Below are positions 1-40,473 of a DNA stretch of 40,473 bases, piece after piece. Both the position numbers and the translations under genes were made by a program. Source of the stretch: a virus; the IMG/VR virus record IMGVR_UViG_3300050119_000071, positions 1 through 40,473 of that record. The stretch is one strand, 5' to 3'. The notes beneath the pieces are model-generated. The model searched no databases. It was not told the DNA's origin and was given only the letters and a program-made list of their open reading frames with translations. Position 1 is the first letter of the stretch. Each line of letters begins with the position of its first letter.

Positions 1-127
1 TTTTGTTCACAAACATTCCGGTCATTTTTCGTGCGCAAAAACTTGAACAAAATCGACGAAGTTTTCTCTTAATGATAAAAATATGTGCCAAATCACCCTC
101 TCTTCCACAATAACCACATTTGATTTT
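1..127. repeat. Terminal direct repeat, left copy
   Basis: These 127 bases recur identically at 40347-40473. 127 is a common maximum k-mer length of de Bruijn assemblers, and a gene continues across the junction in frame, so the most likely reading is the overlap of a circular contig, with a unique genome of 40,346 bp. A true packaged terminal repeat cannot be excluded from sequence alone. Confidence 0.95.
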
Positions 128-130
128 CAT
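1..130 (-). CDS. Small zinc-ribbon protein, 5' part (continues at the right end)
   Basis: This is the start of a 51-aa protein whose ATG lies at 128-130. The left end holds 43 codons, and the rest is found at 40346-40321 when the circle is closed. The protein has Cys5-x2-Cys8 and Cys28-x3-Cys32, a four-cysteine zinc ribbon resembling small TRASH/MYM-like zinc-binding domains, with a basic stretch (KRKLRR) between the pairs. A GGGAGACC ribosome binding site precedes the ATG, and the ATG directly follows the TAA of the upstream gene (131-133). The TGA overlaps the methyltransferase start by four bases (ATGA), so the two are probably translationally coupled. Nucleic-acid binding is an inference from the Cys pairs and the charge. 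Confidence 0.75.
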   Translation of the reverse strand, partial: MKIKCGYCGREGDLAHIFIIKRKLRRFCSSFCARKMTGMFVNK

Positions 131-358
131 TTATTGGTCTCCCTCAAAAATTCCACTTCTCAAAAATTTGTATTTTGATCCCGATTCTTCAAATACTTCC
201 TCTAATACTTCTTCTTCAAATACTTCCTCTAATACTTCCTCTTCAATTTCTTCTTCCTCAAATGTCTTACATATTCCCTTGGCGCAACTCTTTCTATATG
301 CCAGTTCATTCTCCAAATTTCTTAATTGAAGAAGTTTTTTCATTGCAGGTATTCTCAT
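131..358 (-). CDS. Small acidic repeat protein
   Basis: 75 aa, family not recognised. The N-terminal 30 residues are mixed and basic, with two Cys (25 and 30). The middle (about 33-58) is almost entirely Glu with Val, Leu and Phe and contains two exact nine-residue repeats (EEEVLEEVF, residues 39-47 and 48-56), encoded by a 27-bp tandem DNA repeat at 191-244. The tail turns basic again. An acidic helix of this type could mimic DNA or bind a basic partner, but that is speculation. AGGAGACC lies five bases before the ATG. It sits in the leftward early unit, one codon before the zinc-ribbon gene. Confidence 0.7.
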   Translation of the reverse strand: MRIPAMKKLLQLRNLENELAYRKSCAKGICKTFEEEEIEEEVLEEVFEEEVLEEVFEESGSKYKFLRSGIFEGDQ

Positions 359-395
359 TGTTGGTCTCCTACAGTATTTAACATTACTGTTGAAA

Positions 396-674
396 TTAGT
401 GCCTATTAGCCTTGTATTTTGAGTATTCTTCTTCCATCTTACTGATTATTACACTAAGATCGTTGAATGTCAACAGTCCCAATTCATAGGCATCTCTAAT
501 GTTTTGGTAGACTCCCTCAAACTTTCTGCCCAAATCAAGGGCGTAGTTAATCTGTGTTTTTGATGGAATTGTATCCACACTTTTAGTTCGTGCTTTGAGA
601 TGAGCACGAATATCTTTCATCCTATCCAACTTCTCTTCTTGAACTCTCAGTTTTAGTTTCTCTCTGTCAATCAT
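396..674 (-). CDS. Hypothetical small helical protein
   Basis: 92 aa, no family recognised. The first 35 residues are strongly charged and probably helical (many Lys, Arg and Glu). The rest is amphipathic (around FEGVYQNIRDAYELG) and ends in a Glu/Lys-rich tail. No signal peptide or membrane segment. The start is set by the leader GGAGAACTAAT directly before the ATG, a leader shared almost exactly with four other genes of this unit. A strong hairpin (702-731) separates it from the upstream gene. Its place among short early genes suggests a host-takeover or regulatory role, which is inference only. Confidence 0.75.
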   Translation of the reverse strand: MIDREKLKLRVQEEKLDRMKDIRAHLKARTKSVDTIPSKTQINYALDLGRKFEGVYQNIRDAYELGLLTFNDLSVIISKMEEEYSKYKANRH

Positions 675-701
675 ATTAGTTCTCCGTTACAATAGAAATA
701 G

Positions 702-731
702 ATATGGCTCGGACCTGAATCCGAGCCATAT
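702..731 (-). terminator. Strong intercistronic hairpin
   Basis: A perfect 12-bp inverted repeat (ATATGGCTCGGA / TCCGAGCCATAT) with a six-base loop sits between the genes at 737-1078 and 396-674. On the minus strand it is followed by ATCTATTTCTATTG, only moderately U-rich, so it may be a leaky terminator, a processing site or an mRNA-stabilising hairpin. Confidence 0.6.
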
Positions 732-736
732 ATTAA

Positions 737-1078
737 TTAGTTCTCCAACTTTAACAACATATATTCTGATTTTGTTAGTTTAACCAAATCTTGACGAGTC
801 AAATAATTAATATCATCGTTTTTTAGAAAATATGCGGTAAGCAAACAACCCCCGCCCGAATCATAATTCTCTATTTTTGATTCAATAATACTAATCCTGA
901 CCGTGTTAAGCGCGGCGGCGTATTCGTCAACATAACAAACCAAATCTCCGACTTTCAAGTGTTTCAGATAACCATAGTCTGTCATATCTTGTTTTGTATA
1001 ACTATCTCGTTTGATCATATCGCTGGTTATACAACTCTCTTGATTGTTAAGTTGTTCTATAATTTCATCCTTTGTCAT
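737..1078 (-). CDS. Hypothetical early protein
   Basis: 113 aa, not recognised. The N-terminal half is charged and helical. The second half is beta-rich, with a YLKHLKVGDLVCYVDEY stretch followed by a glycine turn (SGGG), which suggests a small SH3- or KOW-like beta barrel, though I cannot confirm this. No membrane segment. Its leader is AGGAGAGAACTAAT before the ATG, and it is the first gene after the strong promoter at 1110-1138, so it is probably expressed at a high level early in infection. Confidence 0.75.
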   Translation of the reverse strand: MTKDEIIEQLNNQESCITSDMIKRDSYTKQDMTDYGYLKHLKVGDLVCYVDEYAAALNTVRISIIESKIENYDSGGGCLLTAYFLKNDDINYLTRQDLVKLTKSEYMLLKLEN

Positions 1079-1100
1079 ATTAGTTCTCTCCTAAATTTCC

Positions 1101-1138
1101 ACTATACTTAGTATATAGTATATCTATTTAGTTGTCAA
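1101..1138 (-). promoter_or_regulatory. Sigma70-type promoter with overlapping dyad
   Basis: Minus-strand -35 box TTGACA (plus positions 1133-1138) and -10 box TATACT (1110-1115) are separated by exactly 17 bases: a perfect -35 and a 5/6 match at -10. Transcription would start near 1103, about 25 bases before the ATG at 1078. The -10 lies inside a dyad, ACTATA...TATAGT (1101-1119), a possible operator. The promoter overlaps the stop codon of the 58-aa gene upstream. Confidence 0.75.
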
Positions 1139-1300
1139 GTCGTTTTTTGCCTTATTAGCCTGTATTTTAGCACGATATTTGTCCATAGCCCGTTTTCTCG
1201 CCGCCTTGCCTAATTCAGATTTATGGTATCTCTTTCGTGCAGTTTTGCCTAATTCAGTTTTTTGATATTTTGAGATTGCTTGTTTCATTGAATTTTTCAT
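1124..1300 (-). CDS. Small basic protein with two SELGK/ARKR repeats
   Basis: 58 aa, very basic (about 16 Lys/Arg). It contains two copies of a unit of the form Y-x-K-[TS]-E-L-G-K-x-A-R-K-R (residues about 12-25 and 26-38). Repeats of this form recur in many phage and environmental proteins, often near endonuclease genes, without an assigned function; a nucleic-acid-binding role is plausible. The ATG lies one base after the TAA of the five-finger endonuclease gene, and its ribosome binding site GGAG is formed by the last codons of that gene (Lys-Glu-Asn-stop = AAGGAGAACTAA). The coding sequence also contains the promoter for the next gene. Confidence 0.75.
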   Translation of the reverse strand: MKNSMKQAISKYQKTELGKTARKRYHKSELGKAARKRAMDKYRAKIQANKAKNDLTTK

Positions 1301-1301
1301 T

Positions 1302-1859
1302 TTAGTTCTCCTTTATAATTTGAAACGGTCTTCTATTCATATATTCTTGTGCTTTAGCAGATGCCTCTTCAGGAAATCTATCAAGCGATGCAAGTAGCAT
1401 ATTATGCCCATAACAGATTTCACCTCTGTAGTTGTTTGGGTTGATTTTATTTCCGTCATGGTAATGATCGGAATTGAGAGATTTTCCATTTGATTGAACT
1501 AAACAATTGGGGAATTGACAAGTCTTTATCACTCCCATTTCTTTTATTTGTTCAGGAGTAAATCCATTCCTTATAAAGGTGTTATGAGTTCCACACTCCT
1601 TGCAAGTATGTTTTTGTCTTCCGTGTTCACATATTGCAGAACCTCCACAGTCCTTACACTTATGTTTTTGTCTTCCATGTTCACATATTCCTTGACCATC
1701 ACAGTCCTTACACTTATGTTTTTGTCTTCCATGTTCGCATATTCCTTGACCATCGCAGTCCTTACACTTATGTTTTTGTCTTCCATGTTCACATATTCCA
1801 GAACCACCGCATTCTTTACAATAATACTTCTCTCTTCCGTGCTCGCATTTTTTACTCAT
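1302..1859 (-). CDS. Endonuclease VII-like protein with five zinc fingers (paralogue A)
   Basis: 185 aa. Residues 1-93 are five tandem fingers of 18 residues, each C-x-H-x6-C-x2-C (CEHGRQKHKCKDC type), predicted to bind one zinc each. Residues 100-178 resemble the recombination endonuclease VII fold (T4 gp49 family, His-Me finger): zinc pair Cys114/Cys119, catalytic-type Asp131-His132, then RGEIC with Cys149, His152 and Asn153. In T4 the fourth zinc ligand is Cys; here it is His. The family resolves or nicks branched DNA, and related domains occur in free-standing homing nucleases. The leader AAGGAGAACTAAA precedes the ATG. Fingers 2 and 3 are nearly identical at DNA level, a sign of recent duplication. 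The nuclease assignment is good; the role of the array is unknown. Confidence 0.85.
   Translation of the reverse strand: MSKKCEHGREKYYCKECGGSGICEHGRQKHKCKDCDGQGICEHGRQKHKCKDCDGQGICEHGRQKHKCKDCGGSAICEHGRQKHTCKECGTHNTFIRNGFTPEQIKEMGVIKTCQFPNCLVQSNGKSLNSDHYHDGNKINPNNYRGEICYGHNMLLASLDRFPEEASAKAQEYMNRRPFQIIKEN
1581..1859 (-). repeat. 54-bp zinc-finger-coding tandem array A (five units)
   Basis: Five in-frame units of 54 bp encode the fingers of paralogue A. Units 2 and 3 differ at only two of 54 bases. The unit length keeps the reading frame, so unequal recombination would add or remove whole fingers. Confidence 0.9.
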
Positions 1860-1902
1860 TTTAGTTCTCCTTTATAATTTGAAAGCGTACTCTGTAACAC
1901 CC

Positions 1903-1917
1903 GGCGGCTTTGCCGCC
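1903..1917. other. GC-rich REP-like hairpin
   Basis: GGCGGC-TTT-GCCGCC is a perfect 6-bp GC-only hairpin in an otherwise AT-rich intergenic segment between the helicase gene and endonuclease A. Neither strand has a following T run, so it is a poor terminator. It resembles REP-type palindromes of bacterial chromosomes. The flanking bases 1886-1925 are also GC-rich compared with their surroundings, which suggests a small insertion. Confidence 0.5.
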
Positions 1918-1988
1918 TGTGGTTGAAGCAGAGCAAAGGCATATTTTCAGCCAATTTCCTAATTACTTGTGAAAATGGGTCTATTTCC

Positions 1989-2035
1989 AATGTCACGTTT
2001 TCTCTAAGTACTACCCTTAGAGGTTTCGTGACATT
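1989..2035 (-). promoter_or_regulatory. Two-part hairpin across the helicase stop codon
   Basis: AATGTCACG pairs with CGTGACATT (9 bp). After a small internal loop, CTCTAAG pairs with CTTAGAG (7 bp), closed by a 7-base loop. The stop codon of the helicase gene (2004-2006) lies in the inner stem. There is no T run, so a role in mRNA 3'-end stability, or as a substrate for the neighbouring branch-cutting nucleases, is more likely than simple termination. Confidence 0.6.
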
Positions 2036-3413
2036 TATCTACTGAGTCCTTAATCAAAGCACGCTTTCTCTGTTTTTGTTTTCTTTCAGTTGAAGTCATT
2101 GCCTCCTTCTTTTCCTTGAAACCTTTCATTGGAATTAAGTTCGCATTTGGGAAGAAGTCCTTCAAGTGTTTTGCCATACCAGATGTGGGAACACAAACAG
2201 TTACATTATTTGACCCAGTGCGAATTGCACTTCTCATTAGGGCTTGGTAAGCACCCAAAGTTTGTCTGTCCTTAACCAATTGATCTATTTCTCTCTTTGC
2301 TTCAGATGCATCATCAAATCTTGTTCTATACAAACGAATGAAATCGGGAGATAGATTGTATGCACCCGATAATATGACATTTTGATGGGAGGAATAATTG
2401 TTGAGTCCGTGACAGTTTGAGGGGATTACAGTTGAGGAAGATAGTGCTTTTGGAAAAGCAACATCTTTATTTGACTGTATCAAAGTATTCTCGCCGGTTA
2501 TGTTTGATGACTTCCGCAAATATTCATTCAAATGTCCACTTTGATTCATATAACTCCTGGACCAAAGTTCCTTGTCAAAACAATAATGAATGTTTATTTT
2601 GTTGGAGTGCTCGCTCCACTTACTTCCTGTTGTTGGAGTTAATTCAACTTCTGAGTTGAGACGGGAATACATCATGGTCTGTGTAAAGTATGCCGATAGA
2701 ACAGTGACGGATTTAAACGAACTGAATGATTTGGTTAAACAGAAATCGGCACTAAAATGAATTCGTGACTTCAAACCACTGCAAAAGTCCTCGTAGTCCG
2801 TTCTTAAACACCAAACATCATAATTCGGATTGATTAGATGAGTTGCGATTTCGTGAAATAGAGATTCAAATGCATCGTTTGACTTACCCAAAGCAATTGA
2901 ATTGATTCTGCAATGAACACCAAGTTTTGGTTTGAAATGAATTTTACTTGTGTATCGCTTATCAACAAGCAAGTTCTCATTCCCATCTTCCATAGTGGAC
3001 ATCTCTTTCAGTAAATTCAAACACATTTCCCGAGTTCCAATTTTGAAGTTATCATCAAATTGAAGAGAAACCAAAAGTGATGGATCAAAGTCCTCATCAA
3101 AATACAGAGTTTCATTTTGAAATAGAGTCCAATCGGTGAAATGTTTGAATCCTTCGTGAGTGCATAGGATGGGCGGGTGATTTGGAGTGCGCTCAAGGTA
3201 TTTCTGAAGAGAACCTGAAACACTGCATCTAAGTCCAACAGTATCCATTGTGTAGAGTTGCCAATCAATGTCGGAGTGGTTCTTCATTATCTCAAGACAT
3301 AATGCCTTGGAAGGGCAACAATAAATGGTTGGAACATTGGGATTCTGTCTTATTTCTTGAATGGATCGTGTTGTCTTTCCATCGCCTGCTCTACTTGCAT
3401 CATACTTTATCAT
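2004..3413 (-). CDS. Superfamily 2-like helicase/ATPase
   Basis: 469 aa. Walker A is SRAGDGKTT (residues 7-15), right at the N-terminus. A motif Ia-like segment TIYCCPSKAL lies at 29-38, Walker B is LYFDED (103-108), and a motif VI-like MRSAIRTG is in the C-terminal third. The tail is strongly basic (ERKQKQRKR). This is the layout of a DNA-dependent ATPase or helicase, and the only replication or recombination motor visible in the genome. I chose the ATG at 3411-3413, which puts Walker A at the start and overlaps the upstream endonuclease gene by 14 bases; an ATG 48 codons earlier would lie deep inside that gene. Coupling to the two flanking endonuclease VII-like genes suggests branched-DNA processing. 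The exact helicase family is uncertain. Confidence 0.7.
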   Translation of the reverse strand: MIKYDASRAGDGKTTRSIQEIRQNPNVPTIYCCPSKALCLEIMKNHSDIDWQLYTMDTVGLRCSVSGSLQKYLERTPNHPPILCTHEGFKHFTDWTLFQNETLYFDEDFDPSLLVSLQFDDNFKIGTREMCLNLLKEMSTMEDGNENLLVDKRYTSKIHFKPKLGVHCRINSIALGKSNDAFESLFHEIATHLINPNYDVWCLRTDYEDFCSGLKSRIHFSADFCLTKSFSSFKSVTVLSAYFTQTMMYSRLNSEVELTPTTGSKWSEHSNKINIHYCFDKELWSRSYMNQSGHLNEYLRKSSNITGENTLIQSNKDVAFPKALSSSTVIPSNCHGLNNYSSHQNVILSGAYNLSPDFIRLYRTRFDDASEAKREIDQLVKDRQTLGAYQALMRSAIRTGSNNVTVCVPTSGMAKHLKDFFPNANLIPMKGFKEKKEAMTSTERKQKQRKRALIKDSVDKCHETSKGST

Positions 3414-4122
3414 TGTTGACTCCAAAAGGTCTTCTATCCATATATTCTTGTGCTTTAGAAGATGCATCTTCGTGATGATTATCAAGCCATCCCAATAATA
3501 TATTATGCCCTGCGCAGATTTCTCCTCGATAGTTATCAGTATTAATTTTATGTCCATCGTGAAAATGATCTGAATGGAGAGATTTATCTTTTGAAGTAGT
3601 AATGCAGTTTGGAAATTGACAAGTCTTTATTGCTCCCATTTCTTTAATTTGATTTATAGTAAATCCGCCTTTCAAAAGTCCTCTATGTGTTCCACATTCT
3701 TTGCAATAATGTTTTTGTCTTCCATGTTCACACACAGAAGAACCACCACATTCTTTGCAATAATGTTTTTGTCTTCCATGTTCGCATATTGCTGATCCTC
3801 CGCAATATTTGCATTGCTGTTTTTGTCTTCCGTGTTCGCATATACCAACACCGACACATTCTTTGCATTTATCTCTTCGTCTTCCGTGTTCACATATGTT
3901 TGAACCACCACAACTCTTGCATTGCTGTTTTTGTCTTCCGTGTTCACATATATCTGAGCCACCACACTCTTTACACCTATACTTTGATTTTCCATGTTCG
4001 CATATTGCTGATCCTCCGCAGTCCTTGCACCTATGTTTTTGTCTTCCATGTTCACAAAATGCAGAACCACCGCATTCCTTGCATTGAGGCTTTCGCTTTC
4101 CGTGCTCGCATTTTTTACTCAT
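3400..4122 (-). CDS. Endonuclease VII-like protein with eight zinc fingers (paralogue B)
   Basis: 240 aa, first gene of the leftward unit. Residues 1-147 hold eight C-x-H-x6-C-x2-C fingers at an 18-residue pitch. Residues 155-230 are the endonuclease VII-like domain with Cys168/Cys173, Asp185-His186 and RGEIC with Cys203, His206 and Asn207, so all catalytic-type positions are kept. The nuclease part closely matches paralogue A. The finger linkers (GGSA, GGSD, GGSN, VGVG) vary more than in A, so this array is older. Its start has GGAGAACTAAA before the ATG, and this ribosome binding site is predicted to be paired in a long hairpin (4130-4196). The stop overlaps the helicase start by 14 bases. 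It probably acts on branched phage DNA; the array may give site or structure preference. Confidence 0.85.
   Translation of the reverse strand: MSKKCEHGKRKPQCKECGGSAFCEHGRQKHRCKDCGGSAICEHGKSKYRCKECGGSDICEHGRQKQQCKSCGGSNICEHGRRRDKCKECVGVGICEHGRQKQQCKYCGGSAICEHGRQKHYCKECGGSSVCEHGRQKHYCKECGTHRGLLKGGFTINQIKEMGAIKTCQFPNCITTSKDKSLHSDHFHDGHKINTDNYRGEICAGHNILLGWLDNHHEDASSKAQEYMDRRPFGVNNDKV
3682..4122 (-). repeat. 54-bp zinc-finger-coding tandem array B (eight units)
   Basis: Eight diverged in-frame 54-bp units, all coding for the C-x-H-x6-C-x2-C finger. All six frames stay nearly stop-free here, which generates long false ORFs on the plus strand. Confidence 0.9.
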
Positions 4123-4129
4123 TTTAGTT

Positions 4130-4196
4130 CTCCTAAAAAGAAAAATCCCAGACTAATTTGAGAGAGTCTGGGATTCAGTGCTTCAAGTTTTAGGAG
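4130..4196 (-). promoter_or_regulatory. Ribosome-binding-site-sequestering hairpin
   Basis: On the minus-strand RNA, CTCCTAAAA (plus positions 4188-4196) can pair with TTTTAGGAG (4130-4138), which contains the AGGAG ribosome binding site of paralogue B. Inside is a perfect 11-bp stem AATCCCAGACT/AGTCTGGGATT (4144-4175) followed by TTTTTCTTTTT, which itself looks like a rho-independent terminator. The element could therefore act as a transcriptional attenuator, a translational switch or both. Confidence 0.7.
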
Positions 4197-4503
4197 TTGG
4201 AAAGTCACCGTTTGACGACGGGATATACTTAAGGCTGCATATCAGAACCATATCAAACTTTTGATTTACAATCATCCCGTCAAGGACACTCTCACTTGAT
4301 GAATTTGGGACTCTCGTTCCCTTTTTCATATATCTATTTATACTACTCTTCTATATTAACCGCTTTAACCTCTAAAAGCAACTCTTTTCCTGTTTTATTC
4401 GGGTCTGATTAGGAGAAACCAATCAAGTTACTACTCAGACCCTATTAGGAGAGGGAAACCAATACGACATTGGTCAGAGAAGCAGAGAACTCCTCTATTC
4501 CTA

Positions 4504-4539
4504 TTTAGCAATCATACCTATTTATATCAAAAAAGTCAA
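4504..4539 (-). promoter_or_regulatory. Strong leftward sigma70-type promoter
   Basis: The minus strand has TTGACT (plus 4534-4539), a 17-base spacer and TATGAT (4511-4516), each 5/6 to consensus. Predicted start near 4504, giving an untranslated leader of about 380 nt before the eight-finger endonuclease gene. This is the best candidate for the early promoter. Confidence 0.75.
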
Positions 4540-4570
4540 GAGAAATATTTTATGTTGTTTTTGGTCGCTA

Positions 4571-4606
4571 TTAACCTCTTTCTGACACCCTCATATAAAT
4601 ATCATT
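4571..4606 (+). promoter_or_regulatory. Possible rightward promoter giving a leaderless mRNA
   Basis: TTAACC (4571-4576), a 17-base spacer and TATAAA (4594-4599) point to transcription starting at or next to the ATG at 4607. There is no ribosome binding site before that ATG, which fits a leaderless transcript. The -35 matches only 4/6. Confidence 0.45.
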
Positions 4607-4855
4607 ATGACAGATGAAAACAAAATTCGGAAAATGGTGAAAGCAACTAGATATATATTCCGAGGTGAATGGCTCACCGATTTTCTCAATAACCAATCAA
4701 TCAATGCCAAATTACTGACAATGGAATTTGATAAAACCAAAGTAAATTGGATTTCTCTCCCAAAATCAAAGGCGGGATTAAATATCTTAAGATCAAGGAT
4801 TAGACAAGAAGAACATATCAGGAACAATTACAAGGAACAAAATGGGTTATATTAG
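4607..4855 (+). CDS. Hypothetical protein, first rightward gene
   Basis: 82 aa, family not recognised, basic, with a predicted helical C-terminus (SRIRQEEHIRNNYKEQ). No membrane segment or known motif. No Shine-Dalgarno sequence is visible before the ATG; TATAAAT lies 7-13 bases upstream, so it may be translated from a leaderless message. The end overlaps the next gene by 14 bases in another frame, typical of the tight packing here. Confidence 0.65.
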   Translation: MTDENKIRKMVKATRYIFRGEWLTDFLNNQSINAKLLTMEFDKTKVNWISLPKSKAGLNILRSRIRQEEHIRNNYKEQNGLY

Positions 4856-5204
4856 ACAAGAGCGAGATGAAGACATTGTAAGTAAGCCCTATGATGTTTT
4901 AATCAACGAACGGGAATCCAATGAAGACTACACAAATCATAAGATTTACTCAAGAAACAAACGATTGAAACTGGCAATGCAATCGGGTGACTGGTATCGC
5001 AAATTGAGTATGGCATATGCCTTGCATATTCCTTGGTCAACACTTTATCAACCATCAAAAGAATTGGATAGCGAAACTATTGAATATATTGTGGCAAGAG
5101 CCACAGATATCACAACAAGTTCAACAAATCAATATTTAGACCATTACAGGAGACCACAGAGCAATGAAAAAGATAGGGAATTGGACACTGCCCCAACACA
5201 TTGA
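4842..5204 (+). CDS. Hypothetical protein
   Basis: 120 aa, not recognised. It is charged, with an RNKRLKLAMQSGDWYRKLSMAY-like central helix region and a polar C-terminus, and no membrane segment. AAGGAAC sits just before the ATG within the end of the previous gene. Its last 41 bases overlap the GIY-YIG gene. Position between an unknown gene and a nuclease gives no functional clue. Confidence 0.65.
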   Translation: MGYIRQERDEDIVSKPYDVLINERESNEDYTNHKIYSRNKRLKLAMQSGDWYRKLSMAYALHIPWSTLYQPSKELDSETIEYIVARATDITTSSTNQYLDHYRRPQSNEKDRELDTAPTH

Positions 5205-5616
5205 TGAATTCAATGTCAATGAGTGGATTGGGTTTGTCTATATAATTCAATCACCGGAAAATAGATATTATATCGGCAAGAAGAACTTTCATTCAATCAC
5301 AAAGAAAACAGTCAAGGGAAAGATAAGAAAGCAGATCGTATGCAAAGAATCCAATTGGAAAACTTATACTGGTAGTTCAAAGGCATTGAATGAAGATATT
5401 TCGAAGATGGGTATTGAGAACTTCAAATTCTATATTCTAAGTCTTCATGAATCACGATCTTCTCTTGCATATTTTGAATGTAAGTTTATTCTTGCATCGG
5501 ATGCCCTATTGAACTCAAAGTTTTACAATAGAATTTGCCCACCCATCAAATGGACTATCAATATCTCAGATAAAGAGAAGGCCACCAATTACAATTGCTG
5601 TGGATGGACAATATGA
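5164..5616 (+). CDS. SegE-like GIY-YIG endonuclease
   Basis: 150 aa. Residues 20-40 read GFVYII...RYYIGKKNF, the GIY-YIG signature in the SegE-like variant (GFVYxI and YIGKK). A W-K-T-Y-x-G-S-S block (about 74-81) and a conserved Glu in a Y-F-E-C segment (about 108) follow, as in that family. Such free-standing nucleases usually act as homing endonucleases, cutting related phage genomes next to their own locus. The start has AGGAGACC upstream and overlaps the preceding gene by 41 bases. The stop overlaps the next start (ATGA). The domain call is good; homing is inference. Confidence 0.8.
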   Translation: MKKIGNWTLPQHIDEFNVNEWIGFVYIIQSPENRYYIGKKNFHSITKKTVKGKIRKQIVCKESNWKTYTGSSKALNEDISKMGIENFKFYILSLHESRSSLAYFECKFILASDALLNSKFYNRICPPIKWTINISDKEKATNYNCCGWTI

Positions 5617-5864
5617 TTCATACACGGGAGGAGATAATCAATAGAGCAAAATTGTTTGGTGATTATTACAGAGACCTATCCCTCAACTACACTGAATATT
5701 CCAATGATAATGACTGGCCCAAACATCCACGAGACCCATTCAAAAGAACAAGAGCCGAAAGTCAGATTAGACGACGAAAGATGGAGATTAACAAAAAGTA
5801 TCTTGAACTCAATAAGAAAGACCATAAACATACCCAATTACTAAATACAGAGGATCAACAATGA
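5613..5864 (+). CDS. Hypothetical basic protein
   Basis: 83 aa from the ATG at 5613, which overlaps the GIY-YIG stop as ATGA; an upstream in-frame ATG at 5595 would give 89 aa. Not recognised. It is strongly charged, with a basic centre (KRTRAESQIRRRKMEINKK) that should be a DNA- or RNA-binding helix. The stop again overlaps the next start as ATGA, so this gene is coupled to both neighbours. Confidence 0.65.
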   Translation: MIHTREEIINRAKLFGDYYRDLSLNYTEYSNDNDWPKHPRDPFKRTRAESQIRRRKMEINKKYLELNKKDHKHTQLLNTEDQQ

Positions 5865-6034
5865 TATACGACTATATTTGCAAAGATTGTTCAAAGACTT
5901 ATGAAAAGATTGTAAGAAACTGCGATGATGTTCAAGTATGTCCTGAATGTCAGAAAACTATGGATAGGCAGATTGGAAGTCCAACTTTAAGTTTCGTTGG
6001 CAAAGATTGGACTCCAAAGCACTATCCAAATTAA
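5861..6034 (+). CDS. FmdB-type zinc-ribbon protein
   Basis: 57 aa. The layout [10 protein letters not shown]...VCPEC...[11 protein letters not shown] matches the FmdB/Zn-ribbon_8 family: aromatic start, Cys7-x2-Cys10, Cys27-x2-Cys30, then an S/A-P-x-x-x-F-x-G tail. Members are small zinc-binding putative regulators, common in bacteria and also found next to phage packaging genes; the biochemical role is not settled. The ATG overlaps the previous stop (ATGA), and the gene ends ten bases before the cold-shock start. Confidence 0.8.
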
Positions 6035-6044
6035 GGAAGGAAAT

Positions 6045-6272
6045 ATGGCAATTGGCACTGTTAAGTGGTTTAGCGCAGGGAAGGGATTTGGTTTTATTGA
6101 ACGACGGGGTGAGGGTGATCTATTTGTTCATTTCTCCGCTATCCAATCAAAAGGATATAGAGAACTTCTTGAAGGGCAGAAGGTTTCATATAACATCGTT
6201 GAAGGGTTGAAAGGCCCGCAAGCCGCAGATGTTAAGATCATCACCCCCGATTTAGTTGATCTAATTAAGTAA
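6045..6272 (+). CDS. Cold-shock domain protein (CspA family)
   Basis: 75 aa, the usual length. It has the full single-stranded nucleic-acid-binding set: [15 protein letters not shown] (RNP1 KGFGFI) and DLFVHFSAI (RNP2), then the closing beta strands [20 protein letters not shown]. Cellular homologues melt mRNA secondary structure and assist transcription antitermination and translation, which is interesting in a phage with several strong leader hairpins. I chose the ATG at 6045 after AAGGAAGG; an upstream in-frame start would add 16 residues unlike any Csp. It sits just before the terminase genes. Confidence 0.93.
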
Positions 6273-6297
6273 GTAAGTGTAATACACGGAGTAACCA

Positions 6298-6771
6298 ATG
6301 GCAAAAAGAGGAAGACCAACCAAATACAATCAAAAATTGGCACTAGAAATCTGCGAAGCAATCTCCACTGAAGGTTTAGGTTTGAACCGACTTTCGGAAA
6401 AGTATCCTCATTTCCCTGTAAAGGCTCAAATTTTCAAATGGATACTAAAATATCCTGCTTTTCGAGACCTTTACCGCCTTGCAAAACAAAATCAAGAACA
6501 TTATATGGCTGAAGATATTTTAGATATCGCCTATACTCCTGAATACATTGAAGATATAGACACAGAGATTAAAGAAGATGGAACTGTCATCAAAAAACAT
6601 AAAATATTTGATAATGTTCATCGCTCCAAATTGAAGATTGATGCTCTAAAATGGAAACTTGCCCGCCTAAATCCTCAAAAATGGGGAGATACTTCAAAGA
6701 TTATAGGTGATGCCAATGCTCCAATTACAATTGCTGTCAAACATTTAAATGTGGATGACATAAAAGAATAA
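6298..6771 (+). CDS. terS: Terminase small subunit (Sf6 gp1-like)
   Basis: 157 aa. It opens with KRGRPTKYNQKLALEIC, typical of Sf6-type small terminases, continues with a helix-turn-helix (about 25-60: LNRLSEKY...KAQIFKWILKYPAFRDLY) and a helical segment (QNQEHYMAEDILDIA), then R-SKLKIDALKWKLARLNPQKWGD, the conserved end of the oligomerisation region. It binds the packaging site on phage DNA and regulates the large subunit. The stop overlaps the large-terminase start as TAATG. Headful packaging, as in Sf6, would fit the circular assembly. Confidence 0.85.
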   Translation: MAKRGRPTKYNQKLALEICEAISTEGLGLNRLSEKYPHFPVKAQIFKWILKYPAFRDLYRLAKQNQEHYMAEDILDIAYTPEYIEDIDTEIKEDGTVIKKHKIFDNVHRSKLKIDALKWKLARLNPQKWGDTSKIIGDANAPITIAVKHLNVDDIKE

Positions 6772-8405
6772 TGCCCACTGTAGATATTGGAACACTACTG
6801 CCGAAACAATCTCAATTCTATTATGAACTGAGAGATGGAAAACATAGTGTAATTGGAATTGGCGGTGGACGAGGCTCAGGTAAATCAAGTTGTTTGGATC
6901 GTGTTATTCTTACTCTAATGGCAGAATCCAAGATATCTGTTTGTATGGTAATGCGCAACTCAGATCAGATTGTTAAATACCATGTCAAGAAGATAGTTGA
7001 AGATTTTCCGTGGGTTGAAAGTTATATCAAAGTTTCGCCTCCTGCTTCTCTAACAATAGGACAGAGTAGATTGGATTTCTCCTATGCTGAAACTCTTGAT
7101 GATGTAAAGCGAAGATCAATGTCAGGTAACTATGACATATTTGTTATAGATCAATCGGAACAGTTTACAGAGGAAGAAGTATCTGAATTTAGAAGAGCCT
7201 GTCGTTCAACACAATTGGGAAAGAAGGCTAAACTTGTTCTATCATTTAATATGCGTGGAGCAGGTATTGAATTTCACAGGAAATGGTTTAGAGACAAAGA
7301 TGTTCCCGATCCTGAAAATTTAGTGTTTATAAAGTTTTCTCCGTGGGATAATGTATTCTGGTCTATTAACCAGTTGGTTGAAGATAAATTAACTATTAAA
7401 GATTACTATAGATGGACTGATGATCAACGAAGAGATTATGCTGGAAAGTATGGAGACTATACAAAACAACTTGCAGGCGATGATCAAGCAATAAGCGCAG
7501 CCGATTGGTTTGGAAGTTGGGATAGTATTGAAGGAACATATTTCAGCAATGTTTGGGATTTGGAGGGAACAAGAATTGATCCTGTAACTGCCGACCTATT
7601 GAGAAAAGATTGGGCGCATTGTTGGATAAGTCAGGATTGGGGAAGAGCACACAATTGCGTTACCTATTGGCATTACCGTGTTTCATTATCTCCCAAGGAA
7701 GCAAATGCAGTATTGGGGTGGGAACTTAAGAATCCTATCAATATAGTTTGCACATACAGAGAAATGATTATATCAGGTTCGGAGAATACAAATAAAGTCA
7801 TTGGAGAGGTAATTAGAGATAAAGAGTCCAATGAAGTTGCACAATGTATAGTTGATAGAACTCCCGAACATGAAAGGAAGAAGATTAAATCATATTATCT
7901 AAGTCCTGATGGATGGGATGTTAAAGATTCAAAGAACACAGTGGCATTATCTCAAGGTACTGTGTTGAAACGGAATGGAATGCCTGCCCCTTTGGAAGCA
8001 GATTGGAGTCGTAAGAGTGGGTGGGCTTTAATGGCGCGTCTAATGAAGGGAACCAAAGGTAGGGGCTATCTTAGGGACACCAATGATAATTTAGTTCAGG
8101 CTGAAGATGTTTGGCTTATTTCAAATGAATGTCCAAATTTGTTAAACTCTATTCCTATGTTGATGCGAGATAAGAAGGATATTGAAGATGTGGCAAAGAC
8201 AGATAAATCTGCAAGTAAGTTGGAAATGGATTGTGCTGATTCCTGTCGTTACGGTTTAAAGTCAATGTTATCACCAAAGAAGAAGACCTCAGAAGATGTT
8301 TACAAAGAGAAGTTTGCAAATGCAGTTCCAGAAGAACAAATGTTGATGGCTTGGCGTAGGATGAAAGAAAACGAAAACAAGTCCAGAACAGTTAAACCTT
8401 ATTAA
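6771..8405 (+). CDS. terL: Terminase large subunit
   Basis: 544 aa, normal length. ATPase domain: Walker A GGGRGSGKSS (31-40) and Walker B IFVID with Asp127. The usual catalytic Glu after the Asp is replaced by Gln128, with Glu130 two residues on (DQSEQF); this variant may shift the catalytic residue. Nuclease domain (RNase H fold): Asp289 in SQDWG, Asp362 in IVDR and Asp487/Asp490 in MDCAD. It cuts concatemeric DNA and drives it into the prohead through the portal. Operonic with the small subunit. Confidence 0.93.
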   Translation: MPTVDIGTLLPKQSQFYYELRDGKHSVIGIGGGRGSGKSSCLDRVILTLMAESKISVCMVMRNSDQIVKYHVKKIVEDFPWVESYIKVSPPASLTIGQSRLDFSYAETLDDVKRRSMSGNYDIFVIDQSEQFTEEEVSEFRRACRSTQLGKKAKLVLSFNMRGAGIEFHRKWFRDKDVPDPENLVFIKFSPWDNVFWSINQLVEDKLTIKDYYRWTDDQRRDYAGKYGDYTKQLAGDDQAISAADWFGSWDSIEGTYFSNVWDLEGTRIDPVTADLLRKDWAHCWISQDWGRAHNCVTYWHYRVSLSPKEANAVLGWELKNPINIVCTYREMIISGSENTNKVIGEVIRDKESNEVAQCIVDRTPEHERKKIKSYYLSPDGWDVKDSKNTVALSQGTVLKRNGMPAPLEADWSRKSGWALMARLMKGTKGRGYLRDTNDNLVQAEDVWLISNECPNLLNSIPMLMRDKKDIEDVAKTDKSASKLEMDCADSCRYGLKSMLSPKKKTSEDVYKEKFANAVPEEQMLMAWRRMKENENKSRTVKPY

Positions 8406-8414
8406 GAGAGACCT

Positions 8415-8675
8415 ATGAAAATAAATTGGTTCAAACTATTTAAACCGAATGTATATCTGTTGGAACAAGAGTTGGAATATGTTAAATCATTGCTTGCCCA
8501 GACTCAAAAGAAATTGGATGATGCAAATATCTACATTCTTGAATCCAAGACTCAGATAAGAACTATCAATAAAAGTAATAATCCATATGTTAAACCAGTT
8601 GCTTTTGGATGGGAGGCTTTTCAAGCCAATCATCCTTTGGAAACTGAATCTAAAGATTCAAATGAGGTAATATAA
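8415..8675 (+). CDS. Hypothetical coiled-coil protein
   Basis: 86 aa. Residues 15-55 form a probable coiled coil (LLEQELEYVKSLLAQTQKKL, then further heptads). The start MKINWFKLF is basic and aromatic, the end acidic. Not recognised; small coiled-coil proteins between terminase and portal genes are common in podoviruses and usually uncharacterised. GAGAGACC precedes the ATG; the stop overlaps the next gene as TAATG. Confidence 0.7.
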   Translation: MKINWFKLFKPNVYLLEQELEYVKSLLAQTQKKLDDANIYILESKTQIRTINKSNNPYVKPVAFGWEAFQANHPLETESKDSNEVI

Positions 8676-9013
8676 TGGCATACAAGGCTTCCGACGGATC
8701 AGAATTCTCCAACCTTCCAAGATTGAAACAGCACGAGCGTAGACTATCTGCCAATGCTCCATCACCTAAACTAAAACTTCCAACTCTTGCAGAAGATACT
8801 GAACAAGATACAGACCAAGATCAGGATCAAGACTCAGATCAAACACAGGATATTACCTCAGACCCCGAGGCAATGGAATGTATTGAGAAACTCAAGACAC
8901 TGGGATATACAAAGGAACAGGTTGATGAAGCCTTTGATTCCGATGATAATCAATCTTCCGATGATACTCAATCCTCTGATGACAATAGTCCCGCGATCCC
9001 AGGACTTAGATAA
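8675..9013 (+). CDS. Acidic low-complexity protein
   Basis: 112 aa. The first 45 residues are mildly basic; then come Asp/Gln-rich tracts (EDTEQDTDQDQDQDSDQTQD), a short ordered helical stretch (about 68-86, MECIEKLKTLGYTKEQVDEA, resembling a UBA-like or EF-hand-adjacent three-helix piece) and a second Asp/Ser tract. Mostly disordered and strongly acidic. Possibly a small structural or assembly factor; not recognised. The start overlaps the previous stop (TAATG). Confidence 0.65.
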   Translation: MAYKASDGSEFSNLPRLKQHERRLSANAPSPKLKLPTLAEDTEQDTDQDQDQDSDQTQDITSDPEAMECIEKLKTLGYTKEQVDEAFDSDDNQSSDDTQSSDDNSPAIPGLR

Positions 9014-9015
9014 TT

Positions 9016-9192
9016 ATGTCCCAGAGTAAAATTAATAAGAGACCGTCATTGGGAAGGCAAGTGGAAGAACTGCGTATTGAGAACTCTCTACTTGCTCAGG
9101 CTATTTTAGACTGCACCAATAACATTCAAATCCTATACGATCAGTTTCGTAAGATAGTGGAGAACCAATGTCAGACAACTTCCAAGATTTAG
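9016..9192 (+). CDS. Small helical protein upstream of portal
   Basis: 58 aa. A basic N-terminus is followed by one long predicted amphipathic helix (VEELRIENSLLAQAILDCTN then NIQILYDQF), likely a coiled coil. It starts two bases after the previous stop and overlaps the portal start by 25 bases. No family recognised. The open frame, its position and its protein-like composition support a real gene. Confidence 0.6.
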   Translation: MSQSKINKRPSLGRQVEELRIENSLLAQAILDCTNNIQILYDQFRKIVENQCQTTSKI

Positions 9193-11675
9193 ATGAAAAT
9201 TCAAAACTAAATGTAGATGAGAATGGCAATGAAGAAGCGCCTGTGTATCAGGATGGAGAACTCTGTGAATTTATTGTCACCAACTCTAAAGTTTGGAAAC
9301 CAGATGAATTGAAAAAGACCGACCCTGAATTAGTTCAAACTATTCTTAATCTGGTCAAGTCTCGTTCATCTGATGAGGAAGCATCCCGTAGATTCTCTGT
9401 ATTGCAGTGCTGGCAAGCAAGACACTTTGATCGTGGTTATCAACACCTTCAAAATGATGGAGGTGGTTTCAGGATTGCAGGAATTTCAAACAACACCAAT
9501 AGAAACAGTGTATCGGATACAGACGATGCTCAGTTATTCCCCACCAATATCTATGCCTCTCAGGGTGATATAATCACAGGCGCTCTCAATCGTGGAGCAA
9601 TCAAGGTTAGTTTTAGTGCATCCACCAAGGAGCCTATTAATACTCGTGCCGCAGCAGAAGCCAATAAGTATAAACATATCTGGTATAATGTTAACAAGGC
9701 AACTGAGTTGCAAAGAGAAGTATCTGGTCTATTCTGGACTGATCCTCGTGCTATGTTATGGACTCGTTCTGTCAAGGACAAGGCTAAGTTTGGAACCAAT
9801 GATGGTGGCGAAGGAGAAGATGAAATTAGGGTAGTTGAGATTACAACAGCCCACGGTTTATTGGAAACAAGACTTCCTATGCTTGAGGACAATCTATCGG
9901 ATTGTATTTTTGCCAACATCTATAAGGAAGTTGATTATGCATCTGCAAGATGTCAATATCCTTGGGCAAAAGATAAGATTTCTCCAAACACTGGTTCATC
10001 AGCTGAAACAGAGTTTGAAAGAATCGCCCGTATCAATACAAGAAGTGGATTGGTTGGAAAGTATTTGACAGGAAGCAACAGTATGAAAACCACCACACTT
10101 TGTTATTCTTGGCAAAGACCCAAGGCTTTTTACAGTGATGAAGTAAAGGATAAACAGCAAGAATTTCTTCTCAGGAACTTTAGTAAAGGTCTATTTGCCA
10201 TTGTTTCAAATGATACCTTGCTATGTTGCTGGGAAGAGTCTATGGATGATCACTTGGCACTAGGTAATGCGTGCAGAGGATTTGGTCAAGGTCGTCGAGC
10301 ACTGGGAAGCTCCGATATACCTCTTCAAAAAAGAATTAATATTTGGTCTGGACTTCTTGATGAATATTTCCGTCGCTCCATTCCTGTAACCTTAGTTGAT
10401 GATCAGGCTTTTAATCCTGAGGCACTCTCTGAACTAAAAGGAAGTCCTGGTAGATTCGTATCTGCTGTTGCTCCAGAAGGACAGAGTATTCAAGGATTGG
10501 TTGGACAGACTCCTCAATCTCAGCCACTTCCTTCTCATCCTGAAATGTTGCAATATTGGTTAGGTCCACTGATTCAGTCTATTGATGGAGCAACTCCTGC
10601 CTTGTTTGGTGGTGGAGAAGGTCAGGACAATACAGTGGGGGCAACTCAGATAAGGTTGAATCAGGCATTGGAAAGAATTGGACCTGCTTGGATGACTTTG
10701 AATGAGATGTTTGCAACTGCTGTAGGTCAGGCTGCAAAATGCTGTGCTGAAAATGGTAACTCTGAAATTACAGGTTCATACGAAGGAGTTGGAGATATCG
10801 TTGTAAAACCTGAAAATCTCAAAGGCAATGTCATTACCAAGGCTGAAACAACCAATGCAATTCCAGAATCTGGAACTCAGAAGGAAGCAAAGGTTATGAT
10901 GATTTTGGATATGGCAAATTCAAATCAGAATGTTGGACAACTAATTGCAAGTCCTTCAAATGCACGAGAAATTGTCAACGCTTTGCATATTGATGATATC
11001 ATTACAATTGATGAAGCGGAATCAGAGGATAAACAGTTGGAAGAAATAGAAGTCCTTATCTCCTCTGAACCTTTAATCAATCCTGAATGGGAACAGTTAA
11101 ATCAACAACTATCTGAACTTAGTGCAAAACACGATCAGGCTAAAAATCTTGCTATTCAAGCAACTTCAGGTGGAAAACAACTTGCACCAGACATCATTCA
11201 GCAAGGTGATGCTATGGAAAGTCAAGTTGAAACTTTAACCAATCAGTTAAAGGATATGCCACAATATCTCTCATCTATTCCTGTGGCAAAGGATGATAGT
11301 GAAGATCACGCCACTGAAGCAAGCACTTGTTTTGCATGGATGCAAGAATCGGTGGGTAGATCATTGCGAGCAAAATCCAATGGCAAGGAGTTTGGAGATT
11401 TAAATTGGAATAAATGGAATAATGTTTATCTTCATTGGCAAGCACATAAAGAAATGATCAAACAGATTGCAAGTGAAAATGCCGAACCTCAGATTCCTAA
11501 ACTTTCCCTTACAGGTAAAATGAATCCCGATTCTATAAGTCAATTATTGGCGGCGGCTGGAGTTAAACCAAGTCAAAATGCTCCCCAACAGCCTCCAGTT
11601 GCTGAAGTTCATAAGGAAACTATAAGTAGAACTCCTTTCAACGAAACCAAAGTAAAGACTATTAGGAAGATTTAA
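9168..11675 (+). CDS. Portal protein
   Basis: 835 aa, in the range of large podovirus portals (P22 gp1 is 725). The order fits: directly after terminase, before scaffold and capsid. The N-terminal region (40-130) is helical with FSVLQCWQARHFDRGYQHL, the central region (140-420) mixed, and the C-terminal half rich in long helices (about 600-740), as in portal crown and barrel helices. The dodecamer would form the DNA entry vertex and dock the terminase. Identification rests on size, position and general resemblance to podoviral portals, not on a single motif. TGGAGAACCA precedes the ATG. Confidence 0.8.
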   Translation: MSDNFQDLDENSKLNVDENGNEEAPVYQDGELCEFIVTNSKVWKPDELKKTDPELVQTILNLVKSRSSDEEASRRFSVLQCWQARHFDRGYQHLQNDGGGFRIAGISNNTNRNSVSDTDDAQLFPTNIYASQGDIITGALNRGAIKVSFSASTKEPINTRAAAEANKYKHIWYNVNKATELQREVSGLFWTDPRAMLWTRSVKDKAKFGTNDGGEGEDEIRVVEITTAHGLLETRLPMLEDNLSDCIFANIYKEVDYASARCQYPWAKDKISPNTGSSAETEFERIARINTRSGLVGKYLTGSNSMKTTTLCYSWQRPKAFYSDEVKDKQQEFLLRNFSKGLFAIVSNDTLLCCWEESMDDHLALGNACRGFGQGRRALGSSDIPLQKRINIWSGLLDEYFRRSIPVTLVDDQAFNPEALSELKGSPGRFVSAVAPEGQSIQGLVGQTPQSQPLPSHPEMLQYWLGPLIQSIDGATPALFGGGEGQDNTVGATQIRLNQALERIGPAWMTLNEMFATAVGQAAKCCAENGNSEITGSYEGVGDIVVKPENLKGNVITKAETTNAIPESGTQKEAKVMMILDMANSNQNVGQLIASPSNAREIVNALHIDDIITIDEAESEDKQLEEIEVLISSEPLINPEWEQLNQQLSELSAKHDQAKNLAIQATSGGKQLAPDIIQQGDAMESQVETLTNQLKDMPQYLSSIPVAKDDSEDHATEASTCFAWMQESVGRSLRAKSNGKEFGDLNWNKWNNVYLHWQAHKEMIKQIASENAEPQIPKLSLTGKMNPDSISQLLAAAGVKPSQNAPQQPPVAEVHKETISRTPFNETKVKTIRKI

Positions 11676-11683
11676 GGACTCCA

Positions 11684-12295
11684 ATGAACAAATTAATATG
11701 TATCGTTGCACGACACGGATGTTCAGAGGGAAACGAGAAAGGTATCTTTCGTAGTCAAAAGGACTATAAACTTACACAAGAAGGCATTGATCAAGCCCAC
11801 GCTGCCAAGAAATTTATTAAGAAATTCAATATCTCTCTTGCAATGTGTAGTTCCCTCTCGCGAGCATTGGATACTGCAAGGATAATTGCCTCCAATTGGA
11901 ATCTTTATGTATTTCAAGAAAGAACTCTTTTACCATGGAACACTGGATGCTTCACCGATCTTAACAAGGATGAAAATCAGGATGCTCTTCAACTTTTCAT
12001 CAATTCTCCAGAGATAGTAATTCCAAATGGAGAATCTTTGGATGCCTTTGAAGAGAGACAGTTTAATTTTTGGAACTCTTTCCTCAAAGAAGATAAATCA
12101 GGACTTCCACTTGTTGTGTGTCATAACAGTGTAATAACAAGTCTTGTAAAATTCATAGATGGTAAGGAAACTGATTTGGCACACAAGGAAATTGTTCGTC
12201 CAGGTGGAGTTCTGGGAGTCTATAGAAATGGCAATAAGTTTACCTCCAAAGTGTTATTTGGAGAGGCTGAACCAGAAAGTTTCAGCGGGAGTTAA
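11684..12295 (+). CDS. Histidine phosphatase family protein
   Basis: 203 aa. It has the histidine phosphatase (phosphoglycerate mutase-like) signature ARHGCSEGN with Arg10-His11-Gly12; His11 is the phosphate acceptor. Further family residues are visible: Arg60 in SSLSRALDTA, an acidic Glu79, and the second catalytic His147 in VVCHNSV, so it should be active. Substrates in the family range from phosphosugars to nucleotides and proteins; nothing here tells which. Location between portal and scaffold, in the middle of the virion operon, is unusual. Possible roles are metabolic reprogramming, a nucleotide phosphatase or a modified assembly factor. Confidence 0.85.
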   Translation: MNKLICIVARHGCSEGNEKGIFRSQKDYKLTQEGIDQAHAAKKFIKKFNISLAMCSSLSRALDTARIIASNWNLYVFQERTLLPWNTGCFTDLNKDENQDALQLFINSPEIVIPNGESLDAFEERQFNFWNSFLKEDKSGLPLVVCHNSVITSLVKFIDGKETDLAHKEIVRPGGVLGVYRNGNKFTSKVLFGEAEPESFSGS

Positions 12296-12296
12296 A

Positions 12297-12476
12297 ATGT
12301 ATTTCATGAGTGATTCGGATTTATATATTAGACTAAGTAAAAACTTGGTTGCCTGTGTGAAATGCGGTAGTTTGATATTGGATACTCGAAAAGATCAACA
12401 TACTGAATTGCACAACTCAATTGAGGAACTGAAAGAGAAAGTGAAAGAAGAAATAAGTTTTAATGACTTCAACTAA
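12297..12476 (+). CDS. C2H2 mini-zinc-finger protein
   Basis: 59 aa from the ATG at 12297, one base after the previous stop, with GGGAG upstream; a longer frame starting inside the phosphatase gene is less likely. The centre has Cys-x2-Cys-x11-His-x3-His (CVKCG...QHTELH), a pattern seen in small proteins encoded near portal and scaffold genes of many phages. The C-terminus is an acidic/basic helix. Probably binds one zinc and may work in head assembly; function unknown. Confidence 0.7.
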   Translation: MYFMSDSDLYIRLSKNLVACVKCGSLILDTRKDQHTELHNSIEELKEKVKEEISFNDFN

Positions 12477-12497
12477 GTGGAATAAAGGAGATTCAAA

Positions 12498-13760
12498 ATG
12501 GAAGCAGATGTTTTAGATGTTGCAGTTCCAGGTGAAGAAGTAGATGTTGATATTAACGATGTTGAAACCAATGAGGCTGAAGTTACAGACCAGGTTGAAA
12601 CTGATGTAGATAAGATAGAAGGTGAAGAGTCTTCGGATACCGAAACAACTGAAAAGTTCTCAGGTCGTCAGATCACAGAGGCTGTGAAGAATGCAATCTC
12701 ACAGAACCCAGACTCTGCCAAACTTTTCAATCAGTTAAAGGAAGCATATTTCCATAATCAGGCATTCACCAAAGCATTCCCCACAGCGGCAGAAGCATCA
12801 AGTGTTGCTCAGTTAATTCAAGATGTCGGTGGTGTTGAAGGGATTGCAAGTATTCAAGAAAGAATTACACAGTTTGATGCTCAAGATAGTCTGTTGAGAG
12901 AAGGTAATCCTGAAGTTTTGGATGCTATGTTCAAGGACTTTCCAGAAGGTGCCGCTGCACTTGCTCCTGCCTATTTGGATAAACTATCCCAAATTAATCC
13001 AGAGCAATTTCAAAGTATTATTGCTCCCTACACTGTAGTTGCGTTGATGAAGAATAATTTCCACGAATTTATTGCAGGAATGGCAAATGAAACTGATCCT
13101 GAAAAATTACAGGCTTATGCAAAGAAGGGATATGAATGGTTTACAAAACAGTATAACGATGCAAAGAACAGTCCCTATGTGACTGGAGCAAAGGCAAACA
13201 CTGGAGATTCTAAATTAGACCAGCGTGAAGCAGCCTTGAACAAGAGAGAGAATGATACTTTCAATAACTCAATAACGGAAAAGTCCAAATCAATTACCAC
13301 TCCTGTAATTAATTCGGAAACTGCTAAGTATGCCAAGATTTATAAACTATCGGAAACTCAGAAATCTCATTTTCAGGCTGAGTTACATAAAGCCGTTGCC
13401 GAGGATATGAAGGCAGATAAAACTTATTTAAAACAGGCGGAAATTCGTTATAATAGTCGCACAAGGACTCCCGAAACTATTGCAAACTATGTTGCATCAG
13501 AGTATAATCGTAGAACCAAGGATTTGGCTCTCCAAGTAGCAAGTAATATATGGGGCAAAGCCAAAAGCAGTTCAACTCAAGTTACCAATGTTCCAAGAGC
13601 AGAAGCTCCAAAGACTTCATCCACTGGTGGGCCGTTACAGATCAAGTATAAACCCAGCGATGAAGATATTAATTGGAATGTTCCAGGTGCTCAAATGGAT
13701 TTCATTCTTCAAAAGGCAACTTTAAGGAATGGAAAAAAGGTGAGTTGGAAGGGAATCTAA
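12498..13760 (+). CDS. Scaffolding protein
   Basis: 420 aa. The first 55 residues are very acidic (VDVDINDVETNEAEVTD type), followed by long helical regions (60-230) and a basic C-terminal third, including YKPSDEDINWN near the end. Lack of catalytic motifs, acidic N-terminus, basic C-terminus and the position directly before the capsid gene are the usual marks of a scaffold that binds the inner face of the shell and leaves on packaging. AAAGGAG precedes the ATG. Confidence 0.75.
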   Translation: MEADVLDVAVPGEEVDVDINDVETNEAEVTDQVETDVDKIEGEESSDTETTEKFSGRQITEAVKNAISQNPDSAKLFNQLKEAYFHNQAFTKAFPTAAEASSVAQLIQDVGGVEGIASIQERITQFDAQDSLLREGNPEVLDAMFKDFPEGAAALAPAYLDKLSQINPEQFQSIIAPYTVVALMKNNFHEFIAGMANETDPEKLQAYAKKGYEWFTKQYNDAKNSPYVTGAKANTGDSKLDQREAALNKRENDTFNNSITEKSKSITTPVINSETAKYAKIYKLSETQKSHFQAELHKAVAEDMKADKTYLKQAEIRYNSRTRTPETIANYVASEYNRRTKDLALQVASNIWGKAKSSSTQVTNVPRAEAPKTSSTGGPLQIKYKPSDEDINWNVPGAQMDFILQKATLRNGKKVSWKGI

Positions 13761-13764
13761 CATA

Positions 13765-13798
13765 AAATGGGTGAGTGAAAGGATAAACACACCCATTT
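13765..13798 (+). terminator. Hairpin after scaffold gene
   Basis: AAATGGGTG/CACCCATTT, a perfect 9-bp stem with a 16-base loop, five bases after the scaffold stop. No T run follows, so it may only partly terminate or may protect the upstream mRNA. Confidence 0.5.
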
Positions 13799-13830
13799 AC
13801 TAAATAGAGTTGAAGTAAAAAGAAAAAATA

Positions 13831-13890
13831 TTGAGTCACCACTCCTCTAATGAGTATAAACTTTGGAAAACTCACCGCTATGAGTATAAA
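13831..13890 (+). promoter_or_regulatory. Tandem promoter-like repeats before capsid gene
   Basis: The 11-base element ATGAGTATAAA occurs twice (13850-13860 and 13880-13890), each after a TCACC-containing stretch. The first gives TTGAGT-N18-TATAAA, the second TTTGGA-N17-TATAAA, two sigma70-like promoters about 30 bp apart. They would boost capsid expression over the read-through transcript. Confidence 0.5.
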
Positions 13891-14004
13891 GTAGACGAAC
13901 CTGAGACGATACCTCTTGTAGATAGATATTTTTTCTTAGCAATGAATGAGACCATAACGATAACCAAAAACTAAATTAAAATTCATTCCTAAGAGGATAT
14001 TACC

Positions 14005-15372
14005 ATGGCTGTAGGCACAGAAGCGGCAGTTCAGGCAGTTGAAATTGAAACATTTACAACTTCCATCCCATCTTTGATCCCAAAGAGCAAGACTCTTTAT
14101 GGTATCGCCAACGCTCAATTTCAAAAAGACCCAGTTAGTTTCTCAACCACTGGTGGTGCAACCAATCGTCCATCATTCCGCGTTCCATTCAAGGTTCAAT
14201 CTGGCTCTGCTATTTCTCAGGGCACTGGAGATGGGGACTTCATGGGAACAGGAAATGCAAGTGACTACGGTTCCTTCACTGTTTCTCCAGTTTGGCACTA
14301 TTCAGTATGTCAGATCACTGCATTGGCTCAGGCTGCAACCAACGGTAAGAAGAAGGGTATCATTGAATACAAGGCAGAAGAATTAAAGAATTCTTTTGAT
14401 TCAACTATGTCTGGTATTGAAGGTATTATGTATTCTGACGGTTCAGGGTTACTTTCTCCTATTCCTTCAAGTGCAACAATCAATAGTCAAACAACCAGTA
14501 GTTCTATCACTGGTCAGGGTCTCCGTGCTATGGCAGTGACAGATAACCAGGTTTTGCAAGTATTCCCATCTGAAGGTGGAGCATCTCGTGGAACTATTAC
14601 TGTTTTGGTCACTTCCCCTCAAACTTCAGCCATCTACTTCACAGGTAGCCTTGTCTCAACCAGCGGTGTTCTCACCAATGGAACTAACTTGACCTCCAAT
14701 GTGTTGCCAGGTGACTATCTTATGATAAATGGTTCCACTGGTGCAGCCGGTTCTTCAACTCAGACCTCCGTTCTTGGGACTCAGGCTTGGAACAACTCTG
14801 CAACCACTGGTTCATTGGCAGGATATAGCCGTTCAACCTATCCCACTCGTGTCAGCACCCCAGCTGTTAACTTGAATGGCGGATCAATTCAGGCTTCATT
14901 GTCTGCTCGTCTACAGGCTATTGTTGGTCGTGCATTGGGTGACGACAACGAAGTTTGGGAAAGTGGATTCTATCTTGTTCCCGAAGATCAGAAGTATGCT
15001 ATCGCACAGAGCAACTACTACAACAAGGAACTTGCCTATCATGAATCCAACTCCAATGGTAGCAAGGGAAGCGTTCCTGATATGTCCTACAAGATGTTCC
15101 AGGAAACTTATGGTGGCCGAGCAGCCAAGTTGTCCTATGTTCAGCCAGCAGGTCGTCTTGACCTAATCCTTGCAAAGAATTGGCATCTTGCACAGTTGTT
15201 TGAACTCAGAACTCACGATTACGGTGGTGGCACAACTGTAGTTCCAGTTCCAGGTTCAAGTGGTTACTACAATGCAAACCAATTCAGTTACGAGGCTTCA
15301 TTTAATTTGGTAAACTCTGCACCAGTTCAGGGTGTTGTGGTTACCAACGCAAGTCAGCCATTCATCTCATAA
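14005..15372 (+). CDS. Major capsid protein
   Basis: 455 aa. Composition and position are typical: directly after the scaffold, with its own promoter region, an excellent ribosome binding site (AAGAGGAT) and a following terminator. The N-terminal arm is Ala/Glu-rich, with an FxVPFKVQ-like segment at about 65-75. A long Ser/Thr/Gly-rich region at about 150-290 looks like an inserted beta domain on the HK97-type fold. The C-terminus returns to conserved-looking features (NEVWESGFYLVPEDQKYA, QFSYEASFNLV). I could not assign a specific capsid family; identity rests on order, size and expression signals. Confidence 0.8.
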   Translation: MAVGTEAAVQAVEIETFTTSIPSLIPKSKTLYGIANAQFQKDPVSFSTTGGATNRPSFRVPFKVQSGSAISQGTGDGDFMGTGNASDYGSFTVSPVWHYSVCQITALAQAATNGKKKGIIEYKAEELKNSFDSTMSGIEGIMYSDGSGLLSPIPSSATINSQTTSSSITGQGLRAMAVTDNQVLQVFPSEGGASRGTITVLVTSPQTSAIYFTGSLVSTSGVLTNGTNLTSNVLPGDYLMINGSTGAAGSSTQTSVLGTQAWNNSATTGSLAGYSRSTYPTRVSTPAVNLNGGSIQASLSARLQAIVGRALGDDNEVWESGFYLVPEDQKYAIAQSNYYNKELAYHESNSNGSKGSVPDMSYKMFQETYGGRAAKLSYVQPAGRLDLILAKNWHLAQLFELRTHDYGGGTTVVPVPGSSGYYNANQFSYEASFNLVNSAPVQGVVVTNASQPFIS

Positions 15373-15383
15373 TTAACCCAGTC

Positions 15384-15419
15384 AAAGAAGCCCTATTAGA
15401 GTCTTAATGGGGCTTCTTT
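15384..15419 (+). terminator. Rho-independent terminator after capsid gene
   Basis: AAAGAAGCCC/GGGCTTCTTT, a perfect 10-bp stem with a 16-base loop, starting 12 bases after the capsid stop; the stem itself ends in TTCTTT and AAATAAA follows. Probably a partial terminator giving high capsid mRNA relative to downstream genes. Confidence 0.7.
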
Positions 15420-15443
15420 AAATAAAGTGTAAGGAGACCAGTA

Positions 15444-15893
15444 ATGAGTAATACAGAAAGTTCAGTTTATGTAGACAAGCGTAAGGTAACAGAGGAAGGC
15501 GAAGCAAAACCAGAGGTTAAATTATCTGAAATAAAGATTTTAACAGCATCGGATTTTGCAGACTATGAAAGTCCAAAACCTATCTTTGATCGTATTCTTG
15601 TTAAGTTAAATCCAGAGGAATCTGATTTAGCATTTGGAAGTTCCCATATCTTTATTCCCGATTCTGCAAAGCGTTCCTCCAATAAAGGTGTAGTTGTTTC
15701 GGTTGCAGATTCATATATTGTCAATGGTATCCCCCAACCAATGAATAATCTTGTTGGAGTTGGTGATATTGTTACAATAGGTGAGCACAATAGAGAAGAA
15801 ATTAAGTTTGATAATCAAATTTTCTATCTGGTTCGTATTCACGATGTTAAGTTGATCACCAGAATCATCTATAAGTTGCCTGATCCAGCATGA
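15444..15893 (+). CDS. GroES-like co-chaperonin
   Basis: 149 aa with a roughly 45-residue N-terminal extension before a Cpn10-like core (about 45-140): PIFDRILVKL, a mobile-loop-like segment (EESDLAFGSSHIFIPDSA), GVVVSVAD, VGVGDIVTIGEH and FYLVRIHDVKLITR, matching the order of GroES strands. Phage co-chaperonins such as T4 gp31 replace GroES on the host GroEL to fold the capsid protein. The gene comes directly after the capsid gene, which supports that role. It carries the leader GTGTAAGGAGACC; the stop overlaps the next start as ATGA. The core assignment is good; the extension is not recognised. Confidence 0.8.
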   Translation: MSNTESSVYVDKRKVTEEGEAKPEVKLSEIKILTASDFADYESPKPIFDRILVKLNPEESDLAFGSSHIFIPDSAKRSSNKGVVVSVADSYIVNGIPQPMNNLVGVGDIVTIGEHNREEIKFDNQIFYLVRIHDVKLITRIIYKLPDPA

Positions 15894-16615
15894 TCAATAA
15901 CTATAGTATAAAAGTTAAAGAAAGAATTCAATGCCCCGAAGAATTTCAGCAGAGAATCAATGAAGTGGCAGGTTTCAATCGTTATGGAGAACCAAACTAT
16001 AAATTAGTTTGGGCGCAAACAGAGACTCAGATTCAAGGTGGTCACTGGAATAACGAAGATGGATCATTCACAGGTTATAGAGAGATTTTGAAGGGCGATG
16101 GTCTTCCTCATTGGATGTTAATGCAATGGACTGATGCTGGAAAGAGTGCAGAGATGCCTCATCTTGAAGGCGAAGGTCCAGTATTGTGGTATATCAACAA
16201 TACAGATACTCAAACTGGTTTAAGTTATCTTGGAGAATATCCATATCACGGAAGTTACCAAATTGTTTTGACTTTATGTGCAAAATGGTTTGATGATGGA
16301 AAGTTATGTATTGAACCAATGCCTCTGACAACTGATATTCTCAATTTAATGATTCCTATTATTGAAGCATCAATGACAGTATCCTTAAAAGCCAAATTGA
16401 AGTATATGGAAGAAGAGGAAGAAAGGGAAGAAAAACAAAGGGTAACCGATTTTGAAGATATGTATAGGGATATTAGAATCAATCCCAATCTATGTGCAAG
16501 TTGGTTGGAAGATAAGCAGAGAAAGATAGAACAAACCTGGAATTCTGCCTTGGTTCAAAAGGCTCAGGCTATGAGAAGCAAGGGTAATTCATTTCAAAGT
16601 AATCATCAACTATAA
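15890..16615 (+). CDS. Hypothetical protein
   Basis: 241 aa, not recognised. Mixed alpha/beta, Trp-rich in the first half (WAQTETQIQGGHWNN, LPHWMLMQW), with a highly charged coiled-coil-like segment at about 168-190 (EEEEEREEKQR). No membrane segment. Coupled to the co-chaperonin gene by an ATGA overlap, so it is probably made with it. Similar proteins may occur after the capsid gene in related environmental phages. Confidence 0.7.
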   Translation: MINNYSIKVKERIQCPEEFQQRINEVAGFNRYGEPNYKLVWAQTETQIQGGHWNNEDGSFTGYREILKGDGLPHWMLMQWTDAGKSAEMPHLEGEGPVLWYINNTDTQTGLSYLGEYPYHGSYQIVLTLCAKWFDDGKLCIEPMPLTTDILNLMIPIIEASMTVSLKAKLKYMEEEEEREEKQRVTDFEDMYRDIRINPNLCASWLEDKQRKIEQTWNSALVQKAQAMRSKGNSFQSNHQL

Positions 16616-16631
16616 GTGTAAGGAGACCGTA

Positions 16632-17387
16632 ATGAGCAATACCAATATTTCATTGGACAAACTGTTGTCCAAAGTAACAGTGGAAGAATTAATTGAGTTT
16701 CTTCTGGAAAAGAAAAATGAAGCAAAACCAAAGGAAAGTGTAAAATCAATTCTAACCGAAACTATAAAAATGGACAGGGAAGCAACACGAAAAGCCAATT
16801 TTTCAACTAACAAAGTAGATTTTGTAACAAATGATGTGTTGGAAACTAATGTAACTCCTATCTACATCTACAATATTTCCAATATTGAGTTTTTTATTAG
16901 TCGTCCACCAAATTTTCCTCGTGTGTTGATTAGGAAATGTCCTCTGGATCAGGAATATATTCAAGTGGGTTCTTTAACTCATCCATTTATTGAAATGTAT
17001 GACGATGTTCATCTTAATGGAGAAAAAACTTTAAGAAGTGTGGATGGATTTAGAGAAGCATCAAGATTATTGAATCCTCATAGTTTTAGTAACTTACCTG
17101 AGCATCAATGGAATGATCAATTTGAAGATATCTATTCCAATCATCAAGGCCAGAACCTAAATAATTACGGTGTTTTTTGGAGTTTGAACCAACTTCCAAC
17201 TCGTGAAGAACTGGATAAAGCCAAGTTGAAACTTTTAGAAACTTATGCCAAAGAATTACAGAAAATGTTTTTAATTGAAAAAGAAAGTGAAAGTCAAGCA
17301 CAGCAATATGCCAACAATATTAGTCACGCTGCCGCGAGTTATTTCTCTATCAATACAAGTTGGCATCAAACACTAGTAAAGAAATAA
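16632..17387 (+). CDS. Tandem paralogue 1, unknown virion-region protein
   Basis: 251 aa. Residues about 75-115 and 140-150 closely match the next gene: PIYIYNIS, SRPPNFPRVLI, CPLDQEYIQVGSLTHPFIE and GFREASRLL, then GVFWSLN and a C-terminal helix with NNISHAAASYF. This is a tandem gene duplication. The first 70 residues are a variable charged helical region. No zinc ribbon, unlike its partner. Function unknown; it has the leader GTGTAAGGAGACC, like the co-chaperonin gene. Confidence 0.75.
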   Translation: MSNTNISLDKLLSKVTVEELIEFLLEKKNEAKPKESVKSILTETIKMDREATRKANFSTNKVDFVTNDVLETNVTPIYIYNISNIEFFISRPPNFPRVLIRKCPLDQEYIQVGSLTHPFIEMYDDVHLNGEKTLRSVDGFREASRLLNPHSFSNLPEHQWNDQFEDIYSNHQGQNLNNYGVFWSLNQLPTREELDKAKLKLLETYAKELQKMFLIEKESESQAQQYANNISHAAASYFSINTSWHQTLVKK

Positions 17388-17399
17388 AAGGAGACTGTA

Positions 17400-18221
17400 A
17401 TGAGATTAGACACCGTTAGTTCAGCACAGAAATCAAATGCAGAGAATGCAAAAATTTTCCCTTCATATATCTATGCAGAAGATATTAATGATTCAATTCA
17501 ATTCAAACCGATTTATTTATATAACATATCTCATATTGAATTCAGTATTAGTCGTCCACCAAATTTCCCCCGTATGTTGATTAAGGCTTGTCCGTTGGAT
17601 CAGGAATACATTCAAGTTGGCTCTTTAACTCATCCATTTATTGAATTTGTTTATGATGAGCAAGGCGTAAGGAATGCAAGACCAGTCAACGGTTTCAGAG
17701 AAGCATCTCGGTTGCTCTGTCCAAGAAATCCAGGAATGACTCCTGAATCTCAAGACTTTAGAATGGCAGAAGACCCAATGGCTGCATCACAAGGCGATAA
17801 TCTGAACATCTATGGTGTTTTCTGGAGTTTGAACAATCCTCCTACTCGTGAAGATTTGGATAAGGCTAAGGAAAGACTTGAAATTACCTTCAAGAATGAA
17901 CTTTCAAAAATGGCATCAATTGAAATGGAAAGTCCTGCAAATGCAGCACAATGTGCCAATCGTATTAGTCACGCAGCCGCTGAATATTTTGATCAGAATA
18001 CCACTTGGCATAAATCAGATTGGGTAAAGAAGGCAAGCGCAGTAAATGCAAAAATTCAGTCTGAGAAGTCATACAAAGAGTGCCCGGAATGTGGTCACGA
18101 TGATATCCCTCTAAAGGCAAAGAAATGCTTTTATCAAGGATGTGGATGGAGATTTGATCAAGAATCAACAGATAAAGAACTCGTTACTGTTGGAATTGCC
18201 AAATCAAAAGTAACCAAATAA
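17400..18221 (+). CDS. Tandem paralogue 2 with C-terminal zinc ribbon
   Basis: 273 aa. It shares the core of the previous gene (SRPPNFPRMLI, CPLDQEYIQVGSLTHPFIE, GFREASRLL, GVFWSLN) but has a shorter N-terminus and an extra C-terminal zinc ribbon at about 222-250: CPECG followed by C-x4-C (CFYQGC). The domain may have been gained here or lost in the paralogue. Proteins like this with long conserved PNFPR...DQEYI cores seem confined to phage virion regions. AAAGGAGACTGTA precedes the ATG. Function unknown. Confidence 0.75.
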   Translation: MRLDTVSSAQKSNAENAKIFPSYIYAEDINDSIQFKPIYLYNISHIEFSISRPPNFPRMLIKACPLDQEYIQVGSLTHPFIEFVYDEQGVRNARPVNGFREASRLLCPRNPGMTPESQDFRMAEDPMAASQGDNLNIYGVFWSLNNPPTREDLDKAKERLEITFKNELSKMASIEMESPANAAQCANRISHAAAEYFDQNTTWHKSDWVKKASAVNAKIQSEKSYKECPECGHDDIPLKAKKCFYQGCGWRFDQESTDKELVTVGIAKSKVTK

Positions 18222-18231
18222 GATTGATCTT

Positions 18232-18298
18232 TGGGTCTTGTAGTGCCAATATATTTTGAAGATGGTCTCCTCATTTTACATAACACAAACAAGACCCA
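18232..18298. other. Long-spaced inverted repeat before connector gene
   Basis: TGGGTCTTGT (18232-18241) and ACAAGACCCA (18289-18298) are a perfect 10-bp inverted repeat around 47 AT-rich bases. In the mRNA it would form a stem ending about 19 bases before the connector ATG. The loop contains GGTCTCC, complementary to the GGAGACC ribosome binding sites used elsewhere in the genome. Confidence 0.5.
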
Positions 18299-18317
18299 TC
18301 GTATTTCGGAGCAATAA

Positions 18318-19139
18318 ATGCCAATAGTTCCACAAAATAATTTTCCATCCCTGAATACCATAGCCAATTTGGCACGATCAATCGTCGATGACGACAAGGC
18401 CGGTGCAACTGGAACTCCAGGAGAAGGGCAGATTTTAACCAATACTTCGGTTCAACTGCAAAATTTTATGAATTCAGCCATTAGAGACCTGTGGCGAGAT
18501 ACACGAATTATGGGTCAACCTTCCCTTATCAAAGATAATGTATTGGTTTATGGGATTCCACCTGTTAATAGTCCATATGGAGTGGGAACACCTAATCCAG
18601 CAATTCAGACAAGTTTGACCTTTACTGGTTTCTTTGATGGATTGGAAATGTGGGGTAACTATACACTTCCAAGTGATTTAATCTATCCTTTGGAAGTGTG
18701 GGGAAGACAGAATGGTTCACAAAATTCTTTCACTAAAATAAAACAATCCACCGGTCCTCTTCCATCAGTTATTCAGACTTCCTATCTAAACGAATGGGAA
18801 TGGAGAACGGATCAAATCTGGTTTCAGGGTGCCACGGTCCTATATGATCTAAGACTTAGATACTATGCAAAGTATCTTGATCTTGCAACAGTGGGGATTA
18901 ATTGGAGTACCACCTATGTTCCTATTATGGATTGTGAAGAGGCGTTGGCAGATAAAATTTCAGTAAGATATGCTCAGAGATTGGGAGGAGATGCTTTGGC
19001 AGATGCAAGAGTTACTGCTGCGGCATCATTATTGAAACTTCGCCAACAAATTACACGAGATAGACAAAAGATTGACTACAGATTTGGTGCATATGCAGAT
19101 GGTCAAGGTGGTAATCAGTTTGAAGGTTTATTGTATTAA
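18318..19139 (+). CDS. Head-tail connector (adaptor) protein
   Basis: 273 aa. Helical N-terminus (NTIANLARSIVDD, LQNFMNSAIRDLWRDTRI), a central beta region and a helical C-terminus (CEEALADKISVRYAQRL...), the shape of podoviral adaptor proteins such as P22 gp4 or T7 gp11 that ring the portal. The start codon follows CGGAGCAATAA. Position between capsid and nozzle genes agrees. Assignment by layout and position. Confidence 0.65.
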   Translation: MPIVPQNNFPSLNTIANLARSIVDDDKAGATGTPGEGQILTNTSVQLQNFMNSAIRDLWRDTRIMGQPSLIKDNVLVYGIPPVNSPYGVGTPNPAIQTSLTFTGFFDGLEMWGNYTLPSDLIYPLEVWGRQNGSQNSFTKIKQSTGPLPSVIQTSYLNEWEWRTDQIWFQGATVLYDLRLRYYAKYLDLATVGINWSTTYVPIMDCEEALADKISVRYAQRLGGDALADARVTAAASLLKLRQQITRDRQKIDYRFGAYADGQGGNQFEGLLY

Positions 19140-19174
19140 GGTTTCTAAATTCTAAATTCAAAGAGGCAAAATTT

Positions 19175-19756
19175 ATGGCTATTACATTCAATCCATTTTC
19201 AGGTGCTGGTTCTATCTCAAACGAGTCAACTCGTCAGGATGTATACGGCAATGTTGCGTTCACCTCAAACTATATTACAGGCGGACTTGTCCCCAACTGG
19301 TCAAATCTTACAGATACTGCTGGACAGTCTGTTATTCTCAGTGCAGATCAAGTGGGTCAAGGTTTCAATATTACTCAGATTGGCGTAACCTCTAATGTTG
19401 CCACCATTCTTGCAGTTAATACTTTGACTGTAGGACAGTCTGTTATTTTCAATTCTGCAAATGGAAACGCCGCTCCTTTGAACGGTGTCACTGCATTGGT
19501 CAGCAATCTCTCAAACATTGGATTTACAGTTCCATTTGTTACTGCAAACTTTGGCAATGTTCCAGTAACAGGAGTTGCCGCGTTGGTAATCGGACCATCT
19601 GATTTCTGGCCGGTATCTGTAGCAGGCTCTGGAAATACTTATGTATATAACAAGGCAAATGCATCAGTTCAAGTATTCTCAGGAAATGTTCAGGTTGCAA
19701 ATAACACTCCAATCGTTGATACCATTACTGCTCTTGCATCCTACGTCAGAAGTTAA
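19175..19756 (+). CDS. Structural protein with Ig-like beta domain
   Basis: 193 aa, beta-rich and low in charge. The centre (about 65-135: VATILAVNTLTVGQSVIFNS...GFTVPF) looks like the beta sandwich that also appears in the next gene (around 21070-21310), so a shared adhesion or decoration domain is likely. No enzyme motif. Probable virion surface or decoration protein. Confidence 0.65.
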   Translation: MAITFNPFSGAGSISNESTRQDVYGNVAFTSNYITGGLVPNWSNLTDTAGQSVILSADQVGQGFNITQIGVTSNVATILAVNTLTVGQSVIFNSANGNAAPLNGVTALVSNLSNIGFTVPFVTANFGNVPVTGVAALVIGPSDFWPVSVAGSGNTYVYNKANASVQVFSGNVQVANNTPIVDTITALASYVRS

Positions 19757-19775
19757 GTTATTGGGGGACTAAAAT

Positions 19776-22700
19776 ATGTCTTTCAATGCTAAAAATAGAG
19801 GTATTGCCCAACTTGATACCTTCTCGGGAACTGTTACGCTTGCCCAAGCCACTGACATCCCAGAAGGAGGTTCTCCGAGAAATCAGAATGTGGATTTCTC
19901 GGTGGGCGGTGCGTTTACACGTCAAGGTTTAGAGAATCCATTTACTTATGCAAATGCCTATGTTGGACCTGGTGGTGGAGGTAATGCATCGGTTATTTCA
20001 TTTGCAGGTTCACCAACTTGGGAAAACCCTGATAATACTCTGTTGAATACTGGGGTTTATGCAACCTCAACTCTTGATCCTCTTGGAATTTATAGTATTG
20101 AAGTAGTCAATGTTAAAGCAGGACTTGAGACAACGAGTTATTTGATTGTAACCTTCACACAGTCCGTTCCCGAATATGTTTCAGGGCAGACATACACCTT
20201 CTCAGGTGTGACAAATTACACTTTAATCAATGGTCAAACTTACCCTGTGTTGACTCCTGGATATTATACACCACTAAGTGCAGATCAGGCCGCATTTTCT
20301 CTAGGTTCCACCACCGCACACAATCCCCTACAGCCAAATTATTCCACCACTCCCGATACTGGATATGGGGTTGTGAGTGGTTATACCGCAGCAACTATAA
20401 CCGATGGTATTGATATTACACACTTTGGTTTTTCTGTTGCGCCCACCTTAACTCCACAGGGTTTTGTAGTTGATATTCTCAACTTTGCAAATTCAGCATC
20501 CCATATTACATCTACTCTATCGGTTCAATTTTTGAAAAATGGAAATCCAGTGGGAAATCCAGTTTCTGCAACTATGAATCTTAATACTCCCGGTGTTATT
20601 ACCGTGGGTGCATCAAACAATTTATTTGGTGCAAATTGGGAATATAGTGATTTGAATAGCACTGGTTTTGGAGTGCAAATTCGCGCATCCAGCAATGGAT
20701 ATTCAAATATCAATGTTGGTTATGTTCAAATTCAGGCATATTTCACGCCTTCTCTAAATGATTTCAATTTCGTTCAAACTTATCAAGATAACTTCGGTGA
20801 TATCTATACCACCGCATTGGATTCTGGTGGTCAAGTTTACATAGAGTATGTCAATACGTCTCCAAATGTTTTAACTCCTCTATTCTCAGGTGTTCCTGCC
20901 AATTCATTTGCCACAGGATTTACCGCAGATTCAAGACAATATCTTGCCTTCTCAGACCTTACCGAAGGAGTCTATCCCCCCACTCAAATAATAGGAACAA
21001 CAGATGCTCAAGTCGGATGGGAAGATAGAGTATCTCAAGTAGGACCAGGAGCACCTCCTTCCTTCTTGGGAACACTATCGGCAGGTTCTGTGGCAAATAT
21101 AACTGCCTATTCAACTGCCAATAGTATTGTAACTCTTACAGCCAATAATATTTTTACAGCAGGGGAAGTTGTGACTGTCAATGTAAGTGCCGGTCCCACT
21201 TACTTAAATGGAGGGGAATTTAATGTTCTTGGAACTGGACTTTCCACAACACAATTGGAAGTATTCTACTCTGGTGCATCTGGAAGTGGATCGGCAACTG
21301 GAAACGTTGTTCCTCAATATACCTACCCAATAAGTGCTGCTCCAAATGGCATAACTCAGTATCCATTTTGGAACCCCACTATCGGGGGTCCAAGCAGTTT
21401 GGCAGACGTATTGCAAAGTTCTGGACCGGGATCAACAGATGCGGGAACAGTGGTGACAATTTATTATTTGAATGCCTATGTTTATCAAAATGGCGTTGAT
21501 ATCAATTTGTCCACTGCTTTCAATCAAAAACTATTTTCGGTTTATGTATATGTTTCGGGAACTGATCTTCCCGCCGCCAACGGAACTCAACTTGTCACAG
21601 GAATAGGAATCGGAACTCCTCCAGGTGGAGGGGATCAATGCTATTACTTTACATTTAATGTACCTTCTTCAACATATGTTAATATCGGTGGAGGGACGCC
21701 TGGTCAATATCAGTTAACTGTTGCAACTCTCAATACTGCACTTCCATTACCTGGGGTTTCAACTGGTGATCAGGTTACTATTTCATCTGATCCAATATCT
21801 TCGTGGAATCAAACCTGGAGTGTAGTCAATGCTATAAATTCAGGTATATATGCAATTTCTCAAACTTCAATGAGTAATGTGGGAGTTGCAACATATAATT
21901 GGTCTTTGGCAGGTGGAACTATAACTGCTCCAGTTGCCGGTCAACTTGTTACTGTGACTGGAACTCTATCTGGACTAAATCCCTCCAATACCTATAATGT
22001 AACTGATGCTGCAATACAATCAGTTACAGGAGTATCCTCTGGAACTTTTACAGTGGCTGGCTTTACAGCCAATGCTGTTGAAACTGTCGTTCAGCAAGGT
22101 TCATTGGCAACAACAAGTGGAACAAAGTTTCAGATTGATCCAGGACCACTATCATATCAAAATTCATCCGATCCTATCTATGGAAACTCAGGTGGTGGAT
22201 TTATAACTCTGGTTGGTTCAACTTCTGTTATTGTGGGGCAGGGAACAAGACAGGGAACAGTATTTTTTATTACACGAAATGGATATTGGACTCGTCCGGC
22301 AGCCCCAGCAACTTTTGACACTACTTCCAATACAAATTACATATTGGTTTCAAATATTCCTATTGGACCTGAGAATGTTGTTGCACGGGCAATTGTTTTT
22401 ACAGAAGCAGGACAGAACGGACAGCCCGGTGGAAGTTACTATACTATTCCAACTCCAGTTCAATTTTATTATAATAATGTAAGTTATCTTTCCTCATCTT
22501 TGATTATTTGGGATAATGTCACAACTGCCGCCAAGTTTACTTTTCCAGATTCAGTTCTCCTAAATGCAACAGAAATTGATGTTCAGGGAAATGATTTATT
22601 TGAATTAAATGATATGGCAAGTGCAGGATGGAATGCTGAATATGCAGGAAGAAGTGTTTGGGGTCTTGTAAACAACAAAGTTCAAAATTTCACCAATCTA

Positions 22701-24332
22701 TCTTTTGATGGGGGTTATAATCCAAACCCAGGTGGAAATCTTAATCCATTGGGATGGGGTATTGATCCTGTCAATAATCCTTCAAACTCTCAATCTAACC
22801 TATTGGTTTCTCCTATTTTCGGAAACTCCTTTTATATATCAAATCAAACTGCAAATGTCGCTCCAGCACTTGGAATGATAACTCAAAGTGCCTATGCCGA
22901 TTGGAATAATGTTCCTATTCTTCAAAATCAAACTCCCTATTCAGTTAGAGTAACTGTTAGAACTCCCTCTTCGTCAACCTCTGGAAATTTAGTAATTGAT
23001 CTAACAAGTTTCAACTCTGGATCGGGATATGGGATTACTTATGGAAGTTACATTCTGCCCACAGCGCAAATGACTTCAAATATGGTAACCTATGAAGGAA
23101 CTTTGTTATTATCCAATACTCTAACCATTCCAACAAATTTATTTCTGAGAGTTTGGGCACAAAACCTTATACCGGGCGGAGATATTGAAATTGATTCAAT
23201 TGATATCTATCCAACTCTTGAACCAATTGATCTTACTGGATTGACTTTCAGTTATAAAAATGATTTGGAATCTTTTGATGGTGCAACAGGTGGAAATGAT
23301 ACAAATGTAATAAACTCTCAGACTGCATATGGCGCTTTCACATTGCTGGGTAAGTTATATGTTGTTAAGGAGAGTTCTCTTGGTCATTTTGTGGATGTTC
23401 CAGATCAAGAACCATCAAATTGGAATCCTTTTGTTGAAGATTCAAATGTTTGCGGTGCCTGTGGAATTAATGCCTATGACGTAGGCGAAACTTGGGCAGT
23501 AATGGCATGTCAGAACGGGTTATTTGGGTTTAACGGAGGCGCCCCGGTTCAAATGAATTTGGAAATCCCCGATATTTGGCAAGCCATCAACTGGGCTGCT
23601 GCCGAATCTATAGTTGTCAGAAATGACACCAATATGAAGAGAATTCTAATTTCTGTTCCTATGACTACACCAAATCAATGGTGCCCAGATTTTCCAGTTA
23701 ATGTAAATCCAACCGAAAACAATGTTATGATTCTTTTGAATTATTCAGGTATTGGAACAATTGAAGAATTGTTAAATGCTATGGCTATGCATGTCACTAT
23801 CGTCGGTAAGATTGCAGTTCATGATCTGAAGAGAAAGTGGAGCCTTTGGTCTATTGAAAGCCCATATATGGATATTTGCAAGAGAAGTAATCTATTTTCA
23901 GAGATGTTGATTTGCAACGGAATCAATTCAAGTAAGATTTATCAACTTGGAAGTTATCAATCGGGAGAAGACGATTCTGTTCCCTTTACAAGCAGTTATT
24001 GTATGTATGGATTTGTCAGTGCGGAAAAGGAATCAACACAACCTATTTTTGGACTTCTCAATAAAAGATATATTGCGTGGGATGCCTTAATCTCAGGTTC
24101 TGGAACTGCAAATCTTGTTTTTTATCAAAATGTTTTGTCAGCGCCATATCCTTTTACAGTTCCAGGTGGAATTCAACTGACCGATCCGGCCTTCAATAAT
24201 ATTCAAGGACCGTTGGATGAATATGGTCAACGAATTTTCCCAGAGGTGAAGATTAATGGAGGATATTTCAATCTTTCAAGATTTACTGTTATAGGGAAAA
24301 TGGATTCCTGGTCACCATGGAGAGGTTTTTAA
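19776..24332 (+). CDS. Very large tail nozzle-like protein
   Basis: 1518 aa, the largest gene. The N-terminus (DIPEGGSPRNQNVDFSVGGA, about 29-48) and the C-terminal third (TGLTFSYKND..., GVCGACGIN region, LKRKWSLWSIE, ending SWSPWRGF) resemble tail tubular/nozzle proteins (T7 gp12, P22 gp10) that form the tail barrel below the connector. The middle (about 180-1000) is an expanded set of Gly/Ser/Thr-rich beta repeats absent from classical nozzles, including VANITAYSTANSIVTLTANN and TVTGTLSGLNPSNTYNV segments, probably Ig-like domains pointing outward for adhesion. GGGGGACTAAAAT precedes the ATG. The stop overlaps the next start (TAATG). Confidence 0.65.
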   Translation: MSFNAKNRGIAQLDTFSGTVTLAQATDIPEGGSPRNQNVDFSVGGAFTRQGLENPFTYANAYVGPGGGGNASVISFAGSPTWENPDNTLLNTGVYATSTLDPLGIYSIEVVNVKAGLETTSYLIVTFTQSVPEYVSGQTYTFSGVTNYTLINGQTYPVLTPGYYTPLSADQAAFSLGSTTAHNPLQPNYSTTPDTGYGVVSGYTAATITDGIDITHFGFSVAPTLTPQGFVVDILNFANSASHITSTLSVQFLKNGNPVGNPVSATMNLNTPGVITVGASNNLFGANWEYSDLNSTGFGVQIRASSNGYSNINVGYVQIQAYFTPSLNDFNFVQTYQDNFGDIYTTALDSGGQVYIEYVNTSPNVLTPLFSGVPANSFATGFTADSRQYLAFSDLTEGVYPPTQIIGTTDAQVGWEDRVSQVGPGAPPSFLGTLSAGSVANITAYSTANSIVTLTANNIFTAGEVVTVNVSAGPTYLNGGEFNVLGTGLSTTQLEVFYSGASGSGSATGNVVPQYTYPISAAPNGITQYPFWNPTIGGPSSLADVLQSSGPGSTDAGTVVTIYYLNAYVYQNGVDINLSTAFNQKLFSVYVYVSGTDLPAANGTQLVTGIGIGTPPGGGDQCYYFTFNVPSSTYVNIGGGTPGQYQLTVATLNTALPLPGVSTGDQVTISSDPISSWNQTWSVVNAINSGIYAISQTSMSNVGVATYNWSLAGGTITAPVAGQLVTVTGTLSGLNPSNTYNVTDAAIQSVTGVSSGTFTVAGFTANAVETVVQQGSLATTSGTKFQIDPGPLSYQNSSDPIYGNSGGGFITLVGSTSVIVGQGTRQGTVFFITRNGYWTRPAAPATFDTTSNTNYILVSNIPIGPENVVARAIVFTEAGQNGQPGGSYYTIPTPVQFYYNNVSYLSSSLIIWDNVTTAAKFTFPDSVLLNATEIDVQGNDLFELNDMASAGWNAEYAGRSVWGLVNNKVQNFTNLSFDGGYNPNPGGNLNPLGWGIDPVNNPSNSQSNLLVSPIFGNSFYISNQTANVAPALGMITQSAYADWNNVPILQNQTPYSVRVTVRTPSSSTSGNLVIDLTSFNSGSGYGITYGSYILPTAQMTSNMVTYEGTLLLSNTLTIPTNLFLRVWAQNLIPGGDIEIDSIDIYPTLEPIDLTGLTFSYKNDLESFDGATGGNDTNVINSQTAYGAFTLLGKLYVVKESSLGHFVDVPDQEPSNWNPFVEDSNVCGACGINAYDVGETWAVMACQNGLFGFNGGAPVQMNLEIPDIWQAINWAAAESIVVRNDTNMKRILISVPMTTPNQWCPDFPVNVNPTENNVMILLNYSGIGTIEELLNAMAMHVTIVGKIAVHDLKRKWSLWSIESPYMDICKRSNLFSEMLICNGINSSKIYQLGSYQSGEDDSVPFTSSYCMYGFVSAEKESTQPIFGLLNKRYIAWDALISGSGTANLVFYQNVLSAPYPFTVPGGIQLTDPAFNNIQGPLDEYGQRIFPEVKINGGYFNLSRFTVIGKMDSWSPWRGF

Positions 24333-24922
24333 TGGCACAGGCAGGTAGTTTAGATTTGGGACGAGAATTGGCGGAAGTTAAAAATAACAACCCAAGATTG
24401 GGTTCTCTACTGGAACGAGTTCAGGATGCAGTCAACAGACTTGCCTTAAATACTGGAACAAGTCCATTGGGAGATATTCCAGCACCTAAATCGCCGGACA
24501 CTGTTGCAGTAAAGGTTTCGGGAGAGATGATGCATATCTCTGTAACTCATACTGGAGTGTTGAATAGAAATATTCATTATTTCACAGAGGTTGCAACAAA
24601 TCCTCAATTTGGTCAGTCTTCGTCGGTTGTTATTCATGATCATGGAACAAGTAGAACTCCGACGCCTATTACTCTACCCACTTTTCCAGATGCTACTTCG
24701 CCTCAAACTGCAACAAAATACTATGTTCGCACTATTGCTCAGATGCCTGGAGGACCGCCTTCCTCACCTACTGTCGTTGGTGGACTTGGAAATCCCACCG
24801 CTTTTACAATGGGTGGAACAACACAAATGACCCTACTCCCATGTCAAGGTTCTGGAACTGGCCCGTCAAATGGCGCGAGTTTGGGACAGGGATTTGGCAA
24901 AACACAGAAAAGAAACGCATAG
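24332..24922 (+). CDS. Hypothetical virion-associated protein
   Basis: 196 aa from the ATG at 24332, overlapping the previous stop and preceded by GGAGAGG; a start five codons earlier is possible. Helical N-terminus (LDLGRELAEVKNNNPRLGSL), then a fibronectin-like beta region (VKVSGEMMHISVTHTG...YFTEVATNPQF...YYVRTIAQMPGGPPS) typical of type III beta sandwiches on virions, and a Gly-rich disordered tail. Probable tail accessory protein. Confidence 0.65.
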   Translation: MAQAGSLDLGRELAEVKNNNPRLGSLLERVQDAVNRLALNTGTSPLGDIPAPKSPDTVAVKVSGEMMHISVTHTGVLNRNIHYFTEVATNPQFGQSSSVVIHDHGTSRTPTPITLPTFPDATSPQTATKYYVRTIAQMPGGPPSSPTVVGGLGNPTAFTMGGTTQMTLLPCQGSGTGPSNGASLGQGFGKTQKRNA

Positions 24923-24930
24923 GAAGTGAA

Positions 24931-25320
24931 ATGATATTGAGAGACCTGCAAGAAACAGATTTAGAGGAAATCAAGAAGATTTATACAGATATGAATTTTG
25001 ACTATGAATTTCCAGATTTGAATTCTCCATTGTTTGTTGTTAAGAAAGTTTTGACCAATGATGATGGAAAGATTATCGGAGCATCAGTTGCAAAATTACA
25101 GGCTGAATTATATCTTTTCTTGGATCAAGACTCAGATGTTAGAGTAAAAGTTTCGGCAATGAATGAGTTGAATGAAGAAATGGCAAAAGAATCTTGGAAG
25201 TTGGGACTTGATCAGTTACTGGCATGGATACCACCTGAGATTGAGAAGAAGTTTTCAAAAAGATTGAAAGCAATGAAATGGATTAGAAGTCCTTGGCAAA
25301 ACTGGACTTTAAACTTGTGA
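24931..25320 (+). CDS. GNAT-like acetyltransferase domain protein
   Basis: 129 aa from the ATG at 24931 (AGGAAG upstream); a longer frame starting at 24841 mostly overlaps the previous gene and is unlikely. The start MILRDLQETDLEEIKKIY, the beta strands FVVKKVL...GKIIGASVAKLQAELYLFLD and the following helix resemble small GNAT folds found next to phage tail genes. The acetyl-CoA loop (R/Q-x-x-G-x-G/A) is not evident, so it may lack activity. Position between tail and internal-protein genes. Confidence 0.6.
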   Translation: MILRDLQETDLEEIKKIYTDMNFDYEFPDLNSPLFVVKKVLTNDDGKIIGASVAKLQAELYLFLDQDSDVRVKVSAMNELNEEMAKESWKLGLDQLLAWIPPEIEKKFSKRLKAMKWIRSPWQNWTLNL

Positions 25321-25329
25321 GGAGTTAAT

Positions 25330-25971
25330 ATGAACCGAAATTTTAATATTGATATTCGTAGTGGTGATCTATTGATGACTCCGATGAGCAATCGTGGTCC
25401 TAAACGCAGAGATAGAGCAGCACAGGCTGTTGCACGAAATGCAGGCACGCAGGCAAATCAAACCGAAGGGCAATATAATTCGGAAGCATCTGGAATTGGT
25501 TCTCGTCTAATTCCTTATGAAACTCAGCAAATGCTCAATCCAACTGGAGAAAGTCAAAAAGATATTGGCGCTCAATTAACCAACTCATTGGCTGGCGCAG
25601 GTGGTGCAACCGCTGGTTTGACAGGCGCTGCCACCAAGTATGGAGAGGCTACTCGTAATCCCAATGGATTTAGTTCTTCATTGGATGCCGCAGCAAGGGA
25701 TAGAACAAAGGCAGCCGCCGGAGTTGGATCGGATATTGCAGCGAAGAATGCTCAGATTAAACTTGGGCAACAAAGTGATGCAGCCAAGACTCTTGCAGGA
25801 ATTCGTGGTGGAGATGTTGATGCTCAGTTGAAGGCCGAGGGAGTGGAAACTGATGACGCCAATGCACTTACCACTGCTGGAAAGTCGGGATGGTTGGAGA
25901 ACATGAATCAGACAATTGATGCTATTTCAGGGGCTGCAACTGGTGCGGCAAATCTTAAGAAAGCCTTTTAA
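25330..25971 (+). CDS. Probable internal virion protein, Ala/Gly-rich
   Basis: 213 aa, rich in Ala, Gly, Gln and Asn with little hydrophobic core: long low-complexity helices (GAGGATAGLTGAATKYGEA, AAGVGSDIAAKNAQIKLG). Such proteins after the tail genes of podoviruses are often ejected with the DNA. No enzyme motif. It is the last gene before a terminator and a structured RNA, so it closes a transcription sub-unit. Confidence 0.6.
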   Translation: MNRNFNIDIRSGDLLMTPMSNRGPKRRDRAAQAVARNAGTQANQTEGQYNSEASGIGSRLIPYETQQMLNPTGESQKDIGAQLTNSLAGAGGATAGLTGAATKYGEATRNPNGFSSSLDAAARDRTKAAAGVGSDIAAKNAQIKLGQQSDAAKTLAGIRGGDVDAQLKAEGVETDDANALTTAGKSGWLENMNQTIDAISGAATGAANLKKAF

Positions 25972-26007
25972 ATCAATCAGTTACAAGTAAGTTAATTATT
26001 TCACTAA

Positions 26008-26031
26008 AAAGGGAACTAAAAAGTTCCCTTT
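26008..26031. terminator. Bidirectional terminator-like hairpin
   Basis: AAAGGGAACT/AGTTCCCTTT, perfect 10-bp stem with an AAAA loop, 37 bases after the gene at 25330-25971. On the minus strand it runs into a T run; on the plus strand the stem itself ends in CCCTTT. It marks the end of the middle late unit. Confidence 0.7.
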
Positions 26032-26048
26032 ACAAAAAGTATCCTTTA

Positions 26049-26054
26049 TATAAT
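26049..26054 (+). promoter_or_regulatory. -10 box TATAAT before structured RNA
   Basis: A perfect TATAAT. No good -35 is found at 16-18 bases (TTTACA is 14 bases away). Start of transcription would fall around 26060, exactly where the structured element begins. Confidence 0.5.
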
Positions 26055-26058
26055 CTTG

Positions 26059-26126
26059 CCAATGTGCAGAATAGGATCAGACTTGATATCCGACCGGACT
26101 CGGATAGTTCCTATTGGGCGCATTGG
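26059..26126 (+). ncRNA. Compact structured RNA element
   Basis: Three nested perfect or near-perfect stems: CCAATGTGC/GCGCATTGG (one U-G pair), AATAGGA/TCCTATT and TATCCGA/TCGGATA closing a CCGGAC loop, with a 10-base one-sided loop (TCAGACTTGA) between the second and third. It starts just after a TATAAT box and ends 60 bases before the ATG at 26187, so it may be a 5' leader element or a separate small RNA. No known RNA family recognised. Confidence 0.55.
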
Positions 26127-26186
26127 TAAGTTCTCCAAAATTCAAGGATAAACGGCTAAAAAACTAAATATACAGAAGGGTTATCA

Positions 26187-27260
26187 ATGGAACAAGTTCA
26201 GGAAGAACAGGAAGGACAGGAAGAACAACAATTAAGACAGTTATTTGGTCTTCCATCTGTTGATGTTGATCCGGTTAGATCACCCGATGATATTGTTCCT
26301 CTTGGGCAACAAGTTCCTCCCGTTACCACTACAGTTCAGGTAAAGGACAATTATTTTTCAAAACCTGAAGTTGAACATCAAAATTTAGGCGATATAGTTC
26401 CTATTGAGCAATTGGGTTCTCTTGAGGGGCCGGGGTATAAAATACCATCCGATATTCTATCTTACCTAAATCAAGCACAGAAAATGTTATCTGGAAATAT
26501 AGAACCGAACTCACTGGATATATACCGTTCACTTAAAACACCAACAGGTAAAAAATTCGGAGATTTAGTTACACAGTCTTTCCAAAACACGAAAAGCGAT
26601 CAACCCAATCAATATACTTCCAGCAATACTATGGACAAGGAATTAGTTAGACTGGCGGCTGAAGAGGATTACAAGAATTTAACAAGACCCGAAGTTGAAC
26701 ATCAAGAATTGGATGATACAGTTCAAGATACACAGGCACCTCCAGAAATTCAAGATCAAATAGGTTATTTGTTGGGCGCTCCTCCAAAAACAGAGTCAAA
26801 CCCAGAAACTCCACCAACGGTGCAAGAACAGTTTGCAGGAGAAGAAACAAAAAAAGTATTGTCAAAAAATGTTGAAGATTTGGCAAAATTACCTATTCAA
26901 AGAGATGAAACTGGATCAAGATTTTGGAATTATGTTGACTCTGCAAATAAAGCAAATACTCAACCTGCAATTATAAATCCCGCTCAAATAATGGCGGATA
27001 GAATTGCAAAACAAAATGCCGATGAACTTGAACAATACAGGAAAGCGACTTCTGAAATACAGTCTCAAGTTCCTCTGGGTGGTTCGGAACATCCCGACGA
27101 AGATTTATTGAAAGAATGGGGAGATGGTGATCCCCATGCATTGGAATTTACAAAATTTGAACCGTCTCTTGGTAAGTTACCTTCGTTCATTCCAAAAGAA
27201 GAACAGAATGAGCCATTTGAAGGATTAACCACCAAGCAGAAAAAGAAAATCGGAGTTTAA
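26187..27260 (+). CDS. Hypothetical Gln/Glu-rich protein
   Basis: 357 aa, acidic, mostly disordered or helical and not recognised. The start is Gln/Glu-rich (EEQEGQEEQQ). A six-residue motif PEVEHQ followed by [NE]-L-[GD]-D occurs twice (about residues 56-66 and 168-178), a weak internal repeat. No membrane segment. It opens the second half of the late unit behind the structured RNA and precedes two other probable internal proteins. Confidence 0.65.
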   Translation: MEQVQEEQEGQEEQQLRQLFGLPSVDVDPVRSPDDIVPLGQQVPPVTTTVQVKDNYFSKPEVEHQNLGDIVPIEQLGSLEGPGYKIPSDILSYLNQAQKMLSGNIEPNSLDIYRSLKTPTGKKFGDLVTQSFQNTKSDQPNQYTSSNTMDKELVRLAAEEDYKNLTRPEVEHQELDDTVQDTQAPPEIQDQIGYLLGAPPKTESNPETPPTVQEQFAGEETKKVLSKNVEDLAKLPIQRDETGSRFWNYVDSANKANTQPAIINPAQIMADRIAKQNADELEQYRKATSEIQSQVPLGGSEHPDEDLLKEWGDGDPHALEFTKFEPSLGKLPSFIPKEEQNEPFEGLTTKQKKKIGV

Positions 27261-28964
27261 ATGGCATCAATATTGGATTTATTGCAAAACTTACCTCAAA
27301 ATCAAATTCAAGTTAATAGTTTGCCAACTCCGCCTCCACAGTTGACAGATTTGTTGAAGTCTACTCAACAGAATGCTCCAGTGCCCACTTCACTATCTCC
27401 CACACCAATAGACAATTTATTAAAAAGTTCAAATTGGAATGGTGCATCCAGTAATCCATCAGCATTGCCATCCAATTCCACAACTCTGGGTGATCTAAGT
27501 CCCCAAATGGCAAAAGCCCAGAAAGACGCATCCACACCAACTGGATTGACTCATTTTCAAGGTAGACCAACGGGTTTCTGGAAGAATTTGGGTAGAATTG
27601 CCGAGGGTGTTGGAAATGTGGTGGGGGATGTTTTTGCACCTGCCACAATGGAATTAATTCCCGGGACGCAATTAAATAGAGAGATTCAGGCGTCCAGAGG
27701 TCAAGGTGAATTGAGTCAGTTGGCAGCATCCAGAGTTGCGGCTGCTAAACAAGCGTCTGAAGATGCATATCAGAAAGCCGAGACTGATAAAGATGTTGCC
27801 GATGCAGCCAAAACTCGGGCTGAAACATCAAATGGGGGTAATTGGAAACCATCAGATTTGACTATTAATGGTCAACCAGCACTGATCAATGATCAAGGAT
27901 ATCTAAAACCTGCAAATCAAATTTGGGGTCAAGATCAAAATACTCAAACTCCAGATTCTGCTGTTTCACCAACTGGCACAGGTCAAACTCCTACAGGAAC
28001 TGGAACAGGTCAAACTGGCACAGGTCAAACTCCTACAGGAACTATTTCACCAAGTCAAACTGGAACAGGTCAAACTCCCCCAGTTATTGCAAGATCAGTT
28101 GCCCCAAATATATTGGATCAAAAATTGGGTGATCCAGATAAAATATCTGCATTAAACGCTCAACTGAAGGATAGATGGAATATACTTCATCCTGGAGCAC
28201 CTATTCCAGCGGAATATCAATTACAAGGTGGAGCAACTCAAAGAGATGCAGATCAACTTGATAAAAATCTAACTGCCACAGAGAATGCAGAGGCAACAAA
28301 AGCAAATAGAGATGCTATTATGCAGTCTCGTCAAGCATCCCTTGATCTTCGCAATCAAATTAGGGAAGAGAGTAATCAAACAAGGATAAATCAAGATACT
28401 ACAAAAGCAATTACAAAAGTATCTGCTCCTATTAGAACTTCACTGACTAAGTATAGTGATCAATTGGATAGGATTGATGCGGCCACAGAAGATCTATCTT
28501 TAAATACTGCTGAATCTACAACTATTGCAATTCCAAAAGTGCTGACTGCATTGGTATCAGGTGCAGGAAGTGGTGTAAGAATTACTATGCCAGAATTAAA
28601 TGCTATTGCCAATAGCAGAGGTATTGCGGGGGATTTTCAAGGAACTTTGAAGAGTTGGATGGGACAGAGTAAACTATCGGATACTCAGGAATCACAACTT
28701 ATTGATGTGCTGAATCACGCAAGAACTCAACTTGATTTGAAACGACAACTTACTTCAGATGCACTGGATAGAATGGAAAGTGCAACCACTCCCGAAGAGG
28801 TTACTAAGGCAGAAAAAGCATTACGACATAATTTGAACAATGCATCCAATTATGGAATCCAGGCAGCAAGAGAAAAAAGAGATTTGACTACGGGTGTCAG
28901 TAAAACAGATGGTAAAACATATTGGTTGGATGGCAAGGGAAATAAGTTGGAAGAGGTATACTAA
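27261..28964 (+). CDS. Hypothetical repeat-containing internal virion protein
   Basis: 567 aa, directly following the previous gene. Pro/Ser-rich N-terminus, a short Gly/Ala region (RIAEGVGNVVGDVFAPATM), then a low-complexity Thr-Gly-Gln segment (about 235-272, TPTGTGQ repeats), and a long helical C-terminal half (about 330-560). Probably a DNA-ejection or scaffold-like structural protein. The repeat is visible at DNA level (27971-28043). The stop overlaps the next start (TAATG). Confidence 0.65.
   Translation: MASILDLLQNLPQNQIQVNSLPTPPPQLTDLLKSTQQNAPVPTSLSPTPIDNLLKSSNWNGASSNPSALPSNSTTLGDLSPQMAKAQKDASTPTGLTHFQGRPTGFWKNLGRIAEGVGNVVGDVFAPATMELIPGTQLNREIQASRGQGELSQLAASRVAAAKQASEDAYQKAETDKDVADAAKTRAETSNGGNWKPSDLTINGQPALINDQGYLKPANQIWGQDQNTQTPDSAVSPTGTGQTPTGTGTGQTGTGQTPTGTISPSQTGTGQTPPVIARSVAPNILDQKLGDPDKISALNAQLKDRWNILHPGAPIPAEYQLQGGATQRDADQLDKNLTATENAEATKANRDAIMQSRQASLDLRNQIREESNQTRINQDTTKAITKVSAPIRTSLTKYSDQLDRIDAATEDLSLNTAESTTIAIPKVLTALVSGAGSGVRITMPELNAIANSRGIAGDFQGTLKSWMGQSKLSDTQESQLIDVLNHARTQLDLKRQLTSDALDRMESATTPEEVTKAEKALRHNLNNASNYGIQAAREKRDLTTGVSKTDGKTYWLDGKGNKLEEVY
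27971..28043 (+). repeat. Direct repeat in linker-coding region
   Basis: A segment of about 31 bp starting AACTGGCACAGG occurs at 27971 and 28013 (42-bp period), coding the Thr-Gly-Gln linker. Further degenerate copies continue to about 28080. A likely site of length variation. Confidence 0.75.
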
Positions 28965-29902
28965 TGGCTGAACAACAATCAGATATTGATCCCTCCTCTA
29001 TTAAGCAAGTAGTTCCATATAGCCAACAGAAATCCTCTGTGGGAACACAAAATAGTTCCAATGACATTGATCCAAATTCCATTAAACAAGTTGTTCCATT
29101 TGAAGGTTGGAATGCCAAGTCAAGCGATAAAAATAATTCAGCGGGAACAAGAGTATTGGATTTTGCAAAAGGCGGGGCTGAATCCGCTGTTCAACCACTG
29201 GCATCAATAAGTAGTGGTGAAACTTCTTTGGCAGATAAATTTCTACCCAAGTCTTTGGCAAGTAATTTTGATGCTGGAAATCAAGTATTTCAAGATTTGG
29301 CAAAACCTGCGGAAGGACACCCATTTCAAGATGCGGGGAAGGGTATAGGTGATTTGGCTCAATGGTTTATTCCAGGCGTAGATTTTGAAAAGGCAGGATC
29401 AATATTTCCATCTGCCTCAAGATTTATCAATGATTTAGCATCTTCCTCAAGATATGTAAAACCTGTTGTTAAAGGTATTGAAGGTGGAGTTCGTGGATAT
29501 CTTCAAAATCCCACTCCAGGAGGAACTGCATTGGGTTCTCTCTCAATGGGTTTGGGACAAGGATTATCCGATCTTGCAAAGGCTCCGGCAAGTATAGGTG
29601 GAACTCCAACTTCATCAATGCAAAAGGCAGGATTTTCTTCACCTTTTACATATGCAGACAAGTTTAAAGCAGGATTAAAATCTGCCACTCCAGTTATAGG
29701 TGCTGTGGCAGGTGGTTACGCAGGAAGAAGTCGTGGCCCGATTGGAATGGCAGAAGGTGCAGCAGCAGGCGCATTTGGTGGGCGACAGTTGGATAAAGTA
29801 TTGCCTGAAACATTGCCATTTCTATTTCAACATTCAGATGTATTGAGTAAAATTTTAGCGGGGCTTGGAGAACAAGCCATCAACTCACAGAATCAGCAAT
29901 AA
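28964..29902 (+). CDS. Probable internal/ejection protein with glycine-zipper end
   Basis: 312 aa. Two N-terminal repeats (DIDPSSIKQVVPY, DIDPNSIKQVVPF), an amphipathic centre (DLAQWFIPGVDFEKA), and a C-terminal Gly/Ala zipper (about 240-275: IGAVAGGYAGRSRGPIGMAEGAAAGAFGG) able to insert in membranes. This pattern suits a protein ejected to help DNA cross the cell envelope. Function by analogy only. Start overlaps the previous stop. Confidence 0.65.
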   Translation: MAEQQSDIDPSSIKQVVPYSQQKSSVGTQNSSNDIDPNSIKQVVPFEGWNAKSSDKNNSAGTRVLDFAKGGAESAVQPLASISSGETSLADKFLPKSLASNFDAGNQVFQDLAKPAEGHPFQDAGKGIGDLAQWFIPGVDFEKAGSIFPSASRFINDLASSSRYVKPVVKGIEGGVRGYLQNPTPGGTALGSLSMGLGQGLSDLAKAPASIGGTPTSSMQKAGFSSPFTYADKFKAGLKSATPVIGAVAGGYAGRSRGPIGMAEGAAAGAFGGRQLDKVLPETLPFLFQHSDVLSKILAGLGEQAINSQNQQ

Positions 29903-29914
29903 GGAGAACAATCC

Positions 29915-30664
29915 GTGGCTTACTATCAAAATAACGCATTACCAAAACCCGTCCTACAGTTTTCAAATGGGCTAAATCCAAATTTTCTATTTGGTTTTCA
30001 AGACAGCACAACTGCTCCATTTCAACTGTCAATTTCATCGGTATCTGTAAACGCCAATGTTGTAACAGCCAATGCAACCATATTTTCAGGTGGTGGCGGC
30101 CACGATTATATCACAGGAGTTGCTCCACTTCCATATGCCAATGCAGTTATGGGTGTTAAGGGAACTGGAACAGCCAACGGAAATTTGAATGTTCTTTACA
30201 CAACTGTAATATCTTCAAATATCTCCAGTGTTACTGGTCAGGGAAATATTACCTACACCGCTCCAGTATTGGGATCAAATATTACCTTAACATCTGACTC
30301 TGGTTTAATTCAAGTTCAACCAATGATATATCCAGATGTTTTGAAAGTTGGATCATCTATTGAAGTTGCACAGAAGTTTAGTCCAGATACCAATGATTCA
30401 AGTCGTTCATTTTTTGTTGATTGCTACTTTCCAAGTCTTCCTGCAAATGCAAATGTTGTGTTGCAAGGTGCATCTGTAAACTTTGATAATGCATATTCAA
30501 CATTGTTAAACAAGGCAGGAACAAATGTGGCAGCGCAAGTAATTGGAAGCACACAAACGATTAGAGGAGTTGAATACAATTTTGATATCTCCAAATTTTT
30601 GAGATTGTCTGTTATTGATGCCACTGGTGCAAACGCAACAGTTATCGGAAGTCTATTTGCATAA
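29915..30664 (+). CDS. Beta-rich structural protein (GTG start)
   Basis: 249 aa, starting with GTG after AAGGAGAACAATCC. Low charge, Asn/Thr/Ser/Val-rich beta strands throughout (SISSVSVNANVVTANATIF, ITYTAPVLGSNITLTSDSG), no enzyme motif. It resembles the other beta structural proteins in this genome (19175 and the middle of 19776). Probable virion decoration or tail-surface protein; it immediately precedes the fibre region. Confidence 0.65.
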   Translation: MAYYQNNALPKPVLQFSNGLNPNFLFGFQDSTTAPFQLSISSVSVNANVVTANATIFSGGGGHDYITGVAPLPYANAVMGVKGTGTANGNLNVLYTTVISSNISSVTGQGNITYTAPVLGSNITLTSDSGLIQVQPMIYPDVLKVGSSIEVAQKFSPDTNDSSRSFFVDCYFPSLPANANVVLQGASVNFDNAYSTLLNKAGTNVAAQVIGSTQTIRGVEYNFDISKFLRLSVIDATGANATVIGSLFA

Positions 30665-30813
30665 TGATAGTAATAGACTTAGTTCACAAACAGAGATATC
30701 TCTGGAATGATCAATATGAATTAAGTCTATTGCCATGGACTGACAAAGAAGAAGAACTGTGGAAGAAGGATAAAGAAGAATTTAAAAAAGTTTCAAAGGT
30801 TTGCGAGGAATAA
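30664..30813 (+). CDS. Small charged protein before tail fibre
   Basis: 49 aa. The start overlaps the previous stop (TAATG), and the end is one base before the fibre ATG; GAGGAA near its end is the fibre's ribosome binding site. The second half is a Lys/Glu-rich helix. Not recognised; its exact fit between two genes supports it being real, possibly a coupling peptide for the fibre. Confidence 0.55.
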   Translation: MIVIDLVHKQRYLWNDQYELSLLPWTDKEEELWKKDKEEFKKVSKVCEE

Positions 30814-30814
30814 A

Positions 30815-33800
30815 ATGAAAAAGTTTCTAATTGGTATATTATTTGGTTTGACTGCGTTGATTGGTGCAAAAACTGCTGATGCTCAGTCCTATGGACTGTA
30901 TCAAACCTGTCAGGTTACCACTCCTATGGGTCAAGCAGTGGCGGGTGCGCAAGTATACTTTTTGACACAGCCTGCAAATACAAATAGTCTTACACCATTG
31001 GCAACTGTATTTTCCAATTCAACTGGTTCTGGGGGCGCTGTAACACAACCAGTATTAACCAATGGTTATGGAACTTGTGTGGCATATTTGACGCCAGGTG
31101 TTTATACCGTATGCACAGTTTCACCTCAAACTGGGCAAAATTGTGTTCCCGATCAAAATATTGATATAGGTGGCGATGCAATTCCTCCAGGTTGGGAAAT
31201 CTCTGGTTCAGGCATTTTGCAAGAGGCGACTGCGCCTGGCATTTTGACCGCCTACCAACTCGGCTCGGTCTTCCAGTGTGACCAGTTCAGCGGCGCTGAT
31301 GTTTCAATCCAAGCCGATGCCTGCAATGCAGCCGCAATCGCAGCGGGCGGCGGAACCACTGATCTACGCAGGCTTCTGGCTGGAGCGACAAGCGGCGGAA
31401 CAGAGATTGAAATTGGCCCCGGCGTGGGTGAGACACCTAACATTGGCGTGACTGCGCTGCTGCCCACGGACTTCACCTACACAGCGACGATGGTCGGCGC
31501 ACCCGTTACGAAAGCGGTGGTCTACAGAACCAGCAGCGGAACTGGCTATGTGACTGGTGATTTAGTAACCCCAGTCCAGACTGGCTACGGATTCTCTGGG
31601 GCAGCGACTGGCGCTACTTTCAGCGTAACGGCCTCGGCTGGCGCTGTGACTGCTCTGACACTGGTCTCTGGTGGAACCGGCTATCTAACATCAAAGTACA
31701 ACACCACCACCACAAACAAATTAGGAACTGGACTGATCATTGACACGTATGCCGCAGATTGCGCTATTCGTCTGAACAATGCAGGTACCTTGCAAACCGG
31801 CTCAGTGGGAGCGGGCGCAACTACAGCGGTCATTTCTCCGAGCAGTTCTGATCCAGGCTTCAGTATGCAAGCGGGATTTTGCGCGAGTTATGGTTATGTG
31901 CGACAGGAAGGGGGATTGAAAGTTGACGATTTCTCTGGAAAGTCGGTTTTTACCTACGGCACGGACTATCTGACCGGGCTTGTAGATCAGTCCTCATTCT
32001 TTGATCTTGAGTCCTCGACTTTGTATGACGACGGGATCGACGCTGAGAATTTCTGTTGTGGAACGCACTTTGATACGTTGCACGCTGACAACAATGGTGA
32101 GGCGACCGCAGGCGTACCGCTAAGTTTTGGTCAGGGAACAACTATCTTTAATGTCTGTACGACCAGCGGCAGCAACTTGGTGACGATGCCTTATGGCCAC
32201 ATGACAATTAAATATCTTGGCGATTACCTGATGAGCGGAGCAACGGGCGTCACTCTGCCATTTGCCAGCGATCCCACCATCACAGGCATCGCCAGCGGGG
32301 GCGTTGGCTTTTACACCAACATCAACGCCAACGCCACGACAACTGGACAATCGCAATGCACCTCGCCCACTGTGGGAGCGACTGGATCGGGCATCACTCT
32401 GAGTGTCATAGACCCGACATTGCCGAACCCCAGCAATCAGGGAACGGTTCTACATGAGGTAGCCAACGGGCCAGGTGTGGGCTTGCCGGACATCATGGTC
32501 AATAGGGAGATTGAGAATTTATCGTTTCTTGGCGGCTATAACGAACCCCAAAACACGAGCGACCAATACACGCCCGCCGTCTATATAGCTGAGGGATCAT
32601 CTGGGGTAAACTTTTTCGGCATCGTCACGAACACAACGTTCCCAACAAAGCCTGCTTTGCAATCGGACAGCATCTACGCAGGAGCGGTGCAGATATATGG
32701 CTCGTCGATGGACTTTGTGGTGGATCAGGGCGTGAAGCACACCCTGACGAATGGCAATTATACGAACGGCGGCCTGCCTTACGCATGGAACGGTGGGAAC
32801 TGGCTGGGCAATACGACATTTAGCGAGGGCTCGACCTACTGGACTCCCGCCGCCGGTGTAAGTTTCAGCAGTCTCACTGGCCTAGAGGGAAGCAACTCTA
32901 TCACATACACCGCGCCCACTACAACCGCAGGCGTTCTCTACACCTCTCAGATTCAATCTTTCACAGTGCCAGTCGGTATGACCGTGACCTTTGGCGGAAA
33001 CCTAAACCTGACGGGTTGTGCTGAAGCGGTGGCTACTTGCGCGACGCCGATCACTGGAGGTTATGCCGTGTATGAACTGCGCACTTCTCCAACGGGCGGA
33101 TCATTTGTCGCTGGAACTCCCACTATTACTGGTGGTTCTTCCACTCTCCCTCCTGAAGGATTTGTCTCAGGCACCTTCACGGGAACTGGAGCGACCGTCT
33201 ATTTTGTGGTCCTGACCAATGCCGTTGTCTCAACCTCTGGTTCTGGTGTGGCTTACTTCTCCCATCCGTTCTTGACAGGCACACAAATTCCCATCTACAC
33301 AGCCAATGATGGACCACCACAGTCGGTGGCGAGCAGTGGGAATAAATTCCTGAGCGTGGCCACGCCATCTATTGCGTTGAATGGTGGAACACCTTGGACC
33401 AGTAGCAGCAGCGCCAATCCAATCGTATTGACCTGTCCCGCAACAGGAGGCAGTGGCACCGAATATTGTGGTTTTGATGGAAATTGGCACGCTGCCTCTG
33501 GATCGGGAACAGTCACCAGCATAACTGCCACTTCTCCGCTTACCGGTGGAGTCATCACCACAACGGGGTCAATCGGTATTCAGGTGGCCAACACGTCGCA
33601 GGCTGGCTATCTTGCTTCCGCTGATTGGAACACTTTTAACGGCAAGCAGGCGGCTCTATCTCTTGTTGCCGGAACTTATGTCAACGGTGATTACTGCACC
33701 TATGCTTCATCTGGAACTTTGTTGAATTGCAACACCTCTCCTTCCGGGTCAGGGACTGTCACTAGCTTCAGCGCTGGCGCGCTCTCTCCCCTGTTCACCA

Positions 33801-35035
33801 CCAGCGTGGCAACTGCTACAACCACCCCAGCGCTGAGTTTCTCTCTGTCGAATGCATCGCAGAATTCAGTATTTGCAGGACCGGCTACAGGTGGATCAGG
33901 AGCGCCTAGTTATCAAACCGCGCCAACGATCAGTGCGGCCAACATGTTCAGCTTTCCCACCCTCAACCAGAACACAAGTGGGACCGCTGCAAACTTAAGT
34001 GGCACTCCAGCCCTGCCGAACGGAACATCAGCAACTACACAAACCACAGGAGACAACACGACGGACCTAGCCACGGATGCGTTTGTGAATGCTTCGGTCA
34101 CGGCAGGTGCGTACACGCTGCCTCAAGCCACCTCGTCTGTGCTGGGCGGCATCAAGGGCGATGGGAGTAGCGTCTCGCTTTCTTCTGGCGTGCTGTCTGA
34201 GGCGTTGCCGTTCACTTCTCTGACTACGACTGGCACGAGCGGCGCGGCGTCCATATCTGCCGGCGTGCTGAACATTCCGCAATACAGCGGTGGCGGAAGC
34301 AGCGCATGGAGCACCATAACCGCAGGAGCAAACACGCAAACAAGCGGCTTCTCTTCAACCGCGCCATGGACGTTCAGCGCGGCAGGTGCGCTCTCTGCCT
34401 CGTCTATGCTATTCAGCGGAGTTCCGGTCACTTCGGGAGGAAGCGGAACTACGACGTTTCCATTGGTGGCCATCTGGCCTGCGGGGGCAACTGGTCCAAC
34501 AAGTTGGTCTACTCTCGGAACCATGCTGGGAATTAACGCGCCAAGCTCATTCTCCGGCGACATGATAGAGACTCACAACAACGGCGGTGCTTCACTCTTC
34601 GCCGTTTCATCAACTGGTAAAGTCACATCTGCCTCAACTGTCAATGGCGCTCAATTCTTAGCCTCAGGAGCGTTGGGGTTCGCAAATTCCGGGCTAACTG
34701 TCGGTCTCACCCTCAGTGCTGGCCTTGTTCAAATCGGAAACGGAACATCCGGAAATACATTGGGTACCGTGGAAGCCGCAACGATGGAGACAAGCTCATT
34801 TACCCAAATCGCTGGATATAATACGGGTGGAACATGCTCCATGGGAGGCACGACCAGTTGCACGATCACTATAGGTCACACCTACACAACGCCTGTTTGC
34901 ATTGTGACCCAACAGAGTGCGACTCTGACGGGAGGAGCGGCTGGTTGCACTGTCTCCGGCACCACGGTCACCATCACGTCGGCAGTTCTCAACTCCGAGA
35001 CGTGGGGTGCCTTTGTTTTCGGAAATCCTAACTAA
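30815..35035 (+). CDS. Tail fibre/spike protein, chimeric, with signal peptide
   Basis: 1406 aa. Residues 1-23 form a Sec-type signal peptide (MKKF, hydrophobic core, cleavage after ADA), rare for a tail protein. About 25-120 is a small beta domain (AGAQVYFL, TPGVYTVC) still AT-rich. From about nt 31205-31260 to the end the DNA becomes GC-rich with different codon use, a mosaic junction. The GC-rich body includes right-handed-beta-helix-like strands (about 330-620), a beta-sandwich-like part (about 660-850), and the widespread fibre motifs GTVTSITATSPLTGG and WNTFNGK (about 898-945), plus ATTQTTGDNTTDLATDAFV. It should bind the host surface. The recombination site and signal peptide are clear in sequence; enzyme activity is not evident. 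Confidence 0.8.
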   Translation: MKKFLIGILFGLTALIGAKTADAQSYGLYQTCQVTTPMGQAVAGAQVYFLTQPANTNSLTPLATVFSNSTGSGGAVTQPVLTNGYGTCVAYLTPGVYTVCTVSPQTGQNCVPDQNIDIGGDAIPPGWEISGSGILQEATAPGILTAYQLGSVFQCDQFSGADVSIQADACNAAAIAAGGGTTDLRRLLAGATSGGTEIEIGPGVGETPNIGVTALLPTDFTYTATMVGAPVTKAVVYRTSSGTGYVTGDLVTPVQTGYGFSGAATGATFSVTASAGAVTALTLVSGGTGYLTSKYNTTTTNKLGTGLIIDTYAADCAIRLNNAGTLQTGSVGAGATTAVISPSSSDPGFSMQAGFCASYGYVRQEGGLKVDDFSGKSVFTYGTDYLTGLVDQSSFFDLESSTLYDDGIDAENFCCGTHFDTLHADNNGEATAGVPLSFGQGTTIFNVCTTSGSNLVTMPYGHMTIKYLGDYLMSGATGVTLPFASDPTITGIASGGVGFYTNINANATTTGQSQCTSPTVGATGSGITLSVIDPTLPNPSNQGTVLHEVANGPGVGLPDIMVNREIENLSFLGGYNEPQNTSDQYTPAVYIAEGSSGVNFFGIVTNTTFPTKPALQSDSIYAGAVQIYGSSMDFVVDQGVKHTLTNGNYTNGGLPYAWNGGNWLGNTTFSEGSTYWTPAAGVSFSSLTGLEGSNSITYTAPTTTAGVLYTSQIQSFTVPVGMTVTFGGNLNLTGCAEAVATCATPITGGYAVYELRTSPTGGSFVAGTPTITGGSSTLPPEGFVSGTFTGTGATVYFVVLTNAVVSTSGSGVAYFSHPFLTGTQIPIYTANDGPPQSVASSGNKFLSVATPSIALNGGTPWTSSSSANPIVLTCPATGGSGTEYCGFDGNWHAASGSGTVTSITATSPLTGGVITTTGSIGIQVANTSQAGYLASADWNTFNGKQAALSLVAGTYVNGDYCTYASSGTLLNCNTSPSGSGTVTSFSAGALSPLFTTSVATATTTPALSFSLSNASQNSVFAGPATGGSGAPSYQTAPTISAANMFSFPTLNQNTSGTAANLSGTPALPNGTSATTQTTGDNTTDLATDAFVNASVTAGAYTLPQATSSVLGGIKGDGSSVSLSSGVLSEALPFTSLTTTGTSGAASISAGVLNIPQYSGGGSSAWSTITAGANTQTSGFSSTAPWTFSAAGALSASSMLFSGVPVTSGGSGTTTFPLVAIWPAGATGPTSWSTLGTMLGINAPSSFSGDMIETHNNGGASLFAVSSTGKVTSASTVNGAQFLASGALGFANSGLTVGLTLSAGLVQIGNGTSGNTLGTVEAATMETSSFTQIAGYNTGGTCSMGGTTSCTITIGHTYTTPVCIVTQQSATLTGGAAGCTVSGTTVTITSAVLNSETWGAFVFGNPN

Positions 35036-35048
35036 CAGGGAGAATAAA

Positions 35049-35510
35049 ATGTCGGAACCTTTGCAAAAAACACCCAATAATCTGGCTAACTTATTCTCTC
35101 TAAGTCCCAATGAATCAAGTTCCGTTTTACCAGATGCACCGGATCAAAAGTTTAATCCGCCCCAATCCCCTGTTAAACAACATGATAAATTGGGTAATTT
35201 ACTGACTGTTGGAAATGTATTATCTCGCGCTCTTGATACTTACAGCACACGAAAGATGTTGAAAGAAGGAAATCACGAGATGTTTCTGCCAAATTCAGTG
35301 GTGGATTCAACACCTAAAATGGCTGGTTATTCAGGAGGAGTGGCATTGGCAGATTGGTTTGCCCAACACGAACTTGCCAAACATGGACATCCAAAATTGG
35401 CTCATTTACTGACAGGATTGGATATGGGTTCAACATTACCATATGCAATAAACAATTTAACACTGGGAAAAGCAAAACCAAAATTTCCCAATATTCCAGG
35501 AAGACCCTAA
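35049..35510 (+). CDS. Probable small membrane protein
   Basis: 153 aa from the ATG at 35049 (GGGAG upstream); a start at 35007 inside the fibre gene is unlikely. The N-terminal 50 residues are disordered, then three weakly hydrophobic helices (NLLTVGNVLSRALDTYSTRKML, MAGYSGGVALADWFAQ, LLTGLDMGSTLPYAINNL). The D-x-x-[ST]-T-R-x-x-L...HE pattern recalls small integral membrane proteins (DUF5658-like) of soil bacteria. Placed first in the putative lysis block, it could be a holin or envelope protein; this is inference. Confidence 0.6.
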   Translation: MSEPLQKTPNNLANLFSLSPNESSSVLPDAPDQKFNPPQSPVKQHDKLGNLLTVGNVLSRALDTYSTRKMLKEGNHEMFLPNSVVDSTPKMAGYSGGVALADWFAQHELAKHGHPKLAHLLTGLDMGSTLPYAINNLTLGKAKPKFPNIPGRP

Positions 35511-35519
35511 GAGGAATAA

Positions 35520-35831
35520 ATGAGCATAGAGAATGTTATGATAATGGAAAAATTGGATAAGATTCAATTGGCTCAACAAGAGTGCGCCATTGATATTGCC
35601 ACGCTCAAAGCCGATACATCCAATATCAAAGAACAATTGGCAGATAATAAAATAGATATCAAATCTATTAATATTGAAACTTTACGATCAGATGTTAATA
35701 ATATCAGCATTCAAACCTCTGAAAACAAAACAGATATAAAAAATCTAATCAAATTTAAATATTATGTGATGGGTGGTTGCGGAGTTGTAACTCTGATATT
35801 CACAATACTTTGGAAAGTTTTAATAGGGTGA
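35520..35831 (+). CDS. Coiled-coil protein with C-terminal membrane anchor (XhlA-like)
   Basis: 103 aa: a long coiled coil (about 8-75) followed by one strong transmembrane segment at the C-terminus (KYYVMGGCGVVTLIFTILWK). This architecture matches XhlA-type accessory lysis proteins and some spanin-like or adhesion-exclusion proteins. The nine-base spacing after the previous gene, with AAGAGGAATAA before the ATG, suggests co-expression. Lysis role inferred from architecture. Confidence 0.6.
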   Translation: MSIENVMIMEKLDKIQLAQQECAIDIATLKADTSNIKEQLADNKIDIKSINIETLRSDVNNISIQTSENKTDIKNLIKFKYYVMGGCGVVTLIFTILWKVLIG

Positions 35832-35834
35832 AAA

Positions 35835-36380
35835 ATGACAGCAAAAGAATACTTGGAAAAACAAAATTGGAGTCGTCGTATTCCTCAAGATCAAATGAGC
35901 GTTCCCGATTCTTCATATCCTATGGCGGGGAATGAATGGCAACGCAGTAACCAATCAACTCCAGTTTCTCATCCTCCACCGGTGTCTATTCAAGACTATC
36001 TCAGGCAAAATCCGCCGCCAACTGTTTCCGCTCCCATTGATGAACAAGATTATGTGAATAAATTCCCACCCATTAATATTGCGCGGCCGGATATTCTTAA
36101 GAATTATACTGCGCCGAAGGGCTATGTCAATGATCAAGAAAAACTTAATCAGACATCGGACCAAATCAAGAATTATATTCCTCCAAAGGGCTATGTCAAT
36201 GATCAAGAAAGGCATAATCAGACAGCAGACCAAATTAAGAATTATATTCCGCCAAAGGGATATGTCAATGATCAGGAACGGGCGAAACAGTTGGCGGATC
36301 AAATCAAGGCAGCAAAATCAAATATTGATATAATGGATCTTCCAAGAATTCCAGATAACGTGTTAATTCCAAAGAGGTAA
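35835..36380 (+). CDS. Protein with three 23-residue repeats
   Basis: 181 aa. Pro-rich, disordered N-terminal half; then three near-perfect 23-residue repeats of the form KNY-x-x-PKGYVNDQE...Q-x-x-DQI (about 89-157). The repeats alternate Pro-Gly turns and polar helices. Not recognised, probably a flexible structural or binding protein. The start is three bases after the previous gene. Confidence 0.65.
   Translation: MTAKEYLEKQNWSRRIPQDQMSVPDSSYPMAGNEWQRSNQSTPVSHPPPVSIQDYLRQNPPPTVSAPIDEQDYVNKFPPINIARPDILKNYTAPKGYVNDQEKLNQTSDQIKNYIPPKGYVNDQERHNQTADQIKNYIPPKGYVNDQERAKQLADQIKAAKSNIDIMDLPRIPDNVLIPKR
36099..36305 (+). repeat. 69-bp tandem repeat, three copies
   Basis: Three in-frame copies of 69 bp beginning at 36099, 36168 and 36237, encoding the 23-residue unit of the surrounding gene. 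Confidence 0.85.
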
Positions 36381-36381
36381 T

Positions 36382-37269
36382 ATGCCACAGCAAGATGCGC
36401 CGCAATTCAAAGAAGAATTACAACCAAACAGTGTTGTTGGGGGGTTTGGAAGACGCCTATGGGATACTGCAAAGGCAATTCCGAAACTTGTTCAACCACA
36501 AACCAAGGCGGAAAGTTATCTATCTTTACTTGGTCCAGGAGTTGTCCCGGTTAAACATCTGGCGGAAAGTTATATGCATTCCGCAGGCAATGGTTTGAGA
36601 AATGCATTCGGAGATATCAAAGATAGCGAAAATCAAATTATGCCAATAAGTAAAAAGTTGGGTTATCTTGGATTGCTTAGAGGAGGAGTGGAAGCCGGGG
36701 CGGCATTAAATCCATTCTCATCTGGAAGTGCGGAGAATGTGGAAAATCTACAAAATAGTCTAAGAGGAAAGGAAGCAGTGGGACAAGGACTTTCAGATGC
36801 TGTAACATTGGGAGTAAATCACGATTTTGGTGGTCGTATAGATGGATATGATCCCTTGCAACCGCCCGATGATTATCTTCCAAATCTTAAAATTGAAAAC
36901 GAACCACATTTGGGTCAAGAAGATACTGACTGGAAACCAAGATCGGATTCAGAAAGAAATTACCCCGTTCAAGGAATTGAAGATATATTGGGTAGAACCA
37001 ATAAAATCTATAATTCGTATCTAAATCCAATGAACCATAAAGAATTTGGAGAGGCTGGATTAACTCCAAATATTGTTGTTCCAAAAAAAGGACTTCCAAT
37101 GGATAAAGTATGGCAATCTGAAATTGATAGTCAAAACTCATTGAAAAATTCAACACGAAATAATCCAGAATCTCCTTTGGATCAATCCTGGACTCAAGAA
37201 CAATTTAACCATCAAGATTTAATGAAACAGATTGAAGATGCTGCCAAAAAACAAGATGGAGGAAAATAA
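36382..37269 (+). CDS. Hypothetical protein
   Basis: 295 aa, not recognised. It contains a weakly hydrophobic amphipathic region at about 35-125 (SYLSLLGPGVVPVKHLAESY, GYLGLLRGGVEAGAAL) and a polar, Asn/Asp/Pro-rich C-terminal half. No muramidase, amidase or peptidase motif, so it is not a recognisable endolysin although the position would suit one. AGAGGTAAT precedes the ATG; the stop overlaps the next start as TAATG. Confidence 0.65.
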   Translation: MPQQDAPQFKEELQPNSVVGGFGRRLWDTAKAIPKLVQPQTKAESYLSLLGPGVVPVKHLAESYMHSAGNGLRNAFGDIKDSENQIMPISKKLGYLGLLRGGVEAGAALNPFSSGSAENVENLQNSLRGKEAVGQGLSDAVTLGVNHDFGGRIDGYDPLQPPDDYLPNLKIENEPHLGQEDTDWKPRSDSERNYPVQGIEDILGRTNKIYNSYLNPMNHKEFGEAGLTPNIVVPKKGLPMDKVWQSEIDSQNSLKNSTRNNPESPLDQSWTQEQFNHQDLMKQIEDAAKKQDGGK

Positions 37270-37460
37270 TGACCCAATTCATATCTGAATATATTCATCA
37301 ACATCTAAATTACTTAGTTTCGGGTCTTGGTATACTCGTTGTGTCCTTGATTTCCTCTATGCCTCCTACTCCTCCATCCTGTTTTGCTGATCTGTGGATA
37401 TGGCTCCGCTCTGCCTGTCAATCTGTTCTTCCGATTCATAGACCTACAGACCAAAAATAA
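37269..37460 (+). CDS. Small holin-like membrane protein
   Basis: 63 aa: one clear transmembrane segment (about 14-32, YLVSGLGILVVSLISS) followed by MPPTPPSC and an aromatic WIWLRSACQS helix. Small phage proteins with one membrane span followed by MPxPP and an aromatic helix recur at the end of late operons and are often annotated as unknown or holin-like. It is the last rightward gene; its stop touches the stop of the convergent HNH gene with no gap. Confidence 0.6.
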   Translation: MTQFISEYIHQHLNYLVSGLGILVVSLISSMPPTPPSCFADLWIWLRSACQSVLPIHRPTDQK

Positions 37461-37994
37461 TTATCGTCTTGACCACCTACCAAACACCTTTTGAACTTGG
37501 TAGTGCGCGACCGATATCGCCGCCGGCAAAGAGATGTAACTGCCAAAGTATAGTGCGTTTCCATTGATATTCAATTCGACGCGCCACCTTTGATCCCGCT
37601 TGCTCCAATGAACTCCTCTCACGCCCGAAATTCCCCACCCACATTTTCTATTTTGCGTGTTTCCACTATAGTTTGATTTGCGGATATTTGATCTTGTGTT
37701 ATCCAGTGAATTTCCATCTCTATGATCGGAGTGGACTGATGATTTCAAATCACTAAGAGCAATCCCCAATTTTCTTGCAAGGATTACTCTATGAAGATAA
37801 ACAATTGATCGAGGTTTCAAACCCCAAAATATACTTGAGTGTTTGGTAACTGAATGACGGGCATATGGAACTTTTGTCTTCTTAGTCCCTGGGAAGATCA
37901 TCGTCCAAGTGTGATATTTCAAAAGGTCGTGGTCACAATCCGATACTTTAATTTTGTAATTGGTTCCGTTATGATTGATTGTCTCTGATTTCAT
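37461..37994 (-). CDS. HNH endonuclease with AP2 DNA-binding domain
   Basis: 177 aa. HNH part: YLHRVILA (His about 67) and SDHRDGNSLDNTRSNIR (about 88-104), the typical HNH_3 pattern. A C-terminal AP2/ERF-like domain (about 122-170: SGVRGVHWSKRDQRWRVEL...FGSY...AAISVAH) gives DNA recognition. Such fusions are free-standing homing endonucleases. It ends the leftward unit and abuts the last rightward gene stop to stop. An AGGAGA ribosome binding site lies next to a hairpin at 38008-38023. Confidence 0.88.
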   Translation of the reverse strand: MKSETINHNGTNYKIKVSDCDHDLLKYHTWTMIFPGTKKTKVPYARHSVTKHSSIFWGLKPRSIVYLHRVILARKLGIALSDLKSSVHSDHRDGNSLDNTRSNIRKSNYSGNTQNRKCGWGISGVRGVHWSKRDQRWRVELNINGNALYFGSYISLPAAISVAHYQVQKVFGRWSRR

Positions 37995-38007
37995 CTCTGT
38001 ATTCTCC

Positions 38008-38117
38008 TAGCGATAACTCGCTAAAAGTATTTAAGAGATTTGGTAAAATAGGGGTGAATAAGGGGTTATTTTGAGTGTTTTTGATTTGAAACGGCCTGAG
38101 ATACACTCAGACCCCTT
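38008..38117 (-). promoter_or_regulatory. Structured leader of the HNH gene
   Basis: TAGCGA/TCGCTA (38008-38023), a perfect 6-bp hairpin, abuts the ribosome binding site of the HNH gene. Upstream, AAGGGGT/ACCCCTT (38060-38117) and GAGTG/CACTC (38073-38108) form a larger stem. No promoter recognised; probably an intercistronic regulatory structure. Confidence 0.5.
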
Positions 38118-38135
38118 AATAGCGTTTTTCTATCG

Positions 38136-38690
38136 TTATTCGTAAATTTGTCCCTTTAGAATCAACGGCCTGCGTTTCATATATTCTTGTGCTTCTGTAT
38201 TTGCCCATTTGGGAAACCTATCCAACAATGCAAGTATCTTATGATGAAAATGACAGACTTCACCTCTGTAGTTGTTTGGGTTGATTTTATCTCCGTCATG
38301 AAAATGATCGGATTTGAGAGATTTTCCGTTTTCCTGTATTAAACAATTTGGGAATTGGCAAACCCTGATTGCTCCCATACTCTTGATCTGTTCTGATGTG
38401 AATCCACCTTTTAAAAGTTTTCTATCAGTGCCACATTCTTTACACCTATACTTAAATTTTCTGTGTTCACATATATCTGGACCGCCGCAGTCCTCGCACT
38501 GTCTCCTCATCCTATTATGTTCGCAACCACGACAGTCCTTACAACTATACTTTCGCCTTCCATGCTCGCAAAATGCAGAACCACCGCATTCCTTGCATTG
38601 ATACTTTCGTCTGTTATGCTCGCATATTTGAGAACCACCACAGTCCTTACAAATGTACTTTATTCTATTATGTTCGCATTTTTTAATCAA
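38136..38690 (-). CDS. Endonuclease VII-like protein with five zinc fingers (paralogue C)
   Basis: 184 aa, starting with TTG (plus-strand CAA at 38688-38690), overlapping the upstream stop by eight bases. Five fingers (1-90) more diverged than in A and B (CEHNR and CEHRK variants; the linker after finger 3 is shortened). The nuclease domain keeps Cys111/Cys116 and Asp128-His129, but the catalytic-type Asn after the zinc His is replaced by His150 (CHFHH instead of CxGHN). It may be inactive or use a different residue. The weak start and the substitution suggest a degenerating or specialised copy. Confidence 0.85.
   Translation of the reverse strand: MIKKCEHNRIKYICKDCGGSQICEHNRRKYQCKECGGSAFCEHGRRKYSCKDCRGCEHNRMRRQCEDCGGPDICEHRKFKYRCKECGTDRKLLKGGFTSEQIKSMGAIRVCQFPNCLIQENGKSLKSDHFHDGDKINPNNYRGEVCHFHHKILALLDRFPKWANTEAQEYMKRRPLILKGQIYE
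38421..38690 (-). repeat. Zinc-finger-coding tandem array C (five units)
   Basis: Five diverged units of 48-54 bp; one linker is shortened, so the 18-residue pitch is not exact here. Confidence 0.85.
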
Positions 38691-38892
38691 CTTGATTCAT
38701 ATCCTTGATCTGCTCTTCGGTTATTTTGTCCAAATGATCGTCAAAGTCTTTGGTTTTCTTATTGTGTTTTACAGCATTTTCAAGATGATGGATTCTCGCA
38801 TCCGACACCACAAGCAATCGGATTGGGATATAAGTCAACCAAAAAACAATTCGCCCGAAGTAAAAAAGAAATGTTTCAGATGTTAGTTTCAT
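38683..38892 (-). CDS. Small membrane protein with charged tail
   Basis: 69 aa. One transmembrane segment near the N-terminus (about 8-28, FLFYFGRIVFWLTYIPIRLLV) followed by a charged cytoplasm-like helical tail (about 35-69, Lys/Asp-rich). Not recognised. Coupled on both sides: ATGA overlap with the upstream gene and eight bases with endonuclease C. An early membrane protein could act in superinfection exclusion, which is only a suggestion. Confidence 0.7.
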   Translation of the reverse strand: MKLTSETFLFYFGRIVFWLTYIPIRLLVVSDARIHHLENAVKHNKKTKDFDDHLDKITEEQIKDMNQVD

Positions 38893-39167
38893 TCCGATTC
38901 CTCAAAACTCCGACCACATATCTCCAGGGATTCTTTTGTTGAGTATAAATAGTAACTTATATATTCTTTTCTACTATCTTCTACGGACTTCCATCCTGGA
39001 GTATCATATAACTTATCCCAATATGGCTCTGTGCCTATCTTATCGCAATCTTTCAACATCCCTAACTTGCTTTCACCATTCAACATCCAATACTCATTGA
39101 AACCATATTCAACTGGTTCAAAATTATGTAATTTTAATAACATCAGGTCTTCGTCTGTTAATTTCAT
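38889..39167 (-). CDS. Hypothetical acidic protein
   Basis: 92 aa from the ATG at 39167, preceded by GGAGGGAGAA and overlapping the methyltransferase stop as ATGA; an upstream start inside that gene is not supported. Acidic, aromatic-rich (YGFNEYWMLNG, TEPYWDKLY), no membrane segment. Not recognised. Coupling to the methyltransferase suggests a linked role, for example as modulator or anti-restriction partner (inference). Confidence 0.7.
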   Translation of the reverse strand: MKLTDEDLMLLKLHNFEPVEYGFNEYWMLNGESKLGMLKDCDKIGTEPYWDKLYDTPGWKSVEDSRKEYISYYLYSTKESLEICGRSFEESE

Positions 39168-40324
39168 TTCTCCCTCCGATCCTCCACTTCTTGAATTCTT
39201 TCTCCAATCCATCTCACCACTGGCACTGCCATACTATTACCAAGTGCTTTGTATCTTGCAGTGTCTTTTGCACCAGGTATGTTGGAATACCCATCCTCAA
39301 ATCCCATCAATCTCTCGCATTCTATAGGAAGAAATCTTCTAACGGTTTTGACAGTATCTTGGCTTTCTGGAATAGTCATATTTCTATATGTATCCGAAAC
39401 AAGATTCTTGGTGCCGTCATTATGACTTTGCCAATTACTTGATAGTGTATTGGCAACTAAGTTATTATGACCTTCTTCTATGCCTGCAAATTGCGATTGA
39501 ATTGTAATAGTATCTGCAACAACATTTTTAATTTGGTTATGACTACCATCAAACGGCGGCCCTGCTCTTAAAGTTTGACAAACCAACTTATTGGCTGACT
39601 CCCTAACATCTTCAACATTGTTGCGCATTGGACGAGTTTTCAAAGTTGATGTTAATTGTTGGCTACATACTCCATCGCCTCTTGAACATCCGGTCTCATC
39701 TTGAAAGTTCTTCCCGTCTTTTTCATTCCCGGTGTGCTGTTTATTAGTTCCGCTTTTGCTTGACGACTTAGGATTCCTTTGCAACAGACCTTGCTCAAAT
39801 AATACTTCTGCGGCTGGACGCCAGTCTCCAAGATATCCAACAACGAAGACTCTACGGCGTCTTTGGGGGACCCCGAAATACTGAGCGTCAAGAATTCGGT
39901 AGGCGAGACCATACCCGCATTTTTGCATCTCGCTGAGGATGGCAATGAAATCCCGTCCTTTGTTACTGGATAGTGCCCCTGCAACATTTTCCCAGACGAA
40001 CCATCGGGGCTGTTTCTCTCTAAGGATTTTACAAAACTCAAGGGTGAGTTGTCCTTTGTCTCCGGCCATTCCTGCTCGTTGACCAGCAAGGGAAAAATCT
40101 TGGCAAGGAGTTCCTCCGATGATGAGGTCAATTTCTGTGTTCTTGAAGATTTCGTTTTCATTTAATTTCGTCATATCTCCTAAATTTGGTATTGTTGGGT
40201 AATGATATTTCAATAATTGACAAGGGAACTTTTCAATTTCTGAATACCACGCAGCCTTCCATCCAAGTGGTTCCCACGCAACTGTCGCTGCCTCAATTCC
40301 TGAGCAAATGCTTCCGTATTTCAT
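39164..40324 (-). CDS. DNA (cytosine-5-)-methyltransferase
   Basis: 386 aa with the full C5 motif order: motif I SICSGIEAATVAWEPLGW (5-22), motif IV GGTPCQDFS with catalytic Cys74, motif VI WENVAG (Glu112), motif VIII VPQRRRR (about 152-158), a target-recognition region of about 130 residues with several SANKL/NNLVANTL-like near-repeats, and motif IX/X RYKALGNSMAVPV at the end. It methylates cytosine in phage DNA, probably to escape host restriction. No cognate endonuclease is seen, so it is a solitary enzyme. The start overlaps the zinc-ribbon gene as ATGA. Target sequence unknown. Confidence 0.95.
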   Translation of the reverse strand: MKYGSICSGIEAATVAWEPLGWKAAWYSEIEKFPCQLLKYHYPTIPNLGDMTKLNENEIFKNTEIDLIIGGTPCQDFSLAGQRAGMAGDKGQLTLEFCKILREKQPRWFVWENVAGALSSNKGRDFIAILSEMQKCGYGLAYRILDAQYFGVPQRRRRVFVVGYLGDWRPAAEVLFEQGLLQRNPKSSSKSGTNKQHTGNEKDGKNFQDETGCSRGDGVCSQQLTSTLKTRPMRNNVEDVRESANKLVCQTLRAGPPFDGSHNQIKNVVADTITIQSQFAGIEEGHNNLVANTLSSNWQSHNDGTKNLVSDTYRNMTIPESQDTVKTVRRFLPIECERLMGFEDGYSNIPGAKDTARYKALGNSMAVPVVRWIGERIQEVEDRREK

Positions 40325-40473
40325 TTATCTATTTCCAAGAATCCATTTTTGTTCACAAACATTCCGGTCATTTTTCGTGCGCAAAAACTTGAACAAAATC
40401 GACGAAGTTTTCTCTTAATGATAAAAATATGTGCCAAATCACCCTCTCTTCCACAATAACCACATTTGATTTT
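40321..40473 (-). CDS. Small zinc-ribbon protein, 3' part (junction copy)
   Basis: Right-end copy of the 51-aa zinc-ribbon gene: codon 2 to stop, lacking only the ATG that sits at 128-130 on the left end. TGA at 40321-40323 overlaps the methyltransferase ATG (40322-40324). Closing the circle gives one uninterrupted gene with two Cys pairs, so this is not a separate gene. Confidence 0.75.
   Translation of the reverse strand, partial: KIKCGYCGREGDLAHIFIIKRKLRRFCSSFCARKMTGMFVNKNGFLEIDK
40347..40473. repeat. Terminal direct repeat, right copy
   Basis: Exact copy of 1-127; see the left copy. Confidence 0.95.

Follow-up and report, generated by a model that had tools for sequence, protein, structure and literature searches.

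Why does a bacterial virus carry three nuclease genes with tandem zinc-finger arrays, two of them at the sides of a helicase gene? The window, that is, the whole analysed stretch of 40,473 nt (IMGVR_UViG_3300050119_000071), belongs to such a virus, and we call the three genes A, B and C (Table 1). The original prediction joined 5-8 fingers to an endonuclease VII (Endo VII)-like nuclease in each of the three, and this is confirmed, with 8 + 5 + 5 = 18 fingers. It also holds that the arrays differ in length (8/5/5) while the nuclease parts stay close, the latter being 56-63% identical in pairs (63% for B versus A).

Genome setting

The ends of the contig are identical over 127 nt (1-127 and 40347-40473), hence the genome is circular or circularly permuted, and complete. 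This places C about 3 kb from B, so that A, B and C form one minus-strand cluster, which also holds the C5 methyltransferase, the AP2-HNH gene and the helicase. The TTG start of C overlaps the stop codon of its upstream gene. The plus strand carries the terminase and a long module collinear with that of the related phage G003. Contig 3300049729_000107 has a copy of the SegE-type gene at 45% identity. Three in-frame 69-nt repeats (36099-36305) lie in a late gene of unknown function.

Table 1. Features of the window
Feature	Position	Strand	Remarks
Array nuclease A	3400-4122	minus	240 aa; 8 fingers, then Endo VII-like domain
Finger array of A	3694-4110	minus	8 units x 18 residues, C-x-H-x6-C-x2-C
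Endo VII-like nuclease domain of A	3403-3690	minus	C-x4-C, SDHFHD, YRGEIC, C-x2-H-N
Array nuclease B	1302-1859	minus	185 aa; 5 fingers, then Endo VII-like domain
Array nuclease C	38136-38690	minus	184 aa; 5 fingers, TTG start
29-nt perfect direct repeat TTTCAAATTATAAAGGAGAACTAAAATGA, upstream copy	1856-1884	minus	ribosome site and start codon of B
29-nt repeat TTTCAAATTATAAAGGAGAACTAAAATGA, downstream copy	1297-1325	minus	last codons of B and ribosome site/start of next gene
Lysine-rich 58-aa ORF	1124-1300	minus	start inside downstream repeat
P-loop helicase-like protein, phrog_2467	2004-3413	minus	between A and B
SegE-type GIY-YIG homing endonuclease	5164-5616	plus	near A; PF19835 E 6.5e-29
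Terminase large subunit (TerL)	6771-8405	plus	
AP2 + HNH homing-type endonuclease	37461-37994	minus	adjoins C
C5 (cytosine) methyltransferase	39164-40324		in minus-strand cluster with A, B and C

The nuclease domain

The Pfam family Endonuclease_7 (PF02945) has a curated cut-off of 23.6 bits. The array nuclease of locus L009 lies above it (24.6 bits, E 2.3e-5); the nuclease part of A (19.7 bits, E 8.3e-4), L010 (20.8 bits, E 3.6e-4) and L011 (13.1 bits) lie below it, and B, C and L012 give no match. As whole proteins A, B and C have no Endo VII match, and the nuclease part of A matches when it is taken alone. The predicted relation to Endo VII is supported.

The motifs C-x4-C, SDHxHDG and NYRGE are invariant in seven of seven array nucleases (A, B, C and four relatives). 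The second zinc pair is C-x2-H in all seven, not the C-x2-C of the DHHRN/Endo VII-motif homing endonucleases, and we therefore regard them as a variant rather than as strict DHHRN members. The catalytic Asn after this pair is present in A, B and the four relatives; in C its position is taken by His (FHH). The order of the motifs matches T4 gp49 and F-CphI, the alignment to gp49 being by itself not significant, and the Endo VII motif is C-terminal, as in the DHHRN/Endo VII-motif homing endonucleases. The AF2 model of the B nuclease part has a beta-beta-alpha core of modest to low confidence, and PDB sequence and Foldseek searches return nothing significant, with T4 Endo VII second in the Foldseek list at E 2.8. 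The dN/dS between the copies is 0.12-0.37 where estimable. We are confident that A, B and C carry an Endo VII-type nuclease.

The finger array

The fingers of A, B and C follow each other at exactly 18 residues, with the sole exception of one 15-residue gap in C. The window contains 15 matches to the DNA pattern of a single finger and 100 dinucleotide-preserving shuffles contain none, and with this control chance repeats are rejected as the origin of the fingers. The unit has the form C-E-H-G/N-R/K-x-K/R-x-x-C-K-x-C-G-G-x-x-I. We aligned 88 units from 17 array genes, where C1, H3, C10 and C13 are fixed by the search pattern and the other positions are free. Positions 5, 7 and 11 are mostly basic, position 15 is mostly Gly, and positions 6, 8 and 9 are the most variable (3.1-3.4 bits); the spacing is 18 residues, with rare variants of 23 or 15. 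Fingers 2-4 of B are almost identical. In the predicted structure the B fingers are short knuckles (pLDDT about 80), and we infer that they bind zinc.

The array stays below every Pfam cut-off in the scans made, NCBIfam being run on the nuclease parts only, and a search of open-access papers on the motif letters returned no relevant paper on it. It thus looks like a new modular zinc-finger array, not described in the open-access literature searched. We judge it likely that the array binds DNA.

Arrays on other nuclease cores

The fingers alone were then used as the query: viral contigs were scanned by finger spacing, together with 84,980 prokaryote species genomes, which gave two matches. Twelve of the 13 judgeable array genes are fused to a nuclease, and at least four types of core are distinguished by motif and PHROG matches: Endo VII-like, HIDHIIP HNH, GIDR...CN HNH (phrog_3118) and SLDR...VIS (phrog_3322, E 2.9e-29). 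The His-Me superfamily probably includes all four. A contig that is binned as Opitutaceae and looks eukaryotic has a fifth core, which was judged by eye. The idea of a modular finger array joined to a nuclease is thus strengthened, and from the sequences the array looks like a swappable module found in otherwise unrelated viruses. An array without nuclease also occurs, as a three-finger ORF (L027:10528-10740 and L028) with no nuclease downstream in any frame. One array-bearing contig, 3300037485_001433, has a Pox_A32-like (poxvirus A32-like) ATPase, which makes it probable that viruses of eukaryotes carry such arrays too. That fingers of this type occur in algae and giant viruses had been suggested at the outset, and the contigs named here are what bears on it. 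For some relatives, PHROG weakly matches the nuclease core to anti-sigma families.

When 50,697 phage records were searched with A, with its array or its nuclease part, and with another array, no credible array came up, and the genome scan with protein alignment gave no match. The one plasmid match (annotated as a signal-peptide protein) was set aside, and a huge-phage match, LR756501, is a protein without these fingers.

Several array loci have features of their own. In 3300037485_001433 two identical inverted array genes lie about 1.3 kb apart (L021/L025), possibly an assembly palindrome. The array gene at L015:123-827 is split by an IS200/IS605-type TnpA, with intact pieces in sister contigs (L020, L009). 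An IS605-type TnpB (L010:2806-4029) lies about 1.6 kb upstream of another array nuclease gene. A 360-kb viral contig with an array nuclease (L012) carries NadA and PTPS/QueD-like genes at 10470-11561 and 8524-9066.

Mobility of the array genes

At the DNA level, the matches listed between the window and the fetched array loci are those of the array genes and, in the tail region, a single stretch of 43 nt. The proteins bring in, besides these, only one GIY-YIG gene, the tail genes of G003, window 11684-12295 with a weak match in L019, and the helicase homologues from T4-like phages, which were fetched on purpose. G003 is a related phage: its TerL is 53% identical, and the terminase and most of the late/structural module follow the same order as in the window, with 35-66% identity. 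The early region of G003 is unrelated, without homologues of the other early genes of the window. The window has three array genes versus one in G003, there at a different place and on a different strand. The nuclease of B shares 69% identity with that of the G003 array gene, copies from unrelated contigs come just as close, and more than one branching order is compatible with the tree. B and the G003 copy could come from one ancestral gene that relocated. A single clade of A, B and C has an AU p of 0.32, so that duplication within the genome is compatible with the tree. As single queries on the viral contigs, the helicase and TerL gave no match; since the TerL scan missed G003 at 53% identity, such scans reach close relatives only.

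B lies between two copies of a perfect 29-nt repeat (Table 1), which fits an insertion at a start codon. This is a single case: direct repeats of this kind were sought at 13 other array genes and found at none. The leader may also have been duplicated in some other way. To find the empty site of B, its 22-nt leader was used as the query, and the two contigs found have a similar leader ahead of other genes only. In one of them, an unrelated contig, it precedes an ORF resembling a Rha + T5orf172-type fusion (L044:2112-2133).

Between two of its late genes, G003 also has a homing-type Endo VII gene of the ordinary form (L046:13903-14298), and the homologues of both flanking genes are adjacent in the window (15372/15444), making a natural empty site.

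We consider it likely that the array nuclease genes are mobile.

The helicase neighbour

A and B do flank the helicase gene: the stop of A (at 3400-3402) and the likely start of the helicase (ATG at 3413) overlap, and 145 nt separate the helicase stop from the start of B. The further proposal of a nuclease-helicase system finds no support in the comparison with other genomes. A homologue of the helicase is found in none of the 13 other array-bearing viral records (a search run without a positive control). In T4-like phages its homologues have gp55-region and other genes as neighbours, and no nucleases of this kind accompany them. The helicase next to the single array gene of G003 belongs to SF1 and is not homologous to that of the window. 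We hence reject the helicase as a conserved partner. Nor is it the only motor protein of the genome, as had been stated, since TerL is present. Homing genes are known to cluster near essential genes (PMC10448857), and that alone would account for neighbours such as helicases. The phrog_2467 protein is conserved and unnamed in T4-like phages, in some of them near gp55, and some records name it DNA primase.

Proposed mechanism and alternatives

At the level of sequence we see finger arrays, a nuclease family, multiple cores, patchy spread and different positions in related genomes. We suggest that A, B and C probably encode free-standing endonucleases of the homing type, akin to F-CphI with its Endo VII motif, and that their finger array is new and binds DNA. 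With its N-terminal array the enzyme would attach to DNA, and its Endo VII-like His-Me domain at the C-terminus would nick or cut close by. In mixed infection, the genome with the gene would serve as template for repair of the cut, and the gene would thereby spread. The array may be a detachable module that was joined to several His-Me cores, and it may lengthen and shorten via tandem duplication of 54-nt units.

The homing reading draws support from the Endonuclease_7 matches, the kept DHxH/R/Asn residues (Asn in A and B) and the low dN/dS, from the C-terminal position of the motif, as in the homing/endonuclease clade of PMC6083498, and from the nuclease fusions on at least four cores, with DNA sharing essentially limited to the array genes. 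The other place of the array gene in G003, the 29-nt repeat at B and the SegE GIY-YIG and AP2-HNH genes of the same genome point the same way. Against it stand the almost identical fingers 2-4 of B, which are odd for a long unique target, the loss of the catalytic Asn in C, the low AF2 confidence for the nuclease and the non-significant Foldseek result. No intron or target site was found, and the Rfam and tRNA scans were empty.

The known systems set these proteins in context. F-CphI (cyanophage S-PM2 ORF177, DHHRN family), which founded the Endo VII-motif homing endonucleases (PMC6083498), is likewise a free-standing phage gene with an N-terminal zinc-type module and a C-terminal Endo VII domain with C-x2-4-C, DHxH, R and N. 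Where A, B and C have 5-8 tandem C-x-H-x6-C-x2-C fingers, it has a single CxxC...CxxC module; the fourth zinc ligand of A, B and C is His (C-x2-H), and C is without the Asn. The T4 Mob/Seg, ICP1 AP2-HNH and T5orf172 homing genes (PMC10448857) also combine a terminal nuclease with DNA-binding modules at the opposite end, lie near essential genes and occur several per genome; their DNA-binding modules are different, and none in PMC10448857 is a tandem array of this finger. The Endo VII protein of Pseudanabaena phage Pan2 (L041:1168-1716) has tandem Cys/His repeats ahead of the Endo VII domain as well, though of the form C-x4-C...C-x2-H, which adds a second type to the tandem Cys/His modules that accompany this nuclease.

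T4 endonuclease VII (gp49), a Holliday-junction resolvase, has the same catalytic motifs in the same order. Like it, A, B and C might instead clear branched DNA in replication or packaging, with the fingers adding non-specific affinity for DNA or RNA, which would suit the Endo VII-family domain and an early-gene cluster beside a helicase, a neighbour seen in G003 too. We find this improbable, since both the place and the number of the copies vary and the array is found on at least four cores, unrelated HNH ones among them. Moreover, three divergent copies share one genome, the neighbouring helicases are non-homologous, and the motif of gp49, which has no finger array, is N-terminal, whereas in the array nucleases it is C-terminal, which is the arrangement of the homing clade and differs from that of the resolvase clade, and little follows the nuclease. 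The cytosine methyltransferase in the same cluster raises the thought of a weapon against competing phages or host DNA, from which this methyltransferase would protect the virus itself in the manner of Hpy99I-like restriction enzymes, and Endo VII-motif restriction enzymes beside methylases do exist (PMC6083498). The methyltransferase family is, however, present in one of the 13 other array records, and there far from the array (about 13.8 kb versus 82.7 kb), which leaves this a slim chance.

Short zinc knuckles often bind RNA. The fingers might thus bind RNA or protein, not DNA, and the proteins be regulators or anti-host factors; the near identity of fingers 2-4 of B and the weak anti-sigma matches would agree with this. 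With 12 of the 13 judgeable arrays fused to a nuclease and the catalytic residues conserved in A and B, we hold it very improbable. We return to homing-type endonucleases as the preferred reading, with which a DNA-binding role for the array and a part in inter-phage competition are both compatible. A homing endonuclease is reported to act in such competition (PMC11620839).

Implications

If the array binds DNA, viruses own naturally modular zinc-finger nucleases. Engineered zinc-finger nucleases likewise join a zinc-finger array to a nuclease, with C2H2 fingers of about 28-30 residues and the FokI nuclease. The viral unit would be far smaller than a C2H2 finger or a TALE repeat, and array length would be a natural variable. 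To our knowledge, the present fingers have no established recognition code. It is conceivable, though unlikely, that the 18-residue finger serves naturally as a module for reading DNA by a code of its own, finger by finger, with the fixed C, H, C, C and the basic residues as the scaffold and positions 6, 8 and 9 hypervariable, and that viruses of bacteria, and probably of eukaryotes, put arrays of about 3-8 such fingers on any available His-Me nuclease. DNA binding by the array could explain how homing genes change their targets, and would add a compact new DNA-binding repeat.
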